From the NCBI GenBank assembly GCA_003193925.1, contig PSPG01000001.1:124001-188000 (forward strand): a DNA stretch of 64,000 nt. Reading direction: 5' to 3'. The DNA comes from Candidatus Thalassarchaeum betae. Its GTDB lineage: Archaea; Thermoplasmatota; Poseidoniia; Poseidoniales; Thalassarchaeaceae. This document shows positions 1 to 64,000 of the stretch, one piece after another. The translations under genes and the position numbers were made by a program. Below the pieces are notes generated by a model that was not told the origin of the DNA, made no database searches, and saw only the letters and a program-made list of their open reading frames with translations. How positions within the stretch are numbered: position 1 is the first letter of the stretch; every line of letters starts with the position of its first letter.

Positions 1-573
1 ACCATGGACGCCATCTGCGAGGTCGCGCATTCGAACGGATGCCGAGCCCATCTCGATGGCGCAAGGCTGTTCAACGCCGTAGTCGCAAGCGGAGTCGATG
101 CCGCTCGGATGGTCAGGGACTTCGACACCATCTCGATCTGCTTCTCCAAAGGGCTCGGAGCCCCAGTGGGCTCAGTCTTGGTAGGTGACGCCGCGATCAT
201 CGCAGAAGCTCACAGGTGGCGCAAGATGTTCGGTGGCGGGATGAGGCAGGCGGGTGTGCTTGCAGCTGCCGGGATATACGCCTTGGAGAACAACATCGAG
301 CGGCTGGCAGAGGACCACGCACGCGCCCGCCGGCTGGCAGAGGCGGTGAACTCGATGGACGGCTACTCGGTGGACCTCGGGGCAGTCCAGACGAACATGG
401 TATACGTCTCCTGCAAGGAAGGCGGTGCGAGAGCACTCGTCGCGAGCCTCGCTGAGCAGGGCGTCGATGTGCTCGACCTCGAGGAATCCACAATCAGGGC
501 GGTAATGCACCTGCACATCACCGACGAGGACACCGACAGGGCAATCGCAGCCTTCGAGAACGCTCACATCTGA
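1..573 (+). CDS. ltaE: Threonine aldolase, 5' end outside window
   Basis: C-terminal part of a PLP-dependent aldolase of the low-specificity L-threonine aldolase family, which splits threonine or allo-threonine to glycine and acetaldehyde in the cytoplasm. The reading frame is open at base 1, so the ATG at 4 is internal and the N-terminal domain lies upstream. Visible family signatures are 'HLDGARLFNA' in the PLP-binding region and 'CFSKGLGAPVGS', which contains the Schiff-base lysine. The last part, with 'TNMVYV', is the small C-terminal domain. Roughly 190 of the usual 340 or so residues are present. The exported thioredoxin-like gene starts 38 bases downstream on the same strand. Family assignment is firm; exact stereospecificity cannot be read from sequence. 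Confidence 0.9.
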   Translation, partial: TMDAICEVAHSNGCRAHLDGARLFNAVVASGVDAARMVRDFDTISICFSKGLGAPVGSVLVGDAAIIAEAHRWRKMFGGGMRQAGVLAAAGIYALENNIERLAEDHARARRLAEAVNSMDGYSVDLGAVQTNMVYVSCKEGGARALVASLAEQGVDVLDLEESTIRAVMHLHITDEDTDRAIAAFENAHI

Positions 574-611
574 CCCAAGCCTTTGAGAGCGGGACAGAGC
601 GGCGATTCACC

Positions 612-1505
612 ATGCGAGGCCGCATAGCGCTCGTCCTCATCATCGTGCTGCTCACGCCCGCACCTGGGCAGGCAACCGAGGCAGTCGACCTCTCAGAGAG
701 CAGAGGCATCGTGGGCGGCCTCGTCATCGACCTCGGACTCGGCGAGCAGGATACCTCGGTCAGTGCTCAGGCCGAGGACCTGCCTCGGGTGGTCGAGGTG
801 TACACGGCTACGTGGTGCGCTAACTGCGTCGGCGCCGAGCACGCGCTCGACGAGGCGATTGAGGGCGAGAACGCCGTGGTCCTCTCTCACCACCGTTCGA
901 TCGGCGAGGTCGAAGACCCCTTCGGCACACAGGACGGGGACTGGCGCTGGGAAGACCTGTACGGTAGTGCCTCCCAAGAGGTAACCGGGCTCATGAGAGC
1001 CGCCCCGACCATGGTCTTCGACGGCTGCAGGGTCAAGGTCGGGACCTCTCCCAGCGGAGACTCGCTACAGACGGATTACGAAGAACTCCTCGCATTGCCG
1101 ATGCCCGTTTCAGGTGCGGAGTCATCGACTCTGACTTGGACGGGTAACAACAACTCGGGCACGGTTGGCTGGGGCTTCTCCTTCGCCCCCGCGGAGACGA
1201 CCAGTTGGGTTCACCGGTTGATGGTCGTCGAGGCGGTCGCGAACTTCCCCGAGGGCAGCAACGGCTTAGAGGACTACACCACCGTCGTCAGGGAGGTGGT
1301 GACTCTCAATGGAGACGATGGCAGCATGGCGCTGGAACTGCCAGCGGCCTGGGATGGAGACGACCTCTATCTGGTTCTGCTGCATGAGTGGACAACTGTG
1401 GCTGAGGAGGCTGACGGCGGCATTCTCAGCGCTCTTCCAGGCCTTGGAATGCTCACTCTCCTGCCAATCCTGGCAGCTCTCCTGCCTTCCCGCAGAGAGC
1501 GCTGA
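612..1505 (+). CDS. Exported thioredoxin-like protein with C-terminal membrane anchor
   Basis: Begins with a typical signal peptide ('MRGRIALVLIIVLLTPAPGQA'-like: basic start, hydrophobic core, small residues). Around residue 70 comes a thioredoxin-type active site, 'YTATWCANCVGAEHAL', with a CxxC pair, followed by 'AAPTMVFDG', which carries the cis-proline turn of the fold. The middle is a beta-rich region of unknown type. The protein ends with 'LPGLGMLTLLPILAALLPSRRER', that is a PG motif, a hydrophobic stretch and a basic tail, the layout of archaeal PGF-CTERM type sorting anchors. It probably acts as a thiol oxidoreductase on the outer face of the membrane. The partner and redox direction are unknown. 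Same strand as the threonine aldolase, with no obvious functional link. Confidence 0.72.
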   Translation: MRGRIALVLIIVLLTPAPGQATEAVDLSESRGIVGGLVIDLGLGEQDTSVSAQAEDLPRVVEVYTATWCANCVGAEHALDEAIEGENAVVLSHHRSIGEVEDPFGTQDGDWRWEDLYGSASQEVTGLMRAAPTMVFDGCRVKVGTSPSGDSLQTDYEELLALPMPVSGAESSTLTWTGNNNSGTVGWGFSFAPAETTSWVHRLMVVEAVANFPEGSNGLEDYTTVVREVVTLNGDDGSMALELPAAWDGDDLYLVLLHEWTTVAEEADGGILSALPGLGMLTLLPILAALLPSRRER

Positions 1506-1538
1506 TTTCTTACCTGCGGCTACTTCTCCTCAGGTGGG

Positions 1539-4500
1539 TTGAATAACCCCGCCTTGCCATTGCGCATGCTCGGTGATGCCATGACTTCCACACCTCCACT
1601 TCAAGTGACCAGCGAGGAGGTCTCCCGCGGAGCTACCCCGTCTTGGCTGATGGAGCACATGATGCATCAGGCGCTGGGTCCGACGGACACCGAATCAGGT
1701 GGCTCCGGGCGAATTCTGGTAGTCTATCCGACTGAGGAGTCCCGCAGGCAGACCATGTCTCTGCTCGATGGAGCAGGCACCGCTGTCGACCGGACACTGC
1801 ATCACACGGTCGAGTCGCTGAAGTCCTCCCTAGTCGCAGACCTGCGACTGCCGAGGGTGTTGACCAAGGGGGGCGCCTTCGATCTGATTCTGCACGAGGC
1901 GTGCCGTCAGGGGGCGGCGGGACTCGCCTTTCCGCTAATCAACCCTCTGCCCGACATGAACTGGGGTAGGGGGAAGACGGCGGCTCTGGCAGAATTGCAC
2001 TCGTTCCTGTCTAGCGAGTCCGCTGCTGGGAGCTGGGAGGGGCCCGGTATCACCTCCTTCAGGATGATTCTCAGACGGCTTGAGAAGGAACTCCGGGGAA
2101 CGCATCCCGACATGGTCGCGTCGCGCATCGTTGAGGGGCTGGAGAGCGGGTCAGAGCCGTTCACCCTCATCGACGTCGATGGCATCATCATGCTCGACCA
2201 TCCTCCAGGAACCCCCCGCGCACACACGGAACTCATGCTGGCTCTGTCGAGGCATTGCCCGGTGCACCAGTTGGCCTACCCGGGCAACTTCCGACTAGGC
2301 CACCACGGCCACCTGCTGCTGGACGAGCACCCGCTCAAGAGATCAGCCGAACTGCCGAGTTGGGTTCCGAACCACGAGCCCGACGCATCGGATTCCCTCA
2401 GCGGCGCCTCGCGCCTGCTTCTGCACAGGGAGGAGCATTCATTCGATGCGGCAATCGGCCTAGCGCGAGAGCGCCTGGAGTCGAGCAAGGAAGACCGAGT
2501 GATCATCGTCGATCCGGCCTTGGAGTCCAACATGCCCCGTTGGGAGCGCGCTCTGCGCGACCTCGGAATCCCGGCCACTCCCTCGCAGGTACCAGTCTCC
2601 TCGCACTCACTGGGACACTGGCTCGGCTCACTCGCCAATCTGGCACACGGAGCCGACGCATTCTCACTGGAAAGCCTGCGCTCGCTCTCCCTGCAGCGCT
2701 CAATCAGCGCCCTCGACGAGCCCGAGCAGCACCCGTCCGAGGGCAGGGTCAGTCCACATGCGGATTCGGACCTGCTCACCGAGCTCGCCCGCGGTGAGCA
2801 CGTCCTGGGCGGTCCCGGCGCTCTCAGGAGATGGCTCCAGACGATGTCGAGGCCTACGCTCTCGGAACGAGACGGCATCAGGAAGGAGTCCACCCAGTGG
2901 TGGCTCCTATGCGTGGCCAATTCACTGAGGCCGCTGCTCAGCGGCGAGGACTGCGCGGCTTTGCAGGAGGAGCATGTCAGGGTCGGCTGTCACACCGGAG
3001 CGATTCTGCCTTTGAGTGAGCCGACTCGGAGCGGAGATGCATGGCTGCTGGCCACACTCGGACTGATCGACCTCGAATCGGCGATGGAGTTGTGCGATGG
3101 TGAGGGCACTTCGCCGGCCGCGGTGGTCCAGGCTGTAGTCAGGGACCACAGCGCCCTGAGGGCGATGCAGGGCAATATCGGACAGGAAACCCCTCGCATC
3201 GGTCCCGACTGGGTCGACGAGTTCACTTCCCTGATTCAATCCTCGAGCATCCAACAAGGTGGCTCCAACGCCACCAGCAGGGTCAGGGTATTGACTCCCT
3301 CTGATGCTCTGGGTTGCACTGCCGAGCTGGTCATCCTCACAAATCTGTCCAGTTCCTCCTGGGACCTCAGGGTCCCTAAGATGGCCTTCCTCGGCGACGA
3401 GGAGCGCCATTCGCTAGATCTCCTCCGACCCGACGGGCCAGTGCGCGACGCCCGCCACCATCTCGAGCACCTGCTCGCGGCTGCCCCGGAGACCATCCTG
3501 CTGGACCCGAGCCTCGATGACGCATCTCCTGCCGCTGCGCCGATCAGGGAATGGGCAACCGCCAACGACCCCGACGACGAGGCGGAGATCCTCGACTCCC
3601 GCCCCAGCCACCCAGTGAGTCCCCGTGACTTCCGCCAGTCTGATGGAATCCTACTCAGGAGCATGAGACCCCCTATCCACCCGCCGATCAATCCCAACTC
3701 GGTCTCGATATCGATGGACCTGCAGTTGCAGCGCGACCGTGAGAGGAGGCAACCCAGTCGCTCGGAGGATGACGGCTACCTGCCTGACGGCGTCGCACCA
3801 CACCTCTTCTCAATCGAGTTTGGGGACCTGTTCCGCAAGACTCCAGCAGGGGTCGAGCCGCCCCGTGCGCATGCGAGGTGGCCGCTCGTCGGAGGCTACA
3901 CACAGGGTGGCAAGAGGACGCCCACCATCGATCCCCGCCCATTCTCCCCCGCAGCCTCGGGCTCGATGGTCAGCGACTCGAGGCACGGCCACTCCCCGGG
4001 GGCAGAGCAGGACGTCGCGATCTGGTCGGCCAGCAGGCTCCACGAGTGGCTGCAATGCCCTAGGAGGGGATGGCTGTCAAGGGGGCTCAAGGCGGAGCAG
4101 GAGGAACTGCAGGCCGAGGACCTTGATCCTCGTACCCACGGAGAGCTCCTGCATCTCGTCCATCACGACATGCTGTGCGAGATCCTCGACCTCGATATCG
4201 GGGACGAGCGCGAGTTCGGGGGAAACGGATCAATCAGGAGTATCGCTCAGTCGGGAACCGATGAGAACGAGTTGATGCGAATAGCCCTCGAGTCACTCGA
4301 TTCCAGAGCGCCATGGCTCGACAGGACCGACGCGGTGTCCACCCACAGGCTGAGGCTCCTCACCGGGATGGACCGCGGAGCCTGGAACAGTTGGCTGGCC
4401 GACCCCAGGCCAATTCCACCGGCCGGAAGGGTCGGCACCATCGTGAGGGCCGAGAGCAGGCTCGGCGATGCTGCTCCGGTCTGCCTCGAGTGGAGCATGA

Positions 4501-5162
4501 CGAGCCACGACGAGGCGGGCATCGAGGTCTCTCTTCCCGCTGAGCTGACCTGTGGGGGGGAAGAACTCCCCACCATCCGGGTGCGGGGCTACGTCGATAG
4601 AGTGGACATTCTGCCTATGGACGAGGAGGGACTCGTATGGATGGATGCTGACGGGAACGAAAGCGTTGCCCCGATCAGAGTCCACGAATCAGGCTGGAAG
4701 CCCCGCCGACTGGTCGCAATCAGGGATCTCAAGACGTCTGAGTCCAAGTCGGCAAAGGACCGCCACTCTGGCGGTCTGCTGGATGAGTTGCAACTAGCCC
4801 TCTACGCAAGAGCATGGGAGATCGCCCACCCTGGTGACTTGGTAGTGGCAGCCGGTATCTCTCTCTTCAGTCACAACACCGAGCACATGCTCGAGATGTC
4901 CACATGGTACTCCGCTTCTCACGCAGAGTTGCAAGTGGGTACCCGCACCGATGTCACTGCGAGTCTGCACAGGTTCGCTGACGAGGGGCCCTCGCCGGGC
5001 AGTGACCACTTCAGGGCATGGCTGGCACAGCGTCTGTCCGTTGCTCTGGGGGTTGCTGCCGGGGCGGCTTCAGGCAGCGTGCACCCGACCCCGTCGAAGG
5101 GGGTATGCAGGTACTGCCCTGTCAGCAACACCTGCGAAGTCAGAATGGAGGATGATTACTGA
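1539..5162 (+). CDS. AddB/RexB-like inactive helicase with PD-(D/E)XK Fe-S nuclease
   Basis: About 1200 residues. There is no intact Walker A near the N-terminus, but the central 'TAELVILTNLSSSSWDLRVP' followed by 'DEERHSL' resembles helicase motif V of AddB proteins. The C-terminal third is a PD-(D/E)XK nuclease: 'THGELLHLVHHDML', 'RGYVDRVDIL', 'RDLKTSESKSAK' (catalytic Asp and Lys) and 'LDELQLALYARAW'. Cysteines in 'QCPRRGW' (about residue 839) and the terminal 'CRYCPVSNTC' give the four-cysteine pattern of the iron-sulfur staple of AddB nucleases. The listed start is TTG at 1539; ATGs at 1566 and 1581 are at least as likely. Its TGA overlaps the ATG of the helicase gene, so the two are surely co-translated. 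AddB-like is family-level; the substrate role in break repair is inferred. Confidence 0.75.
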   Translation: MNNPALPLRMLGDAMTSTPPLQVTSEEVSRGATPSWLMEHMMHQALGPTDTESGGSGRILVVYPTEESRRQTMSLLDGAGTAVDRTLHHTVESLKSSLVADLRLPRVLTKGGAFDLILHEACRQGAAGLAFPLINPLPDMNWGRGKTAALAELHSFLSSESAAGSWEGPGITSFRMILRRLEKELRGTHPDMVASRIVEGLESGSEPFTLIDVDGIIMLDHPPGTPRAHTELMLALSRHCPVHQLAYPGNFRLGHHGHLLLDEHPLKRSAELPSWVPNHEPDASDSLSGASRLLLHREEHSFDAAIGLARERLESSKEDRVIIVDPALESNMPRWERALRDLGIPATPSQVPVSSHSLGHWLGSLANLAHGADAFSLESLRSLSLQRSISALDEPEQHPSEGRVSPHADSDLLTELARGEHVLGGPGALRRWLQTMSRPTLSERDGIRKESTQWWLLCVANSLRPLLSGEDCAALQEEHVRVGCHTGAILPLSEPTRSGDAWLLATLGLIDLESAMELCDGEGTSPAAVVQAVVRDHSALRAMQGNIGQETPRIGPDWVDEFTSLIQSSSIQQGGSNATSRVRVLTPSDALGCTAELVILTNLSSSSWDLRVPKMAFLGDEERHSLDLLRPDGPVRDARHHLEHLLAAAPETILLDPSLDDASPAAAPIREWATANDPDDEAEILDSRPSHPVSPRDFRQSDGILLRSMRPPIHPPINPNSVSISMDLQLQRDRERRQPSRSEDDGYLPDGVAPHLFSIEFGDLFRKTPAGVEPPRAHARWPLVGGYTQGGKRTPTIDPRPFSPAASGSMVSDSRHGHSPGAEQDVAIWSASRLHEWLQCPRRGWLSRGLKAEQEELQAEDLDPRTHGELLHLVHHDMLCEILDLDIGDEREFGGNGSIRSIAQSGTDENELMRIALESLDSRAPWLDRTDAVSTHRLRLLTGMDRGAWNSWLADPRPIPPAGRVGTIVRAESRLGDAAPVCLEWSMTSHDEAGIEVSLPAELTCGGEELPTIRVRGYVDRVDILPMDEEGLVWMDADGNESVAPIRVHESGWKPRRLVAIRDLKTSESKSAKDRHSGGLLDELQLALYARAWEIAHPGDLVVAAGISLFSHNTEHMLEMSTWYSASHAELQVGTRTDVTASLHRFADEGPSPGSDHFRAWLAQRLSVALGVAAGAASGSVHPTPSKGVCRYCPVSNTCEVRMEDDY

Positions 5163-8100
5163 TGCGTCTGAACACGGCTCAGCGACTCGCACTGAATCTG
5201 GATGCTCACATCGTCATCGACGCGGGGGCTGGCACAGGCAAGACCAGCACCATCGTCGACCGGGTCATCGAGCATTATCTCACCGAAGACCAGCGAGCGA
5301 CCCGCCTCCTGCCCAAGCCGGAGAGGCCGTCGAGGCTCCAGGGGGGGATGATCACGCCTCCCTCCTCCGAGCGCATGGACCTGCGCGAGTGGGGCGGGCT
5401 GCTTCCCGGAGAGGTCGTTCTGCTGACCTTCACCAACCGGGCGGCCGACGAGATGAGGGACCGCCTGCGTCGAAGCATCGCCCGCCTGCGGCCCGGTCCC
5501 GTGGGCGACGACGGAACTCACAGGAGCGACCCGCGAATCAGGCACGAGGGCTTCGGCGAGCAGTTACTGACCCTGCTCGAAGACGCCCCGATAGGAACCA
5601 TCGACTCGTTCCTCAATCAGCTTGTGGCACCCTATCGCGGCCTACTGGGCGACGCGCTCAGCCGCGAGAACATCTCGGACGCGGGCAGGATACTACTGGT
5701 CGATTCCGCACTCAACACCCTGTGGAGGCTGCCCAGTTCCCTATCGCACATCGGCGAGGCCGTGGATGCGGGGATACCCGCCCACATCGCCTCGGAGGTG
5801 CTTGCCGCGCGCGACAGAATCGCCCGCCATTACTCGGGGCGCAGGTCAGCCGCTGGCGTCCTGCGCAGCCTCGTAGGGCGCTCCGTGTTCATCGAGGAGG
5901 CTGCGCGCAGGATCATGGACGAACAAGGCAGGATCACCCCTGAGCTGCTGCGCCAGCAGATCATGGCGACTATCGATCCCGGTGACATCGCCGAGCACAC
6001 GCATGAGGTTCATGGGATCATCGCGGAGTTCTGCGAGCTGGTCAGGGAGAACATCGCGGTACTCGCGGCAGGGGGATGGCCGGCCGAGTCCCGAATGGCC
6101 TGCCTGGACTCCCTAGCGAGTGACGGCCCACCAGACGATGCATGGGGACAGTTGACATGGCTTAGCCACGTTCTCATTTGCACGGTCAGCGCCGCCAGCC
6201 TGATGGGAAGGAATCTGACGTTCTTCCCCAACACACAGTTCCCAGATGACTCTTGGGTGCCTGGAATCGGGAAGTTCTCCGGAATCCGCGACAAGAGCAC
6301 GAAAGAGCATGTCCGAGACAGCATGAAGCGCAGCATATCGACTCTGAAGGAGGCGTGGTCGACTGACCGGGGCAAGCTCCTGCTGCACTTCTCACGCATC
6401 GCCCTGCTGCTGGACGACTCCTCCCCCCCGGCAACCCCCGCCGATTGGGAGCCCCCCCTCACCCCACTGCCCGACCCCGTGCCAGAGCGACTCCAGAGGA
6501 CCAGAGCTGACCAGCACTACTTCACGTTCGAGGCAGAGGTGCGCAACCTGCAGGACCTGTACATCATCCATCAGGGATTCCAGGGCGTCATCCAGAAACT
6601 CAAGGAGCATGACGAGGTACATGACTTCGATGACATACAGAGACTCGCGGGCGACCTCCTCCTCGCCAACTGCCCGGCAACCTGCAGGGCCTTCTACCAT
6701 CCCTCCATCCAGAGCGCCTTGGACTCCATGGCTGACAGCCCGTGGCGCGACGACCACGTAACCGCAGCCTTCGCAGCTCTCGCCGCACTGGAGGCCGAGC
6801 CGAGCAGAGCGGGAGACTCCGCTGGCCATTTAGGCGCAATACGCGCCGACCTGGAGAGCAGGTGCGACCTGCTGAGAAGGATCAGGAGGAGGTACCGTGC
6901 CTTCGTCATCGACGAGGCCCAGGACAACTCCCCCCTGCAGTGGAGACTCCTGTCGAGGCTTTGGGGCGAGCGTCAGACCGAGGACGGCGACCCACAGACC
7001 CCCGACACGCCTTGGCAGCCTACCGTCTGCTACGTCGGCGACGTCAAGCAGAGCATCTACGCCTTCAGGCAGGCCGAGGTCACGGGTTTCCTAGAGTACG
7101 CAAGGTACCTCAGGACGGTCAACATCCACGAGTTTTCTAGCGTCGCCGAACTCACTCGCAAGCCCGCACTCAGAAGCGAGTCCCACAGCCGCGACCCGCG
7201 CAACGCCCACGCGGTCACCATCGCGACTGCCACCGAGCACATGGAGAAGGGAGGGCGCGATCTGATTGCTTGGATCCCCTTCGACGCGTCCGATAGGAAT
7301 CTCCCCTCGCCTGACGGTGCGGAGGTAGACGCACGCAGGGAGGGACTGATTTCGCTTCAGGTCAACTACCGCACCGAGGGCGGGTTGCTGAGAGCGATGA
7401 ACGAGTGGTGGAACGACGTCTTCTCGCCGAGGCACCGCCATTTCCCCAACGGAGACTTCTACGCAACTCCCCAGACCCTGTTCGGCAGCCCCGAGAAGCA
7501 CGACAACTCCGGCTCGATCGAGTGGCTCTGCCCATTGAGCACCGGCGGCGACAGCGATCCCACTACCGACCTGTCCATCCCGCTGGACCCCTTCGGCCCG
7601 GGCAAACCCGACTCCCTGGAGAGACAGGGGATGCTCATCGCCTTGCGCGTGCGCAGCCTGATCGAAGGCTCTCCGGTCAGGGTCCGCTCGGCGGACGGGC
7701 GCTGGCATCGAGTCGACGCCGAGGAAATGGTCTCGCCCAGTGACATCATGATCCTGCTGTCGAGCAGGAGTAAGATCAGGGACATCATCATCCGACATCT
7801 CCATGATCTGGGGATACCAGCCCAAGCGGACCGCGAGGGAGGCCTGCTCGACAGACCGGCCGCTCATGCTCTGGAAGGACTCCTGCAATTCATCGCCAGA
7901 CCGCGCTCCCGTCATCACGCCGCGTGGGTCGCGCGCTCCGTCCTCATCGGTCTGGATGACGCGCAGTTGCAGGATTTCATCGGTGGCTCGGAGCGCGGCG
8001 AGGACCTATTGACCAGGCTGTTGGAGCATACTGTCAACGAGCGGCAGCGAGCACTGGTGGCGAGATGGAGCGAGCTTTCCAGCGCTGGCCGTCTCATCGA

Positions 8101-10093
8101 CCTGCTGGAGGAGACCATCGACAGGTCGGACATCCTCACCGCGTACCCCGACCTAGTCTCACGTCAGGACGTCGAGCAGATAGTCGAGGTCATCCGCGCC
8201 CTGTCCATCGAGGTAGGGGGCGACCCGATGGTCCTAGCAGACAGGGTTCGCGACCTGCGCGAGCGCAGCTCGGACGCCTTGGAGGCAGTCACCGTGCCCC
8301 CCAGCGACGCTGTGAGGGTGATGACCATCCACGGCGCGAAGGGTCTCGAGGCGAAGGTGGTGATACTGGCCGACGTGTTCTCGAACAGACTGACCAACCT
8401 GAACATCGAGGACCGCAATCGCCTCATCGTCAGTCCAGAGCTCTTCGCCGGCAACCCGAAGCCCTGGTCCAACGAGAAGTCCCCGAAGTCCGCCCTCTGG
8501 TCGCACGTCAGGATGATCCACCGGGCTCGCAAGAGTGCCGAGGCCCGCAGACTGCTCTACGTCGGTGCTACGAGGGCCGAGGAGCGCCTGATTATCGTAG
8601 GCTCGACGAGAGGGACAGACTGGTCGGACGGCGAGGGTCTGAGGGTGCCATGGACATACGACCGGGCTATGCCGCAAATCGGCCAGATGTGGATTGAGTC
8701 ACTGCGTCAGGGCTCATGGCGTCGTGGTGAGACCGATTCGCCATGGCTCGATACGGACGACGGCGAGGAGCAGCCCGGGATCAAGACTCGGGGGCATCGG
8801 GTCATCGATCCTGCGAGGATGCTCTCAGGAGGCTCGCTGGGAGAGGACTCCGCCCTTTCCAGAATGCTCGTCATTCACCATCCGGACTGCTTCGACGCCG
8901 AAGACGGCGATCCTACCGGCGTCCTGACCCCACTCCAGCGCATCGAGAGGCTCGATGATGCCACTCGCACCTCCGTTGAGGAGGCTGCACCGGGGTTCCC
9001 GAAGCCTCGGCAAGAGCCAGCCCCCCGAATCCGAATCACGCCCAACAGGCTCCCGGCCTTCCAGGAGTGCGGCCGCCGCCACTGGTTCGAGACCAGGGGC
9101 GGCTTGGAACCTGATCCCATCATTCCCCGGGGCGAATCAGTAGCCGACGATGGGATGCCCGAGGGCGTCGACCCCGCCACCTTCGGCACCATCGTCCACA
9201 GAGTCATGGAAATCGGAATCGGCAACCCCGGTTCCAGTGAGGACGGACTCAGCAGCCCCCTCCTCAGATCATGGACCTCCCTCATTGAGGACCGAATGGC
9301 CGACCCGGATATCCACCGCACCGTTTTCTTGGAACTCCTGCCTACGGGAGCGGACGAGGAGCACACTGCCCGACTCGTGGAGACCATGGTCGAACATCTG
9401 CAAGCCGGCCCTCTGGGCGCCTTGGTTTCAGGAGACGCTGTGGATGGCCACAAGCTCGAGGGTCTGCGAACCGAGATGCCCTTCCACATCGCACTGACTG
9501 TGCCTCTTGGGGGGATGGTTCGACACAGATGGACTCCGGATGGGCCAGAGCCCCTCACGAGACTGGATGAAGCTACGGTCGAGATGAGCGGCATAATCGA
9601 CCTCGTCCTGTGCACCAGGACATCAGAATCCTCGACGATCCGGCCGGTCGACCTCAAGACCGAAGGAGCCGGGAGGATGTCCGAGGGAGGCTCGAACGAG
9701 CTTCTCGCTGCATTGGGTTCCGAAAAGACCGGGCCAGCCTGCGAGGCTGAGGAGGCGACTCTGAGGCAGCACAGGATGCAACTGGCTCTGTACTACCGCG
9801 CCCTGAGCAGCATCGAGCACGCTAGGCAGGAAGCAGGTCTGCCCCACAGGGAGGTGCTGCGACCGGCCATCCTCATCGGTGTCACGGGCAGGATGGTCGA
9901 GTATCCCGAGGACATGCTGAAGGAGTCATTGGATGAGCTCGATGAGTTACTGGCCAGCACGGCTCGCATGGCCCTCTCCTCCGATATGCCGATCTCGCAC
10001 TTCGCCAGATTGTCAGGAGAAGCCGCTTCGGCCTGCGAGAAGTGCCCCTTCCATCGAGGCTCTCTGCCGATATGCGGGCCAGCCGAGCAGTGA
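5162..10093 (+). CDS. AddA/UvrD-like superfamily 1 helicase-nuclease
   Basis: A 1643-residue superfamily 1A DNA helicase with a C-terminal nuclease, the layout of AddA and RecB. Motifs in order: Walker A 'GAGTGKTS' (residues 22-29), 'LLTFTNRAADEMRDRL' (Ia), 'FVIDEAQDNSPLQW' (Walker B, about 580), 'YVGDVKQSIYAFRQA' (III), 'VNYRTEGGLL' (IV), 'VMTIHGAKGLEAKVVIL' (V) and 'RLLYVGATRAEERLI' (VI). The nuclease has 'FGTIVHRVMEIG', 'PVDLKTEG' and 'QLALYYRAL'. A cysteine in 'FQECGRRHWF' plus 'CEKCPFHRGSLPIC' at the end form a second Fe-S staple pattern; classical AddA nuclease domains lack this. It shares an overlapping stop/start (TGATG) with the AddB-like gene. Inferred role: resection of DNA double-strand ends by the two-protein complex. 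Confidence 0.85.
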   Translation: MRLNTAQRLALNLDAHIVIDAGAGTGKTSTIVDRVIEHYLTEDQRATRLLPKPERPSRLQGGMITPPSSERMDLREWGGLLPGEVVLLTFTNRAADEMRDRLRRSIARLRPGPVGDDGTHRSDPRIRHEGFGEQLLTLLEDAPIGTIDSFLNQLVAPYRGLLGDALSRENISDAGRILLVDSALNTLWRLPSSLSHIGEAVDAGIPAHIASEVLAARDRIARHYSGRRSAAGVLRSLVGRSVFIEEAARRIMDEQGRITPELLRQQIMATIDPGDIAEHTHEVHGIIAEFCELVRENIAVLAAGGWPAESRMACLDSLASDGPPDDAWGQLTWLSHVLICTVSAASLMGRNLTFFPNTQFPDDSWVPGIGKFSGIRDKSTKEHVRDSMKRSISTLKEAWSTDRGKLLLHFSRIALLLDDSSPPATPADWEPPLTPLPDPVPERLQRTRADQHYFTFEAEVRNLQDLYIIHQGFQGVIQKLKEHDEVHDFDDIQRLAGDLLLANCPATCRAFYHPSIQSALDSMADSPWRDDHVTAAFAALAALEAEPSRAGDSAGHLGAIRADLESRCDLLRRIRRRYRAFVIDEAQDNSPLQWRLLSRLWGERQTEDGDPQTPDTPWQPTVCYVGDVKQSIYAFRQAEVTGFLEYARYLRTVNIHEFSSVAELTRKPALRSESHSRDPRNAHAVTIATATEHMEKGGRDLIAWIPFDASDRNLPSPDGAEVDARREGLISLQVNYRTEGGLLRAMNEWWNDVFSPRHRHFPNGDFYATPQTLFGSPEKHDNSGSIEWLCPLSTGGDSDPTTDLSIPLDPFGPGKPDSLERQGMLIALRVRSLIEGSPVRVRSADGRWHRVDAEEMVSPSDIMILLSSRSKIRDIIIRHLHDLGIPAQADREGGLLDRPAAHALEGLLQFIARPRSRHHAAWVARSVLIGLDDAQLQDFIGGSERGEDLLTRLLEHTVNERQRALVARWSELSSAGRLIDLLEETIDRSDILTAYPDLVSRQDVEQIVEVIRALSIEVGGDPMVLADRVRDLRERSSDALEAVTVPPSDAVRVMTIHGAKGLEAKVVILADVFSNRLTNLNIEDRNRLIVSPELFAGNPKPWSNEKSPKSALWSHVRMIHRARKSAEARRLLYVGATRAEERLIIVGSTRGTDWSDGEGLRVPWTYDRAMPQIGQMWIESLRQGSWRRGETDSPWLDTDDGEEQPGIKTRGHRVIDPARMLSGGSLGEDSALSRMLVIHHPDCFDAEDGDPTGVLTPLQRIERLDDATRTSVEEAAPGFPKPRQEPAPRIRITPNRLPAFQECGRRHWFETRGGLEPDPIIPRGESVADDGMPEGVDPATFGTIVHRVMEIGIGNPGSSEDGLSSPLLRSWTSLIEDRMADPDIHRTVFLELLPTGADEEHTARLVETMVEHLQAGPLGALVSGDAVDGHKLEGLRTEMPFHIALTVPLGGMVRHRWTPDGPEPLTRLDEATVEMSGIIDLVLCTRTSESSTIRPVDLKTEGAGRMSEGGSNELLAALGSEKTGPACEAEEATLRQHRMQLALYYRALSSIEHARQEAGLPHREVLRPAILIGVTGRMVEYPEDMLKESLDELDELLASTARMALSSDMPISHFARLSGEAASACEKCPFHRGSLPICGPAEQ

Positions 10094-10137
10094 GGGGCCG
10101 TCGAAGAGTCCTTGTGCTCAAGGTCGCACACAAGGCC

Positions 10138-11550
10138 ATGGAGCCAGACCTCGACGCGCTGCTCCAGCGCAGCGATGAACTCTGGGAGGAATCCATCCTG
10201 CCCAGCTTGTCAGGGTTCATTGAGATACAGGCGCTATCGCCGCTCTTCGAGCCGAACTGGGCCGAGATGGGCGAGCTGGATGCCGCCATCAACTTGTTCT
10301 GCGGCTGGCTCGACGAGCAGACCATATCGGGCATGAGTTATGACGTTCACCGCATCGACGACAAATCTCCCGTCCTTCTCGTTACGATAGAGGGCACAGG
10401 TCCGGGTGAGGCCATCTTCTACTCACACCTCGACAAGCAACCCTCCAAACCTGAGCTTTGGTCCGAAGGCCTCCACCCATTGAAGGCAGTTCGCAGGGAT
10501 CCTTGGCTATACGGCAGGGGTTCAGTCGACGACGGCTATGGGGGATATCTCTGTGTGACATCAATTCGCCTGCTCCAGGAGGCAGGTATTCCGCACCCAC
10601 GGTGCGTTTTCCTCATTGAGACTTGCGAGGAATCTGGCTCATTCGACCTCCCCCCGTACTTGGATGCATTGAGCGAGCAACTCGGTAATCCCGACATGAT
10701 CGTTGTGTTGGACAGTGGCGGCCCTGACTACGACCACGTTTGGATGACAGAAGCTCTCAGAGGGCTGGTCTCGGGGACGCTATCCGTGCGGGTATCACAC
10801 GAGGGCATTCACTCAGGGACCTCAGGCGGCTCGATAGCCTCCTCCTTCAGGATTCAGAGGGTGCTGCTGGACAGGGTCGAGGATTCCACTACTGGAGAGG
10901 TATTAATTCCAGAGATGCACGTCGAGATTGACGCCGGTATTCGTGACAAGGCAGGAGCTCTTGCCGAGGTGGTCGGAAACAGCGTGTGGGATCAACTTCC
11001 CACTGTCGATACTCTAGTACGAGTCGCTGATTCAACCGAGGACATGATCCTCGCGATGAACTGGCAGCCCACCTTGTCCATCATCGGCGCTGACGGCATG
11101 CCACCCGTCCAAATCGCGGGCAACGTCCTGCGAACGAACACTGACCTAAAGCTAAGCTTCAGGATTCCCCCTGGAGTTGATTCCGAGTCGGTTCTTGCAA
11201 AGGCCAAGCAGATCCTTGAGGCGAATCCACCCTACGGGGCCGAGGTCACATTCACCGCGGACTCTTGCGCCGACGGCTTCCACGCTCCGCCCCTAGCGGG
11301 TAATGTCAGCAATGCAATCCACGACGCCTCAATGGCACTCACCGGCTTGCCGCCGCTGGCATCTTGGACAGGTGGTACAATTCCATTCATGGCAATGATG
11401 CAGGGCAAGTATCCGGAAGCCATGTTCCTCTGCACTGGCTCCTCCGGCCCCGGCAACAATGCCCACGGGCCCGACGAGAAACTGCATATCCCATCCTCAA
11501 AGAGGCTCACTGCGGTGCTGTCGGCAACCATAGCCGCGGTTTCAAGATGA
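10138..11550 (+). CDS. M20 family metallopeptidase (dipeptidase-like)
   Basis: Zinc-dependent peptidase or amidohydrolase of the M20 family, about 470 residues. The metal and catalytic signatures are present in order: 'YSHLDKQP' (first His-x-Asp, near residue 95), 'YGRGSVDDGYGG' (bridging Asp), 'ETCEESGS' (general base Glu and metal Glu) and 'SHEGIHSGTSGG', the dimerisation-domain histidine region. The sequence resembles carnosinase-like cytosolic dipeptidases. No signal peptide is seen. The ORF track opens at 10042, inside the helicase gene, but ATG 10138 begins the natural N-terminus 'MEPDLDALLQRSDELW' and leaves only 44 bases after the helicase stop. Peptide substrates are likely, since exported peptidases are encoded elsewhere in the window, but the true substrate is unknown. 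Confidence 0.85.
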   Translation: MEPDLDALLQRSDELWEESILPSLSGFIEIQALSPLFEPNWAEMGELDAAINLFCGWLDEQTISGMSYDVHRIDDKSPVLLVTIEGTGPGEAIFYSHLDKQPSKPELWSEGLHPLKAVRRDPWLYGRGSVDDGYGGYLCVTSIRLLQEAGIPHPRCVFLIETCEESGSFDLPPYLDALSEQLGNPDMIVVLDSGGPDYDHVWMTEALRGLVSGTLSVRVSHEGIHSGTSGGSIASSFRIQRVLLDRVEDSTTGEVLIPEMHVEIDAGIRDKAGALAEVVGNSVWDQLPTVDTLVRVADSTEDMILAMNWQPTLSIIGADGMPPVQIAGNVLRTNTDLKLSFRIPPGVDSESVLAKAKQILEANPPYGAEVTFTADSCADGFHAPPLAGNVSNAIHDASMALTGLPPLASWTGGTIPFMAMMQGKYPEAMFLCTGSSGPGNNAHGPDEKLHIPSSKRLTAVLSATIAAVSR

Positions 11551-11632
11551 CGCCGGCTAACCCCGCGCTGGCATGAGAAAGACTCCGCCGAGGTTAAAGC
11601 AGATGCACCGGTCGAGCCCCTTGAGGGCTCGT

Positions 11633-12271
11633 ATGAGTGAAGATGAGGAAGGCACCATCACGCCTGAGCTCCGTATCAGCCAACTCGAGGAGAGGCTGAC
11701 CGAGGAGACCGACCGCCTGGAGAAGCTGTACGTCGCTTACAAGAAGGCCGAGCAGGAGCTCGAGGAGAGGAACGCGATTATCGAAGTCCTCGAGAAGGAG
11801 GCCATAGACAAGGAGATCGACAAGGAGGGACTGGAGTCCCTGCTCTCGAACAAGGAAGCGATAATCCACGACATCGAGATTGAGGGCGCCAAGACGGCCA
11901 AGCGTGTCGAGCACCTAGAGCCCGAACTCGAGAAGATGGAGGAGATGTACACTCGCGAATCAGCCCGCCTCGGACGCGTCTTCGAGGTCGCCGAGGAGCT
12001 GGACGAGGCCAATCGCGTCGCCAACGCCGAATTGGGCGCCCGCGACGACTGGTACGTCCAGCACATGCAAGTCTTCGAGCAACTCAACGAAGCGATCCAG
12101 ACCCGCTACTCTATGATTGACCGAGCAGTCGAAGCCGCAAAGGAACTGCTCGCCAAGCAGGACACCTTCAAGGAGCGCATGGAAGAGGCGCTCGAGTCGG
12201 TCAAGGAAACGGCCGAGGACCTCATCGATGGCGATGACGACGAGGAAGAGAGCGACCAGGACGAGTCCTGA
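11633..12271 (+). CDS. Acidic coiled-coil protein of unknown function
   Basis: About 212 residues, almost wholly charged and helical. Long heptad-like stretches such as 'RISQLEERLTEETDRLEKLY' and 'KAEQELEERNAIIEVLEKEA' predict an extended coiled coil over most of its length, and the tail 'DGDDDEEESDQDES' is strongly acidic. No transmembrane segment, cysteine motif or nucleotide-binding site is visible. The ORF track starts at 11573, but the ATG at 11633 ('MSEDEEG') is the likelier start because the preceding residues are basic and unlike the rest. It converges on the hexapeptide transferase gene with its stop directly abutting. No family was recognised; a structural or scaffolding role is only a guess. 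Confidence 0.65.
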   Translation: MSEDEEGTITPELRISQLEERLTEETDRLEKLYVAYKKAEQELEERNAIIEVLEKEAIDKEIDKEGLESLLSNKEAIIHDIEIEGAKTAKRVEHLEPELEKMEEMYTRESARLGRVFEVAEELDEANRVANAELGARDDWYVQHMQVFEQLNEAIQTRYSMIDRAVEAAKELLAKQDTFKERMEEALESVKETAEDLIDGDDDEEESDQDES

Positions 12272-12991
12272 TTACTCCGGTTTGGTCCCATCAGCCAATC
12301 TGATGCACCTCGCGGGTACCCCACCCCATACTTCACCCACTGGGATGTTGGTCCACTTCGGGACGACCGCCCTCGAGGCCACAACCGCGCCCTCGCCGAT
12401 CACGCAACCGGGCTGCACGATGCTTCCTGTGCCGAGCAGGGCGTTGTCCCCCACTCGAACCGGCGAGAGCACCAACTCGCCTTTCTCCGTGAGGTGGGCA
12501 TTGATGGTCGCATGTCCTCCCATCACTACCCCAGCTCCTAGTGTCACCATCCCTGCATCGTTGATGTTGTCCGTGTTGAGTTGCGCTCCCTTGCCGATCT
12601 TGGCTCCCATCAGCCGGTAGTAGGTGTTGCCGAGGAACGAGGGCACTATGACCCACAGGAAAAGCAGGGCCGACCTGTGGAATATCATCGACCAGGCCCA
12701 CCGGATGGTGGTGAAGGACTCGATAGGTACCCTGCCCTCCTCGAGCCTAGGTCTCGACAGACCTCCTAGGAAGCCGCAGAGAAGGACCATGCAGATTCCC
12801 CAACAGAGGTAGCCCAAACCGAGTCCGACACCCGTCCCGACTGCTTCCAGCAGCAGGCCCTCACCGACGACACGACTCCTGATTTCCATCACGATGAGGT
12901 AGCCGGGAGCAGCCGATATCCCCCATATGACGGCGATGAACAGCATCACTACGACTGACAGGACGTTCTGAATCAGGTGGAAACCCCTCAT
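12272..12991 (-). CDS. Membrane protein with hexapeptide-repeat (left-handed beta-helix) domain
   Basis: 239 residues. The N-terminal half has about four hydrophobic segments ('VLSVVVMLFIAVIWGISAAPGYLIV', 'GVGLGLGYLCWGICMVLLCGFLGG' and others). The C-terminal half carries hexapeptide repeats with the expected spacing: 'AGMVTLGAGVVMGGHATINAH', 'RVGDNALLGTGSIVQPG' and 'VIGEGAVVASRAVVP', then 'VWGGVPARCI', a common end of acyltransferase-type beta-helix domains. This layout is found in membrane-bound acyl- or acetyltransferases that modify surface polysaccharides or lipids, and in the Pls-type terminal domains of peptide synthetases. The start ATG overlaps an alternative start of the divergent radical SAM gene. 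The acceptor is unknown. Note the convergent abutting stop with the coiled-coil gene. Confidence 0.75.
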   Translation of the reverse strand: MRGFHLIQNVLSVVVMLFIAVIWGISAAPGYLIVMEIRSRVVGEGLLLEAVGTGVGLGLGYLCWGICMVLLCGFLGGLSRPRLEEGRVPIESFTTIRWAWSMIFHRSALLFLWVIVPSFLGNTYYRLMGAKIGKGAQLNTDNINDAGMVTLGAGVVMGGHATINAHLTEKGELVLSPVRVGDNALLGTGSIVQPGCVIGEGAVVASRAVVPKWTNIPVGEVWGGVPARCIRLADGTKPE

Positions 12992-13079
12992 GTCACCGCT
13001 GCCTGCGCCTCAGACACCTGACTTCCCCCTAAAGCATCGTCTACGGCATCCTCAAGGCGTCGCCAGCAGCGGCACGCTC

Positions 13080-14213
13080 ATGGCACAGGCCTCGGGCATG
13101 CTGGGCGACGGCTCGAAGTCCGTCAAGGTCCACCACCTGGTCAAGGCCCCGGAGAACACCGCCGACTCGGTTCGGAAACGCGAGTCATGGGACGCGACCG
13201 AGCCCGCGACTGTCTACAAGACTCCCGAGGTGCTGCCTGACGGGACGCCGTGCACCGCGGCCACGGTGATCTTCCGAACCCGCGGTTGCGTATGGTGGTG
13301 GAAGTCCGGATGCACCTTCTGCGGATACTTCAACGACGTGCGTGACGATGTGACCGCCGACGACCTGTTCGCCCAATGGGAGGAGGCGAAGCGGAGACTC
13401 GATGACTTCGAGGGCTGCAGCATGGTCAAGGTGTACACCTCCGGTACCTTCTTCGAGGACCGGGAGAATCCACCTGAGTGGCAGGAAGCCATCCTCAGGG
13501 AGACCCACGAGCGTGGACTTCACCTGGTAATCGAGGCGCAGGCGCAGTTGTGCACTCCAGAGAAGCTGGCTTGGGTGGCCGAGCGCCATCCGGGCTGCAC
13601 GGTGGCGGTAGGCTTGGAGGCCTATGACGACGCAGTGCTTCGATTCCACGTCAACAAGGGCTTCTCCACGAAGCAGTGGCACCGCTCCGTCGACATGCTG
13701 AGGGATAACGGGCTGCGAGTCAAGACCTACCTCCTGTTCAAGCCCCCCTTCATGTCCGAGGGCGACGCACTCGAACTCACCAGCAGGTGGATCAGTCAGG
13801 TCGCACCCCTCTCGGACGATGTCTCGGTCAATCCGATGAACATCCAGAAGCGGACCATCGTCGAGCGCCTATTCCGCAACCGCGAGTACCGCCCGCCTTG
13901 GCTGTGGTCGCTGGTCGAGATGATGGAGCGGGTCCACGACGACATTTCGGAGGCGCAGACCCGTATCATAGTTCACCCAACTGCGGCGGGCCGGATCAGG
14001 GGAGCTCACAACTGCGGAGCCTGCGACGCAGAAGTGGTCGCAGCCATCGAGCGATACTCAGTGTCAGGCGACACCCGCGAATTCGCAGACTTGGACTGCG
14101 ATTGCAAGAGGGTCTGGAGGGCCGAGGTAGACAACGACCTGAGCCTGCCGGCGCCTCTGGGCACTGGGGTCGACAGACGAGGCGCCCCCGTCGACCTCGC
14201 CCGCGCACCTTAG
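13080..14213 (+). CDS. Radical SAM protein, archaeosine synthase component RaSEA family
   Basis: About 377 residues. The cluster-binding motif is 'RTRGCVWWWKSGCTFCGYFND', a CX7CX2C arrangement typical of the TIGR01210 family and not the common CX3CX2C. Nearby 'SGTFFED' and 'LVIEAQAQLCTPEKL' are further family-like segments. Members act with the ArcS transglycosylase-like enzyme to convert preQ0-lysine at position 15 of tRNA to archaeosine; that is known of the family, not shown here. C-terminal 'NCGACDAEVV' and 'DLDCDC' supply extra cysteines. The ORF begins at 12990 but ATG 13080 is preferred because it leaves about 90 bases for divergent promoters, including 'CCTAAAGCATCG'. A hairpin follows directly after the stop. 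No archaeosine partner gene is in the window. Confidence 0.8.
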   Translation: MAQASGMLGDGSKSVKVHHLVKAPENTADSVRKRESWDATEPATVYKTPEVLPDGTPCTAATVIFRTRGCVWWWKSGCTFCGYFNDVRDDVTADDLFAQWEEAKRRLDDFEGCSMVKVYTSGTFFEDRENPPEWQEAILRETHERGLHLVIEAQAQLCTPEKLAWVAERHPGCTVAVGLEAYDDAVLRFHVNKGFSTKQWHRSVDMLRDNGLRVKTYLLFKPPFMSEGDALELTSRWISQVAPLSDDVSVNPMNIQKRTIVERLFRNREYRPPWLWSLVEMMERVHDDISEAQTRIIVHPTAAGRIRGAHNCGACDAEVVAAIERYSVSGDTREFADLDCDCKRVWRAEVDNDLSLPAPLGTGVDRRGAPVDLARAP

Positions 14214-14214
14214 C

Positions 14215-14235
14215 GCGAGGGACTGCGTCCCTCGC
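14215..14235 (+). terminator. Perfect hairpin after the radical SAM gene
   Basis: The inverted repeat GCGAGGGA-CTGCG-TCCCTCGC (8 bp stem, 5 nt loop) begins two bases after the stop codon. No long T-run follows, so it may be a transcript-end stabiliser instead of an intrinsic terminator. It is followed by a TATA-like CTTAAGGGG for the next gene. Confidence 0.4.
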
Positions 14236-14239
14236 CCAA

Positions 14240-14250
14240 TGCTTAAGGGG
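14240..14250 (+). promoter_or_regulatory. TATA-like element for the small membrane protein / oxidase-like operon
   Basis: The string GCTTAAGGGG lies about 55 bases upstream of the ATG at 14302, directly after the hairpin that ends the previous gene. The same TTAA core followed by G-rich bases appears before secE and L21e in this window. Confidence 0.3.
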
Positions 14251-14301
14251 CAATCTCCGGTGGTAGCGCCATTCCCATTGGGTCACGGGCGAGGGACGAA
14301 G

Positions 14302-14580
14302 ATGTCTGATGACGGCTCCGAAGCGATAGGCGAGTTCCTGCAGGGGGAGCATGAGCCTGCGTCATCCTGGATCGTTCTGGCTTTCGGGCTGGTCACAGCA
14401 CTGGTATTGCTGGTTCTCCACAGCATCCTCTACCCGGGACGGGAGTTGCCGGTGATAGCCGAGATCCTCCCTGTATTCGAGGGCGTATTCGACTCCGGAA
14501 TCTGGTTCTTCATCCTAGGAGTCATGCTGGGGGGGTTCGCGATAATCGCCACCATGCTGACGGAGGCCACCAGCGAGTGA
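14302..14580 (+). CDS. Small two-helix membrane protein upstream of oxidase-like protein
   Basis: About 92 residues with a short acidic N-terminus ('MSDDGSEAIGEFLQGEHEPASS') and two hydrophobic segments, 'WIVLAFGLVTALVLLVLHSILY' and 'GIWFFILGVMLGGFAIIATML'. The start is ATG 14302, close behind 'GAGGGACGAAG', which can act as a ribosome binding site; the longer ORF from 14239 is less likely. It ends nine bases before the oxidase-like gene and is probably co-transcribed and co-translated with it. It may be a small accessory subunit of that protein, as small helical subunits are common in heme-copper oxidases, but no family was recognised and this is inference. Confidence 0.6.
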   Translation: MSDDGSEAIGEFLQGEHEPASSWIVLAFGLVTALVLLVLHSILYPGRELPVIAEILPVFEGVFDSGIWFFILGVMLGGFAIIATMLTEATSE

Positions 14581-14589
14581 GGGATTCCC

Positions 14590-16254
14590 ATGGATGAGGT
14601 TCTCACAACCATGGCCGTCTTCTGGGCCCTCATGCTCCTGACTTACTTCCTGATGCAGAACGGCCTGTCGATATTCAATGACGTCGCCAAGAGCATGGGG
14701 ATGTTCATGCTCGAGAAGGCGCTGGGGCCGGCAATCGACCTCGTCGAGGGAAGGCCCGGCTCCGCCTCGAAGGCCTGGTTCATGCAGGGCCTGCTTTGGC
14801 TGTTGGCGGCATCCACGTTGACCTTTGAGGGACTCTGGTTGATGCATGAACCGGCGGCCCTGCACAGTCTGTCCGCCTGGGGCTACAACCCCACTTCCGA
14901 CTCCCTCCTGTACGCCGGCAACTACGCCGTTCTCTATGGCGGCATCGGGATGCTCCTGATAGGCGCCGGTCTGCATATACTACCGCGACTAGCCCGAACC
15001 GAGCTTGCCAGCGAGAAGAACGCGGTACTGGTCTCCTTCCTTTGGACCCTCTCCGTGATGGTCTTGGTGATTGGTGCACACGACTCCGTGATACTCGGTG
15101 TGAACATCATATTCCTAGGCACGGCGATGCACGTACTCGCATTCTCCGCCGTGGTCATCAACCAGCTTCTGACTGTCTCCAAGCGCCAAGGCGCACTCGC
15201 GATTCCGGGATGGCTGATCATCTTCGGACTGCTGGCAGATCCAGTCGCGACGGCTGCGACGTTCATCTCGGGCTCTATCGAGACCGGTGTGGGCCAGTGG
15301 CTGCTCGGCCACATGGTCGGCGGCACCTTCTTCTTCGCCTCGGCTGCGGGAGTAGCACTCTACGCCGCGTCCAGCGCAACCGGCAACCCGCTGTGGTCCA
15401 AATCGCTCGCAGCAGCGGTCCTGGTCGGGTCAATGGCCACCATCAATCCGATGGGGGAGATCGACGGCAGGATGGCCGCGGACATGCTCGGGCTGAGTCT
15501 CGGGGACTTTCAGTTCACCACTGAGGACAATCTGGTCGCCGCCTTCCTGATGGCTCTGGCGACCATACCAATCATGGCCTTGGCGGCCAATGTCCTCATC
15601 ACGTTGAGAGGCGGCGATGCCTTCGTCGAGAATCCTGACTCCGCAGGCACTGCGGAACTGAATCTGGGAGCCTCCATGCTGCTGCCTCTCGCCATAGGCT
15701 CCATGTTCATCCAGTCGGATGCGTTCGCGGCGTCCCCAGAACTCTCCGGACTCGCTCCCTCTCTGATGCTGATAGGGATCTGGTTGGTCTTCGTGCCGAT
15801 CTCGCTCGGCGCTGCTCTGCACCTGTTCCCCGCCGTCACCGGCCGGCATCTGCTATCTCGCAATCGCGCCCGATGGGCCTTCTGGATGATGGGAGGCGGG
15901 GCTTTCCTCGGCCTGACGGTGACGATGATGGCCGATATGATTGACATGGCGCTGATAGAGGCGACTGTCGGGGATCCGAGTTCTCTGGCCGGTGAGCTCC
16001 GAGTGGTCGGCGCGGTACTCTTCTACGGCACCGTCGTCGGCGCAGTGCTGCATACTCTCAACGCCGTCAGCGGTCTGTTCCGTGGAACCAGGGTGGACTC
16101 TGAGAGGGAGACCTCCAGCAGCCTCTCGCCGGAGTCGTACTCGCTCGCCTCCCCTACTTCTGTGCGCAGGATTCTAGCCAGCGGAGCGAACCTGGAAACA
16201 ACAGTGGTACCCGTCGGGGAGAGCGATGATGCCGGTAGCGCCACAGAACTATGA
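14590..16254 (+). CDS. Divergent heme-copper-oxidase-like polytopic membrane protein
   Basis: 554 residues with about 12 hydrophobic segments. Several loops match the pattern of heme-copper oxidase subunit I of the NorB/CcoN type: 'IGAGLHILPRLARTELAS', 'LLGHMVGGTFFFASAAGVALY' followed by 'GNPLWSKSLA', and 'LGAALHLFPAVTGRHLLSRN' followed by a tryptophan-rich helix. The segment 'IGAHDSVILGVNIIFLGTAMH' could be the copper-ligand helix 6. However, the adjacent His-His pair expected on helix 7 is not visible, so the binuclear centre is probably absent or altered. The C-terminal 65 residues are hydrophilic and Ser/Thr-rich. It is preceded by a small two-helix protein. Heme binding, electron donor and activity are all unproven; a homologous but non-oxidase function is possible. 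Confidence 0.55.
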   Translation: MDEVLTTMAVFWALMLLTYFLMQNGLSIFNDVAKSMGMFMLEKALGPAIDLVEGRPGSASKAWFMQGLLWLLAASTLTFEGLWLMHEPAALHSLSAWGYNPTSDSLLYAGNYAVLYGGIGMLLIGAGLHILPRLARTELASEKNAVLVSFLWTLSVMVLVIGAHDSVILGVNIIFLGTAMHVLAFSAVVINQLLTVSKRQGALAIPGWLIIFGLLADPVATAATFISGSIETGVGQWLLGHMVGGTFFFASAAGVALYAASSATGNPLWSKSLAAAVLVGSMATINPMGEIDGRMAADMLGLSLGDFQFTTEDNLVAAFLMALATIPIMALAANVLITLRGGDAFVENPDSAGTAELNLGASMLLPLAIGSMFIQSDAFAASPELSGLAPSLMLIGIWLVFVPISLGAALHLFPAVTGRHLLSRNRARWAFWMMGGGAFLGLTVTMMADMIDMALIEATVGDPSSLAGELRVVGAVLFYGTVVGAVLHTLNAVSGLFRGTRVDSERETSSSLSPESYSLASPTSVRRILASGANLETTVVPVGESDDAGSATEL

Positions 16255-16314
16255 GCAGCCGTAGCCGACCGTCACCTTGAGAGCGAGTGCCCCGGTTCAC
16301 TCAGGGGGGATGCC

Positions 16315-17601
16315 ATGCGAATAGGGCTGGTCGGCAAGCCGAACGTGGGCAAGTCTACCACGTTCTCCGCGCTGACGGAGACACCGGTCGATATCGCCAA
16401 CTACCCGTTCACGACCATCGAGCCAAACGTCGGGGTGGCTTGGCTGCCTCTCCCCTCGCCCTGCGCCTGCGCCGAGTTGCGCAGACGCAAGGAGGCGGCC
16501 GGACGACTGGAGCCATATTCGGACGACGACCCTCGAAGGGGCAGCATCTGCATTCCCAACTCGGGCTCCTGCACCGCTCACCGGCGGCTCGTCCCGGTGA
16601 CTATCGTCGATGTCGCGGGGTTGGTCCCGGGTGCGCACGAGGGTAGAGGCAGGGGGAATCAGTTCCTCACGGACCTGGCCCGCTGCGACGCCCTGATCCA
16701 GGTCGTGGACATCTCGGGGTCGACCGATATAGACGGCAATCCCGTCGGTAGCGGCGGCTCGGACCCGATCGAGGAGCACAAGTTCCTCGTCGAGGAGCTG
16801 GAGGCTTGGATCGTCGGCATCCTGAGCGTAGGCTGGAAGCGCGGGGCGAGACGGGTGCAGGCCGAAGGCGACCGGGCTCTGATGGAATACGTCGTCGACC
16901 AGCTCACTGGCATAGGGGCCACCGAGCAGCATGTCTCGGCCGGCTTCAACGCGGTTCGCTCAAAGCACCCTGATTCCGGGGTCCCGTGGAGTTGGGGCGA
17001 TGCGGAACTCACTGCAATGGCATCGGCTATCCGATTCGAGTTGTTCCCTATCTCCATCGCTGCGAACAAGGCCGACAGAGCCCACTCTGGCTCATGGGCG
17101 CCCCTGTCGGAGATGATCACCAGAGAGGGAGGCATCCTCCTGCCTACCAGTGCCGAGGCCGAACTGGCTCTGAGCAGGGCCTCACAAGCCGGACTGATCG
17201 AGCACAGTCCCGGCGAGCCTACATTCGAAATCACGCCGGAGGGTGAGGAGAAGCTCTCGCAAGCACAGAGGAGAGCGCTCTCCTCGATAGCGGAGTCACT
17301 CGGCTCGTGGGAGGGCGGCGGCCTTTTTGGCCTGCTCTCTCAAGTTGTATTCGGGACACTGAGCCGCAGAGTAGCCTATCCGGTTCAGGACGAGACACAT
17401 TGGGTGGACGGCGAGGGCAACATGCTCCCAGACGCGCTCCTCGTGCCACAGGGAACAACTGCGAAGGGACTGGCCTACGCTGTCCACACCGACCTCGGTG
17501 ACGGCTTCATCCGCGCGGTCGACGCCCGTAGTTCGAGAGTCATCGGAGCAGAACACGAAATCCAGAACGGCGATGTCATCAGCATCTACGCCAAGACGTG
17601 A
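16315..17601 (+). CDS. ychF: YchF/OLA1-type GTP-binding ATPase with TGS domain
   Basis: 428 residues. G1 'GLVGKPNVGKSTTFSAL' opens the protein, followed by 'ANYPFTTIEPNVGVAW' (switch I region), 'VDVAGLVPGAHEGRGRGNQFL' (G3 and the switch II hallmark of YchF) and a base-specificity segment 'SIAANKADRA', a plain NK.D motif. The C-terminal 70 residues, 'DALLVPQGTTAKGLAYAVHT' to 'NGDVISIYAKT', are a TGS domain. The protein is likely ribosome-associated, like other Obg-family members. The start ATG follows an excellent GGGGGG-rich ribosome site. The 'GSICIPNSGSCTAHR' region is archaeal in type and contains cysteines. The gene ends flush against the convergent membrane-anchored protein gene. Confidence 0.9.
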   Translation: MRIGLVGKPNVGKSTTFSALTETPVDIANYPFTTIEPNVGVAWLPLPSPCACAELRRRKEAAGRLEPYSDDDPRRGSICIPNSGSCTAHRRLVPVTIVDVAGLVPGAHEGRGRGNQFLTDLARCDALIQVVDISGSTDIDGNPVGSGGSDPIEEHKFLVEELEAWIVGILSVGWKRGARRVQAEGDRALMEYVVDQLTGIGATEQHVSAGFNAVRSKHPDSGVPWSWGDAELTAMASAIRFELFPISIAANKADRAHSGSWAPLSEMITREGGILLPTSAEAELALSRASQAGLIEHSPGEPTFEITPEGEEKLSQAQRRALSSIAESLGSWEGGGLFGLLSQVVFGTLSRRVAYPVQDETHWVDGEGNMLPDALLVPQGTTAKGLAYAVHTDLGDGFIRAVDARSSRVIGAEHEIQNGDVISIYAKT

Positions 17602-18279
17602 TCAGGTCTCGACCTCGACGACCGGCTCCAGCACGAGCTCGTAAGTCATCGCCGTCCAAGTGATGTCGTACTCCTCGTCGGAATCGACGATGGAGCCCAC
17701 AGGACCGGGCAGCGCGTTGATGTCAGCAGTGATGGTTGCAGCCCATGTCCCCTCTCCGAACCCACCGTCGTTCCACAGCGAACGGAGCTCCCCCTCGCTC
17801 ATGTTCTCGACAGTTATGTTCTGGCCTGTGTAGTTGTGAGTCACGTCCCACCTCATCGTGAAGCCGGAGTCGCCCCCCGAGCACGGACCGCTCGCCTCTT
17901 GGTCCTCGAACTCCCCCTCCGCCCCACTGACATCGCTGCTCCCATCGGCGCTGTCGGTGAACCCGGGTCCGGGGTCGTCGTTGTCGTTGCAGTCGACATC
18001 CAGCTCGATGTAGCCGATGTCGAGCTCGGTCGTCACGTCGAAGTAGGTGTCATGTGTGTCACCGTCACCGAGCACCTGGTGCTCCTCCATGATGATAGGA
18101 GTCTCGGAGAAGCTGACCGTCCACTTGCCAGACGGACCTGAGGAGCCGCCGCTCATCAGGTCGTCGTCGATCAATGACGGCATAATCTGGAAATAGACCG
18201 GGAAAGCAATCAGGAAAGCAACGCTGATGCTCAGAATGCGTATCTTGCGAGGGGTGTTGACAAGGTCCTCGAAGTCCAT
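17602..18279 (-). CDS. Membrane-anchored extracellular acidic protein, unknown
   Basis: 225 residues. One N-terminal transmembrane segment ('ILSISVAFLIAFPVYFQIMPSL') is followed by an acidic, beta-rich outside region ending in 'TWTAMTYELVLEPVVEVET'. It contains few cysteines ('VDCNDND', 'SGPCSGGDSG') and possible N-glycosylation sequons ('NYT', 'NIT', 'NMS'). No family was recognised. The short cytoplasmic N-terminus ('MDFEDLVNTPRKIR') and single anchor suggest a type II membrane protein facing outside. It is separated from the upstream lipoprotein gene by about 110 bases in the same orientation. Function unknown. Confidence 0.6.
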   Translation of the reverse strand: MDFEDLVNTPRKIRILSISVAFLIAFPVYFQIMPSLIDDDLMSGGSSGPSGKWTVSFSETPIIMEEHQVLGDGDTHDTYFDVTTELDIGYIELDVDCNDNDDPGPGFTDSADGSSDVSGAEGEFEDQEASGPCSGGDSGFTMRWDVTHNYTGQNITVENMSEGELRSLWNDGGFGEGTWAATITADINALPGPVGSIVDSDEEYDITWTAMTYELVLEPVVEVET

Positions 18280-18391
18280 TGCTGTCCCGTTTCGCGGTCA
18301 TCACCCTCCCTATCAAACACTCTCATTCTGCGATTGCGACAGATTCGTTCACGAACCCCCGGTACAACAGTCGGCTGTAAGCGGCTTCGAC

Positions 18392-19519
18392 CTAGGAGTT
18401 GTCCCCACTATCGTCATGGCCACCACCAAGCCCCCCCGCCTCTTCCCAGCACGAGTCTTCGAGGTTGCTCTCCGCCCCATCCTGCTTCAGGCACGGGTGG
18501 TGGTTGGTGAAGACGTCGAATTGGGTGAGCCACGGCTCGATGATCCATGCGTGAGTCATCCAGTAGTCGTCTAGGTGCACGTTGGTCCCATCCATGGAAT
18601 GGCACTGCTCGTCGCTGATGTCCTGGCCGACCACTTGGAAACTGGAGTTCGTGAAGCAGAGCACCTCGTGGACATGCCACCAGTCGTTGCCACCAGGGAA
18701 CCCGGCCGGTGGATTCTCTGAATCAGTCCTCACGTACCATGCGAACCCAACTAGCACTGCATCCTGTGCGCTGCTGGCGTACATCAGGAACTCAGGTCGT
18801 TCGAAATCGAAATCCTCGTCCATCCTAGTGCCGGGGAACTCTGGGTTGAGGGGGTCGAAGCCGTCGGGCTCCATCGAGAAGCCCTCGAGCCTGATGTGAT
18901 GCGTGCCCATGCCCTTGACGTAGTCCACAGCCATGTGGAAACCGTCCGCTTCGGCATCGGCGACTGTGGGCCACTGCATCGCCCACTCGATAGCAGCCTC
19001 GAACTGCTCTGAAAGGTCGAGACAGTCCTGCCATGACAGCATCCCCTTCGTCATACCGTGATAGGCAGGGGCGAGGTGGTCGCCGTGCTCTTGACCATCG
19101 CCGTGACCGGTGCCCATCGAGTGGCACCACCATGGGCGCATCGACATGTCGACCTCGACATCCGCGCAGCCGTCACTGGCCGCTGTCTCGTTAGCAGGAG
19201 TCGATGGGCAGGAGTCGTCCGCGTCGACGAGACCGTCACCGTCACTGTCCCTCTCAGTAGCGCCACAGCCAGATCCGTCCACAACTTCACTGACCGGGGT
19301 CGTGGCGCATTCATCGATGGCGTCTGAGACGCTGTCACCATCCCCATCTAGCTGAGTTGCCGAGCAACCGTCCTCGTCGACCAGTTCCTCAATTGGGGTC
19401 AGAGAGCACAGGTCGAGCTCGTCGGTGACGCCGTCATCGTCCTTGTCGGGAGGTCCGACGCAGCCGGCTAGCGAGCCGCACAGCAGTAGCAGGGCCATCA
19501 GCGCGGCTCGGAGACTCAT
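18392..19519 (-). CDS. Calcium-binding lipoprotein with thrombospondin type 3-like repeats and His-rich domain
   Basis: 375 residues. The signal peptide ends in a lipobox, 'LCGSLAGC', so the mature protein should start at Cys20 with a lipid anchor. Three repeats follow, 'DKDDDGVTDELDLC', 'DGDGDSVSDAIDEC' and 'DSDGDGLVDADDSC', each a DxDxDG-type calcium site with paired cysteines as in thrombospondin type 3 repeats. The C-terminal 230 residues are a separate domain rich in His, Trp and Cys: 'MRPWWCHSMGTGHGDGQEHGDH', 'GMGTHHIRLEG', 'WWHVHEVLCF', 'MTHAWIIEPW' and 'TNHHPC'. Such spacing suggests metal binding, possibly copper or zinc. No enzyme family was recognised. It is probably an outward-facing surface protein. 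Confidence 0.7.
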   Translation of the reverse strand: MSLRAALMALLLLCGSLAGCVGPPDKDDDGVTDELDLCSLTPIEELVDEDGCSATQLDGDGDSVSDAIDECATTPVSEVVDGSGCGATERDSDGDGLVDADDSCPSTPANETAASDGCADVEVDMSMRPWWCHSMGTGHGDGQEHGDHLAPAYHGMTKGMLSWQDCLDLSEQFEAAIEWAMQWPTVADAEADGFHMAVDYVKGMGTHHIRLEGFSMEPDGFDPLNPEFPGTRMDEDFDFERPEFLMYASSAQDAVLVGFAWYVRTDSENPPAGFPGGNDWWHVHEVLCFTNSSFQVVGQDISDEQCHSMDGTNVHLDDYWMTHAWIIEPWLTQFDVFTNHHPCLKQDGAESNLEDSCWEEAGGLGGGHDDSGDNS

Positions 19520-19552
19520 GCTGGGAAGAAGACTCGATGGGTGATAAATCCA

Positions 19553-20056
19553 TCATGCGCGCGACCCGCCGCCCTGCCAATTGTCGATATCGATTCTCTC
19601 GCCCCGGAAAAGCACTCTGGAGCGACGGAACTCAGGCAGGAAATAACCGATCATCGAACGCTCACCGAAGCTCCACTTCCAAGGACAGCGAGGCAGCGAA
19701 TCGCTCCACTCCCTCAACAGAGAAGTCCAGCTCTCGCCCTCTAGTTGACGGGGGACCTCGAAGGAGACCGTCGAGAGCCTGCCGGCTGAGCCAGGAATGT
19801 AGGACCAGGAGCGTATCGAGAGCCCAACGGCCTCACCGTCGTCCACAACTAAGCCGAGCACCCTTGCCTGCCTCGATAGGGGGACCACGATCGCCCATCT
19901 GTGAACCATCCTTGACTCTTCGATTCGGTGCATGCTCCAGCCGCGCGACTCACCGATCAGCCGCAGAGCGCGGATGGCATCGGTAGGGGCGATGCTGACA
20001 GGAATCTCAAGCAGGCGGCTCGGCGCCATCGAGATACCCTCTAGGCTCTCGCCCAT
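19553..20056 (-). CDS. Conserved-looking hypothetical protein
   Basis: 167 residues, soluble, no signal peptide, no cysteine cluster. Mixed alpha/beta appearance with basic and tryptophan-containing segments ('WAIVVPLSRQARVLGLVVDD', 'SWTSLLREWSDSLPRCPWKW'). No known family recognised. It lies just downstream of L12 on the same strand, with a gap of about 32 bases, so it may be transcribed with the ribosomal stalk operon, which would make it a candidate translation-linked protein; that is inference from position only. ATG at 20056 or an internal ATG ('MAPSRLLEIPV') could be the start. Confidence 0.55.
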   Translation of the reverse strand: MGESLEGISMAPSRLLEIPVSIAPTDAIRALRLIGESRGWSMHRIEESRMVHRWAIVVPLSRQARVLGLVVDDGEAVGLSIRSWSYIPGSAGRLSTVSFEVPRQLEGESWTSLLREWSDSLPRCPWKWSFGERSMIGYFLPEFRRSRVLFRGERIDIDNWQGGGSRA

Positions 20057-20088
20057 AGCGGCTTCGCGTAAGTCGTGTCTGTGCGGGT

Positions 20089-20406
20089 TCAGCCGAAGAG
20101 CGAGCCGAGGCCCTCGAAGCCCCCGCCCTCTTCCTCAGGCTCTTCCTCTGCAGCCGCTTCCTCAACCGGAGCCGCCTCAGCAGCCCCACCGCCACCAGCG
20201 GCGGCAGGTGCGGCTGAAGCCACCGGGGCTGCCACGGCGGTAGCCATGGCCTCACCAATGTCGACAGAGCCCAAGGATGCGATCAGAGCCTTTACACGGG
20301 CTCCGTCAGCATCCACCCCAGCGGCGGTCAAGACCGCGCTGACAGCGTCTTCGTCGATGTTCTTCTCAGCAGAGTGCAGTAGCATTGCAGCATATACATA
20401 TTTCAT
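20089..20406 (-). CDS. rpl12: Ribosomal protein P1/L12
   Basis: 105 residues, the normal size of archaeal L12 (P1 type). N-terminal dimerisation domain 'MKYVYAAMLLHSAEKNIDED', then an alanine-rich hinge, an acidic run and the universal C-terminal tail 'GGGFEGLGSLFG' that contacts translational GTPases. Upstream on the minus strand is 'GGAAAGGTGAAAAAA', a strong ribosome site that fixes the ATG. It is the last gene of the L11-L1-L10-L12 block, 53 bases after L10, the order usual in archaea. Multiple dimers are expected to bind the C-terminal spine of L10 on the large subunit. Confidence 0.97.
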   Translation of the reverse strand: MKYVYAAMLLHSAEKNIDEDAVSAVLTAAGVDADGARVKALIASLGSVDIGEAMATAVAAPVASAAPAAAGGGGAAEAAPVEEAAAEEEPEEEGGGFEGLGSLFG

Positions 20407-20459
20407 TTTTTTTCACCTTTCCTTCAACCGAAGAGATCGCCCAGTCCGTAGAACCCGGC

Positions 20460-21407
20460 TCACTCCTCTTCCTCCTCTTCCTCCTCGGGAGGCGCCTCAG
20501 CACCAGCATCCAAGTCAGCCGCATCGGAGGCGGCGGCGTCAGCGCCCTCGAGCGCTGAGGAATCTAATTGGCCAGCGATGGCCAGAGCACGGGCGCTCGC
20601 CCGCGCGACGAGCATGGAAGCGGTTTCGTCGTTGACGACTCCGGCTTCGATGGCCACTGCCATGGCCTCGCTGCTGGCCTTGGACAGCAGGGCGGGCACG
20701 GTGGCAGTGGAGAACCAGCGAGTGTTGCACGCTAGGTTGAAGGCACCCGAGGTCGCTGTCATGACATCGTTTCGGAAGCCTTCGAAATCGAGTTTGAGCG
20801 AGGAGGCTGGGAACACGAAGCCGCCCTCGATGGCCCCGGTCAGGATGAGCCCGATCTCGATTGGTGTGATTCCCAGCTTGGCCAGCATGATACCCAGGTC
20901 ACCAGTGATTGCCTCGCCCTCGTTGACGACCGTCACGGTCCTCTGGATGGCGACCTTGCCCCTGTCTATCTTGGCTGGGATCCCGACGGCGTTGAACTCC
21001 CCGACGATGGGGCCGGGACCGAACTCGGTCGGCCCCTTCTCGACGACGATGTCTACAGGGGCCAACTCACCTTCCTTGGCAACTCGCCCCTGACGGGTCT
21101 TCTCCAGCTCGGCGAACAGCTCGAAGGCGTTCAGGGATTCCGAGTGAACTACACAAGGCTGGGCGGCGCCCTCGAACAGTTGCTCCAATTCCACCTCGGA
21201 GCGACCAGCCTGCTCCCAAGCGAGCTTGATCAGCGTCTTCTTCGCCACGGTCATCGTCATCTGGTCGCGCAGCGAGCTGCGCATGTCGAGCATATTGCCC
21301 GCAGGGACCCCGCTGATGTCCACGATGCCGACTATGCCATCGCCGCTGAGTATCTCGGCGAGCTCAGAGACGCGGTCTTTCTTCCAAGGGGCTGCCTTGG
21401 CTATCAC
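20460..21407 (-). CDS. rpl10: Ribosomal protein L10 (P0), stalk base
   Basis: 315 residues using GTG 21407, whose GTGA overlaps the L1 stop; 'GGAGGTGGTCGA' just before it is a strong ribosome site, so the longer ORF from 21509 is rejected. N-terminal rRNA-binding region 'APWKKDRVSELAEIL', insertion domain 'GPTEFGPGPIVGEFNAVGIPA', and C-terminal helices 'ETASMLVARASARALAIAGQL' that seat L12 dimers. The protein ends in 'APPEEEEEEEE' and lacks the 'GLGALFG'-like tail that usually ends archaeal L10 and is kept in the neighbouring L12. It anchors the stalk with L11 to 23S rRNA. Confidence 0.95.
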   Translation of the reverse strand: MIAKAAPWKKDRVSELAEILSGDGIVGIVDISGVPAGNMLDMRSSLRDQMTMTVAKKTLIKLAWEQAGRSEVELEQLFEGAAQPCVVHSESLNAFELFAELEKTRQGRVAKEGELAPVDIVVEKGPTEFGPGPIVGEFNAVGIPAKIDRGKVAIQRTVTVVNEGEAITGDLGIMLAKLGITPIEIGLILTGAIEGGFVFPASSLKLDFEGFRNDVMTATSGAFNLACNTRWFSTATVPALLSKASSEAMAVAIEAGVVNDETASMLVARASARALAIAGQLDSSALEGADAAASDAADLDAGAEAPPEEEEEEEE

Positions 21408-22048
21408 TCGACCACCTCCACCTTGACAGAGGGCCCCATCGAGGTCTTGACGTAGCAGGAGCGAATGTTGCCCGCACCGCGCTCCAACTTGCCTGTGACC
21501 CTGTTCCATACGGCCATTGCGTTAGCAGTCAGTTCGTCGAGACCCTGCTCGCGCGAGCCCACCGCGGTGTGGAAGGTGATTCTGTCACGCGACCTGATGA
21601 CCGCGGTGTCCTTGAGCCCCGCAGCGATCCTAGCGGGATCGAGGTTGGGAGGGACCGGGCGCGGCATCTTGCCACGCGGTCCCAGAACCACTCCGAGGAA
21701 CCGCCCGACGGTTCCCATGTGAGGGATCTCGGAGAGGAAGAAGTCGCTTTTGTTCGCGATCTTCCTAGCCATCTGGCGGTTGCCGCCGAGGTCCTCGATG
21801 GTCGCGGGGTCGATCACATCGATTCCTGCGGCCTTGGCTTTGGTGGCCATCTCGCCGCCGGCGAACATCGTGATGCGAATCGGCTTGCCCCTCCCGGAGG
21901 GCAGCCTGACTTCCTCTTGGATTCTGTTTGCGGGGTTCTTCAGGTCGACGTCCTTCAGGGTGAACGCGATTTCGATGGATTCGACGAACTTGCGCTCAGG
22001 AGATTCATCGAGCGCCCGTTGAATCGCTGTCTGGATGTTTTCCTGCAT
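21404..22048 (-). CDS. rpl1: Ribosomal protein L1
   Basis: 214 residues, normal length. The signatures 'VRLPSGRGKPIRITMFAGGE', 'LGPRGKMPRPVPPN' and 'SRDRITFHTAVGS' are characteristic, as is the ending 'SCYVKTSMGPSVKVEV'. L1 forms the mobile stalk near the E-site and, in several archaea, represses its own operon by binding a leader that mimics the rRNA site. The start ATG follows 'GAGGTGAGGAAAA', a good ribosome site. Its TGA overlaps the L10 GTG. Whether the 52-base spacer after L11 contains the autoregulatory mimic cannot be decided by eye. Confidence 0.97.
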   Translation of the reverse strand: MQENIQTAIQRALDESPERKFVESIEIAFTLKDVDLKNPANRIQEEVRLPSGRGKPIRITMFAGGEMATKAKAAGIDVIDPATIEDLGGNRQMARKIANKSDFFLSEIPHMGTVGRFLGVVLGPRGKMPRPVPPNLDPARIAAGLKDTAVIRSRDRITFHTAVGSREQGLDELTANAMAVWNRVTGKLERGAGNIRSCYVKTSMGPSVKVEVVE

Positions 22049-22100
22049 TTTTCCTCACCTCTGCGGTCAACGAGGAAACCCTCTCCCGCAACTCGTGTCC

Positions 22101-22379
22101 TCAACTGAAATGTTCGCTAAACTCTCCCTCACTCATCGCTTGCAGGGCATCCTTCGGAGTCATGCCCTCCACGTGCACTCGCATCGAGACGCAGGTGCCC
22201 ATCACCTCGCGGCACCGAGCGTACAGGTCAGCACCGGTCAGACGGTCCTTCTGATCCTCTGCGATTTCCTTGACTTGATCCATGGTCAGATTCTCCGAAG
22301 CCTCCTCCCAGGAGCCGTTGCAAGTCTTCTGCCCCAGCATCTGAATCACCTTGTGCGGTGTTTCGTTACGTGCAGACAT
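22101..22379 (-). CDS. rpl11: Ribosomal protein L11, C-terminal domain only
   Basis: 92 residues instead of the usual 155 to 165. 'LTMDQVKEIAEDQKDRL' and 'CREVMGTCVSMRVHVEGMTPKDA' match the C-terminal rRNA-binding domain of archaeal L11 closely, and the preceding 'NETPHKVIQMLGQKTCNG' matches the interdomain linker ('TPP..LI'). The whole N-terminal domain with the PPxGPALG motif is missing. ATG 22379 sits nine bases after 'ACAGGAGGCTATCACGA', so the start is well supported, and only 86 bases separate it from the Spt5 stop, leaving no room for the missing domain. Position between spt5 and L1 is the normal L11 locus, confirming identity. The CTD alone could still bind the GTPase-centre rRNA, but not perform N-terminal functions at the stalk base. 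Confidence 0.88.
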   Translation of the reverse strand: MSARNETPHKVIQMLGQKTCNGSWEEASENLTMDQVKEIAEDQKDRLTGADLYARCREVMGTCVSMRVHVEGMTPKDALQAMSEGEFSEHFS

Positions 22380-22419
22380 TCGTGATAGCCTCCTGTAAGT
22401 GCGCCCCGCCGACCTGCTT

Positions 22420-22433
22420 TCCATATTTGAGAG
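22420..22433 (-). promoter_or_regulatory. Probable TATA box of the L11-L1-L10-L12 operon
   Basis: On the minus strand the string TCTCAAATATGG lies about 45 bases before the L11 ATG and just after the hairpin that follows spt5. Distance to the ribosome site fits a short leader. This would make the stalk operon independent of secE-spt5. Confidence 0.4.
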
Positions 22434-22440
22434 TGATGCA

Positions 22441-22455
22441 ACGCCCGCAGGGCGT
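22441..22455 (-). terminator. Hairpin after the nudix-spt5 gene
   Basis: ACGCCC-GCA-GGGCGT, a 6 bp GC-rich stem with a 3 nt loop, starts 11 bases after the spt5 stop on the minus strand. No T-run follows. It may mark the transcript end before the L11 promoter. Confidence 0.35.
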
Positions 22456-22465
22456 GCTTCTAGGG

Positions 22466-23332
22466 CTACTCCACGCGCTGAGTCACTCGAACCTGATCGG
22501 CGCGCACGGTCAGAGCCACAGGAACAGCGGCCTCAAAGAGCTCGACCGTGACTTCCTCCTTGGATTCGGTGACCCGTGTCACGCGAGCAGCCTGGCCGCG
22601 GAAAGCACCACCGTGGATCTCCACGATGCAGCCTTCCTCGATGCCGGCGGTGGCCGCCTTCGGCTCGAGGTACGGCAGGACGTCACCTAGAGGCGACTCG
22701 CCATCGAGCACCTTGCGGCAGTTCTTCATCGGCGTAGTGGACACTCCTACGCGCCCGATGAGCTTCTCGACATGGTGCAAAGCGGAGGCCTCGACGAAGA
22801 TGTAGCCGCGCATGAAGTGCGGGCTCAGGACTCCGAAGATCTGGTCTTGGATCTCCTTGAGCGAGCCGGTCCCAGAGAGTCTTGCGCGGATCTCCTTGGC
22901 GACGTTCTGCTCCTGGCCGATCGAGGTCTTGAGGATGTAGAGGAACGAGGCGACATCGCCATACATCTCACGGAGCTGCGGGGTAGCGTACTTCTTGTCT
23001 TGAATGCTGCCGGGGTCGACCCACTCGAATGCCGTGTACAGGCCTCGCGGATCGACTTCCTCGGCAGAGCTGGCGAATAGCACCGGGGTGACCTCGTTGA
23101 GGCGGTTGCCGAAGGCGAGGCCGCGAGCCTCGCCCGAGCGGACGAACTCCAGATTCTCGGCATCTATTCCGGTGACTTCGGTGATTCTGGCGGTGACGGC
23201 GTCCGCATCTTCCGGGTCGCCGACGCCGTAGATGCCATCCCAAGCCCCGGGGAAGTCTGCAACCCCGTCTGCTCGCTGCATCAGCAGGACCCTCTCCCCG
23301 TTGCGGATGAAGACAGTGAACGCGTCCGACAT
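22466..23332 (-). CDS. spt5: Transcription elongation factor Spt5 with N-terminal degenerate Nudix domain
   Basis: 288 residues, about twice the usual archaeal Spt5. The C-terminal part is ordinary: NGN domain from 'SFLYILKTSIGQEQNVAKEI' to 'SPHFMRGYIFVEA' and a KOW motif 'IEEGCIVEIHGGAFRGQAARV'. Residues 1-120 form a Nudix-like fold: 'VFIRNGERVLLMQRADG', 'FPGAWDGIYGVGD', 'ARITEVTGI' and 'YTAFEWVDPGSI'. The Nudix box is broken, since REUxEExGU reads 'RITEVTGI' with key acidic residues replaced, so hydrolysis is unlikely and a binding role is more plausible. One continuous ORF, with no frameshift sign. It sits between secE and L11 as in other archaea. Spt5 pairs with Spt4 (not in window) to clamp RNA polymerase. 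Confidence 0.85.
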   Translation of the reverse strand: MSDAFTVFIRNGERVLLMQRADGVADFPGAWDGIYGVGDPEDADAVTARITEVTGIDAENLEFVRSGEARGLAFGNRLNEVTPVLFASSAEEVDPRGLYTAFEWVDPGSIQDKKYATPQLREMYGDVASFLYILKTSIGQEQNVAKEIRARLSGTGSLKEIQDQIFGVLSPHFMRGYIFVEASALHHVEKLIGRVGVSTTPMKNCRKVLDGESPLGDVLPYLEPKAATAGIEEGCIVEIHGGAFRGQAARVTRVTESKEEVTVELFEAAVPVALTVRADQVRVTQRVE

Positions 23333-23341
23333 GTACCCACC

Positions 23342-23608
23342 TCATGTGCCGGTGAGCCAACCGAAGAAGGACGGGAAGGCGCTGTCCATCAGCCACAGTA
23401 TCACAAATCCAATGGCGCCGAGGATGAACATCCCGATACCGCAGACTATCACGGTCTGGCGGAACTCCTGCTTCGTTGGCTTCCTAGCCATCTTGAGGAT
23501 TCGGGCGTAGGATCCGGTCTGGAGGCTTCGAACGCGTCCCTCGATCTCGTCCTGCCAGCCCTGCACGGTCTCTTCGATCGGACCGACATTGGAACTCTCG
23601 ATAGCCAT
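23342..23608 (-). CDS. secE: Protein translocase subunit SecE/Sec61-gamma
   Basis: 88 residues from ATG 23608. An amphipathic segment 'RILKMARKPTKQEFRQTV' is followed by a single transmembrane helix 'IVCGIGMFILGAIGFVILWLM', the typical SecE plan. It clamps the SecY channel in the membrane. The ORF track start at 23656 overlaps a probable TATA box and is rejected. The N-terminal extension of about 40 residues before the amphipathic helix is somewhat longer than in the shortest archaeal homologues. It lies nine bases ahead of spt5, between ftsZ and spt5, the order seen in many Euryarchaeota. Confidence 0.93.
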   Translation of the reverse strand: MAIESSNVGPIEETVQGWQDEIEGRVRSLQTGSYARILKMARKPTKQEFRQTVIVCGIGMFILGAIGFVILWLMDSAFPSFFGWLTGT

Positions 23609-23644
23609 GACTAACCCTCGAAGCGACCCGGCGACCGACAGACC

Positions 23645-23654
23645 CCATTTAAGC
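23645..23654 (-). promoter_or_regulatory. Probable TATA box for secE-spt5
   Basis: GCTTAAATGG on the minus strand, centred about 41 bases before the secE ATG. It follows directly after the hairpin beyond ftsZ. Sequence and spacing fit an archaeal TATA element with a short 5' leader. Confidence 0.45.
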
Positions 23655-23662
23655 ACGCCGGG

Positions 23663-23680
23663 CGAGCCCTAAGGGGCTCG
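23663..23680 (-). terminator. Hairpin downstream of ftsZ (first copy)
   Basis: CGAGCCC and GGGCTCG form a 7 bp stem around a 4 nt loop, about 20 bases after the ftsZ stop on the minus strand. It lies between ftsZ and the secE TATA element, so it plausibly separates the two transcripts. Confidence 0.4.
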
Positions 23681-23700
23681 AAATCCATTGTCGACCTCAT

Positions 23701-24819
23701 TCAGTTCACGAACTCGACGGTGCGGTCCCTAAGGTTGCGCATCTGGGTGTGCAGCGCCGCACCGTGAATTTGCTCGCTCTTCACGCCGGTCAGCACGAGC
23801 AGGACCCTGATTTCGTCTCCCATCGAATCATCGGTGGTAGCACCCCAGATTATCCGAGCGTAGGGATTGATCTTGTCGCGAATCAGCTTGGCGCACTGCT
23901 CGGCGTCCCCGAGTGACAGGGTAGGCCCGCCGACGACGTTTACCAGAGCGCCGCGGGCATCGGAGATGTCGATGTCCAGAAGCGGTGATCGCAGAGCCTC
24001 CTCCGTGGCCTTCTCGGCGCTGCCTTCTCCTCTCGCCTCGCCGAGCCCGATCATCGCCACGCCGCCTCCGTTCTCCATGACGGAGCGGAGGTCCTCGAAA
24101 TCAAGGTTGACCACGCCCTCTTTGGCAATCATCTCGGAGACTCCGGCGATGCTCCTCATCAGCAGCTCATCGGCGACGCGGAATGCAGCGTCGAGGGGCA
24201 GGTCCCGTACCCCGTCGACTTCAAGCAGGCGCTCGTTGGGAAGCACGACTACCGTGTCGCACACCTCCCGCAACCTCTCCAAACCCCATTCCGCATTCTG
24301 CTTTCGCATGGCCCCCTCCGAGAGGAAGGGATAGCTCACCACAGCGATGGTCAGTGCTCCGGCTGTACGAGCCAGCCGGGCAACTACGTGGGCACTCCCT
24401 GTCCCAGTGCCACCTCCCAATCCCGCTGTGATGAATGCCAGGTCGCACCCGTCGACCTCTGTCTTGAGCGCCCGCTCCGACTCGTATGCGGCCTGCTCCC
24501 CCTTCTCAGGGTTACCGCCTGCGCCTCTGCCTCTAGCGGAGCGCCCAATCAGCACCTTGTTCTCGACGCTGACCGTCAGCAGGTGCTGGGCGTCGGTGTT
24601 GACGGCCAGACCCTTGACGTAGGTCCCGTCAAACAGCCCCTCGAGCTCGAGCCTCGCTACGGTGTTAGAGCCGCAGCCTCCGCAGCCGAACACTCGTATC
24701 TTAGGTTGCAGCGACCTGAGGAGACTCTTCAGCTCCGAATCGCTCTCCGTGCCGACCGGGGCCTTTGGTATCCCCTCGTCATCATGGAGTTCCAGAACTC
24801 TATCGATGAGGTGCTTCAC
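23701..24819 (-). CDS. ftsZ: Cell division protein FtsZ, first paralogue (FtsZ1-like)
   Basis: 372 residues. Tubulin-fold GTPase with 'RVFGCGGCGSNTVARLE' (G1 region), 'FITAGLGGGTGTGSAHVVA' (tubulin signature, G4) and 'VVLPNERLLEV', followed by 'EGVVNLDFEDLRSVMENGG' with the catalytic T7-loop Asp. C-terminal domain 'ARIIWGATTDDSMGDEIRVL'. FtsZ polymerises at midcell to form the division ring. Synteny with secE and spt5 and the 'LPNERL' segment favour the FtsZ1 type of Euryarchaeota. It is distinct from the second copy at 60968-62083. Start is GTG 24819 with no clear ribosome site, so the N-terminus is less certain. Confidence 0.95.
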   Translation of the reverse strand: MKHLIDRVLELHDDEGIPKAPVGTESDSELKSLLRSLQPKIRVFGCGGCGSNTVARLELEGLFDGTYVKGLAVNTDAQHLLTVSVENKVLIGRSARGRGAGGNPEKGEQAAYESERALKTEVDGCDLAFITAGLGGGTGTGSAHVVARLARTAGALTIAVVSYPFLSEGAMRKQNAEWGLERLREVCDTVVVLPNERLLEVDGVRDLPLDAAFRVADELLMRSIAGVSEMIAKEGVVNLDFEDLRSVMENGGGVAMIGLGEARGEGSAEKATEEALRSPLLDIDISDARGALVNVVGGPTLSLGDAEQCAKLIRDKINPYARIIWGATTDDSMGDEIRVLLVLTGVKSEQIHGAALHTQMRNLRDRTVEFVN

Positions 24820-24857
24820 GAGGTCGAGGCGAGTCGTAGAGAGGATAACCGTTACCC

Positions 24858-24872
24858 CCCGCCTCCGGCGGG
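24858..24872. repeat. GC-rich inverted repeat between ftsZ and CDP-alcohol transferase genes
   Basis: CCCGCC-TCC-GGCGGG, 6 bp perfect stem with a 3 nt loop, in the 87-base gap between the transferase stop and the ftsZ start. On the minus strand it could act as a transcript end for the upstream transferase operon. No T-run. Confidence 0.35.
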
Positions 24873-24906
24873 ACAGGCGTGTTTCAGCGGGTGCTCCACG
24901 AGCCCA

Positions 24907-25581
24907 CTAGCCGAGCAGTTGACTGCGAGTCTTGACGAAGCGGGAGAGGAAGGTGTAGACTCCGCCCCAGGCAGAAATCGCCAAGGCGGCGGTCATGCCG
25001 TTCAAATTGGAGTTGCCCAGCATCAGCCAGTCGGCGTAGTCGATGCCGCTGACGTCGATGCCGGCTCCGCCGGAGTATGCTTGCCAAGCGGCCGCAATCA
25101 GACAGGCGAGAGTGAGGACCAGACGGTCCGCCCGGGAGAAGCCGCCGTAGATCCGGTCGAGTCCGACAGACTGGGATTGTGTTCCCATGTAGGAGCCGAT
25201 CAGAGTCAAGACGGCGGCGACCAAGCCGGAACTCAACTCGTCGACGAAGGCGGCATTCATTCCGATGGCGATCAGGAGGCCGACGTCGACGACCCTGTCT
25301 ATCGTGTGGTCGAGGAAGTCGCCGTACGGCCCATCGACGCCCTGGTGTCGAGCCAGAGCCCCATCTAGGGCGTCGAGCACCCCGGCGAGCATGATGAGCA
25401 GAACGGCTCCGCCAATCATCGTCGCGCCATTGCCGTCGAGCCCAGCTCCGGCGAGCAGCCAGAAGGCCAAGAGTGCGACGACCAGGCTACCCCAAGTCAG
25501 AACATTGGGGTCGAGATTGCCCAGCCTCAGCACGAGGGGCTCGATTGCCTTGCTCCAAGTGCCCCTCATCTTCTCGAACAT
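24907..25581 (-). CDS. CDP-alcohol phosphatidyltransferase family membrane enzyme
   Basis: About 224 residues with roughly six hydrophobic segments. The catalytic motif D-x2-D-G-x2-A-R-x8-G-x3-D-x3-D is complete in 'DALDGALARHQGVDGPYGDF' plus 'LDHTID'. Such enzymes move an alcohol head group onto CDP-archaeol with loss of CMP, making archaetidylinositol phosphate, archaetidylglycerol phosphate or similar polar lipids in the cytoplasmic membrane. The exact alcohol cannot be read. ATG 25581 is preferred over GTG 25587 because 'GGAGGAGTGAGT' puts the ribosome site at normal spacing. The gene overlaps the end of the AK6-like kinase gene region, so the two are co-transcribed. Confidence 0.85.
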   Translation of the reverse strand: MFEKMRGTWSKAIEPLVLRLGNLDPNVLTWGSLVVALLAFWLLAGAGLDGNGATMIGGAVLLIMLAGVLDALDGALARHQGVDGPYGDFLDHTIDRVVDVGLLIAIGMNAAFVDELSSGLVAAVLTLIGSYMGTQSQSVGLDRIYGGFSRADRLVLTLACLIAAAWQAYSGGAGIDVSGIDYADWLMLGNSNLNGMTAALAISAWGGVYTFLSRFVKTRSQLLG

Positions 25582-25583
25582 AC

Positions 25584-26153
25584 TCACTCCTCCATCAGGG
25601 CAACCCAGTCAATCACCGAGCCCGGGCTTGCTGGCTTGAAGCCATCTGCTATCCAATGCGACAGAGCAGCAACGATGGAGCCGGCATCGCTGTCCGTGCT
25701 GTCGAACTCGATCCACGGGGCATCTCCTTCGCGCTCGTTCCACGCCCCACCGAGCAACTCCCATTCCCAGTTGGCCTGCGTCTTCTCGGCCGAGTACCCC
25801 CTGCTCGCGAGCCTCTGCTCGAGGACGTCGGGCGAGCAGCGCAGCACAGCCACGGCATCGCTGGGAAGGTGGTGAGACAGGTGCCCGTCGACGATGAGTG
25901 GTTCTGCGGGTGGCGAGGACCACTCTGGGGCCAGCGAGTCGTACAATCTGTCGAGGTCGACCGGCCTGGCCCCGTCGGCTGGGTCGAGCTCGCCCAGACA
26001 GCCATGCTCCTGCGCGAGGGACTCGACTGAAACCATCGTGTATCCTCTCACCTTGAGCATCTCCGCTATGGTGCTCTTCCCAGTACCCGGGGTACCGGTG
26101 AGGGCGAGGCGAAAGCCACCTGTCACATAACCCCCGGCTGGTAAGGAAGCCAT
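25584..26153 (-). CDS. AK6/Fap7-like adenylate kinase family nucleotide kinase
   Basis: About 189 residues. P-loop 'LALTGTPGTGKSTIAEMLKVRGY' at the N-terminus, then 'VDGHLSHHLPSDAVAVLRCSP' and 'LASRGYSAEKTQANWEWEL', which together match the archaeal and eukaryotic adenylate kinase 6 family. Members have NMP kinase activity and take part in small-subunit ribosome maturation with uS11; that role is inferred here from the family. The start is uncertain: ATG 26153 ('MASLPAGG') or GTG 26126 ('VTGGFRLAL'); the ORF track start at 26204 begins with a run of arginines and is unlikely. Its stop overlaps the start region of the transferase gene. Confidence 0.75.
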   Translation of the reverse strand: MASLPAGGYVTGGFRLALTGTPGTGKSTIAEMLKVRGYTMVSVESLAQEHGCLGELDPADGARPVDLDRLYDSLAPEWSSPPAEPLIVDGHLSHHLPSDAVAVLRCSPDVLEQRLASRGYSAEKTQANWEWELLGGAWNEREGDAPWIEFDSTDSDAGSIVAALSHWIADGFKPASPGSVIDWVALMEE

Positions 26154-26219
26154 GAACGCTACGCGTCGCCGGCGCAACATTGACCTTCTCCTCCGGGCCC
26201 GCACGGGGTCGAGAGAGCC

Positions 26220-27350
26220 ATGGGAGAGGGCGAAGTCAATTGGATGAGAGCGATGGACCCGCGTCAGTCCAAGCTCAATCTCATGCTTCTGGCGATTCCA
26301 GCAACCTTCTACTTCGCGTACGTGTCAGGAGACCAGACAGCTGCCTTCTTCGCCTCGATGGTGGCGATAATGCCGCTCGCCTTCCTGATGGGCTTCGCAA
26401 CCGAGGAGATCGCCCTGCGGACCTCGGATTCGATTGGCGGTCTGCTCAACGCCACCTTCGGCAATGCGGCCGAGTTGATCATCGCGACATTCGCAATATG
26501 GGCGGCCTACCAAGCTGGTGCCGGCTCTGAGACTGCAGACGTCATGGTGCACATCGTCCAAGCCAGTCTGATAGGAAGCATCCTCGGCAACCTCCTGCTG
26601 GTGATGGGATTGGCATTCGTCTGGGGTGGAATCCATCACAAGGTTCAGACCTTCAATGAGACCCAATTCGTCGCCAACAGCTCGCTGCTGCTGCTCGCGG
26701 TGATTACCCTGGTCGTCCCCACCGTGTACCACCTCACCGTGGGAGGGGAGGAAGGCAACGCAGGGGTGGTTAATCTCTCGAGGGCGGCCGCGCTGGTCCT
26801 GCTCGGGATGTACGTTCTGTTCCTGCTGTTCCAACTGCGCACGCACTCCGACCTTTTCGCCACCGACGGCATTAATGACGAGGAGCCCCAGATGAGCAAG
26901 CGCGACGCGGTCGTGCTTCTCCTAGTCGCCACGGTGTTCGTCTCTTGGATGGCTGAGATTCTCGTACACTCACTGGAGACCGCGGCCAATGAGGTCGGCC
27001 TGTCGTACCTCTTCATCGGAGTAATCCTGGTCCCGCTTTTCGGCAACGCGGCCGAGCACTTCACCGCGGTGACCGTCGCAGGCAAGGACAAGATGGACCT
27101 CTCGTTCGCCATCGCTATCGGCTCGAGCACCCAGATCGCGGTGTTCGTAGCCCCCTTGATGGTGGTCTTCGCCTGGATGCTCGGCGTCGGGCTGACCTTT
27201 GAGTTCGGGATCTTGGAAACGGTCGCCGCCTTCCTCGCCGTGATGATCGTCAACGCCATCGCAGCGGACGGCAAGAGCAACTGGCTTGAGGGCGCGATGC
27301 TTCTGGGAGCCTACACCGTCTTGGCTCTGGCCTTCTGGTTCCATCCCTGA
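26220..27350 (+). CDS. Ca2+/cation:H+ antiporter, CAX family
   Basis: 376 residues with about 11 hydrophobic segments in two inverted halves. Each half has its alpha-repeat signature: 'GLLNATFGNAAELIIATFAI' in the first and 'PLFGNAAEHFTAVTVAGKDK' followed by 'IAIGSSTQIAVFVAPLMV' in the second. The conserved GNAAE glutamates line the ion path. An acidic linker ('DGINDEEPQMSKRD') separates the halves, as in other CAX proteins. It should export Ca2+ or related divalent cations using the proton gradient. ATG 26220 or 26244 may start it. Divergent from the AK6-like kinase gene, with a gap of about 66 bases. Confidence 0.9.
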   Translation: MGEGEVNWMRAMDPRQSKLNLMLLAIPATFYFAYVSGDQTAAFFASMVAIMPLAFLMGFATEEIALRTSDSIGGLLNATFGNAAELIIATFAIWAAYQAGAGSETADVMVHIVQASLIGSILGNLLLVMGLAFVWGGIHHKVQTFNETQFVANSSLLLLAVITLVVPTVYHLTVGGEEGNAGVVNLSRAAALVLLGMYVLFLLFQLRTHSDLFATDGINDEEPQMSKRDAVVLLLVATVFVSWMAEILVHSLETAANEVGLSYLFIGVILVPLFGNAAEHFTAVTVAGKDKMDLSFAIAIGSSTQIAVFVAPLMVVFAWMLGVGLTFEFGILETVAAFLAVMIVNAIAADGKSNWLEGAMLLGAYTVLALAFWFHP

Positions 27351-27401
27351 ACAGAGGAACGCGTCTAGTTCGTCCCATATAGATCAAACAAATATTAGCA
27401 G

Positions 27402-27677
27402 TTGAAGATAGATATTTTATGGAAAAAACGGTTGCCTGAAATCATGATGTTCGAATGCAATATAGACGCGAGAGGTAAGGCGTATCGCCTCAAGCTCGGA
27501 ATCATGGGGGTCGTAGTTGGGTTGGTATTGGCGGCAGTCTTCTACTTTGCAGGAATCGATTGGGGTGTTCTACGGTTAATTCCTATGGCAATCATAGGCG
27601 GAGGAGTATTTTCTATTTTCGAAGGCCTGGCTGGGTGGTGCGTTGTACGAGCATTGGGATTCCGAACTCCTCTGTGA
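27402..27677 (+). CDS. Small two-helix membrane protein in an AT-rich patch
   Basis: 91 residues from the TTG or ATG region at 27402; ATG 27444 ('MFECNIDARGKAYRLKLG' follows) may be the true start. Two hydrophobic helices, 'LGIMGVVVGLVLAAVFYFAG' and 'LIPMAIIGGGVFSIFEGLAG', end in 'GWCVVRALGFRTPL', a form seen in short membrane proteins related to the DUF2892-like group. Base composition is clearly more AT-rich than its neighbours and synonymous codons differ (ATA, TTA, AAT frequent). That may mean recent transfer or low expression. No function can be assigned. The 157 bases after it hold no gene that I can support. Confidence 0.55.
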   Translation: MKIDILWKKRLPEIMMFECNIDARGKAYRLKLGIMGVVVGLVLAAVFYFAGIDWGVLRLIPMAIIGGGVFSIFEGLAGWCVVRALGFRTPL

Positions 27678-27834
27678 GAGAAATCAGATACTCCTCCGCA
27701 TGCCCAGAGGGTCCCTCAGTGCGGACTCAAGATCTTCGTGCACAAAGTCGTAACTCTCCTTCTGCATTGACTGTGGTTGTGTGTTAATATTTGTAAAATT
27801 AATCACCTCAGTTTCTACTTGGGTACCCTCTGAT

Positions 27835-29085
27835 TCAGATTTTCGAGTAGTATTCTGAGACTGCGTCTTCTAAATCGGAGCCCGCACGGCTCTCGTCGAT
27901 GCTCACAGTCACACCGTCACGACGGATTGCTTGACCTCCGACCAGTACGTCGAGACACCTCGTTCCGCTGTAGATCAGGTTGGCCAGCAGCCTCCTGCCG
28001 TCACGGCCCCACGGCCGCATCCTGATGTCGTCGAGATCCCAGGTGACCCAGTCGATGGAACCCTTGGTGGCCAGTTGCCAGGTTTCCACGGGGTTGAGGA
28101 TCCTCGCATCCCAGTGGTCGTGCCTCTGGATCAGACTCGCCACCTTAGCCTCGGCACGCATGTCGAGGCTGTTGTTGCTGGCGGCGCCGTCGGTCCCTAG
28201 ACGGATGTCGACGCCGGCCTCGCGCATAGCCGGGTAGGACATGGTGCCGCCGCAGGCGAGCTTCTGGTTGCTGTTCGGACAGTGGACGGCGTGAGCCTCG
28301 TGACCTGCGAGTATGCGCATCTCCTTCTTGGTGACCCAGCCGCAGTGGGCGCACACCGTGCCCTCCTGGAAGTAGCCGATGGAGTCGAGGTACTCGACGG
28401 GGTACATGCCGTGCTCGGCGTGGCAGTCGGCGACCTCCTTGCGGGTCTCGCTGGTGTGTATGTGGAGTCTGCAGCCGAGCTCAGAGGCCATCTCGGCAGC
28501 CTTCAGCAGCGTCTCCTCGCTGCAGGTGTAGACCGCGTGGGTGCCGATCCCGTACTCGACTCGGTCGGACGGTACTCCTCCTCTCAGCAGACCACCCATC
28601 TTCTGCAGGGCCTCGGCCCCGCCAGAGGGGTAGGAGGGAGTCGGGAAGTCGGTGATCGGCCCGCAGGCGACGCCTCGCATGCCAGCCTCGACTAGGACGC
28701 CGGCCACCACGTCCGGGTGGTAGTACATGTCACAGGCGAAGGTCGTGCCAGTGGCAATCATCTCAGCCGCAGCTGCTCTGGTGCCCGCTTCGACGAACTC
28801 AGCAGTTAGGCCCTTCTCCACAGGGAAGACCGAGGTCTCGAGCCACTCCATCAGCGGCAGACCCTCGCCCATCGAGCGATTGAGGATCATCGCGAGGTGG
28901 GTGTGCCAGTTCTGCAGGGAGCGCGTCACCAGGCGCATCGTACCGTCAATCGTCTCGGCCACGTCCTCGTCGCCATTGCTCGCACAGTACGAGCCGTCTG
29001 GGTGGAGTAGGAAATCGCCGTGCTGGACTGCACCATCATGGTCAACCAGGCGCGTTCCTGTGACCCGTCGCACACCCCCGTCCAT
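27835..29085 (-). CDS. Amidohydrolase, MTA/SAH deaminase-like
   Basis: 416 residues of the metal-dependent amidohydrolase superfamily (TRZ/ATZ branch). Metal and catalytic sites in order: 'NWHTHLAM' (HxH), 'GCRLHIHTSET' (His), 'VCAHCGWV' (His) and 'IRLGTDGAASNNSLDM' (Asp). The N- and C-terminal beta-sandwich pieces are present. The closest characterised group deaminates 5'-methylthioadenosine, S-adenosylhomocysteine or adenosine; guanine or chlorohydrolase-type substrates cannot be excluded. Cytoplasmic. GC-rich, unlike the AT-rich gap just beyond its stop. No methionine-salvage partner gene adjoins it, so the substrate remains open. Confidence 0.82.
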   Translation of the reverse strand: MDGGVRRVTGTRLVDHDGAVQHGDFLLHPDGSYCASNGDEDVAETIDGTMRLVTRSLQNWHTHLAMILNRSMGEGLPLMEWLETSVFPVEKGLTAEFVEAGTRAAAAEMIATGTTFACDMYYHPDVVAGVLVEAGMRGVACGPITDFPTPSYPSGGAEALQKMGGLLRGGVPSDRVEYGIGTHAVYTCSEETLLKAAEMASELGCRLHIHTSETRKEVADCHAEHGMYPVEYLDSIGYFQEGTVCAHCGWVTKKEMRILAGHEAHAVHCPNSNQKLACGGTMSYPAMREAGVDIRLGTDGAASNNSLDMRAEAKVASLIQRHDHWDARILNPVETWQLATKGSIDWVTWDLDDIRMRPWGRDGRRLLANLIYSGTRCLDVLVGGQAIRRDGVTVSIDESRAGSDLEDAVSEYYSKI

Positions 29086-29123
29086 GGACGAGCGAGCGGC
29101 CCGCCCGACTCAAGTGTTCTCCA

Positions 29124-30152
29124 TCAGTAGTCGTAGACCATCTCTGAGAAATGCAGCAGGTTCCCCTCCCTCGCGTTCTCCGACATGTACTGGATGAAGT
29201 AACGCGCTCGCGCGCCCTGATCGAAGGTTATCTCGCTACGCTCACCATAGCGGCTCATCAGATTGGTCACCGAGGGATTGTGCTGGTCGACGGTGCACTG
29301 AGCGACCTCGCTGGGCTCTTGGCCGGGCTTGTAGCCCTCGTAGAGGTCGCTCGCGTTGCAGCCGATATCATCCTCACACCAGGTATAGCAGTCGTAGGGG
29401 GTCGAGCAGATGAAGTCGCCAGTGCGGTAGCATTGGTCGGTGGGAGTGACCCAGTCCTGCGTCCAGATGAATGCCCGCGAGAGGTCCGAGTCCGAGTTCG
29501 GATCGTCGTGGAACTGGTGGGTGTGGTAGAGGCCGAGGAAGTGCCCGAGTTCGTGGCTCGGAACGGGGCTTGTCGCGAATGTCGAAGCGCGCACCGTGCT
29601 GAAGTAGTATTCTCGCGAATACCACGGATACATGCTGTAAGATCCCCAGCCGTTGCTCTGCATGACGATGTTGACATTGGCTGGGTTGTAGCCTTCAACG
29701 AAGGCGTCGCCGAGTTGGGATATCGAAATCTGGTCACCGAAATCACCACCGTCTTCGCTCGAGTTGTTGAGTGTGCCCGGCTTCTCACCCTCCTCCCCTT
29801 CCTCCTCGTCTTGGACGTCGGGGAAGGCGTCGTCGACCCAGATTATCTCGTCGAGGACGAAGTCGATTCCAGAGGGGTTGTAGACCGAGTTAATCATTTC
29901 GATTCCGGTGGCGATGGAGGTCTCGTTGATGAGCCATTCGACACCGTCGTTGTCTCGATAGACGAAGATGGTGATGGAGAGTTGTCTCACTGGCCCTGCC
30001 TCGCAATCTAGTCCCGGGTAGGGCGAGTCCTCGGTGATTTCTACCCAGTATCCCTGCTCATCGCAGCCTTCCGGCTCCGCCTCGCCACCGAGGCAGCCCG
30101 AGAGAACGGGTGCGACGAGAATCAGCACGAGCAAGGCGGCAGCTCTTCGCAT
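29124..30152 (-). CDS. Lipoprotein metalloprotease, M43 (pappalysin-like) type
   Basis: 342 residues. The lipobox 'VLSGC' after a 19-residue signal peptide predicts a lipid-anchored exported protein. The zinc site is 'SHELGHFLGLYHTHQF', a HExxHxxGxxH motif, near residue 198, followed by the cysteine-rich 'CSTPYDCYTWCEDDIGC' segment and 'PSVTNLMSRYGERSEITFDQ', which has the Met-turn ('NLM') and the 'FTxxQ'-like element of M43 peptidases. An acidic insertion 'DEEEGEEGEKPG' sits before the catalytic domain. It probably digests proteins at the cell surface. Same strand as the deaminase, with a 38-base gap, but no functional link is evident. Confidence 0.8.
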   Translation of the reverse strand: MRRAAALLVLILVAPVLSGCLGGEAEPEGCDEQGYWVEITEDSPYPGLDCEAGPVRQLSITIFVYRDNDGVEWLINETSIATGIEMINSVYNPSGIDFVLDEIIWVDDAFPDVQDEEEGEEGEKPGTLNNSSEDGGDFGDQISISQLGDAFVEGYNPANVNIVMQSNGWGSYSMYPWYSREYYFSTVRASTFATSPVPSHELGHFLGLYHTHQFHDDPNSDSDLSRAFIWTQDWVTPTDQCYRTGDFICSTPYDCYTWCEDDIGCNASDLYEGYKPGQEPSEVAQCTVDQHNPSVTNLMSRYGERSEITFDQGARARYFIQYMSENAREGNLLHFSEMVYDY

Positions 30153-30197
30153 GAGCCTGACTCGAGGTGGTAGGGCTAAACCCTTGCTGGCCCGGCT

Positions 30198-30893
30198 TCA
30201 GTTGCTGGACTTCGGCATGAACGGTATCAGCTTGCCCGCCAGCGCTTCGATGTTCCGAGTTTGGATCCAAACCTTGCCCGCTCCTGTTAACCGCAGTACA
30301 AAACCTTCGCCTCCGAACATGGTAGTCTTGAGTCCTCCCGACGGAGCCACACCGTAGGACACCCCCTCAGTGAAGGCTACGAGGTGTCCGTTGTCCACAA
30401 TTATCGGGGCATCTGGTGTTACTTCGAGCTCCTTGACAGCCCCGTAGGAACTGTAGAAAACCTGACCGGGACCACCTTGTGAGAATGCCCTCAGGAAGAA
30501 GCCTCCTTCTCTGGACAGGAGCGCCTTGGCACCTTGGAATTTGGTATCGTACTCCACGTTCGGCGAGCAGGCCATGAAGGCCCCCCCTTGCATGTACAGT
30601 CCTTCACCCGGGACCAAGTCAAATGTTGAGACATCTCCCGGAGCTGAAGGAGCCATCGATATCCATCCACCAGAAGGTCCTGCGGTGTATGTGTTGACGA
30701 AGAACGACTCCCCGCCCACTACGGCCTTGAAGAGACCCCTCATCAGTCCCCCCTTACTTGCTCTGCCTGTGCTGACACTCACATCAGATGACTGGGCCAC
30801 CATGGCACCGGGTTCGACCTTGATTGACTCTCCAGGTCCGAGGTTGGCGGTCATCAGTGTGAAGGCTGGTTGGAACTCGCATTCTGCGTCCAT
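30198..30893 (-). CDS. AIM24/TIGR00266 family protein
   Basis: About 231 residues from ATG 30893 ('MDAECEFQPAFTLMTANLG'). Family traits: 'LGPGESIKVEPGAMVAQSSD', 'GLMRGLFKAVVGGESFFVNTY', 'LVPGEGLYMQGGAFMACSP' and 'GLKTTMFGGEGFVLRLTGAGKVWIQT'. These are double-stranded beta-helix proteins with poorly defined roles; the mitochondrial relative affects inner-membrane architecture. No signal peptide. The ORF track start at 30950 overlaps the neighbouring hydrolase gene and is less likely. Downstream of the FAH-family gene on the same strand. Confidence 0.85.
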   Translation of the reverse strand: MDAECEFQPAFTLMTANLGPGESIKVEPGAMVAQSSDVSVSTGRASKGGLMRGLFKAVVGGESFFVNTYTAGPSGGWISMAPSAPGDVSTFDLVPGEGLYMQGGAFMACSPNVEYDTKFQGAKALLSREGGFFLRAFSQGGPGQVFYSSYGAVKELEVTPDAPIIVDNGHLVAFTEGVSYGVAPSGGLKTTMFGGEGFVLRLTGAGKVWIQTRNIEALAGKLIPFMPKSSN

Positions 30894-30937
30894 GACAACT
30901 CTCTGGAAGCACGGCTTTTTAATTGAATGGGGATGGA

Positions 30938-31558
30938 TTAGACAACGCATTTCGCATTGAGGAGGCTGACCGTCTCACCTTCGGAGTTCTTCATCCATGC
31001 CTCCACTACATCCCCCTCATGCATCGGTCCGACGCCTTTCGGGGTGCCAGTCCAGACAAGGTCGCCCGGTGAGAGATCGTACCAGCCCTTGAGGTGGCTG
31101 AGAATTGACTCGACAGAGTGCACCATCAGCTCGGTCGAGGCCTGCTGCCTCACCTCGCCATTGACCGACATCCCGATCTCGACCGGTCGAGGATCCCAAG
31201 CCGTCCAGGTCCCGAGCACTCCCGAGCCTGCGAAGCCCTTGCCCTCGAGCCAGGGCCAGCCATTGTGCTTGGCATGTGTCTGACGAGTCCTGTTGGTGGT
31301 GTCGTTGCCTACGCACATCTCGACCGGCTCCAACTCATCACCGAGTCGGATGACCAACTCGACCTCGTGGTCGATGTGCTCCTCAGCCACCCCGAGTGCG
31401 ATCACGTTGTTGCCGTTCTCGTCGGCCTCGATGAGAGCGGTCGGTGGCATCAGGAAGAAGCGGGGGTAGTCGGTGATGTCCCCGTGAATCTCCTTGGCGT
31501 GCCCCACGTAGTTGCGGAAAACAGCCCAGCCGACGCCCACGGCGCCGCCAGCGAACAC
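30938..31558 (-). CDS. Fumarylacetoacetate hydrolase (FAH) family enzyme
   Basis: About 206 residues if begun at GTG 31558. 'FRNYVGHAKEIHGD' near the start and 'EEHIDHEVELVIRLGDEL' (metal-binding E-x-E), 'GNDTTNRTRQ', 'KGFAGSGVLGTW' and 'LVWTGTPKGVGPMHEGDVVEAW' are the order of FAH-fold hydrolases and decarboxylases such as acylpyruvases or oxaloacetate decarboxylases. The first about 44 residues of the listed ORF (from 31690) run into the divergent DnaJ-like gene and look non-native; the true start is between 31534 and 31558. The Mg2+ or Mn2+ ligands appear complete. Precise substrate unknown. Confidence 0.82.
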   Translation of the reverse strand: MFAGGAVGVGWAVFRNYVGHAKEIHGDITDYPRFFLMPPTALIEADENGNNVIALGVAEEHIDHEVELVIRLGDELEPVEMCVGNDTTNRTRQTHAKHNGWPWLEGKGFAGSGVLGTWTAWDPRPVEIGMSVNGEVRQQASTELMVHSVESILSHLKGWYDLSPGDLVWTGTPKGVGPMHEGDVVEAWMKNSEGETVSLLNAKCVV

Positions 31559-31628
31559 AGCACCATTAGCACATCGGTGCCAATCACCCTCCGAGGGTTG
31601 AAGGCTCTCCCTCCGACCAAAGCGCTCG

Positions 31629-32615
31629 ATGGCCGAGGACCCGTACCGCGTTCTAGGCGTTTCTCCCGACGCGACAGACGCGGAAATCAAGCGGGCCTAC
31701 CGCAAACTCGCCCGGCAGTACCACCCCGACCGCAACCCGGGTGACGCAGCGGCCGAGGAGCGGTTCAAGGCGATTCAGGCTGCCTACGAGGCCGTAGGAA
31801 CGGCCGAGGCGCGCAAGGAGAACGACCAGCGCCGCCGGATGGAGGAGATGTTCGGAGGCGGAGGCTCCCAGGGCAACCCGTTCGGAGGGGGCTCCGGAGG
31901 AGTCGACCTAGGCGACATCATCTCGCAGTTCATGGGTGGACGGGGGACATCGACTCCTGGCTTCGATTTCAGGTTCTCTCAGGGCTTCGGAGGCAGGCAG
32001 ACCCAGCAGCCCAGGAGCGAGCCCACCGAGCCATCTAGGGGAGCGGTCATCGAGGCTGGACTCGATGTCTCGCTCGAGCAGGCCTCGAGCGGTACCGAGG
32101 TCAAGTTCGCCCACCGCAGACTGAAGCGCTGCGACAAGTGCAAAGGCTCGAGTTTCGGCACCTCGAAGCGCTGCGCTCCGTGCAACGGCACAGGGGTCCA
32201 GACCAAGGGAAGCACACTCGCGGTGAAGGTGCCCCCGAACGCTAGCCACGGGCAACTGCTCCGACTGAAGGGAATGGGCCACGAGCACCCGCAGGGCGAG
32301 CCGGGGGACCTGCTTATCACCCTGAGGCTCGACGCCGAGGAGGGCCGCCGCTGGGAGGACGGCAGGCTGGTCCAAGAGGTCCCCATTCCCATCACCACAC
32401 TGTTGCTCGGCGGCAAGGTTAGAATCAGCACTCCTGTCGGCAAACGGGTGCAGATCGATGTGCCAGAGGGGACCCGGGTAGGCGACCGCCGGCGACTGCA
32501 GGGCCACGGCCACTCAGGGGGCCCTCTGGACATCGAATTCACGCTCGCTGAGCCAGACAAACTGACCAAGTCCCAGCGCGACGCCTTAGAGAGCCTGCGG
32601 GACAGCGGCCTGTGA
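31629..32615 (+). CDS. dnaJ: DnaJ-like co-chaperone with reduced zinc-finger region
   Basis: 328 residues. The J domain is complete with the HPD tripeptide in 'LARQYHPDRNPGDAAAEERF'. A Gly/Phe-rich linker ('FGGGGSQGNPFGGG', 'MGGRGTSTPGFDF') follows. The cysteine-rich region holds only two CxxCxG-type repeats, 'CDKCKGSSFG' and 'CAPCNGTG', where classical DnaJ has four, so at most one zinc can be bound. The C-terminal beta-domains include 'VKVPPNASHGQLLRLKGMGH' and 'VQIDVPEGTRVGDRRRLQGHG'. It should deliver clients to DnaK, whose gene is not here. The start lies just beyond the divergent FAH gene. The symbol is by family; a paralogue (CbpA-like) is possible. Confidence 0.88.
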   Translation: MAEDPYRVLGVSPDATDAEIKRAYRKLARQYHPDRNPGDAAAEERFKAIQAAYEAVGTAEARKENDQRRRMEEMFGGGGSQGNPFGGGSGGVDLGDIISQFMGGRGTSTPGFDFRFSQGFGGRQTQQPRSEPTEPSRGAVIEAGLDVSLEQASSGTEVKFAHRRLKRCDKCKGSSFGTSKRCAPCNGTGVQTKGSTLAVKVPPNASHGQLLRLKGMGHEHPQGEPGDLLITLRLDAEEGRRWEDGRLVQEVPIPITTLLLGGKVRISTPVGKRVQIDVPEGTRVGDRRRLQGHGHSGGPLDIEFTLAEPDKLTKSQRDALESLRDSGL

Positions 32616-32666
32616 CCGCGGAGCCATCCACGGAAGGATTGAAGCCAGCGATTCAGAGGCTCGCGC

Positions 32667-35600
32667 GTGGAGCAGGTGCGCGACTTCAGCAAGCTCGCCG
32701 GGCTTCTGCTCGAGCGGCGCCCACAGGTGCACATCACCATCCTGCTGGTCTCGCTACTGATGATTCCCGGAATGCTCGCCAGCCTGACTCCGATAGACAT
32801 CGAGTCCTACGACATGGAATCCCCCGAACTTACTGCTTACAAGGTGCTCAACGAGGAATTCGCCTCCGCTGAAGTGATGTACGGGATGATGGTGTCGATT
32901 CGCGACCCAACGCATTATTCGAGCGGTCCCGAAGCCCCTCACCGCGACGCTGATGGGAACGTTCTGACGGAACAGCTCCCCCAGATTGAGGAGAGGATTG
33001 CCTATCCCGGGGACAATGCCGGACTGGTCGGTGAGGGAGTTCCCATCGGTGGTATACTGAACCTCACGGTTCTGCGTGAGATTGACGGGAAGGCCGCTGA
33101 GATACGCGCCGACCCCATCTCAGAGTTCTCCCGCCCCATGGTCAGCGAACTGACGGGAGAGGGGAGCGATGGGGTGCTGGCTCTGCCGGACCAGTTCCGC
33201 TCGTTCATGTCCAATCGCTCTATGCTGACTCGCGACACGGTGAACGAGTTCGGGCAATTCGTGCCTGCCCGCACCAATTGGACCGACTGCTGGCCGCTGG
33301 AGTGTCTCGAGTTCGATGACCCGGGAATCACCCAGTCCCACATCGACCTCGCAGCCCATCGCATGATTGCCTCGAGCGAAGGCGTCTTCATGCGCTGGAT
33401 GTCCACTGACCGAGGATTCACCTCCGATCCCAGCAGCCCGGTCATTGGCCCGATCGGTGGTAGGATTACCGAGGACGGCACCTTCGAGGGTGCGGAATGG
33501 GGACCGGGTCGTTGGTCGGCCTCTACGACTTGGATGCTCCTGCAAGTCAGCCGCGACGCGATGGAGGAAAGCGGTTTCACCCATTCCTGGAGCAACGCCA
33601 GATCGGAGCCGGATGGCTGGTCATATCATGGCCTGCAGCTTCTCACGACGCCCCCTCACCGAACCACAGAGGAGTGCAGGGCGCTAGTGGAGGGAGGAGG
33701 AGCCCCCTGTGCGGCCGAGTGGGCCATAGTCGCGCTCGAGGAGAATATCCGAACCACCGACCAGTTGACCGTTTCGATGATAATCGGCGAGGGGATCAAC
33801 GTCGAAGTCAACCGAGAGCTCCAGGAATCCGCGATTCTGCTTGCCGGGATGGCCATAGCGATACTCGTGCTGCTTTGGTTCAGCCTCCGACGCCTCTCCG
33901 ACGTGGCAATCGTCGGCGCCACCTTGGTATTCAGCCTCCTGTGGATGCAGGGCCTTATTGGCTGGGGCATAATCGTCGGAAGCGAATTCGACCTCAAGAT
34001 CATCAGCCGCAGCCAGTTCTCCATTCTGCTACCGATACTGATATTGGCTCTCGGTATCGATGATAGCCTCCACGCGCTTCACCGATACAAGGAGGAGAGA
34101 CGGAACGGCAAGCCTCCCGAGGACGCCGCCCGCGTCTCGCTCACGCGCGTCGGCCGCGCGATAATGCTCACCTCGTTCACCACCATGGCGGCCTTCGCCG
34201 CCAACTTCACGTCGGAAATACCGGCCCTGCGCTCGTTCGGCTTGGAAGCGGCGTTCGGCGTAGGCTCCGCATTCATTCTCACAGGGCTCTGGGCTCCGAT
34301 TATCAGGTTGGACTGGGATTTATGGATCTTGAAGCGCGGTGAACTTGGAGAGGAGGACGGGACCACTTTGCACATGATTCGGGAGGAATGGCTCGCAGAG
34401 GTCGCGGGAACCTCCTCGAAGAAGTCCTCGCTCATCTTGGCTGCTGTATTGGTCCTCTCAGCGCTGGCCGTGCCGATGATGCTCGGTCTCGAGGGCGATT
34501 TCAAAGTCGAGGACTTCTTGGACGGTGAGAGCGATTTCGCCCAAGGCGTCGAGATAGTCAACACGCGGTTCACGGACGAAGGGGAGCCTGCTGCCATCGT
34601 CATCGAGGGCGACATGCTCGACCCAAGGGTGTACGCGGCGATCGGCGCCACCAGGGAGAACATGCTAGATGCCTCTGAGGACGACCCCCAGAGATTCACT
34701 CGCACTCCTCTGGGGGTGCCGGAGTTGCACGGCGTGGACGAGCTCGCTCTGTTCGCGATGGCCAGCATGGGGGCGAATGCCACGCCCTTCATCGAAGCGG
34801 GTTGGGCTTCTGAATCGAACAGCGGTTGCGCTATCACCTCCAACGGCCTGCCTGAGACTACAGACCGAGACTGCCTGAGGTTCCTGTACGGCTTCCTGTT
34901 CACACACGGCATCCCTGAGGGAGGGCTCATCCCGCACATTCCAGCCAGCATAATCGCGTTGTACATCCTGCCCTCATGCGAGTTGGACCCACAGGCAGTC
35001 CACCTCTGTTCTGACGGCAGCGGTCCGAGTTACGAGCGGATGACCCTGCGCTGGGGTGTCAGCGACGCCGAGAAGTTCAACTTGGTCGAATTGACTCTGG
35101 CGGAGCTCGAGAGGGACATGGCTCCGTTCCAGGAGTTGGCCGGTCAGGACATCTCGCTCCGTGTGCCCGTCAGTGAGGCCAGTGAGGAGTTTCCAGTCAC
35201 GTGGGCGATACCGACGGGTGATCCTGTGACCCGGTACGTCGCCGCCTCGAGCATGCAGAACGAGCTGCAAGGGACCCTGATGCTCGGAGTCGTGTTCTGC
35301 CTGATTACGCTGTGGTGGGGATTCAGGAGGGTTGGCGCCAGTTTGAACTCGTACTCAAAGCGCGAACTCGTTCTCTCTCTGCCGGTCATCGCAGGCATTG
35401 CCTACTTTGTTCTCTGGTCGACCGGCTCCGCGACCATCTGTGCCGTGATCACTGTCTGGCTACTGCTCAATGCCGGGCTCTGGGGGACTCGTGCGCTCAG
35501 TATGGCGATGGTCACCACCACCCCCATCATCGTAGTGGTCATCTGGCTCTACGCGATCATCTACCTAGCCGGATACGGGCTCAACATGGTCACCGTCGCC

Positions 35601-35918
35601 ATCGCGGCGATGTCTCTCGGGGTCGGTATCGATTACGTCATACACGTCGTCGAGCGCTACCGTGAGGAACACTCGCGCGGTGCGAGCTCAGAGATGGCGG
35701 TTCGCGCCGTTGGCGGAGCCGCGGGGCTGGCGCTGTTCGGCTCCGCCGTATCCGACGTGACTGGATTCCTCATCATAGCCCAGTCGCCGATGGGCTTCTT
35801 CTCATCTTTCGGCCTGTTCTGCGCCGCGATGATCGGCCTCTCTCTACTCGCGGGCCTAGTGCTCACGCCGGCGTTGCTGAGCACCATCAACAGACATCCG
35901 TCCAACAACTCAGTCTGA
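32667..35918 (+). CDS. RND/MMPL-family exporter
   Basis: 1083 residues starting at GTG 32667. One N-terminal transmembrane helix ('ITILLVSLLMIPGMLASL') is followed by a large outside loop, five helices around residues 388-560, a second helix-plus-loop unit, and five more helices near residues 870-1070, giving the duplicated 6+6 RND plan. Signature lengths such as 'ALGIDDSLHALHRYKEERRNG' and 'SLGVGIDYVIHVVERYREEH' are the conserved transmembrane 4 and loop segments of MMPL and sterol-sensing-type exporters. Both outside loops contain cysteines. No membrane-fusion partner is adjacent. Cargo (lipid, quinone or drug) cannot be told. Confidence 0.85.
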   Translation: MEQVRDFSKLAGLLLERRPQVHITILLVSLLMIPGMLASLTPIDIESYDMESPELTAYKVLNEEFASAEVMYGMMVSIRDPTHYSSGPEAPHRDADGNVLTEQLPQIEERIAYPGDNAGLVGEGVPIGGILNLTVLREIDGKAAEIRADPISEFSRPMVSELTGEGSDGVLALPDQFRSFMSNRSMLTRDTVNEFGQFVPARTNWTDCWPLECLEFDDPGITQSHIDLAAHRMIASSEGVFMRWMSTDRGFTSDPSSPVIGPIGGRITEDGTFEGAEWGPGRWSASTTWMLLQVSRDAMEESGFTHSWSNARSEPDGWSYHGLQLLTTPPHRTTEECRALVEGGGAPCAAEWAIVALEENIRTTDQLTVSMIIGEGINVEVNRELQESAILLAGMAIAILVLLWFSLRRLSDVAIVGATLVFSLLWMQGLIGWGIIVGSEFDLKIISRSQFSILLPILILALGIDDSLHALHRYKEERRNGKPPEDAARVSLTRVGRAIMLTSFTTMAAFAANFTSEIPALRSFGLEAAFGVGSAFILTGLWAPIIRLDWDLWILKRGELGEEDGTTLHMIREEWLAEVAGTSSKKSSLILAAVLVLSALAVPMMLGLEGDFKVEDFLDGESDFAQGVEIVNTRFTDEGEPAAIVIEGDMLDPRVYAAIGATRENMLDASEDDPQRFTRTPLGVPELHGVDELALFAMASMGANATPFIEAGWASESNSGCAITSNGLPETTDRDCLRFLYGFLFTHGIPEGGLIPHIPASIIALYILPSCELDPQAVHLCSDGSGPSYERMTLRWGVSDAEKFNLVELTLAELERDMAPFQELAGQDISLRVPVSEASEEFPVTWAIPTGDPVTRYVAASSMQNELQGTLMLGVVFCLITLWWGFRRVGASLNSYSKRELVLSLPVIAGIAYFVLWSTGSATICAVITVWLLLNAGLWGTRALSMAMVTTTPIIVVVIWLYAIIYLAGYGLNMVTVAIAAMSLGVGIDYVIHVVERYREEHSRGASSEMAVRAVGGAAGLALFGSAVSDVTGFLIIAQSPMGFFSSFGLFCAAMIGLSLLAGLVLTPALLSTINRHPSNNSV

Positions 35919-36073
35919 GTTGTCGAGCACCGAGAACTTGGAAAACTCCCTTCCCACCCATTGCGAGTGCGCGTCAGTCATCATACCCCCCCCCAGGCTA
36001 AGAACGGATCAGACACCTGATTGACGAGGCACTGAAACCACAGTTAAAACCACCCGAGGCACAAGCCCTTCTC

Positions 36074-36397
36074 ATGGAGGGACGCGAGTCGCTGACCGAC
36101 CTCGAACGCGGCGATGAGGACTGCGTACTCCGATTCGCTGACGGCGCGGCCTTCACAGTCAGTTACCTTGCTATTCGATGTCGCTGCCAGTGCGCCAAGT
36201 GCAAGCCCCGTCAGGAGAACGAGCAGAGGCTGCTCGAGTTCGAGGAGGAGGTCGCGAGGCTTCGGGTGGAGAAGCCCAAGGCCGAGCCGGTTGGTCACTA
36301 TGGAATCATCTTCGATTGGCGGACTGGATGCTCCAGTGGAATACACTCCTTCAGCCATCTGAGAAGAGTTGCGGAAGAACTGGGTATCTCGCTCTGA
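36074..36397 (+). CDS. DUF971 (gamma-butyrobetaine hydroxylase-like N-terminal) protein
   Basis: 107 residues. 'CVLRFADGAAFTVSYLAIRCRCQCAKC' and 'VGHYGIIFDWRTGCSSGIHSFSHLR' fit the DUF971 family, with the small Cys cluster CRCQCAKC that in relatives may bind iron or an Fe-S cluster. The central helix is a charged 'ENEQRLLEFEEEVARLRVE'. Such stand-alone domains occur near Fe-S assembly genes in bacteria, but none is next to it here. ATG 36074 is the first in frame. The 155 bases upstream, after the exporter gene, contain only a C-rich tract and nothing I can assign. Confidence 0.75.
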   Translation: MEGRESLTDLERGDEDCVLRFADGAAFTVSYLAIRCRCQCAKCKPRQENEQRLLEFEEEVARLRVEKPKAEPVGHYGIIFDWRTGCSSGIHSFSHLRRVAEELGISL

Positions 36398-36445
36398 ACC
36401 ACATATTCCCAGCCCGAAGAGGTCAAAGGTGAGCCTTCGGTCGCG

Positions 36446-36458
36446 TATTCATCGAATA
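36446..36458. repeat. Short palindrome upstream of pus10
   Basis: TATTC-ATC-GAATA, a 5 bp perfect stem around 3 bases, 35 bases before the pus10 ATG. Could be a small operator or coincidence. A second short hairpin (ACGGG/CCCGT) follows it. Confidence 0.25.
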
Positions 36459-36492
36459 CACGGGTTCCCCCCGTGGCTTCGGTGGTGATCCG

Positions 36493-37920
36493 ATGAATTG
36501 GGATGGTCCTGATACAGGCGAGCCGAAGCTCGACGAGGAGGATGAGTGGCAACTCTACGCCAGCGCCGGGTACGCCTCTGCAGAAGTCGTCACCGAGACT
36601 GAGGGGATCGAAGAGGAGGAGCATGAGGAGGTCTGGTTCGACGGCGACGACCTAGAGCTCACCGGCGCCCCGATAGACTGGGACGCACCTCCTTGCCCCG
36701 CCCCGCTCGGGATTGCCCACATCATCAGGATAGGAGCATGCGACCACTGCCTGCACAGGTTGGCCGGCCGCAGGACCGAGCTCCCTGGAGCGCCGGGGGG
36801 CGAGGAGATTCGCATTGAGGCTCTCGCCAGAGATGCAGAGCTGGCTAAGTTCGAGACCCCTGACCTGTGCCCCTTGTGCGAGGACCTGTTCGACGACGTC
36901 GGCAACATCGTCAGCAGAGTCGTCGAGTCCACCGAGGGAATCGAGCATTCCACCATCCAGTTCGGGATCCACCTGCCCAAGGACCTGATACAGGAGGAGG
37001 ACCGCATCCGCAGCAGGCACGGAGCGCCGGCTTCGAGGCCTCTCAAGGCGGCCTTCGTCGACGCCATTCAGAACGAGTTATCCGGGCACATGCCCAATGT
37101 CAAGTTCATCAAGGAGAGGCCTGACCTTATGATACTGGTCGACGGCCTGACCTTGCGTATCGACGTCGATGTAAGACCGGTCTTTCTCTATAGCAGGTAC
37201 CGCAAGCTCAGTCGGGAGATTCCGCAGACCCGCTGGCCGTGCAGAGCATGCAGGGGCAGGGAAGACGGTTGCGAATCCTGCGAGGGGACTGGACTCCAGT
37301 ACCTCCACTCCGTGCAGGACCTCATCGGCGAGCCCCTTCGCATCGCTCTCAACGCCGAGGACACTTCCTTCCATGGCATGGGCAGGGAAGACATCGACGT
37401 CAGGTGCCTCGGCTCGGGCCGTCCCTTCGTCTTGGAGATCAAGAATCCGAAGATTCGCGAGACCGACTTAGACAAACTCGTCTCGACGGTCAATGAGAGC
37501 GCCGAGGGCAAGGTCGAGATCGACTCGCTGAGGTGGTCCAAGCGGGGTGAGGTGAGAAAGGTCAAGGAGACCCGCTCCGAGAAGACCTACACCATCCGAT
37601 TGAAGGTCGACGACATCCCCGATGAGAACACCGTCGTCAAGTCCATCTCGAGCCTCTCTGGGGTCGTGTTGGAGCAGGAGACCCCCAAGAGGGTCTCTCA
37701 CCGCAGGGCGGCAAAGACCCGCAAGAGGAAGATAGTCTCCATCAGCGATGTTTTCGTCGAGGGCGACGAGGTCCAGATGACGCTGCGCTGCGAGGCGGGG
37801 ACCTACATCAAGGAACTCGTACACTCGGACGAGGGCAGGACCGTCCCATCGGTGAGCGGCGCGCTTGAGAGGGAATGCGAGGTCCTGTGGCTCGATGTCG
37901 AGGAGATTCACGCTGACTGA
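36493..37920 (+). CDS. pus10: tRNA pseudouridine synthase Pus10
   Basis: 475 residues. N-terminal zinc region with 'CDHCLHRLAG' and 'CPLCEDLFDD', a THUMP-like middle, a second Cys set 'CRACRGREDGCESCEGTG', then the catalytic core 'AEDTSFHGMGREDIDVRCLG' with the catalytic Asp in 'GREDIDVR', 'PFVLEIKNPK' and the terminal 'CEAGTYIKELVHSDEGRT'. Pus10 makes pseudouridine 54 and/or 55 in the T-loop of archaeal tRNAs. An acidic extension of about 60 residues precedes the zinc domain. The strong site GGTGGTGATCCG just before ATG 36493 fixes the start. Followed by the L21e operon after a gap of about 80 bases. Confidence 0.93.
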   Translation: MNWDGPDTGEPKLDEEDEWQLYASAGYASAEVVTETEGIEEEEHEEVWFDGDDLELTGAPIDWDAPPCPAPLGIAHIIRIGACDHCLHRLAGRRTELPGAPGGEEIRIEALARDAELAKFETPDLCPLCEDLFDDVGNIVSRVVESTEGIEHSTIQFGIHLPKDLIQEEDRIRSRHGAPASRPLKAAFVDAIQNELSGHMPNVKFIKERPDLMILVDGLTLRIDVDVRPVFLYSRYRKLSREIPQTRWPCRACRGREDGCESCEGTGLQYLHSVQDLIGEPLRIALNAEDTSFHGMGREDIDVRCLGSGRPFVLEIKNPKIRETDLDKLVSTVNESAEGKVEIDSLRWSKRGEVRKVKETRSEKTYTIRLKVDDIPDENTVVKSISSLSGVVLEQETPKRVSHRRAAKTRKRKIVSISDVFVEGDEVQMTLRCEAGTYIKELVHSDEGRTVPSVSGALERECEVLWLDVEEIHAD

Positions 37921-37939
37921 GCCCTGAACCTCATCCGAG

Positions 37940-37950
37940 CCCTTAAGAGG
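37940..37950 (+). promoter_or_regulatory. Probable TATA box of the L21e-rpoF operon
   Basis: CCCTTAAGAGG lies about 54 bases before the L21e start, in the only non-coding stretch between pus10 and L21e. It shares the CTTAA core with the secE and 14240 elements. Confidence 0.35.
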
Positions 37951-37998
37951 AATCGGCAGGTCGAACGCTTCCGCGACCTACGGTCGAAAGGTGATTTG

Positions 37999-38292
37999 TT
38001 GGCTAAGAGAGCACATGGCACACGCCAAGGCACTCGCAGCATTCTCAAGAAGAAGAAGGCCGAGCGCAGCCGCGTTTTCATCAACCGAGTGATGCACCCC
38101 TACGCCGATGGCGACAGCGTCGCGATCGTGCTTGATGGAGCCCAACAGAAGGGAATGCCCCACCGACGCTTCCAAGGCAAGACAGGAGTCATCTCCGGGA
38201 CCCAGGGACGAGCATACATCATCACCATCTCCGACGGAAACATGCAGAAGACGATAGTGGCCCGCCCCGAGCACCTCAGACCGATCGAGTGA
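37999..38292 (+). CDS. rpl21e: Ribosomal protein L21e
   Basis: 97 to 98 residues, normal size. 'AHGTRQGTRSILKKKKAE', 'VMHPYADGDSVAIVLDGAQQKGMPHRRFQGKTGVI' and 'IVARPEHLRPIE' match archaeal and eukaryotic L21e, a basic 60S-type surface protein. Two TTG codons (37996 and 37999) can start it; the second, giving 'MAKRAHG', sits at a better distance from the AAGGTGATT ribosome site. First gene of the L21e-rpoF-DUF655-ksgA set, an order conserved in many Euryarchaeota. Confidence 0.93.
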   Translation: MAKRAHGTRQGTRSILKKKKAERSRVFINRVMHPYADGDSVAIVLDGAQQKGMPHRRFQGKTGVISGTQGRAYIITISDGNMQKTIVARPEHLRPIE

Positions 38293-38301
38293 GTGATTCA
38301 G

Positions 38302-38655
38302 ATGGTAGAACGCGAGTACGTCGATTTCGCCACCGTCCGCGACTTGCTGCTGGACGCCAACGAGCGCCGAGGCGACCTGTCATACGAGCAGAAGATGGCC
38401 CTTGGTCACGCCGAGTGGGCAGCCAGTGAGAGCCGTGGGGGGATCAAGACCGATAAGGAGGTCTTCCGCGGGCTGCGCGACGCCCTCATGGAAAACGAAA
38501 AACTCTCCCCGCATCCCGAGATATGTGCCAAGTTGGCAGAACTCCACCCCATCGTCGTAGCGGATGTGAGAGTGGTCGTCGCAAGCAAGAGAATCGCGAT
38601 GGACACACCTGAAATCGAGGAGATCATCACTATCATCCGGCGGCACGTGCTCTGA
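38302..38655 (+). CDS. rpoF: RNA polymerase subunit Rpo4 (RpoF/Rpb4)
   Basis: About 117 residues. 'LSYEQKMALGHAEWAASESRGG' and 'VADVRVVVASKRIAMDTPEIEEIITIIRRHV' fit Rpo4, the subunit that dimerises with Rpo7 to form the polymerase stalk that contacts nascent RNA. The start chosen is ATG 38302 ('MVEREYVDF') since GTGATTCAG before it is a ribosome site; GTG 38293 is the track start. Ten bases after the L21e stop, so co-translated. A terminator-like hairpin with T-run follows its stop. Confidence 0.9.
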   Translation: MVEREYVDFATVRDLLLDANERRGDLSYEQKMALGHAEWAASESRGGIKTDKEVFRGLRDALMENEKLSPHPEICAKLAELHPIVVADVRVVVASKRIAMDTPEIEEIITIIRRHVL

Positions 38656-38657
38656 AC

Positions 38658-38675
38658 CGTCATTCTGACGTTTTT
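38658..38675 (+). terminator. Hairpin with T-run after rpoF
   Basis: CGTCA-TTC-TGACG followed directly by TTTTT, in the 70-base gap between rpoF and the DUF655 gene. The stem is short (5 bp), but the T-run is the best intrinsic-terminator shape in the window. It may attenuate transcription within the operon. Confidence 0.45.
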
Positions 38676-38725
38676 CCGCAACAATTCCATTCAAGGGGGG
38701 GGACCGCTCTGAATAAACGAGGGAT

Positions 38726-39298
38726 ATGCAACCTGGAGGCCAGAGCGAGCCAGACGAGGACGGCCCCGGGCTGTTCGACTCCGAGATTCACGTCAGGATC
38801 CTAGACCTGCAGGAGAGGCGGCCATTCGGACATGAGGTTCACGGTCTGAGCGAGCCCTCCTTGCATCTGGTTCGAGCGAGGGTCAACGACCTCGGGGGAC
38901 TTACGAGCGGCTCCAAAGTCAAAGTCGACTCTGACAGCCTCGGGCCGTTGTCTGAGATCAGGCATCGTGACCTCTCTGCGGCTGCCAACGGTGAGTTGAC
39001 CGAGGCAATCATGGATGTGATTTCGGAGGATTCCGAGAGGCATCTGGGCTTCTACAACCGCGCCAACAACCTCTCACTCAAGATGCACGCCTTCCAATTG
39101 CTGGCGGGCATCGGCAAGGCGAAGGCGCTGCAGATGGTCCAGCTTCGTGGAATGGTCGGTTGGAGCAACTTCGAGAAGGTCGACGAGGCTTGCGGCATCG
39201 ACTCAGCCAGACTGCTCGCAGAGCGTTATGTCAAGGAGATGGAAGACGCAGCCCAATCGCCCCGTCTGCTCGACCTGCTGGTTCGCTCCGAGATGTGA
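38726..39298 (+). CDS. DUF655 family nucleic-acid-binding protein
   Basis: 190 residues. The N-terminal beta-rich part ('EIHVRILDLQERRPFGHEVHG') resembles an OB or S1-like fold, and 'GFYNRANNLSLKMHAFQLLAGIGKAKALQMVQ' is the DUF655 signature with a helix-hairpin-helix ('LLAGIGKAKAL'). Archaeal DUF655 proteins lie almost always between rpoF and ksgA, as here, suggesting a role in RNA processing or ribosome maturation, but the biochemical activity is not established. ATG 38726 follows CGAGGGAT. It ends 14 bases before ksgA. Confidence 0.85.
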   Translation: MQPGGQSEPDEDGPGLFDSEIHVRILDLQERRPFGHEVHGLSEPSLHLVRARVNDLGGLTSGSKVKVDSDSLGPLSEIRHRDLSAAANGELTEAIMDVISEDSERHLGFYNRANNLSLKMHAFQLLAGIGKAKALQMVQLRGMVGWSNFEKVDEACGIDSARLLAERYVKEMEDAAQSPRLLDLLVRSEM

Positions 39299-39312
39299 TT
39301 CGGGGTCGGGCC

Positions 39313-40203
39313 ATGGATGACTTGGACACGCGTCTCCTAGTCGACCTCCTGCGAGACAGGGTTCGCCCGAACAGGTCCCTCGGACAGCATTTCCTGGTCG
39401 ATGACGCAGTTATCTCCCGCTCGGTGGTCCTGGCTTCCTGCGCGAACCCCCTCGATTCGGACTCGCATGTGCTTGAGATAGGGCCGGGACCCGGCTCTCT
39501 CACACTGGCGCTTCTGAGGACCGGGGCTAGGGTGACCGCGTTCGAGGTGGACGGCGAGGCCGTCTCCCACTTGCAGCGCGTCTTCGGAGACGCTGACGGC
39601 CACCTCGACCTCCGTCAGGCCGACGCGTTGGAGGGCGACTGGCCTGCTGACGTAACTCACATGGTGGCCAATCTCCCCTATCAGATATCCAGCCCCGTCT
39701 TGGAGAGGATACAAAGGCATCACGCCGAGCATCCAATGGCGGCGGTCGTACTGCTCCTGCAGGCGGAGTTCGCAGAGCGGATGGCCATCAGCAGGAACCA
39801 GGCAGCTCTGAGTCCACTCGGCCTCTCTCTCTGGCTGGATTTCGACGTAGAGTTGGATGCCAAGGTGCCCCCGCACTCGTTCAGCCCCTCCCCCAGCGTG
39901 AGCTCCCGTCTGGCCTTGCTGCGCCCGGTGGACAGGGAGCCCGGGATCGACCGCAGGATGTTCAGGGCCATTACCCAGCACTGCTTCGCCAACAGGCGGC
40001 GGAAGTTGCGGACCCTGCTGTCCAAGCCGCCAAACCGCCTGAGCCGGATCAAGGGCTGGCACAGGCAGCGCTGGGCCGAAGCTGTCGACACTGTCATCCA
40101 GGCTGCTCCAGAGGGTCTCCCGGAAGGCTGGCTGGATCTGCGACCAGAGAATCTGGAGACATCCAACTGGGTCTCTCTCACGAACGCAATTTCGTTGAAT
40201 TGA
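39313..40203 (+). CDS. ksgA: Small-subunit rRNA dimethyladenosine transferase RsmA/KsgA (Dim1)
   Basis: 296 residues. The N-terminal 'NRSLGQHFLVDDAVI' is the KsgA opening motif, 'VLEIGPGPGSLTLALL' binds S-adenosylmethionine, 'VANLPYQISSPVL' contains the catalytic NLPY, and 'FSPSPSVSSRLALLRP' lies in the C-terminal domain. It dimethylates two adjacent adenines in the 3' hairpin of 16S rRNA and acts as a late assembly checkpoint. ATG 39313 is chosen; the ORF from 39160 overlaps DUF655. The C-terminal 'NRRRKLRTLL' is also conserved. End of the L21e operon. Confidence 0.95.
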   Translation: MDDLDTRLLVDLLRDRVRPNRSLGQHFLVDDAVISRSVVLASCANPLDSDSHVLEIGPGPGSLTLALLRTGARVTAFEVDGEAVSHLQRVFGDADGHLDLRQADALEGDWPADVTHMVANLPYQISSPVLERIQRHHAEHPMAAVVLLLQAEFAERMAISRNQAALSPLGLSLWLDFDVELDAKVPPHSFSPSPSVSSRLALLRPVDREPGIDRRMFRAITQHCFANRRRKLRTLLSKPPNRLSRIKGWHRQRWAEAVDTVIQAAPEGLPEGWLDLRPENLETSNWVSLTNAISLN

Positions 40204-40303
40204 ACCGATTTGCTGGGGTTTTGACCACGCCTTGATAGAGCACCCTCGGCTCGGCGGGTCAGGGTGGCGAGCACGCGACGGGCCCGAGCTAGGATGAGTA
40301 CTC

Positions 40304-41395
40304 ATGGCGAAGAAGGACACCTATCTCGCGCTGCTTCGACGCGGCATCGACGAGAACACGGCTCACATCCTTTCCGACAGCGGCGTCAAGGTCGGCGATC
40401 TGAAGAAACTGGACCCCGAGACGCTCATCAACAACTACGGCCTGAAGAGGGGGATAGCGAAGTCTGTCTTGGACGCAGTACGCTCAGGCCCGCGTGACTC
40501 GAGCCAGCAGAGATTCCTCGCCGACGTCCTCTCCGGCCGCGGCAAGAAGAAGGTCGACAAGATCGAGGAGCAGCGCTTCAAGCGGGAGCAGAAGGACCTG
40601 CACGCCGAACTACTCGAGAAGAAGGAGCAACTCAGGATAGCCAGAGTCGAGTCATTCCGCAACAAGAAACTGGTCATGAACCGCCTAGGCAAGACCATCG
40701 AGCTCATCGTCAAGCTGGAGAACACCTTCGATGACGAATCCAAGGACGAACAGCGCTCCAAACTGCGAGACCAACTCGAGACCAGAGGGCTCGAGGCCGC
40801 CAGAGACCACGAGATGCTCGAACTGGTCGGGACACCGCAGGACATCGTCGACTTCCGTCGGAAGATAGCACCGACGCTCTGCCTCCATGCATGCCCCTCG
40901 TGCGGAGAGGAAATGGACCCACGGGGCGGCAATGTCGTGGAGGACATGAGCGATTTCATGCTGGTTTGCTGGGAGTGCGAGGAGGAATTCAGAGCGCCAA
41001 TGGCCCAAATCGTCGAAGATTGGTTGGAAAACGGCTCCAGAATCAAGATCGACCCGAAAAAGAAGCCCCGCCTGCCGGTCGCAAGGCTTCCGAAGAAAAA
41101 GGACACGCCTTCGGTGACCGACTTGATGATCCGCGACCTCGAGTCGACCGGAGCCACGGCAGAGGAGCTCGAGGCAGCCGTGCAGTCGAGCAAGCTCTCT
41201 GGCGTGCTGATGAGCATAGACGACTGGATCGACCAGACGATAGCCGCCAAGGGCTACATCCAGGCGCAGGAGCACCGCGAGGAGTTCATCATCGCCACAG
41301 GCGCGGGGGCTACGAAGTTCAACAAGTGGATGAAGAAGGCTGGACTGGTCTTCAACAAGCAGACTGGCAGATGGACACGTTGGGAAGACCGCTGA
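40304..41395 (+). CDS. Unknown protein with HhH-like start, coiled coil and zinc ribbon
   Basis: 363 residues. The first 60 residues ('GIDENTAHILSDSGVKVGDLKKLD') look like helix-hairpin-helix repeats. A basic and acidic coiled coil runs from about 75 to 175 ('REQKDLHAELLEKKEQLRIARV'). Two cysteine pairs, 'CPSCGEEM' and 'CWECEEEF', 30 residues apart, form a zinc-ribbon. A basic linker ('KIDPKKKPRLPVARLPKKKD') leads to a helical end, 'GAGATKFNKWMKKAGLVFN'. The composition suggests binding to DNA or RNA. No family recognised. It is nine bases ahead of a 2Fe-2S ferredoxin gene and probably co-transcribed. Confidence 0.65.
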   Translation: MAKKDTYLALLRRGIDENTAHILSDSGVKVGDLKKLDPETLINNYGLKRGIAKSVLDAVRSGPRDSSQQRFLADVLSGRGKKKVDKIEEQRFKREQKDLHAELLEKKEQLRIARVESFRNKKLVMNRLGKTIELIVKLENTFDDESKDEQRSKLRDQLETRGLEAARDHEMLELVGTPQDIVDFRRKIAPTLCLHACPSCGEEMDPRGGNVVEDMSDFMLVCWECEEEFRAPMAQIVEDWLENGSRIKIDPKKKPRLPVARLPKKKDTPSVTDLMIRDLESTGATAEELEAAVQSSKLSGVLMSIDDWIDQTIAAKGYIQAQEHREEFIIATGAGATKFNKWMKKAGLVFNKQTGRWTRWEDR

Positions 41396-41404
41396 GGCAG
41401 GTCC

Positions 41405-41704
41405 ATGGCGGACGAGACCCCCGTCATCCGGTTCTTCCGAGGCTCGAGGCCGCTGGGAACGGCCCGAATCGTGCCTGACACGCCGATTGTGGAGATAGCG
41501 GAACTCGCAGGCGTCGAGATTCCGACTAACTGCACCGCGGGGAACTGTGGGACCTGTCTCGTCAGGCTGGTTAGAGGCCGAGTCGACCTTCCCGAAGAGC
41601 TCCCGCCGGGACTGGACGATGATGTCGTGGCTGAAGGCGGCATCCTGACATGCTGCCTGTACCCTACAGGATCATGCGACATCGACGTGATTCCCCCGTT
41701 GTAG
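41405..41704 (+). CDS. 2Fe-2S ferredoxin
   Basis: 99 residues. The plant-type cluster motif is 'PTNCTAGNCGTCLVRLVRG', with three of the four cysteines (Cx4Cx2C), and the fourth in 'GGILTCCLYPTGSCDIDV'. The beta-grasp segments 'VIRFFRGSRPLGTARIV' and 'VEIAELAGVEIP' precede it. It carries one electron to an unknown partner. The ferredoxin sits between the zinc-ribbon protein and a small membrane protein and probably forms one transcription unit with them. ATG 41405 follows GCAGGTCC. Confidence 0.88.
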   Translation: MADETPVIRFFRGSRPLGTARIVPDTPIVEIAELAGVEIPTNCTAGNCGTCLVRLVRGRVDLPEELPPGLDDDVVAEGGILTCCLYPTGSCDIDVIPPL

Positions 41705-41712
41705 GTGAGTGA

Positions 41713-41880
41713 ATGGTGGATTGGAGCGATCCCGAGTTTCAGAAGAGCCTGATTATCTCGATAATCGGCTTGAGCGCGGGCATCTGGTGGATATCTGGCA
41801 GGATTCGGGCCAAGTTGGCTGAAGTCGAGGAGAGAAGGGCTAGGAGATGGCATGAAACCGATGAAATCTCGGACGAATGA
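41713..41880 (+). CDS. Small single-helix membrane protein (55 aa), absent from ORF track
   Basis: Translated by hand: 'MVDWSDPEFQKSLIISIIGL', then 'SAGIWWISGRIRAK' and a basic-acidic tail ending 'DEISDE'. The segment 'LIISIIGLSAGIWWISG' is long enough for one membrane helix, followed by 'RIRAKLAEVEERRARRW', a basic amphipathic helix that would stay cytoplasmic. ATG 41713 lies eight bases after the ferredoxin stop, behind GGTGAGTGA, a good ribosome site, so co-translation is likely. It is too short for the supplied track. The next 37 bases are AT-rich ('TTAATAATTATTAAATAATG'). Function unknown. Confidence 0.55.
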   Translation: MVDWSDPEFQKSLIISIIGLSAGIWWISGRIRAKLAEVEERRARRWHETDEISDE

Positions 41881-41917
41881 CGGGTTTTGTTAATAATTAT
41901 TAAATAATGCCAGTCAA

Positions 41918-42211
41918 TCACTCGTTCACAGCCGCAGTCCATCGTTCTGCCTGTGGCACTCCAACCACCTCAATATGGCATCCCAGAATGCCTTTCTGCG
42001 AAGTCACCTCGTTTCTCAGTCTAATCAGGTCATCGAGGCAGCACGGGCAGTGGGGATGAGGTGGTTTGACCCACAATTCCACTATTCCGGCCTCGTCGAC
42101 CTCGACCCCCTTCAGAACCGACTCGTCGGTGATTGGCTTGCCGTGCGGCTCGTTGCGACCCCTCAGCACTCTCGCGAGCCTCATCTGAGCCGTTTGCTTC
42201 GCCTTGGTCAC
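41918..42211 (-). CDS. Possible MIP18/DUF59-like protein
   Basis: About 97 residues beginning at GTG 42211, whose GTGA overlaps the TGA of the upstream LOG-like gene and is preceded by GGAGGTGC, a strong ribosome site. 'ITDESVLKGVEVDEAGIVEL', then 'PPHPHCPCCLDDLIRLRNEV' and 'IEVVGVPQAERW' roughly follow the MIP18/PaaD pattern of iron-sulfur targeting proteins. The Cys pair 'CPCC' is unusual for that fold. The likeness is modest and a different small alpha/beta fold is possible. Same operon as the LOG-like and M24 peptidase genes. Confidence 0.5.
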   Translation of the reverse strand: MTKAKQTAQMRLARVLRGRNEPHGKPITDESVLKGVEVDEAGIVELWVKPPHPHCPCCLDDLIRLRNEVTSQKGILGCHIEVVGVPQAERWTAAVNE

Positions 42212-42729
42212 AGTCCCAGCACCTCCGAAAGCCACGCCTTAGCGGCATCAACATCGGGCAAATCAGCGACCTCAGCACCCTCTCTGCGGTGATCCAGCCT
42301 CCTTCCAGCGAGCTCGGAGGCCCAGCCTCCGGTGCTCGACATCGTGGCTACCGGCTTTTCGATCTGCCACGCGAAGGCGATTTCAGAGAGTGTGCCAGAG
42401 CCCCCTCTGACCGCGATGCAGGCATCGCCTGCGCGAGCCACCAGCATGTTCCTGAACAGCCCGAGACCGGTAGGGATGACCACGTCGATGTGCGGATTGG
42501 CTGAATCAGGGTCCTCCATCGGCAGGATCCCGATGGTGTCTCCACTCTGGTATGACTGGCTGCTCTGTGCGCCCCTGCAGACCGCCGTCATCGAACCGCC
42601 GAGCCCTCCGCAGGCCACTCTGCAGCCCAAATCGACGATGGCTCTGCCCAGATCCTCGCACAGAGCCTCGACCTCGGGGACCTCGGAGAGGTCGTTCGAG
42701 CCGAATACGGAGACTATCGGCTTCCTCAT
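42208..42729 (-). CDS. LOG/TIGR00725 family Rossmann-fold protein
   Basis: 173 residues. 'VSVFGSNDLSE', 'CGGLGGSMTAVCRGAQSS', 'TIGILPMEDPDSANPHIDVVIPTGLGLFRNMLVARA' and 'VRGGSGTLSEIAFAWQIEKPVATM' give the order of the TIGR00725/LOG-related family. The PGGxGTxxE phosphoribohydrolase motif of true LOG proteins appears here as 'RGGSGTLSE', so nucleotide-binding is likely, but cytokinin-type activity is not shown. It lies one base from the M24 peptidase gene's stop and overlaps the following small gene. Confidence 0.8.
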   Translation of the reverse strand: MRKPIVSVFGSNDLSEVPEVEALCEDLGRAIVDLGCRVACGGLGGSMTAVCRGAQSSQSYQSGDTIGILPMEDPDSANPHIDVVIPTGLGLFRNMLVARAGDACIAVRGGSGTLSEIAFAWQIEKPVATMSSTGGWASELAGRRLDHRREGAEVADLPDVDAAKAWLSEVLGL

Positions 42730-42730
42730 G

Positions 42731-43984
42731 CTACCACTCCGTGAGTATCGGGAACGACTTCCCCATCGTCAGGCACTCCATGCCATCGCTCGTTCGAACC
42801 CAGCTGTCTTCTGTCCCGATGGCACCCTCAGGGTAAATCACCTTAGGCTCGATCGCCATTGTGCCGCCTACCTGCAGAGGCCGATCGAAACCTCGAGCCA
42901 CCACCGGGGTCTCGTCGAGCTCGAGCCCGATCGAGTGGCCTAGGAACTTGGCTTGGTCGGGTGGCATGCCCATCAGGTGCTCGCCGCGCCCCATCTCGGC
43001 AACCAGCGAACTGCCAGCATCCCAAACAGCCGAGCAATCATCGCCTTTTCCGAGGCTGTCGACGACTAGGTCGCGTACCTGCGCCATGTCATCGAGCCTT
43101 TGCGTCCACTCGTCAGACAGCCGCCCGGCGCTGAACATGCGTGTGCAGTCTGAGACGTATCCCCGGTGTAAGTGAACGATGTCGACCAGCACCGGCTCAC
43201 CCTCGGCAACCCTAGCGAAGCCCGCGCCGAGTGAGGAGATAGGACTCGCTCCCAGACCAGCCACTGCAGAGTCGAAGTACGAGGGCACAGCGCCCGAGCG
43301 ACCTGCGGCGATGACGACCCTGTCGCAATCCATCGGCCACGTGCGCATCCTGATGCGGCCGCCGAAGCCTGCCGCCCTGCTGACCTCATCGGCGGCGCCG
43401 GCCATCTCAATCTCAGTGAGTCCAAGCCCCCCTCGGTCGCGGATAGCCTCGAACATCATCCGGTTGATCTCACCACTCCCGCGGTGCATCTCGAGCTCCC
43501 AGGCTGACTTGGTCTCCCTGAGGGTGAACAGCAGTCCTGTACAATCGGAGCTCTGCCCTTCGAGCCCACTCATCTTGGATGTGAGGAAGGACCAACGCTT
43601 CTGTGGGACCTTGCCTGCGAGCAATCCGGGTGCTTGAGTGCAACCAGCAGCCCGCAACGAGTCCTCGAAGTCCCCCATACTCGGGTGTCCCTCGATGGCA
43701 TGGGGCGAATCTCCTCCCCCTGCCTCGAAGCGAGCCCGCTTCAATGAACGCCTCACCCATTGCGTACTCCCGATGCCAGAGTCATCTGCACCGACTAGGA
43801 ACAGAGAGTTCTGACGCCCGCCGGTGAGCCAGTAGAGCTCTACCGGATCATCGACTAGGACGGATTCGTGGCCGGCTTCGGCGAGTGCCGCAGACAGCCT
43901 GCCCTGCCTGTCCTCCAATTCCGAGACTGGCACCCGCCAGTCCTCTCCGTCGGGGCCAGTCAGGCGCTCGGCATCCCAACTCAT
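42731..43984 (-). CDS. M24 family metallopeptidase (Xaa-Pro peptidase-like)
   Basis: 417 residues from ATG 43984. An N-terminal creatinase-like domain is followed by the pita-bread catalytic domain. All five metal ligands can be placed: Asp in 'VLVDIVHLHRG', Asp in 'VSDCTRMF', His in 'FLGHSIGLELDETP', Glu in 'MAIEPKV' and Glu in 'IGTEDSWVRTSDG'. It likely removes N-terminal residues before proline, or cleaves proline dipeptides, inside the cell. The ORF track start at 44059 would run into the PGK region; divergent starts lie 88 bases apart. Confidence 0.88.
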   Translation of the reverse strand: MSWDAERLTGPDGEDWRVPVSELEDRQGRLSAALAEAGHESVLVDDPVELYWLTGGRQNSLFLVGADDSGIGSTQWVRRSLKRARFEAGGGDSPHAIEGHPSMGDFEDSLRAAGCTQAPGLLAGKVPQKRWSFLTSKMSGLEGQSSDCTGLLFTLRETKSAWELEMHRGSGEINRMMFEAIRDRGGLGLTEIEMAGAADEVSRAAGFGGRIRMRTWPMDCDRVVIAAGRSGAVPSYFDSAVAGLGASPISSLGAGFARVAEGEPVLVDIVHLHRGYVSDCTRMFSAGRLSDEWTQRLDDMAQVRDLVVDSLGKGDDCSAVWDAGSSLVAEMGRGEHLMGMPPDQAKFLGHSIGLELDETPVVARGFDRPLQVGGTMAIEPKVIYPEGAIGTEDSWVRTSDGMECLTMGKSFPILTEW

Positions 43985-44072
43985 GCGGCTGCTTCGAGCG
44001 CCACCCGTGAAAGGCATTGTGGGGCCACGCGGAGCGTGTTCGCCACCCACAACGGCCATAGAGGGACCGCTA

Positions 44073-45356
44073 GTGCCGCCAATCGTGACAACCGTCCTGT
44101 CGCTGGACGACGTCCGCCTCGCGGGACGGACTGTGCTCTATCGAGTAGACGTAAATTCGCCCCTCGAACCGTCCACTGGGGCCTTCCTCGATGACAGCAG
44201 ACTGCGCTCTATCCTCGAGACTCTGAGGAGCCTCTCAGACGCCAAGGTAGTGATCATGGGGCACCAGTCGAGACCAGGCAAGGACGACTTTACTGGCATG
44301 GAGGGTCACTGCGACCGACTCTCGCGCCTCCTCGGGCAGCAGATACGCTTCGTTGCCGATGTCTGTGGCGACGATGCCATCGATGCCATCGAGGAGATGC
44401 AGTCCGGCGAGAAGATATTCCTCGACAATGTCCGCCTCCATTCCGAGGAGTACGGCCCAGAGAAGGTTAGCTTCGAGGCGGAACCATCCTCCGAGATTGT
44501 TACCCGCCTGTCAGCCGTCGCCGACGTGTACGTCTCTGACGCCTTCGGCGCAGCCCATCGAAACTCGCCTTCCCTCACCGGCTTCGCCGAGGAGATGCCC
44601 TGTATCGCAGGCCGCCTGATGAACAGGGAGATCAGGGCCCTTGGCTTGGCCGTGGACGACCCTCCTCGACCCTACGTGGCGATTCTGGGAGGGGCGAAGT
44701 GCGACGACTCGCTGAGGGTCGCACTCAACCTCATCGAGCGCGGCGTCGTAGACTGCATCCCGATGGTGGGAGTGGTCGGCAACCTGATGCTGTGGGCTAG
44801 CGGGCACGACATAGGCGAGAGGAACAAGGAGTTCATCAGAAGCACGATGGGCGAGGCCTTCGACGAGACTTGGCAGATGGCCCAGCGCCTAGCGAGCGAC
44901 CATTCCAAGATGCTCTTCCTCCCCAGTGACCTAGCGGTGGAAATCGATGGGAAGCGGCATCCCATAGGAGTCGACGAACTTCCCACTGAGCATTCGATAT
45001 ACGACATAGGCTTCCAGACCCTGATGGAACTACGACCACTGATGTTAGACGCCAAATGCATCCTGTGGAACGGGCCGGCCTCATTCTTCGAGTACCCTGA
45101 GTTCGCCATCGGAACCATCGAGATTCTCAACATGTGCGCCGAGGCCACCGGTGTGACCATCGTCGGAGGGGGCCACACCAGCGCTCTGGTCAACCAGCGT
45201 GGCCTGTCCGGGGAAATCAGCCACAACAGCACCGGGGGGGGTTCGGTGCTGGGCATGCTCTCGGGCGAGCCGATGCCGGTGATCGACGCGCTCGCGCGCT
45301 CGAACGACAAGTACAGGCCCCTTCTCGGTGCACTAGAGCTGGAACCGATTGATTGA
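44073..45356 (+). CDS. pgk: Phosphoglycerate kinase, archaeal type
   Basis: 427 residues if begun at GTG 44073; GTG 44085 ('MTTVLSLDDVRLAG') is a close alternative. 'VLYRVDVNSPLEP' and 'IMGHQSRPGKDDF' are the N-terminal substrate loops, 'YVSDAFGAAHRNSPSLTGFAEEMPCIAGRLMNREI' is archaeal-type, 'ILGGAKCDDSLRVA' and 'WNGPASFFEYPEFAIGT' lie in the nucleotide domain, and 'GGGHTSALVNQ' ends the fold. It transfers phosphate between 1,3-bisphosphoglycerate and ADP. A divergent peptidase gene and a convergent tRNA-Thr frame it, the latter one base beyond the stop. Confidence 0.95.
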   Translation: MPPIVTTVLSLDDVRLAGRTVLYRVDVNSPLEPSTGAFLDDSRLRSILETLRSLSDAKVVIMGHQSRPGKDDFTGMEGHCDRLSRLLGQQIRFVADVCGDDAIDAIEEMQSGEKIFLDNVRLHSEEYGPEKVSFEAEPSSEIVTRLSAVADVYVSDAFGAAHRNSPSLTGFAEEMPCIAGRLMNREIRALGLAVDDPPRPYVAILGGAKCDDSLRVALNLIERGVVDCIPMVGVVGNLMLWASGHDIGERNKEFIRSTMGEAFDETWQMAQRLASDHSKMLFLPSDLAVEIDGKRHPIGVDELPTEHSIYDIGFQTLMELRPLMLDAKCILWNGPASFFEYPEFAIGTIEILNMCAEATGVTIVGGGHTSALVNQRGLSGEISHNSTGGGSVLGMLSGEPMPVIDALARSNDKYRPLLGALELEPID

Positions 45357-45357
45357 G

Positions 45358-45430
45358 AGCCACTGGGGAGACTCGAACTCCCGACCTCTTGATTACGAAT
45401 CAAGTGCTCTACCAGCTAAGCTACAGTGGC
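45358..45430 (-). tRNA. tRNA-Thr (anticodon CGT)
   Basis: Minus strand. Acceptor GCCACTG pairs with CAGTGGC; D-arm 'TAGCTTAGCTGGTAGAGC'; anticodon stem CTTGA/TCAAG around loop TTCGTAA, giving anticodon CGT; T-stem GGGAG/CTCCC around TTCGAGT. Discriminator U73, as usual for archaeal tRNA-Thr. No intron and no encoded CCA. A TATA-like TCTTATGCG lies about 27 bases upstream. It reads the ACG codon. Confidence 0.95.
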
Positions 45431-45512
45431 GTCAGCGCAACCAACTGAACCATTCGCATAAGAGAATCGGTGCGGCAGACAATGCTAAGTCAGCAAGCAT
45501 ACACCGGACTCT

Positions 45513-46043
45513 ATGGAGGAGACCGAGGGGGGTGCAGCCCCGGAAGAAACGACATTCTCGGGAACACCGAACGCAGAGCCAATGCAGACCCAGGAAGTCT
45601 TCGAAGAGCCCGAAGTGCAGTACGTCAAGAGGTCTGCTGTCCCCGTCGTCATCGGGGCCATCTACTCCCTCTTCCAGGTACTCGGAGTGCTGGTTTCTTT
45701 GGCCATACTCCTCGGAGGTGCTCTGCTTGCAGGATTTGCACCAGAAATCGGAGAGGGCGCAGCCGAGGCTAGCATCTTGGTAACCGTGCTCGGCGTCGTT
45801 ATGCTTGCATTATCCAGCCTGGGCGTCTATGCCGGCATACTCATGATCCGGTACCAGAAGAGGGGCATTCACATCGCATTGGGTCTGCTTGCTCTAGGCG
45901 TGGTCATGGGAGTAATCACGAACGTCGCCTTTGAGATGTCCGCCACCGATGGTTTGGTAGGCACAGTCGCTACCAACGGTATTTGCGCGGTGCTTGTCGC
46001 AATACCCTTGCTAGTATCTGGCATATCCGAACAGATGGAATAG
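45513..46043 (+). CDS. Four-helix membrane protein, unknown
   Basis: 176 residues. A 40-residue acidic, soluble N-terminus is followed by about four hydrophobic helices: 'AVPVVIGAIYSLFQVLGVLVSLAILLGGALLAGF', 'ILVTVLGVVMLALSSLGVYAGILMI', 'GIHIALGLLALGVVMGVITNV' and 'GICAVLVAIPLLVSGI'. No motif with catalytic or transport meaning is evident. It shares a divergent promoter region with the tRNA-Thr gene and ends flush against the convergent phosphohexomutase gene. Function unknown. Confidence 0.6.
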   Translation: MEETEGGAAPEETTFSGTPNAEPMQTQEVFEEPEVQYVKRSAVPVVIGAIYSLFQVLGVLVSLAILLGGALLAGFAPEIGEGAAEASILVTVLGVVMLALSSLGVYAGILMIRYQKRGIHIALGLLALGVVMGVITNVAFEMSATDGLVGTVATNGICAVLVAIPLLVSGISEQME

Positions 46044-47429
46044 TCAGCGCAGCGCGCTGAGATCCGCGATGTGCCCGATGCGGGCGTTCACATCCGCGAG
46101 GATTCCCTCCAGCGCAACCTCGCTCCGACCCTCTGCTCGCATCACCAAGATGTCCTCAGTGTTGCTGGCCCGACACAGGTACCAGCCGTCCTCATAGCTC
46201 ACCCTGATGCCATCCACCGTCGAGCACTCCATGTCCGCGAAGGCCGCCTCTACAGCCGCCATGACCTCCTCACGCTCTCCGGGCAGGGGGATCTTGGCCT
46301 CCCCTGTTGAGGGGTAGTCGGGCAGGAACGAGAAGCGCTCGGAGAAGGACGGCCCGCCGTCGGCCGGAGCGGGGTCGCGCCCAATGATCTCGAGCAGGCG
46401 GGCGCTGTTGTACAGCGAGTCGTCGAAACCGGGCCAGCGGTCGTGCAGGAAGAAGTGGCCCGACATCTCACCAGCCATCGGGGCCTGCGGATTGTCCCAC
46501 AGCTCGCGCTTCATGAACGAGTGACCGGTCCTCACCATCCTCGGCACCCCGCCGGCAGCTGCAATCGCTTCCTCGAGCGCCATGCTGCACTTGACGTCGA
46601 AGTAGACAGTCCGTTCGTCCTCCGACGCGTCACTATCGAGATTCGAGAGCACGTCCTTCGCGAAGATCGCCATCAAGCGGTCAGGGTGGATGAAGCGACC
46701 GGTCTCATCTACCACTCCCATTCGATCGCCGTCACCGTCCATCCCGATGCCGAACTCAGCGCCGCTCTCGACCACCGCTGCGGCGAGGTCGGTCATGTTC
46801 TCAGGGCGAGTTGGGTCAGGAGGGTGGTTGGGGAACGAGTTGTCCCAGTCGCAGTGCAGAGGCACGGCATCGACGCCCAGACCCTCCATCAACCGCATCG
46901 CGAGCGGGCCGGGCACGGCGTTGCCGCAGTCGAGCACGATGCGAATCGGCCTTGCTGGTTTTCCCGCATTCTCTACGACGATGTCGATGTACTGGTCCTC
47001 AAAGTTCTCCACCGTGAAGTGAGAGCCTGCACCCTCACGGAACTCGCCACTCTCGAAGGCCTCGCGCAGCATCTGCAGGTCGTCTCCGGCCACGGGCAGC
47101 TTCCCGTGGCAGATCTTGAAGCCGTTGTACTCTGGCGGGTTGTGGCTGGCTGTGATGGCAACCGCAGCCTGGACTGGCAGGTCGACGGTGGCGCGGTACA
47201 GCACTCCAGTGGTAGTCACGCCTAGGTCAAGGACGTCTGCGCCAGTGCTGACTATCCCTTCGACGAACGCCGCATGGAGCTCCGCCCCCGAATCCCTGAT
47301 GTCGCGTGCGACGGCGACGGCGCCAACGTCCAGATGGGTTGCTACCGCCTTGCCGAGCGTGTTCGCGAACTCAACCGTCAGCTCGCTTCCCGCGATGCCG
47401 CGGATGTCGTACGCCTTGAACACGCTCAC
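46044..47429 (-). CDS. Phosphohexomutase (phosphomannomutase/phosphoglucomutase/GlmM family)
   Basis: 461 residues from GTG 47429 ('VSVFKAYDIRGIAGSEL'); the 52 extra codons in the ORF track overlap the RidA gene. Alpha-D-phosphohexomutase signatures are complete: phosphoserine loop 'VAITASHNPPEYNGFKI', Mg2+ loop 'IGMDGDGDRMGVVDE', sugar-binding 'AGEMSGHFFLHD' and phosphate-binding 'CRASNTEDILVMRAEG'. It interconverts hexose 1- and 6-phosphates, feeding nucleotide sugars for surface glycans. Whether mannose, glucose or glucosamine phosphate is preferred cannot be told. Confidence 0.92.
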   Translation of the reverse strand: MSVFKAYDIRGIAGSELTVEFANTLGKAVATHLDVGAVAVARDIRDSGAELHAAFVEGIVSTGADVLDLGVTTTGVLYRATVDLPVQAAVAITASHNPPEYNGFKICHGKLPVAGDDLQMLREAFESGEFREGAGSHFTVENFEDQYIDIVVENAGKPARPIRIVLDCGNAVPGPLAMRLMEGLGVDAVPLHCDWDNSFPNHPPDPTRPENMTDLAAAVVESGAEFGIGMDGDGDRMGVVDETGRFIHPDRLMAIFAKDVLSNLDSDASEDERTVYFDVKCSMALEEAIAAAGGVPRMVRTGHSFMKRELWDNPQAPMAGEMSGHFFLHDRWPGFDDSLYNSARLLEIIGRDPAPADGGPSFSERFSFLPDYPSTGEAKIPLPGEREEVMAAVEAAFADMECSTVDGIRVSYEDGWYLCRASNTEDILVMRAEGRSEVALEGILADVNARIGHIADLSALR

Positions 47430-47473
47430 GACCTTGCGAGCGATGCGGCATTCATCATCTCTGTGGGTCGATG

Positions 47474-47848
47474 TCAGGCGCCAGAGCCCCGAAACGCCTC
47501 GCACACTATCTCGACTAGAGCCCCAGCCGGAAGATTCGGCACCTCGTACGCAGCACGCGCGGGCGGGGTGGTGCCATCGAGCCATTCGGAGTAAATCTCG
47601 TTGATGGTGCCGTAGAAGCCGATATCGGTCATCAGCACTGTCACCTTGACTAGGTCGGCTTTCGAGCTGTTCGCTGTTTCCAGAAGCCCCTCGATCTTCG
47701 CTAGGGTGCCTCTAGTCTGCGACTCGATGTCATCCCCAGCGTCGGTGGCTATCTGTCCGGAAAGCCAGATATGGTCCCTCACGGTTATCCCCGGGCTGTA
47801 GGGCCCCAGAGTACCGCCTCCGGTGTCGATCCTCAGTTTGCGAGTCAT
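47474..47848 (-). CDS. ridA: RidA (YjgF/UK114) family enamine/imine deaminase
   Basis: 124 residues, the typical monomer length. 'LGPYSPGITVRDHIWLSGQIA' and 'VKVTVLMTDIGFYGTINEIY' precede the key 'PPARAAYEVPNLPAGALVEIVCEA', which has the conserved Arg and Glu of the active cleft. RidA trimers hydrolyse reactive 2-aminoacrylate and similar imines from PLP enzymes. Start ATG 47848. It lies between the Nudix and phosphohexomutase genes in the same direction. Confidence 0.9.
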   Translation of the reverse strand: MTRKLRIDTGGGTLGPYSPGITVRDHIWLSGQIATDAGDDIESQTRGTLAKIEGLLETANSSKADLVKVTVLMTDIGFYGTINEIYSEWLDGTTPPARAAYEVPNLPAGALVEIVCEAFRGSGA

Positions 47849-47878
47849 GCACGTCGCAAAGGCCAGCGGGTGATAGGC

Positions 47879-48331
47879 TTACTCACGCAGTATATCGACG
47901 ATTCTGATGTGGTCTCCGGCCATCTGGTCGGCGGTCAGCCCGTCTATCGGCACCCAAGCGGCATCAACAGCGTCGTCTCCGCCCCTCGGCCCTGCTTCCG
48001 GGTCGACATCCACGAGGTAGAACAGCGCCACGATGTGCTTCCTGGGGTCCCTGTCGGGGTCACCGTGTATGGCGAGCGCGACCGGGTCGAAGCCATCGAC
48101 CCCAGTCTCCTCCCTGAGCTCGCGCAGCACAGCGTCCTCTGGATCCTCCCCGATGTCGACGAAGCCACCTGGGAAGGCCCAGCGGCCCTCCCATATCTCA
48201 GGCTCCCTGCCCCTCCTGATGAGCAGGACCTCGGTTCCCGACTCGCCTTCCCTAAGTGCGACGGCGTCGACGGCGACGGCGGGGTTGCGGTGGCCGTCGC
48301 GGCCGCACTCGTCGCAGACGTCATCCGCCAT
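47879..48331 (-). CDS. Nudix hydrolase with N-terminal zinc-like CxxC
   Basis: 150 residues. The Nudix box is intact in 'GGFVDIGEDPEDAVLRELRE' plus 'ETGV', with all catalytic acids. The N-terminus 'MADDVCDECGRDGHRNP' has a CxxC that may belong to a small zinc site, resembling ADP-ribose and NADH pyrophosphatase relatives. 'FPGGFVDIGED' and 'YLVDVDPEAGPRGGDD' are family-like. Likely hydrolyses a nucleoside diphosphate derivative. Start overlaps the end of the upstream prenyl synthase gene by about 11 bases, so the two are probably coupled. Confidence 0.88.
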   Translation of the reverse strand: MADDVCDECGRDGHRNPAVAVDAVALREGESGTEVLLIRRGREPEIWEGRWAFPGGFVDIGEDPEDAVLRELREETGVDGFDPVALAIHGDPDRDPRKHIVALFYLVDVDPEAGPRGGDDAVDAAWVPIDGLTADQMAGDHIRIVDILRE

Positions 48332-49202
48332 AGCGCCGCCTCCTGCTCTGATACGACTCGATGGCCTCGTACAGGTCGACCTTCGAGAACGACGGCCAGA
48401 AGACGTCGGTGAAGTGCAGTTCGGAGTACGCTATCTGCCACAGCAGGAAGTTCGAGATTCGCTCCTCGCCGCTGGTGCGGATCACCAGATCCGGGTCGGG
48501 CAGGTCGGAGGTGTACATCCTGCTGGAGATTTGCATCGTGTCTATCGATTCTAGGGGCAAGTCACCCTTGGCGTGATCCGCCGCGACCTCGCGCACCGCG
48601 TCGACGATCTCCTCCCTGCCGCCATAAGCCAGGCACACGGTGAACAGGAAGTCGGTGTAAGACTCGGTTCGTGACTGGGCGTTGCTGATGGCCTCGCGCA
48701 CCCGCTCGGGCAGCATCTCCAGACGACCCATCGCCTGCACCCTGACGCCGCGCTCGTGTATTTGCGGGTCATCGGCGATCTCGTTTAGCCCAGCGACATA
48801 GAGGTCGTAGAGGGAATCGAGCTCGCCAGGGGAGCGCTCATTGATGTTCTCCGTCGAGAGGGCGTAGACGGTGAGATAGGGTATTTCGAGGTCGAGAATC
48901 CAGTCCATGACCTCCTTGAGTTTCTCCTTGCCTCGTCGGTGTCCGAGGTCACGTTCGATGTTACTGTTCCAAGCGAAGCGACGGTTGCCGTCCATGATAA
49001 TCGAGATGTGCTGAGGCAGCTCGCCTTCCTTGAGGCGGTCTCGTAGCCTGTTTGCGCGTATTCTGTCTGTGCGCGAGATGAAGCTCCATGCGTAGCTGGA
49101 GTTGGCGACAGCCCTCGCTGGTATCGAAACCAGTCTGAATCTCAGGAGCCACTTAGCGAGGTAGTCGATTCGACGCCCGAGCGACTTGCGTATGCGGCCC
49201 AT
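48321..49202 (-). CDS. uppS: Cis-prenyltransferase (undecaprenyl-type polyprenyl diphosphate synthase)
   Basis: 293 residues. 'HISIIMDGNRRFAWNSN' is the catalytic Asp motif, 'GHRRGKEKLKEVMDW' and 'LTVYALSTENINERSPGEL' follow, and 'LPDPDLVIRTSGEERISNFLLWQIAYSE' and 'DVFWPSFSKVDLYEAI' end the core. It builds long polyprenyl diphosphates used as glycan carriers in archaeal N-glycosylation. An extension of about 65 residues before the core is longer than usual and basic, possibly membrane-associating. The gene follows a HAD gene on the same strand, about 50 bases away. Confidence 0.93.
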   Translation of the reverse strand: MGRIRKSLGRRIDYLAKWLLRFRLVSIPARAVANSSYAWSFISRTDRIRANRLRDRLKEGELPQHISIIMDGNRRFAWNSNIERDLGHRRGKEKLKEVMDWILDLEIPYLTVYALSTENINERSPGELDSLYDLYVAGLNEIADDPQIHERGVRVQAMGRLEMLPERVREAISNAQSRTESYTDFLFTVCLAYGGREEIVDAVREVAADHAKGDLPLESIDTMQISSRMYTSDLPDPDLVIRTSGEERISNFLLWQIAYSELHFTDVFWPSFSKVDLYEAIESYQSRRRRYGG

Positions 49203-49251
49203 GCACTCACCAAATGCTGACTGCGCTAAAGGGCGTCGCCTCTCCTCGCAC

Positions 49252-49797
49252 CTATTCGAAGACGATGTCAGCCGACTCTCCTAGTTTGTCCAGAACTCCT
49301 TTACCGGGGTTCACGACCACTATCTGTCCGGCTCGCTCCCAAACAGCCAGGTCATGGCGGCTGTTGCCGGCGTAGCCGAACCCCTTCTCGCCGTAGCGTG
49401 CCACCAGCGCCTCGGCCTTGCGTCGGTCGCGCAGGTTGTAGTTCACGTCCGAGGCCATCACGTCTGAGAACAGGCCGACGTGCGCCGCGACTCTCTCGGC
49501 AACGATGCGGTCCGATGCGGTGGCCAGCACCAGCGTGCGACCCCTCGCATGCTCGCCGGTGATCCAGTCGAGAAAAGCCTCGTGGTAGACCAGTTCCGCT
49601 GGGTCGAAGACCAGCCTCTCGGCCAAGTCTCGCTTCCACTGCGCCCTCTTTCCTGCCAGTTCCTTCAGTAGCATGCCCGGAAGCACCCACGGGCGTCTCG
49701 CGATGACTCGCGAGAAGCTGATTCTGCTCATGTCTGAGAGAATCAGAGTGCCGTCCAGGTCGACAGCCAGAGGTATGTCAGACACAGTATCTCCCAC
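49252..49797 (-). CDS. HAD superfamily phosphatase-like protein
   Basis: 181 residues. Motif I 'VDLDGTLILSD' with the nucleophile Asp, motif II 'LVLATASDRI' and Lys in 'DRRKAEALVARYGEKG'. Motif III appears as 'YAGNSRHDLAVW', where the usual G-D-x3-D has Asn in place of the first Asp; catalytic power may be altered. Shape and length resemble HAD domains fused to UbiA-type prenyltransferases, which may hint at isoprenoid phosphate substrates, in line with the adjacent uppS gene. Start ATG 49797. Confidence 0.78.
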   Translation of the reverse strand: MGDTVSDIPLAVDLDGTLILSDMSRISFSRVIARRPWVLPGMLLKELAGKRAQWKRDLAERLVFDPAELVYHEAFLDWITGEHARGRTLVLATASDRIVAERVAAHVGLFSDVMASDVNYNLRDRRKAEALVARYGEKGFGYAGNSRHDLAVWERAGQIVVVNPGKGVLDKLGESADIVFE

Positions 49798-49920
49798 GCA
49801 CCTCGCTGAGGGGTGTGTGATTCAAGGCTTCGCAGACCGATTCAATGAAGCCGTCGACCACGTCGTGACCTCGGGGCAGCGACCGTGGCTGGGGGGGAGA
49901 GAGCTTGGAGACCGGCCGCT

Positions 49921-51132
49921 ATGGCCGAGATTGAGAGCGATTCCGAGGCTCCAGCCGGCTTCCGTGCAGTCAGGTTCGCAGGAATAGGGTTGGTGGCCAG
50001 CATGATAGAGCCGACTTCCGTCTCCAATTTGGATGACTGGAAAACGCTCGTTTCCGAGTTAGAGGCTTGGGGAGAGGTGCCGAATCCGGATTCCATCACT
50101 CGAATCTCCTCCGAATCTTCCGACCGTGGCATGATTGCCGCTCTGAGTGCTGGCAGCGCTTGGACCGCAGAGTTCCTCCCGTGGGGCTCGGACGGTCGCC
50201 TCAGGGCTAGAGCCAAAGCGGCACCTGACGGCTCACACGTCCCCTCAGGCGGGTATACTTGGGCGGATAGGGACATGATTCTGCTCAGGAGGACCTCGGA
50301 TGCGGGTTCTGATACAGCCTCGGAGTTGAAGGAGGCCCTGCGTGTGGATGACTTGTCCGATGCACAGGAGGCTCTCCGCATAGCCGGAGAGGTGCTGGGC
50401 CGGTACCACTCCGCGGTGGAGACAGTCAGAACGACTCCGCCCGATCCCTCTCGCTGGAACGCTAGGACGCAGTGGCTGGAGGAGAAGCTCCGGGCGACCC
50501 TCATCTGGCGCGCCAAGTACTCAAAGAACCAGCCCTGCACCCTCAGCCTGGGCGAAGTCAGGCTGTCGGACGTCTCCGGGGACTCGCTCAGGATAGGCAG
50601 GCCGAGGCTGGCAGACGGTCTTCGCGCCCACACCTGCGAGTTCCCAGCGATGCGCGACCTCGCATCGCTGGTCCACGATCTGTCCCGTATCCACCACTCC
50701 TCTTCCACCAGTCTGGAGCTGACTCCACTACGCTTGGCGCTGATCGAGGGATGGAAGTCAACAGCGCCGGCGGATTGGACCTCCGACGACGCCTTCTACT
50801 CACATCGGGGAGGCTTGGCGATATGGGAGTACGAGCAGTGCCTGCTCGACGTGCTCGAGGCCACCTCGCACCAATCAGGTCCGCCTGAGCCAGCAGTGAC
50901 GACGTTGGCCTACGTCAAGGCGTACCAGAAGCGAATGTTCAGCAACCGCACCTACGGAGCGCTTTCGATGATGGCCGCGTTCTTCGGGATCGCCTCCCTG
51001 GTCAACACCTTCCCCCCTGCCTTGGGGGAGATTCCGATCCCAATCGCCTGCCTCGTTGTGAGTTACTGGCTGTATGGGGTCTACAAGCGTTTGTCCCCGC
51101 CACCGGAGCGGCCTTTCACTCATCTCGGGTGA
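49921..51132 (+). CDS. Unknown protein with C-terminal two-helix membrane hairpin
   Basis: 403 residues from ATG 49921 ('MAEIESDSEAPAGF'); the track begins 12 codons earlier. Soluble mixed domain to residue 345, then 'ALSMMAAFFGIASLVNTFPP' and 'PIPIACLVVSYWLYGVYKRL', a pair of hydrophobic helices ending inside. 'EVLGRYHSAVE', 'GLRAHTCEFPAMRDLASLVHDLSRI' and 'ALIEGWKS' faintly recall kinase-fold or aminoglycoside-phosphotransferase-like proteins, but the catalytic HxD and DxD residues could not be placed, so this is weak. Its end overlaps the convergent phosphoglycerate mutase gene by 17 bases. Confidence 0.6.
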   Translation: MAEIESDSEAPAGFRAVRFAGIGLVASMIEPTSVSNLDDWKTLVSELEAWGEVPNPDSITRISSESSDRGMIAALSAGSAWTAEFLPWGSDGRLRARAKAAPDGSHVPSGGYTWADRDMILLRRTSDAGSDTASELKEALRVDDLSDAQEALRIAGEVLGRYHSAVETVRTTPPDPSRWNARTQWLEEKLRATLIWRAKYSKNQPCTLSLGEVRLSDVSGDSLRIGRPRLADGLRAHTCEFPAMRDLASLVHDLSRIHHSSSTSLELTPLRLALIEGWKSTAPADWTSDDAFYSHRGGLAIWEYEQCLLDVLEATSHQSGPPEPAVTTLAYVKAYQKRMFSNRTYGALSMMAAFFGIASLVNTFPPALGEIPIPIACLVVSYWLYGVYKRLSPPPERPFTHLG

Positions 51133-51715
51133 TGACTCCCTTATCGTAGGTGTAGTGAATCGGCTCCCCGGTCGGTATCTCGAGGGACACGATGTCCTCG
51201 GACGATATGTCCTCGATGTGCATGACAATCGAGCGCAGCGAGTTGCCGTGGGCCGAGACCAGCACGTTGTGGCCCTGCTCGAGGTCGGGTACAATCTCGT
51301 CGACGAAGTACGGGATGGTGCGCTGGGCAGTCGTCTCGAGGCTCTCCCCCTCGGGAGGGGCCACATCGTAGGAGCGACGCCAGATGTGCACTTGCTCGGC
51401 GCCGTGCTTCTCTGCGGTCTCGGCCTTGTTCAGTCCCTGCAGGGCGCCGTAGTGACGCTCGTTCAGCCTCCAGTCGCATCTGGTCGGCACACTCTCTGAA
51501 GCCCGATTGTGCCGCATGATGATCTCAGCCGTCCTCTGGGCGCGAATCAGGTCGCTTGTGTGCACAACGTCAATTCTGACGTCAGCTAGTTGCCGACCGG
51601 CCCCGTCTGCCTCCGCGACCCCCTGGTCAGAGAGCTCGACGTCGGTCCAGCCGGTGAAGCGGTTGGCGGCGTTCCAGACCGATTGGCCGTGACGGACCAG
51701 AATCAGCCTGGTCAT
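51116..51715 (-). CDS. gpmA: Phosphoglycerate mutase, 2,3-bisphosphoglycerate-dependent type
   Basis: 199 residues from ATG 51715. 'LILVRHGQSVWNAANRFTGWTDVELSDQG' contains the phosphohistidine RHG, 'RLNERHYGALQGLNKAE' the substrate loop, and 'NVLVSAHGNSLRSIVMHIE' the second catalytic His. 'PPEGESLETTAQRTIPYF' completes the dPGM pattern. It converts 3- to 2-phosphoglycerate in glycolysis. Many archaea use the unrelated cofactor-independent enzyme, so the dPGM here suggests bacterial origin. PGK is about 6 kb away. Its ATG follows ACGGTGGAACG. Confidence 0.93.
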   Translation of the reverse strand: MTRLILVRHGQSVWNAANRFTGWTDVELSDQGVAEADGAGRQLADVRIDVVHTSDLIRAQRTAEIIMRHNRASESVPTRCDWRLNERHYGALQGLNKAETAEKHGAEQVHIWRRSYDVAPPEGESLETTAQRTIPYFVDEIVPDLEQGHNVLVSAHGNSLRSIVMHIEDISSEDIVSLEIPTGEPIHYTYDKGVITRDE

Positions 51716-51726
51716 CGTTCCACCGT

Positions 51727-52800
51727 TCACATCTGCGTTCTGCGCCGCGGCTCGTGGAACTTCAGACCGCTCTCGATGCCGCCAGCGCGGGCCATCAGCA
51801 GGATGTCCTCGGTGAACTCCCTCTGGGTCTTGGCCGAGGACAAGCAGTAGAAGTTGCTCGAGACCGTGATCTTAGACGGAAGACTCTCGGTGACTCGGAC
51901 CCACGAGTCATCGGACTTTGTGGCCCTCGGGTCTGCCAGCACCTGCTCGTACACCGACTCGCAGAACTCGCGCAAGGAACTCCCGTCGCTGTCCCCCTCG
52001 AACTCGAAGCTCGGGCGGATCCTGCGGAACCTCCGTTGGCTGAAGTTCTCGACCGGTGAGTTGGTGATGTTTGAGTTAGGAATGGTCACCATAGTGTCCG
52101 CCCCGGTCCTCAGCATGGTCGTGCGCAGGCCGATGGTGATGACCTCCCCCTCGACTCCGTCTACGATGATCCAGTCGCCGACGTGGAACGGCTGGTCCAC
52201 GATGATCGAGATGGCGCCGAAGACGTTGGCGACCGAGTCTCGGGCTGCCAGCGCGAGCGCCAGACCGGTGATACCGAGACCGGCGATGAGCCCGTTCAGG
52301 TTGACGCCGAAGAGTCCTGCGACGACGAAGAATCCGACTACTACCACGGCGAGCCTGCCAATCGACTCAGCAACGCTCGCGAGAGAGCGGCGAGCCGCCA
52401 TGTTGTCTCCCTCGACTACGATGAAGGCGTCGAGGTAGTCGACCAGCCTGTAGGCTGTCAGAAGCATGAGAATTACGAAGCCAGCCCAGGCAGCGGTCGC
52501 GACATCCTCCATCAGCGCGGCGTCCCATACAGGCTCGGTGTTGGTTGCGAGCCAGTCCAGAGAGTACCACATCATCAAGAAGACAACCATCCACCTGAGT
52601 GACTTGGGGGCGAACAGGTTCCCGGCATCTATCCTCTCAATCTTGGAGAAGATGTCCATCAGTCGGGGGAAGATCATCCTCCTGGACATGACTCCAGTTG
52701 CTACACTGAGCACCGCGCAGGCGATTACAACAATCAGAGTGCCGGTCGAGAACCCGCCAATCACGGCCTCGCCCTCCATGAATTCATCGAGCATTTCCAT
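51727..52800 (-). CDS. mscS: Small-conductance mechanosensitive channel, MscS family
   Basis: About 357 residues from ATG 52800 ('MEMLDEFMEGEAVIGG'); the longer ORF to 53145 starts inside the carboxypeptidase region and is wrong. Four to five transmembrane helices are followed by the signature pore and beta-domain: 'GLGITGLALALAARDSVANVFGAISIIVDQPF', 'HVGDWIIVDGVEGEVITIGLRTTMLRT' and 'VTIPNSNITNSPVENFSQR'. It opens under membrane tension to release solutes. The N-terminus has an extra hydrophobic segment. Divergent from the carboxypeptidase gene, about 100 bases apart. Confidence 0.92.
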   Translation of the reverse strand: MEMLDEFMEGEAVIGGFSTGTLIVVIACAVLSVATGVMSRRMIFPRLMDIFSKIERIDAGNLFAPKSLRWMVVFLMMWYSLDWLATNTEPVWDAALMEDVATAAWAGFVILMLLTAYRLVDYLDAFIVVEGDNMAARRSLASVAESIGRLAVVVVGFFVVAGLFGVNLNGLIAGLGITGLALALAARDSVANVFGAISIIVDQPFHVGDWIIVDGVEGEVITIGLRTTMLRTGADTMVTIPNSNITNSPVENFSQRRFRRIRPSFEFEGDSDGSSLREFCESVYEQVLADPRATKSDDSWVRVTESLPSKITVSSNFYCLSSAKTQREFTEDILLMARAGGIESGLKFHEPRRRTQM

Positions 52801-52899
52801 GCTCCGGCCGAGGACCCCTCCCTCAAAAAGGCAACCCCGGTCCTGTGGACCGCTCTGCGAGGGATTGAATACCGTCCCTATGGTCGCAGAGACGTTCCC

Positions 52900-55080
52900 A
52901 TGTCGTCTAATGCGACCCCGCGAGCCGGGGATGATGAAGCACGACTCCGGCGAGTTCCGGTGACTGCGATGCTGCTTCCGTTGCTGCTTTCGGTTATCGC
53001 CCCGGCGTCCTTGCTGGCACCCGTCGGTGCTCAGGACGACCCCCCCGGCTACGCTCCGGAGGACATCTGGTCGGACGAGTACGTATCCCAGATATTCCCT
53101 TGGGGCAACCCCCAAGACGAGCGAGTCCAGTTCAGGATGTATCACGACTACTTCACGATGAAGGACAGGATGCAGTTCCTCGCCGATCGCAACCCCGACA
53201 TCATATCATTCCATGAAGGACTCATCGGCGGCATCAACTCCCGTGGCAACGAGATGGGCTCCGATGACTATGAGGGCTGGTACTACAACCACGCCAGTCC
53301 TTGGGTGAAGATCACAGCGGACGTAACCGGAGGAGATTGCAACGACTTCGTCGGAGACTGCGGCAACTACGCTGACCGTCCCGATGTCATGTTCGTAGGT
53401 AACCACCACGCAAGGGAGTGGATGTCCTACACCGTACCGATGTTGTTCATTGAGACCTTGGTGTACTACTACGGTCAGGCCGGGGTGGACAACGACGGCG
53501 ACGGCCTGATTGACGAGGATGGCTGGGACGGCATCGACAACGATGGGGATTGTTTGAGGCTCGATGCTAGCATTCAGGACTACAATGGCGACGGCGTTGC
53601 ATGCGGTCCCGGGGACTTGGGAGTGGACGAGGACTTCTCGGAGCAGTTCATCACCGACCTCGTCAATTCGAGGGAGATCTATGTGATTCCCATGCTCAAC
53701 GTCGACGGCAATCGCTACGATCGTGAGGAGTACTGCGGCGAGACCGCATGGGAGAACTGCAGGACCAGCGGTTGGAGGAAGAACCTGCGAGACAACACCG
53801 TGACAGGAGTGACACCTTTGCCGGACATCGATGAGGAGGTCGACGAGGGCTGCGACGGGGTCGACCTGAATCGCAACTACCAGTTCGAGTGGGGCGCGCC
53901 TCTCGGCGCGACCGGACCGCTCTTTCCGGGGATGTGCTACGCCGACGGGCCGAACAACGATGTCTACAACGGACCGGTCGACACCGTCGACAACGATGAG
54001 GACGGCAAACTCAACGAGGATCACGTCGACGGCAAGGACGACGACGCGGACGGTCTGGTAGACGAGGACTGGATGGGCGGGCACAGCGAGCCTGAGACCA
54101 AGTTCATCCAGGATTTGACCGAGATGAATGACGACGACGGCGACGGGTCTTCCGAATTCAAGACCACGATCACATGGCACTCGTACTCAGAGCTGGTCCT
54201 ATGGCCATGGGGGCACTGCACCGACTGCATCACCCCCGATGACGTGTATCTCATCTATCATGGGAACATCATGGCTCAGATGACAGATTACGCCCCGATG
54301 CAGTCATCAGACCTGTACCCGACCACCGGAGACTTCTGCGACTGGCATTACGGGGTCCACGATTCTTACTGCTATACCATAGAGATCGGCAACGCCTTCC
54401 ACGAGCTTCCCGAGGACATCGCCCATACCGCAGTTCGAAATCTGGGGATTTCATTCTACATGTCGGAGATTGCCGATGACCCCCGATACAGGGCGATCGT
54501 GGGGATCGAGAACACCACCACCCGTCAGTGGCTGGCAGACCCCGCCAATGTCACTGTCCCGGAGAACGGCGACATACCCATCGAGTTGTGCCTCGATGTC
54601 GCATTCCCCTACACCACTCAGATCGAGCGCACACATCTCATGTGGCGCTTCGTCGAGCCAACTAGGCAGCAGAACGACTTCGGCCCGACAGAATGGGTCG
54701 AAGTCCCATGGAAGATGTCCGCGTTCGCAGAGACTGAGGACCCCTGCGTGCTTCTAGACGGTGCCAACGGCACCCTACTCTCCGCGGACATCCCACTTCC
54801 AGATACCTCGGTCGGCAAGATCCAGTACAAGGCGATGCTAGGCACTACCAACGGGGCCTTCCCGTTCACCTACCCATCCGTGGAGGAGGGATGGAACTAC
54901 TACGAGTTGACGATTCCATACCGGGCCTCCTTCGGCTCTTCGATTCTGGCTGTCCTGATGTTCCTGGTGATAGCCAGCTTCGTCTGGGGCGGCCTCGGCT
55001 ACACCCTGCGGGCGATGTTCGACGATGAGCGTGGCGTGATCGGGCTGCCCGATGAAATTGGCTCGGGTGACGGAGGATGA
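52900..55080 (+). CDS. Secreted, membrane-tethered zinc carboxypeptidase (M14) with calcium-binding insertions
   Basis: 726 residues. Signal peptide 'MLLPLLLSVIAPASLLAPVGAQ' near residue 25. Catalytic M14 sites in order: 'VGNHHAREWMSYTVP' (HxxE, about 170), 'DGVDLNRNYQFEWG' (substrate Arg/Asn), 'TITWHSYSELVLWPWG' (third zinc His, about 424) and 'CYTIEIGNAFHELP' (catalytic Glu, about 494). Several DxDxDG-like calcium loops are inserted ('DNDGDGLIDEDGW', 'DNDEDGKLNEDHVDGKDDDADG'). A beta-domain follows and a single helix 'SSILAVLMFLVIASFVWGGLGY' anchors the C-terminus. It should trim peptides outside the cell. ATGA overlap with the next gene (SNF symporter) implies co-translation. Confidence 0.88.
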   Translation: MSSNATPRAGDDEARLRRVPVTAMLLPLLLSVIAPASLLAPVGAQDDPPGYAPEDIWSDEYVSQIFPWGNPQDERVQFRMYHDYFTMKDRMQFLADRNPDIISFHEGLIGGINSRGNEMGSDDYEGWYYNHASPWVKITADVTGGDCNDFVGDCGNYADRPDVMFVGNHHAREWMSYTVPMLFIETLVYYYGQAGVDNDGDGLIDEDGWDGIDNDGDCLRLDASIQDYNGDGVACGPGDLGVDEDFSEQFITDLVNSREIYVIPMLNVDGNRYDREEYCGETAWENCRTSGWRKNLRDNTVTGVTPLPDIDEEVDEGCDGVDLNRNYQFEWGAPLGATGPLFPGMCYADGPNNDVYNGPVDTVDNDEDGKLNEDHVDGKDDDADGLVDEDWMGGHSEPETKFIQDLTEMNDDDGDGSSEFKTTITWHSYSELVLWPWGHCTDCITPDDVYLIYHGNIMAQMTDYAPMQSSDLYPTTGDFCDWHYGVHDSYCYTIEIGNAFHELPEDIAHTAVRNLGISFYMSEIADDPRYRAIVGIENTTTRQWLADPANVTVPENGDIPIELCLDVAFPYTTQIERTHLMWRFVEPTRQQNDFGPTEWVEVPWKMSAFAETEDPCVLLDGANGTLLSADIPLPDTSVGKIQYKAMLGTTNGAFPFTYPSVEEGWNYYELTIPYRASFGSSILAVLMFLVIASFVWGGLGYTLRAMFDDERGVIGLPDEIGSGDGG

Positions 55081-56891
55081 ACCCGCAGTCCGAGCCCTCC
55101 TCGGACCAGTTCAGTGGCCGTCTCGGACTCATCTTCGCCACCATCGGTGCCGCCATCGGCACTGGCAACATCTGGCGCTTCCCGAGGATGGTAGGCGCCA
55201 ACGGCGGCGGCTCCTTCCTCGTGCCGTGGCTCCTCTTCCTATTCCTCTGGTCGATTCCGCTCATCATCGCCGAGTTCGCGCTGGGCAAGCGCAGCAGGAC
55301 CGGGACCGTCGGCACCTTCCGCATCTTCGCCGGCCGCAACTTCGCTTGGTTGGGGCTGTGGACGGCGTGGATTTCGACTGCAATCGGCTTCTACTACGCA
55401 GTAGTAACAGGATGGTGCCTCAACTACTTCCAAGCCGCCATGCGGGGCGGACTGGCCGAGGGTGTCGACACCATTGAGGTCTGGAACAACTTCCTCCAGG
55501 CACCCGGCCAGGTCATCATCTTCCAAGCGGTCGCGATACTGATCACGATGGCCGCCATCTGGCGCGGGGCGAGGGCCATCGAGAAGGCCAACGTCTGGCT
55601 GATGACATCCCTCTTCGTTCTCCTGTTCGTCGCCCTCTTCCTCGCTTTCGTGATGGACTTCGAGGACGGCACCCTCGACGGCTTCGTCTTCATGTTCACC
55701 ATCCAGCCCGAGTATCTGATGCAGCCTGAGACCTGGATCAACGGCCTCTCGCAGTCAGCATGGTCCTGCTCTGCCGGGATGGGCATGGCCATCACCTACT
55801 CGGTGTACATGCGCAAGGACGAGGACACCACCCTCAACGCCGCCACTATGTGCCTAGCCAACAACAGCGTCTCGATCATCGCAGGACTCACCGTGATGAT
55901 GGCTGTGTTCGCAGTGGTCGACGACCCGCTCAGCGCGGTCGGCGGCGGCAGTTCGGCAATCACCTTCCTCGTACTGCCGGAGGTCTTCGCGCAGGCCCCA
56001 GGCGGCCCCGCGACCCAGCTTCTGATGGTCGCAGTCTTCTTCCTCGCCCTCTCGTTCGCAGCGCTGACCTCGATGATCTCGACAGTCGAGCTGTGCGTGC
56101 GCAACTTCGTCGACCACGGCGTCGACCGCTCGCAGGCGGTCGGCTTCACCGGCGCGGCCATCTTCCTCTTCGGCCTGCCGAGCGCGGGTCTGTGGATCCT
56201 CGTGGACGACTCGACAGGCGTGGCCTTCCCGCAGTTCCTCGAGGTGCAGGACCACATCTGGGGCTACGGCCTGCTGTTCAGCGGGTTGTTCATCGCCTAC
56301 AGCATCTGGAAGTACGGCTGGAGCCGTTACAAGTCGTGGCAGGAGGAGAACGAGGTCGAGGACTTCGACATGGGAGACTACGTGGAGAACGGCGTCTCGG
56401 CGTTCCGCGACGACTTCATCAACACCGGCGACAACGACTGGTGGATCGGGCGCTGGTGGGACGTCATCATGTACATCGGGTTCCCGGCGATGTTCTCCAT
56501 CCTGATACTCTCCTACTTCGCCGACCTGCTGACCACCGTGCACGACCCGTGGAACCCCTCGAACCCGGACGGCATCTCAATCATCCTGCTGTTCTGGGGG
56601 GTCACGGCATCCATCTTCTTCTCGCTGAACAAGTATGTCCTCGTCAACCGGATGGTCCCGACGACCGACTCCCGGTGGCCTCTCTATATCTTCTCAAGAG
56701 ACTTCGAGCTTGAGCCGCGCCCGCTGTTCCGCAACGTCCCCGAGGGCGCGGACGCGTCGATTGACATGCTGCCGGGAGGCGACGACCCGTTCGTCGTACA
56801 GTCCGGGGCAGAATTACCGGATTCATTCGTCGACGAACACGGCGAGATCCGCAGCCACTCTATGGCAACAGTTGAAGCGGAATTCGCGTGA
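55077..56891 (+). CDS. Sodium:neurotransmitter symporter (SNF) family transporter
   Basis: 604 residues with about 12 transmembrane helices. TM1 signature 'GLIFATIGAAIGTGNIWRFP' plus 'MVGANGGGSFLVPWLLFL' is diagnostic of the LeuT/SLC6 family, with the unwound TM1 sodium and substrate site, and 'AWSCSAGMGMAITYSVYMRKD' matches TM6. TM7-8 follow ('STVELCVRNFVDHG'). It imports amino acids or similar small solutes with Na+. The acidic C-terminal tail of about 80 residues is unusual. Overlaps the upstream carboxypeptidase gene by four bases, which links peptide trimming with amino acid uptake. Confidence 0.93.
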   Translation: MNPQSEPSSDQFSGRLGLIFATIGAAIGTGNIWRFPRMVGANGGGSFLVPWLLFLFLWSIPLIIAEFALGKRSRTGTVGTFRIFAGRNFAWLGLWTAWISTAIGFYYAVVTGWCLNYFQAAMRGGLAEGVDTIEVWNNFLQAPGQVIIFQAVAILITMAAIWRGARAIEKANVWLMTSLFVLLFVALFLAFVMDFEDGTLDGFVFMFTIQPEYLMQPETWINGLSQSAWSCSAGMGMAITYSVYMRKDEDTTLNAATMCLANNSVSIIAGLTVMMAVFAVVDDPLSAVGGGSSAITFLVLPEVFAQAPGGPATQLLMVAVFFLALSFAALTSMISTVELCVRNFVDHGVDRSQAVGFTGAAIFLFGLPSAGLWILVDDSTGVAFPQFLEVQDHIWGYGLLFSGLFIAYSIWKYGWSRYKSWQEENEVEDFDMGDYVENGVSAFRDDFINTGDNDWWIGRWWDVIMYIGFPAMFSILILSYFADLLTTVHDPWNPSNPDGISIILLFWGVTASIFFSLNKYVLVNRMVPTTDSRWPLYIFSRDFELEPRPLFRNVPEGADASIDMLPGGDDPFVVQSGAELPDSFVDEHGEIRSHSMATVEAEFA

Positions 56892-58339
56892 GTCCGACCA
56901 TGTCCGAGCCGGCACGCTGGGAGCTCCGCTGGTCCGAGGTCGCAGTTCTTGATGGCAACGCTGCGGCGTTGGGCATCGATGAATCCTCTCTGATGGATGC
57001 CGCCGGCATGGCGCTGGCCGAGGCGGCAGCAGAGATGGCCGACGGAGCGGTGCTGGTGCTGTGCGGGCCGGGCAACAACGGCGGCGATGGCTTCGTCGCC
57101 GCGCGTTACCTGCGTGAGTGGGGCACCGAGGTGTCCGTGTTGGCCAGTCATGCCATCTCGCGCGGCGAGACCGCGCGCGAGGCCCGGAGATCGACAGGAG
57201 CGGAGGTCCGCGTCTGGCCGGAGCAGCCGTCCGGGGAGAGGACCCTCGTGGTCGACTGCTTGCTCGGTGCTGGGGCTGCGGGCCCCGGGTACAGCCTCAG
57301 GGGACCAATCAAGGAGATTGCGGCGTGGGCTGGGGGGCTCGGACTACCGGTCCTGGCATGTGACATCCCAACAGGCTTGGGAGGGCCCGACGCTCTGCAA
57401 GCGGATGCCACAATTACATTCCATAGTATGAAGGAGGGATTGGCCTCAACCGGCTCGGGGGTTGTAACAGTGGCGCCGCTTCCCTGGCCGGCCGATGTGG
57501 AGAATTGCGGCTCTGGCGATGCGGCCCGCTATCCGCCACTGGATGCCTCGGCTCGCAAGGGCGACCGCGGCAGGTTGTGGGTCATCGGCGGCGGGCCGTA
57601 CCACGGCGCTCCCCTACTCGCAGGCATGGCCGCCGCTCGCAGCGGTTGCGACCTCGTCCACGTGGCGATGCCGAGCGCTGCCGCGGCAAGGGCCGAGTGG
57701 CCGCCGACTCTGATTCCCGAGGTCCTGCCTGACGAGGACAAGCTGACCGAGGCCTCACTCGCACACGTAGCCAGCGCGTTCGGAGCCCGTGGAGCACAGG
57801 CGTTGGTGATCGGGCCGGGACTGGGCAGGGACGAGGCCACCATGCACGCGGTAGGCGCACTCCTCAAGCAGGCTTCGCAGAAGGGCATCCCAGTGGTGGT
57901 CGACGCTGACGCAATCAACGCCCTACCCAAGGGGGCATGGCCAGTCGGCCTGCAAGGTGTTGCGACCCCCCACCCCAAGGAGGCCGAGCGCTGGCTCGAA
58001 GGAGCATCACCAGTGGAGGCCTTGGCCGACTGCTCGGGTGAGTCGGTGACCATCGTGGTCACCGGACCCGAGGACTCCCTCACCGGCCCGGAGGGCCGGG
58101 TCTGCCGCGCCACCGGCGGTCACTCTCGCATGGCTGTGGGCGGCACTGGCGACCTTCTTGCTGGGACGATAGGCGGGCTGCTTGCCCAAGGCATGGCAGC
58201 TTGGCCGGCAGCGAGACTCGGCTGCGCGCTGCTGCGCGAGGCCGGTGCGCGCGCAGCCCAGGGCACGGGCCCCGGGCTGCTCGCGGAGGACGTTCCCGTG
58301 GAGCTAGCCAGAGTCCTGTCGGAGTGGACCGAGGGCTAG
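56888..58339 (+). CDS. nnr: Bifunctional NAD(P)HX epimerase/dehydratase
   Basis: 483 residues. The N-terminal YjeF_N epimerase part has 'LMDAAGMALAEAAAEM', 'VLCGPGNNGGDGFVAARYL', 'VDCLLGAGAAGP' and 'CDIPTGLGG'. The C-terminal dehydratase part has 'LWVIGGGPYHGAPLLAGMAAARSGCDLVHVAMP', 'LVIGPGLGRDEATMH', 'VVDADAINAL', 'TPHPKEAERWL' and 'MAVGGTGDLLAGTIGGLLAQG'. Both activities repair hydrated NADH and NADPH, as in the fused bacterial and archaeal Nnr proteins. GTG 56888 overlaps the symporter's stop; ATG 56900 is possible. The gene runs into gtrA with one intervening base. Confidence 0.93.
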   Translation: MSPTMSEPARWELRWSEVAVLDGNAAALGIDESSLMDAAGMALAEAAAEMADGAVLVLCGPGNNGGDGFVAARYLREWGTEVSVLASHAISRGETAREARRSTGAEVRVWPEQPSGERTLVVDCLLGAGAAGPGYSLRGPIKEIAAWAGGLGLPVLACDIPTGLGGPDALQADATITFHSMKEGLASTGSGVVTVAPLPWPADVENCGSGDAARYPPLDASARKGDRGRLWVIGGGPYHGAPLLAGMAAARSGCDLVHVAMPSAAAARAEWPPTLIPEVLPDEDKLTEASLAHVASAFGARGAQALVIGPGLGRDEATMHAVGALLKQASQKGIPVVVDADAINALPKGAWPVGLQGVATPHPKEAERWLEGASPVEALADCSGESVTIVVTGPEDSLTGPEGRVCRATGGHSRMAVGGTGDLLAGTIGGLLAQGMAAWPAARLGCALLREAGARAAQGTGPGLLAEDVPVELARVLSEWTEG

Positions 58340-58340
58340 C

Positions 58341-58814
58341 ATGCTGGTGAGCGAGGAGTACCCGTGGCGCAAGCTGCTGCGCGAGTACGCGACCTACTGC
58401 GCTGTGGGCTGCATCAACGTCGTGGTCTTCTTCGTGCTCTACGATTGGCTGTACGGAATGGGTCTGTCCGAGCGGTTCCCGGCCGCCAGCGCATGGGCGA
58501 TCGCCTACTTCGTCAGTTCTTGGCAGGCGCACTTCCTGCACCGTTGGCTCACCTTCGAGTCACCGACCGGATACACCCGGAGCCTCACCGTGATGATGGT
58601 GATCTACACCATTCTGTGGGCTATCTCGACCGTCTCGATAGCCTACTTCAGCGACACCCTCGGATACAATCACCTCTATTCGTGGGCCGCCAACACAGCA
58701 GCCTTCGGGTTCCTCACCTTCCTCGCACTGCGAATCTTCGCGTTCCCGCTCTCGGACGGCCGCATCACGCGCAAAGAACGCCTCGAGCAGTACAAAGAGC
58801 GGCGTAGGGCTTGA
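58341..58814 (+). CDS. GtrA family membrane protein
   Basis: 157 residues with four transmembrane segments. 'LREYATYCAVGCINVVVFFVLYDWLY', 'AWAIAYFVSSWQAHFLHRWLTFES' (the common xWxxNRxWTF-like core of GtrA) and 'FLTFLALRIFAFPLSDGR' give the family order. GtrA proteins are thought to flip polyprenyl-linked sugars across the membrane for surface glycan assembly. Lies in the carboxypeptidase-symporter-nnr-gtrA-hisS run on the plus strand. Basic tail 'KERLEQYKERRRA'. Confidence 0.8.
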   Translation: MLVSEEYPWRKLLREYATYCAVGCINVVVFFVLYDWLYGMGLSERFPAASAWAIAYFVSSWQAHFLHRWLTFESPTGYTRSLTVMMVIYTILWAISTVSIAYFSDTLGYNHLYSWAANTAAFGFLTFLALRIFAFPLSDGRITRKERLEQYKERRRA

Positions 58815-58838
58815 AGTGGGCTTGTTCGTGGCGCGGCC

Positions 58839-60095
58839 GTGACCCAGGGGGTACGAGGCACCCGGGACTTCTATCCCGGGGACATGCGGGTACGCAACTG
58901 GCTGTTCGACAACTTCCGCAGCGCTGCGCGCAGCCACGGCTTTGAGGAGTACGACTCCCCGGTGCTCGAGTACGAGGAGCTCTACACCCGCAAGCAGGGC
59001 GAGGAGATAACCCAGCAGTTGTACAACTTCGAGGACAAGGGCGAGCGCAGGGTCGCTCTGCGCCCTGAGATGACGCCGTCCCTCGCTCGCATGGTGATGG
59101 CCAGAGCCAGTGCTCTGCCCACGCCGATCAAGTGGTTCTCGATTCCGCAGTGCTGGCGCTACGAACGCACCCAACGCGGACGCGGGCGCGAACACTACCA
59201 GTGGAACGTAGACGTCTGGGGCACGGAGGCGCTGGAGGCTGACGTCGAACTGCTTTCGGTGCTCGTGACCTTCTTCGAGGGGGTCGGCCTGAGCGCCGAC
59301 GACCTCGTCATCAGTATCAGCAGCCGCAAGGTGCTCGAGGAGGTGCTCGGCTCGCTCGGGATCTCAGGGGATGCCTTCGCGGCGACCTGCATCGTCGTCG
59401 ACAAGATGGGCAAACTCCCGGACGATGTCGTCGCAGAGCAACTCGCAGAGCAGGGACTTGGCGCGGATGCGGTAGCCACCATCCAGTCGACTCTGGCACT
59501 CAGGGATCTGGATTCGCTCGCAGGAGCGCTGGGTGGGGGCAGCGCAGCCGTGGCAGAGCTGGTGGCATTGTTCGATTTGGTCGATGCCTATGGCATCGCA
59601 GACTGGGTCGCCTTCGACGCCTCGGTGGTACGGGGGCTGGCCTACTACACCGGACCCGTCTTCGAGGCGCACGACCGCGCCGGAAATCTTCGCGCCATCT
59701 GTGGCGGCGGGCGCTACGACAGGCTGCTGTCGAGCCTCGGCGGCAACGACATGCCGGCCACCGGCTTCGGCTTCGGTGACATGGTCATCATGGAGCTGCT
59801 GATGGAAGAGGGACTCGTGCCAGACTTGCCTTCGGGCAACGAGGACATCGTAATCGCCCTGAGCGAGGATCTCCGACCTGCCGCTATGTCGGTCGCCGCC
59901 AGGCTGAGGGCCAGCGGGCGCTCGGTCGACCTAGTGCTCGAGGACAAGCGCATGAAGTGGGCCTTCCGGCACGCCGAGCGCAGCGGCGCTCAGAGGCTGG
60001 TGATGGTCATGCCCGAGGAGTGGGCCGCCGGCAATGTCAGGATCAAGCAGCTCGAAAGCGGCGAGGAGTCAGACGTCGCCTTGGGCGATCTGTGA
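58839..60095 (+). CDS. hisS: Histidyl-tRNA synthetase
   Basis: 418 residues, usual size. Class II motifs: 'GVRGTRDFYPGDMRVRNWLF' near the start, motif 2 'CWRYERTQRGRGREHYQWNVDVWG', the HisA and HisB boxes 'RGLAYYTGPVFEAHDRAG' and 'GGGRYDRLLSSLGG', then the C-terminal anticodon-binding domain with 'KRMKWAFRHAERSGAQRLVMV' and 'VRIKQLESGEE'. It charges tRNA-His. Start is GTG 58839 ('VTQGVRGTRDF'), 24 bases after gtrA. It ends flush against a convergent gene. Confidence 0.96.
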   Translation: MTQGVRGTRDFYPGDMRVRNWLFDNFRSAARSHGFEEYDSPVLEYEELYTRKQGEEITQQLYNFEDKGERRVALRPEMTPSLARMVMARASALPTPIKWFSIPQCWRYERTQRGRGREHYQWNVDVWGTEALEADVELLSVLVTFFEGVGLSADDLVISISSRKVLEEVLGSLGISGDAFAATCIVVDKMGKLPDDVVAEQLAEQGLGADAVATIQSTLALRDLDSLAGALGGGSAAVAELVALFDLVDAYGIADWVAFDASVVRGLAYYTGPVFEAHDRAGNLRAICGGGRYDRLLSSLGGNDMPATGFGFGDMVIMELLMEEGLVPDLPSGNEDIVIALSEDLRPAAMSVAARLRASGRSVDLVLEDKRMKWAFRHAERSGAQRLVMVMPEEWAAGNVRIKQLESGEESDVALGDL

Positions 60096-60914
60096 TCACT
60101 CTTCGCGAGAGAGTCTGCTAGCACCGACCGCGGCCAGTGCCAGAGCACCGATGCCGGCTACGAGTCCGAATCCCGGTAGAGCATCTGATACCGCGTCTCC
60201 GATTCCACCGTCACCACCGCCTTCTCCAGGGATGGTCTGGTTAACTACAGGGAACCCGACTTCAGCACTGTCATTGCCAGGTGTATGGTAATACATCCTA
60301 AATGAACCGCCACAATAGAAGAAGATACAAGTGAAGGGACTGTCATAACCAGGATACGAATACTCAACCCTAAGTTGAGGTTCCTGAGTGCGATTAAATC
60401 TGGTCATATTTTTATCAATGTTGATATCCCAAGTCACAGTGTCATCCTGACCGGATCTATCAACCGAAGGAAACTCCTGCCTCGCTATTTGAAAAGTCCC
60501 TTTGTACAATGTTAGATTCAGATTCTCGCACTTCCGATCACCTGTACACTCACCGTCAGCATCAATATTGAAATTCAGTAAAATCTGAATAGTTCCATTC
60601 GGGTTAAGATACATGTCTTGCTTGAATGACTCCTCCATCTTGCAGGTGTAGTCCATCTCAATTTGCTGTCCATTCTGATTTGGCCACACTTCTTCCCCGT
60701 ATCCTTGTTCGGCTGAACCAGTAGTATCGTTTCCATCAAAATGAGCAAAACAATTGCTTAGGTCATCATTTCCATAGATGTGCATGTGGGGATTGTCGAC
60801 AGAGGGCTGCTTGGGGTCCTGAACCACATCCTGCGCGCTCGCGGGCGCGGCCACGGCCGACAGGGCTAGCAGCAGGGCCAGTCCCAAGGCGTGTGCAGCA
60901 TGGTGCGTCTGCAT
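60096..60914 (-). CDS. Secreted PGF-CTERM-anchored protein, unknown, with AT-rich core
   Basis: 272 residues from ATG 60914. Signal peptide 'MQTHHAAHALGLALLLALSAVAAPASA' and a C-terminal 'DALPGFGLVAGIGALALAAVGASRLSREE', a PGF motif with hydrophobic helix and basic tail, predict a surface protein anchored by an archaeosortase-like system. The middle (residues 30-240) is beta-rich with many Asn, several glycosylation sequons ('NDT', 'NGT', 'NLT', 'NMT') and a cysteine set ('CKMEES', 'CTGDRKC'). The coding bases of that middle part are visibly more AT-rich than both ends and the neighbouring genes. No family recognised. Confidence 0.68.
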   Translation of the reverse strand: MQTHHAAHALGLALLLALSAVAAPASAQDVVQDPKQPSVDNPHMHIYGNDDLSNCFAHFDGNDTTGSAEQGYGEEVWPNQNGQQIEMDYTCKMEESFKQDMYLNPNGTIQILLNFNIDADGECTGDRKCENLNLTLYKGTFQIARQEFPSVDRSGQDDTVTWDINIDKNMTRFNRTQEPQLRVEYSYPGYDSPFTCIFFYCGGSFRMYYHTPGNDSAEVGFPVVNQTIPGEGGGDGGIGDAVSDALPGFGLVAGIGALALAAVGASRLSREE

Positions 60915-60967
60915 GTTTCCGACTCCAAATGCTCCCTGTTTGAGACTTACCCCGTTCTGGGCCCCCT

Positions 60968-62083
60968 TCAATCGAACCTGTGGAATCCGCCTTCCGCGGT
61001 ACTGCGCCCCTTCCGGGCGATGTTCAGGGCCTCTCCGAGCATATCTGCGCTCATCATCTCCTGGTCGATGCGCGAGTTGGCCACTCCGGTGATGATCGAC
61101 ATGACCTTGATGGTGTCTCCGAAGGCGGGGTCCTGGCGGGCCCCGAAGATGACGTTGGCCTCCGAGGACAGCCTCGACGTCATCAGGTCACAGACCTGGT
61201 TGGCCTGCTCGAGGGTCATGTACGGGCCTCCTGTGACGTGGATGAGCGCACCCGTGGCACCGTCGATGTCGATGTCGAGCAGCGGGTGGTTGAGTGATTC
61301 GTGCACCACCTCCTCCGGCCCCTGGTCGCTCTCGCCGTAGAGCATCATCGTCACGCCACCCCCCTTCATGATGCTCCGGACGTCGGCGAAGTCGAGGTTG
61401 ATCAGGCTCGGCAGGGTGATGGTCTCGACCACTCCCTTGACTATCTCGGCGATGAGCTGGTCCATGATGCTGAAGGCCTCGTCAAGAGGCAGGTTAGGCA
61501 CGAAGTGCAGGAGCCTGTTGTTGTCGAGGACGAGCACCGCGTCGGCCGCCTTCCGGAGCAACTCCAACCCCTCGAGCGCCCGCTGCATTCTCTGCCTGCG
61601 CTCGACGGAGAAAGGAGTCGTGACGATGGCGACGACGAGGGCACCGGAGCGCTTGGCCTCCTCTGAGACAATCGGCGCGATGCCGGTGCCAGTGCCACCG
61701 CCTAGGCCTGCGGTGACGAAGACGAGGTCAGCCCCACTGACTATCTTGGCGATGACCTCTCGCCCAGCCTCGGCGCAGCGTCTTCCGGTGACGGGGTCAC
61801 CGCCGGCTCCAAGACCCCTCGTGATGTGCCTACCGATCAGCAGTTTCTGCATCGCCCTGGTGTGGTCGAGATGCTGCTTGTCGGTGTTGATCGCTACAGT
61901 GACAGCGCCTTCGACGCCGATGTGGGTGATTCGATTCATCGTGTTGTTGCCAGAGCCGCCGCAACCGCAGACCAGGATGCGCGGGTCGGGAGGTCCGAAA
62001 GACTCGAGTTCACGGTCAGTAAGAGCGGTCGGGATCCTACCATCTGGAATCTGGTCAATCGCTGACGCCGGCGCCTCCGTCAT
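60968..62083 (-). CDS. ftsZ: Cell division protein FtsZ, second paralogue
   Basis: 371 residues from ATG 62083 ('MTEAPASAIDQIPDG'). 'ILVCGCGGSGNNTMNRIT' binds GTP, 'VFVTAGLGGGTGTGIAPIVSEEAKR' is the tubulin signature, 'LINLDFADVRSIMKGGGV' is the T7 loop, and 'DPAFGDTIKVMSIITGV' ends the second domain. Segments such as 'VLDNNRLLHFVPNLPLDEAF' differ from the first copy and fit the FtsZ2-like subgroup of Euryarchaeota, though that subgroup call needs a tree. It lacks an obvious long C-terminal tail. The ORF track start at 62176 is not used. Confidence 0.92.
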   Translation of the reverse strand: MTEAPASAIDQIPDGRIPTALTDRELESFGPPDPRILVCGCGGSGNNTMNRITHIGVEGAVTVAINTDKQHLDHTRAMQKLLIGRHITRGLGAGGDPVTGRRCAEAGREVIAKIVSGADLVFVTAGLGGGTGTGIAPIVSEEAKRSGALVVAIVTTPFSVERRQRMQRALEGLELLRKAADAVLVLDNNRLLHFVPNLPLDEAFSIMDQLIAEIVKGVVETITLPSLINLDFADVRSIMKGGGVTMMLYGESDQGPEEVVHESLNHPLLDIDIDGATGALIHVTGGPYMTLEQANQVCDLMTSRLSSEANVIFGARQDPAFGDTIKVMSIITGVANSRIDQEMMSADMLGEALNIARKGRSTAEGGFHRFD

Positions 62084-62207
62084 TCGTCTTACCCCAGTGC
62101 ATCCCCGGCATCGCTGCCTACGGTCGCGAAGTGCCTTTCTTGGCCTTCTTAACTTTGAGGGAAGTGAGGGAGTCATCGAGGCGATTATTCAGGGGTCTCC
62201 GGAAAGC

Positions 62208-62217
62208 GAGATAAGGA
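62208..62217 (+). promoter_or_regulatory. Possible TATA box for tRNA-Tyr
   Basis: GAGATAAGGA is centred about 28 bases before the tRNA-Tyr 5' end, the normal archaeal spacing for a tRNA promoter. Confidence 0.4.
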
Positions 62218-62239
62218 GGGGGTCGCTCCATTGGCATGG

Positions 62240-62340
62240 CCGCGCTTAGCTCAGTTGGCTAGAGCACCTGACTGTAGACTGGAAACACTTGGTTGTAGGC
62301 AGCCATCAGGGGGTCCCCGGTTCAAGTCCTCTCTCGACAG
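62240..62340 (+). tRNA. tRNA-Tyr (GTA) with canonical intron and unmatched 3' end
   Basis: 5' half reads CCGCGCT (acceptor), TA, D-arm GCTC/GAGC, anticodon stem CCTGA with loop CTGTAGA, anticodon GTA. C1 fits archaeal tRNA-Tyr. A 27-base intron (62278-62304) lies between positions 37 and 38. Around it a bulge-helix-bulge forms: outer stem CCTGA/TCAGG, 3-nt bulges AGA and CCA, central 4 bp helix CTGT/GCAG with one G-U pair. The second exon starts ATCAGG. The T-arm opens CCCGG-TTCAAGT-CC, but the next bases TCTCTCGACAG do not give GGG to close the T-stem, nor AGCGCGG to close the acceptor. End coordinate is nominal. The gene may be non-functional or chimeric. Confidence 0.7.
62278..62304 (+). 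other. tRNA-Tyr intron (bulge-helix-bulge)
   Basis: 27 bases, ACTGG...GCAGCC. The cut sites inferred from the two 3-nt bulges are after G62277 and before A62305, exactly at the canonical 37/38 site used by the archaeal splicing endonuclease. Its inside part can form a small stem with the 3' GTAGGCAG segment. Confidence 0.75.
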
Positions 62341-62361
62341 GCCCACTCGGACAATGTGGGC
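62341..62361 (+). repeat. Inverted repeat between tRNA-Tyr and L15e
   Basis: GCCCAC and GTGGGC, 6 bp stem and 9 nt loop, right behind the nominal tRNA end and before the L15e TATA-like element. It may terminate the tRNA transcript. Confidence 0.35.
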
Positions 62362-62364
62362 AGA

Positions 62365-62375
62365 CTGATAAAGGG
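62365..62375 (+). promoter_or_regulatory. Possible TATA box for L15e
   Basis: CTGATAAAGGG lies about 41 bases before the L15e ATG, similar in spacing to the secE element. Confidence 0.35.
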
Positions 62376-62409
62376 GGGTTTGGTCGGCAGGCCGCTACGA
62401 GGTCTGACT

Positions 62410-62997
62410 ATGGGTGTCCAGCAGTATGTCCGCTCACTCTGGAAGACTCCGAAGGCGTCGCTGCCGCCGAGGTACCGACGCGAGCGCATGGTGGGCTGGA
62501 GGCGAGAGCCGGTGTTCCAGCGAATCGAGCGACCGACCCGCATCGACGCGGCCCGCAGAGTCGGCTACAAGGCCAAGCAGGGCGTCGTCGTAGTGAGGAC
62601 TCGCGTACGTCGAGGAGGACTGCGCAAGGGCAAGATCCACATGAAGCGCAAGCCGTCCAAGTCCGGCATCAAGAAGATCACCATGGCTAAGTCAATCCAG
62701 CGTATGGCCGAGGAGCGGGTCAACAGGCGCTACCCGAACCTCGAAGTCCTCAACTCGTACTGGGTCGGAGAGGACGGCAAGAACAAGTTCTACGAGGTCA
62801 TTCTGCTCGACCCCGCACACCCCGCCATCAAGTCCGACAAGCAGCTTGGCTGGGTGTCGAGCGGCAACAGCCACAGGGGTCGCGCGTTCCGCGGCAAGAC
62901 CAGTGCAGGCAAGCGCGGGCGTGGGCTGTACAACAAGGGCAAGGGCGCTGAGAAGCTCCGCCCCAGCCTAAAGGCCAACAAAAACCGCGGCAAGTGA
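62410..62997 (+). CDS. rpl15e: Ribosomal protein L15e
   Basis: 195 residues, typical archaeal length. '[19 protein letters not shown]', '[27 protein letters not shown]', '[33 protein letters not shown]' and the basic C-terminal '[20 protein letters not shown]' match L15e, a large-subunit protein that is heavily RNA-bound. ATG 62410 is chosen; the track start at 62356 runs through the inverted repeat after the tRNA. A tRNA gene immediately before and a PRC-barrel gene after it suggest a translation-related cluster. Confidence 0.95.
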
Positions 62998-63046
62998 GTT
63001 CTCACTCGCCGTCATATTGATGCCTGTCCCGTCTTGGCCAGTGCCG

Positions 63047-63301
63047 ATGGCCGACCTTCAAGTGTCCGAGATTCGCGGGCTCCCGGTGATTATGCCGAGC
63101 GGCAGATTGCTCGGCACCGTCCACGATACAGTCATCGACACCGACGGATGGACCTGCACCCACATCTTCGTCGCCGACCCTCCTGCGGACCTCGTCGAGG
63201 GACGGATCCACGTCGCCATACCGTGGAACTGGGTCCGCTCTATCGGGGACGTCGTCATGCTGCGCTGGTTCCCTCCGACCCCGATTCCCCGCAAGTTGTG
63301 A
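63047..63301 (+). CDS. PRC-barrel domain protein
   Basis: About 84 residues from ATG 63047 ('MADLQVSEIRGLPVIM'); ATG 63020 and TTG 63017 are also in frame. 'SEIRGLPVIMPSGRLLGTVHDTVID' and 'HVAIPWNWVRSIGDVVML' are the small beta-barrel found in archaeal RNA-processing-linked proteins and in RimM. In archaea single PRC-barrel proteins are often encoded near tRNA or ribosome genes, which fits here, between L15e and RNase Z, but their role is unproven. Confidence 0.78.
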   Translation: MADLQVSEIRGLPVIMPSGRLLGTVHDTVIDTDGWTCTHIFVADPPADLVEGRIHVAIPWNWVRSIGDVVMLRWFPPTPIPRKL

Positions 63302-63341
63302 GAGTTCAATACGGGTCGGCTCCCGCATCGGCCTGAGAGAG

Positions 63342-64000
63342 ATGCTCGTACTGCATGTCCTAGGCACATCAGGCTCGCGCCCGACTCGCGGGCGCTCGGT
63401 CCCCGGTAACTATCTCTCGACGCCCTCCGGAGGTATCGTCATCGATTGCGGCGAGGGCTTCCAAGAGAGGCTGCTGAAGCACGATCTCGCTCTGAAGGCG
63501 ACCGGCACCAACAAGCGCGCTCGCGCCTCGAAAATCAGAGTGATTCTGCTCACCCACAGCCATCTCGACCACTGCTGGGGTCTCCTGCCGTTCCTCTACA
63601 CGATGGATCTCGACGGGCGCACCGCCCCACTCACCATCATCGCCCCTACCGCCTCCGAGAGAGCCCCGGCCCGCTCTGACTTCGCCGGCCTCTTCGAATC
63701 CTGGCGGGACCTGCTCGCCGGCGAGCTCTCTAGGGGAGGCCTCGGGTTCCCTGTCGAGTGGGTGCTGATTCCCGTCGACGGCGAAGAGCCGATCGAACCA
63801 CCGGTGCAGCCGCTAGAGGGCGTGCACCTGACAGCCGTGCCCACTAGGCACGGTGTCGTCTCGGTCGCTTGGATGGTCTCCACCCCCCAGCGCTCGGGAC
63901 GCTTCGACCGGGATCGGGCAGCCTCGCTGGGACTTGCCGACCATCAGGTTTCGCTGCTTGCTGCAGGAGAGAGCATCATCCATGACGGCGCGGAGTTGGA
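63342..64000 (+). CDS. rnz: Ribonuclease Z, tRNA 3' endonuclease, 3' end outside window
   Basis: Translated by hand from ATG 63342, as it runs off the window and is missing from the track; about 219 residues are seen. 'LGTSGSRPTRGRSVPGNYLS', 'VIDCGEGFQERLL' and 'LLTHSHLDHCWGLLPFLY' give the metallo-beta-lactamase HxHxDH zinc site of ELAC-type RNase Z. Later 'VPTRHGVVSVAWMV', 'SGRFDRDRAASLGLAD' match the region with further metal ligands and the substrate channel. It trims the 3' trailers of tRNA precursors. ATG 63342 follows GAGAGAG, and only 40 bases separate it from the PRC-barrel gene. Confidence 0.92.
   Translation, partial: MLVLHVLGTSGSRPTRGRSVPGNYLSTPSGGIVIDCGEGFQERLLKHDLALKATGTNKRARASKIRVILLTHSHLDHCWGLLPFLYTMDLDGRTAPLTIIAPTASERAPARSDFAGLFESWRDLLAGELSRGGLGFPVEWVLIPVDGEEPIEPPVQPLEGVHLTAVPTRHGVVSVAWMVSTPQRSGRFDRDRAASLGLADHQVSLLAAGESIIHDGAEL

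Follow-up and report, generated by a model that had tools for sequence, protein, structure and literature searches.

The addAB locus of Candidatus Thalassarchaeum

Near the start of the window, the 64,000-nucleotide stretch of DNA analysed here, lie two overlapping genes on the forward strand. The first, addB (1539–5162, +), encodes 1207 residues with an inactive-motor, scanner-like N-terminal part and a C-terminal RecB-type nuclease; the second, addA (5162–10093, +), encodes 1643 residues comprising a UvrD-type SF1 helicase motor and a further C-terminal RecB-type nuclease. Both reading frames appear in the ORF listing of the window where the original prediction had placed them. They share the A of a stop/start overlap, TGATG (5160–5164, +), which suggests translational coupling. 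The true start of addB is uncertain, and perhaps lies at an ATG, since the annotated codon is TTG and in-frame ATGs are found at 1566 and 1581. The source genome (1.48 Mb, 92% complete) belongs to the order Poseidoniales of Marine Group II, and an addB-type reading frame lies immediately 5′ of addA in all 28 operons fetched. Genes flanking the pair in the window are metabolic and housekeeping. Elsewhere in the window, 32667–35918 encodes a 1083-residue MMPL-family protein with matches to sterol-sensing/Patched domains.

Pfam assigns PDDEXK_1 to the C-terminus of both proteins, while the UvrD-helicase and UvrD_C matches are confined to AddA, with none in AddB. The Walker A sequence of AddA, GAGTGKT (5225–5245, +), is invariant among 79 aligned proteins and the DEAQ motif is equally constant (79/79), indicating an intact UvrD-type SF1 motor, the closest relative of which among solved structures is Bacillus subtilis AddA. 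The NCBIfam models addA_alphas (8e-41) and addA_Gpos (2e-35) match AddA at 140 and 122 bits, under their equivalog cut-offs of 861 and 708; as these models describe alphaproteobacterial and Gram-positive subgroups, the shortfall rules out those subgroups but leaves the AddAB type standing. The nuclease domain of AddA (9032–10054, +), defined by PDDEXK_1, conservation and a predicted model, has H1346, D1480, D1497, K1499, Q1540 and Y1544 intact in all 78 readable sequences. Its sequence alone gave no meaningful match to solved structures; the nearest structures to its model (pLDDT 88) by Foldseek are AdnA, which ranks first, RecB, Dna2 and AddB.

The sequence of AddB alone likewise gave no meaningful match among solved structures. 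Its AlphaFold model (pLDDT 83) matches B. subtilis AddB along the whole length, with all of the top five Foldseek matches being this protein (E ∼1e-20, ∼1200 columns), followed by AdnA and then RecC. A Walker A motif (GxxxxGK[ST]) is absent from the first 120 residues of every one of the 63 homologues, and the nuclease site reads HDDKQY in 61 of them and HDEKQY in the other two. Cys840 (4056–4058, +), the putative first staple ligand, and C1190-X2-C1193-X5-C1199 (5106–5135, +), the remainder of the predicted staple, are found in 63/63, with the spacing of 2 and 5 unchanged throughout. On sequence grounds, these four cysteines most likely staple the ends of the nuclease around a predicted 4Fe-4S cluster. 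In B. subtilis AddAB the cluster is required for binding DNA breaks or ends, according to Yeeles 2009 as cited in PMC4176176.

Overall the locus resembles B. subtilis AddAB in being a gene pair with AddA as sole active motor, an inactive helicase-like AddB, one nuclease per subunit and a four-cysteine staple on AddB. It differs in that AddA exceeds its B. subtilis counterpart (1232 residues) by ∼400 residues and carries a second cysteine set, and in that the host archaea use RadA.

A second cysteine set on the AddA nuclease

The second set comprises Cys1303 (9068–9070, +), its presumed first ligand, and C1625-X2-C1628-X9-C1638 (CX2CX9C; 10034–10075, +), both recognized by conservation. Cys1303, Cys1625 and Cys1628 are kept in ∼90% of Poseidoniales proteins, which, together with the invariance of the AddB set, argues that neither set arose by chance. 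The standard CCCC arrangement occupies the four positions in 48 of the 79 aligned proteins. Most of the others retain Cys1303 and the CXXC and are altered in the last part, several of them, with a shortened AddA tail, having a third C-terminal cysteine elsewhere. A shortened CxCxxC tail with Cys1303 kept is seen in several Thalassarchaeaceae (loci L094–L096, L103, L111, L116, L130, L142 and L144) and is possibly a rebuilt metal site. On a tree of the helicase part only, 73 proteins have both the first and the tail cysteines and 5 have neither, with no mixed cases; this joint loss points to one functional unit, although it amounts to no more than two independent events. The first cysteine lies between two short helices in the models of both the AddA nuclease and AddB. 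In most species the four AddA cysteines would staple the AddA nuclease in the same manner as in AddB, with a longer C-terminal loop.

It is also conceivable, though we think it rather unlikely, that this is an ordinary AddAB with a single Fe-S staple, that of AddB, and that the AddA cysteines coordinate zinc or have remained as a structural feature that the enzyme can do without. Consistent with this, many Thalassarchaeaceae have a changed or missing AddA set while the nuclease site stays intact (78/78), the tail spacing is X9 in place of the usual X5, and a related four-cysteine nuclease (DUF3799) held zinc in the crystal, as taken up in a discussion in PMC3466216. However, the four-cysteine layout and the joint loss of the first and tail cysteines speak against it, canonical X5 sets exist in bacterial AddA, and the fold of the AddA nuclease is nearest to the staple-bearing AdnA, AddB and Dna2, as well as to RecB. 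We favour a staple on each nuclease, and the AddA set looks ancestral to Poseidoniales. The original prediction of staple-type cysteines on both nucleases is upheld, at the level of sequence, as a trait that the order inherited from its ancestor. The at least two natural removals of the second set, with the nuclease kept, offer a way to ask what a second cluster adds.

The further proposal that these enzymes form a distinct two-staple subclass is weakened by comparison with bacteria and is not supported in its original form. AddAB pairs with four cysteines on both nucleases occur in Deinococcus deserti, Deinococcus sp. QL22, D. psychrotolerans, Picosynechococcus PCC 7002 and Kovacikia (L067, L166, L167, L164 and L165), so Thalassarchaeum shares the two-staple state with bacteria, and the loss or alteration of the AddA set in several Poseidoniales genera also speaks against such a subclass. 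These bacterial proteins are shorter, plasmid-borne, in some cases beside anti-phage genes, and apart in the tree, and their AddA tail is CX2CX5C in contrast to the CX2CX9C of Thalassarchaeum. The plasmid pairs of Deinococcus sp. QL22 (L166, 1741–13949) and D. psychrotolerans (L167) are followed by WYL-domain genes and by BREX or other anti-phage genes, and the Deinococcus plasmid enzymes may serve defence. Searching plasmids by tblastn with the AddA nuclease or AddB matched nothing, and viral contigs searched with the AddA alignment yielded no relative.

Among archaea, haloarchaea and a small number of other Thermoplasmatota also have AddAB-like pairs, with the same order of a PDDEXK protein followed by a UvrD-helicase protein. 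In contrast to Thalassarchaeum, most of these pairs have the staple on AddB only, and Mre11 was detected in the Thermoplasmatota cases. Neither Thermus nor haloarchaeal AddA has any of the second cysteine set. A locus in a different family of Thermoplasmatota (L176; G118, family f32; 4077–11235, −) encodes an AddAB with both sets and the same CX2CX9C tail on AddA as in Thalassarchaeum.

Distribution of AddAB and of archaeal end-processing genes

Among named genomes, the top 80 relatives all come from Marine Group II/Poseidoniales or from unspecified Euryarchaeota/Thermoplasmatota records, and include Ca. Thalassarchaeum and single-cell genomes. AddA was found in 57/60 near relatives and, among Poseidoniales genomes at least 75% complete, in 92/95, against 0/6 genomes of the sister order; a genome from the order that is a single contig of 2.06 Mb (G037) also carries addAB. 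The order as sampled consists of two families and ∼21 genera, in agreement with the Ca. Poseidoniales of PMC6461757, and AddA identity across it ranges from 31 to 84%. In a small tree with 16 non-Poseidoniales sequences, two of them on long branches, the Poseidoniales AddA proteins group in a single clade (100/100) with a long stem; a tree of this size names no bacterial donor. Acquisition of addAB from bacteria is plausible, and likely on general grounds. The claim of an AddAB-like pair in an archaeon is borne out by sequence, fold and distribution. A literature search, with most subscription papers outside its scope, returned no paper that links AddAB to Marine Group II.

The suggestion to look in the same organisms for Mre11, Rad50, HerA and NurA proved productive. 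The Mre11/SbcD profile, which gave a match in each of the four archaeal reference genomes, matched 3/95 Poseidoniales compared with 186/199 other Thermoplasmatota, among them 6/6 of the sister order, and the NurA profile matched 0/95 compared with 62/199; absence here means no profile match in draft genomes. RadA, in turn, is present in 60/60. Sister-order Mre11 matches are weak (∼1e-4 in five of six), and a diverged Mre11 could therefore escape detection. The loss is not absolute, because two of the three Mre11-positive Poseidoniales, G280 and G302, carry Mre11-like and SMC/Rad50-like genes; the pair is clear in G280 and weaker in G302, with Rad50 identity clear only in the former. The G280 locus may have survived from the ancestral one or have been regained. 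In this Poseidoniaceae genome the pair (L188, G280:C9, 1138–5008, −) adjoins a likely topoisomerase VI gene pair. The Rad50 zinc-hook profile missed two of the four archaeal controls and is uninformative, and SbcC_Walker_B gave only sub-threshold matches, in reading frames of ∼370–555 residues. A DUF87/HerA-type ATPase of ∼830 residues is conserved in Poseidoniaceae (e.g. G037:C1:223741-224589) and mostly missing in Thalassarchaeaceae, the DUF87 profile being too broad to settle the presence of HerA.

A proposed role in double-strand break resection

We propose, with a probability of roughly 0.7, that the pair forms an AddAB-type helicase-nuclease, encoded on the chromosome, which resects double-strand breaks for RadA and was gained at the base of Poseidoniales, where it replaced Mre11-Rad50 and NurA-HerA. 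Domain content, fold, conservation and distribution are shown by the analysis; the activity, the metal, the coupling to RadA and any Chi-type regulation are inferred. On the analogy of B. subtilis AddAB (PMC4027173, PMC4824097), AddA, as the only motor, would pull the 3′ strand, and the inactive helicase-like part of AddB, where the bacterial protein scans for Chi, would scan that same strand. In bacterial AddAB each nuclease cuts one strand (PMC4027173), and by the same analogy the two RecB-type nucleases would each cut one unwound strand until a regulatory signal spared the 3′ strand, the single-stranded tail of which would then be coated by RadA. In evolutionary terms, the arrival of AddAB would date to the base of the order, with Mre11-Rad50 and NurA-HerA lost in most members.

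A review describes Mre11-Rad50 as universally conserved (PMC7690668). We lean towards the view that Poseidoniales are the first known archaeal order without Mre11-Rad50/NurA-HerA, running RadA recombination from a bacterial-type AddAB with two metal-stapled nucleases. What is new is not so much the two staples as the apparent exchange, by a whole order of archaea, of its resection machinery for AddAB. If true, this would be a clean cross-domain replacement of the first step of recombination, with the archaeal recombinase kept, in an abundant marine order. It would also raise the questions of whether an AddAB-type enzyme can hand 3′ tails to RadA and whether there is an archaeal Chi sequence.

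A function in defence, as a helicase-nuclease of the UvrD-Cas4 fusion class, in place of housekeeping repair appears improbable. UvrD-Cas4 fusions of bacteria and mesophilic archaea do occur in restriction loci (PMC5704561), Deinococcus two-staple pairs adjoin BREX and other anti-phage genes, and AddA matches GajB models, as any UvrD helicase may. However, the Poseidoniales gene is nearly universal across one order, with identities of 31–84%, its neighbours in the window are of the metabolic and housekeeping kind, and the AddB partner is always present.

Even less probable is an AdnAB-type enzyme with two motors. In its favour, both subunits end in nucleases with intact sites; the AddB model also matches AdnA, and the AddA nuclease has its closest counterpart among solved structures in AdnA of mycobacterial AdnAB. 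Both AdnAB subunits, however, have a UvrD-like motor (PMC13309787), whereas none of the 63 AddB proteins has a Walker A motif, and the AddB model matches B. subtilis AddB with an E-value some six to seven orders of magnitude below that for AdnA. Identity with AdnAB, defined by working motors in both subunits, was accordingly rejected. The lack of Walker A in AddB, the intact AddA motor and the two intact nuclease sites lead us to assign the pair to AddAB, in keeping with the SF1 motor of AddA, the full-length AddB fold, the active-site residues on both nucleases and the four AddB cysteines. Bacterial contamination of the assembly, suggested by the bacterial nature of the gene family, is refuted by the distribution of AddA across Poseidoniales, in 92 of 95 genomes of the order, in single-cell genomes and in a one-contig genome.
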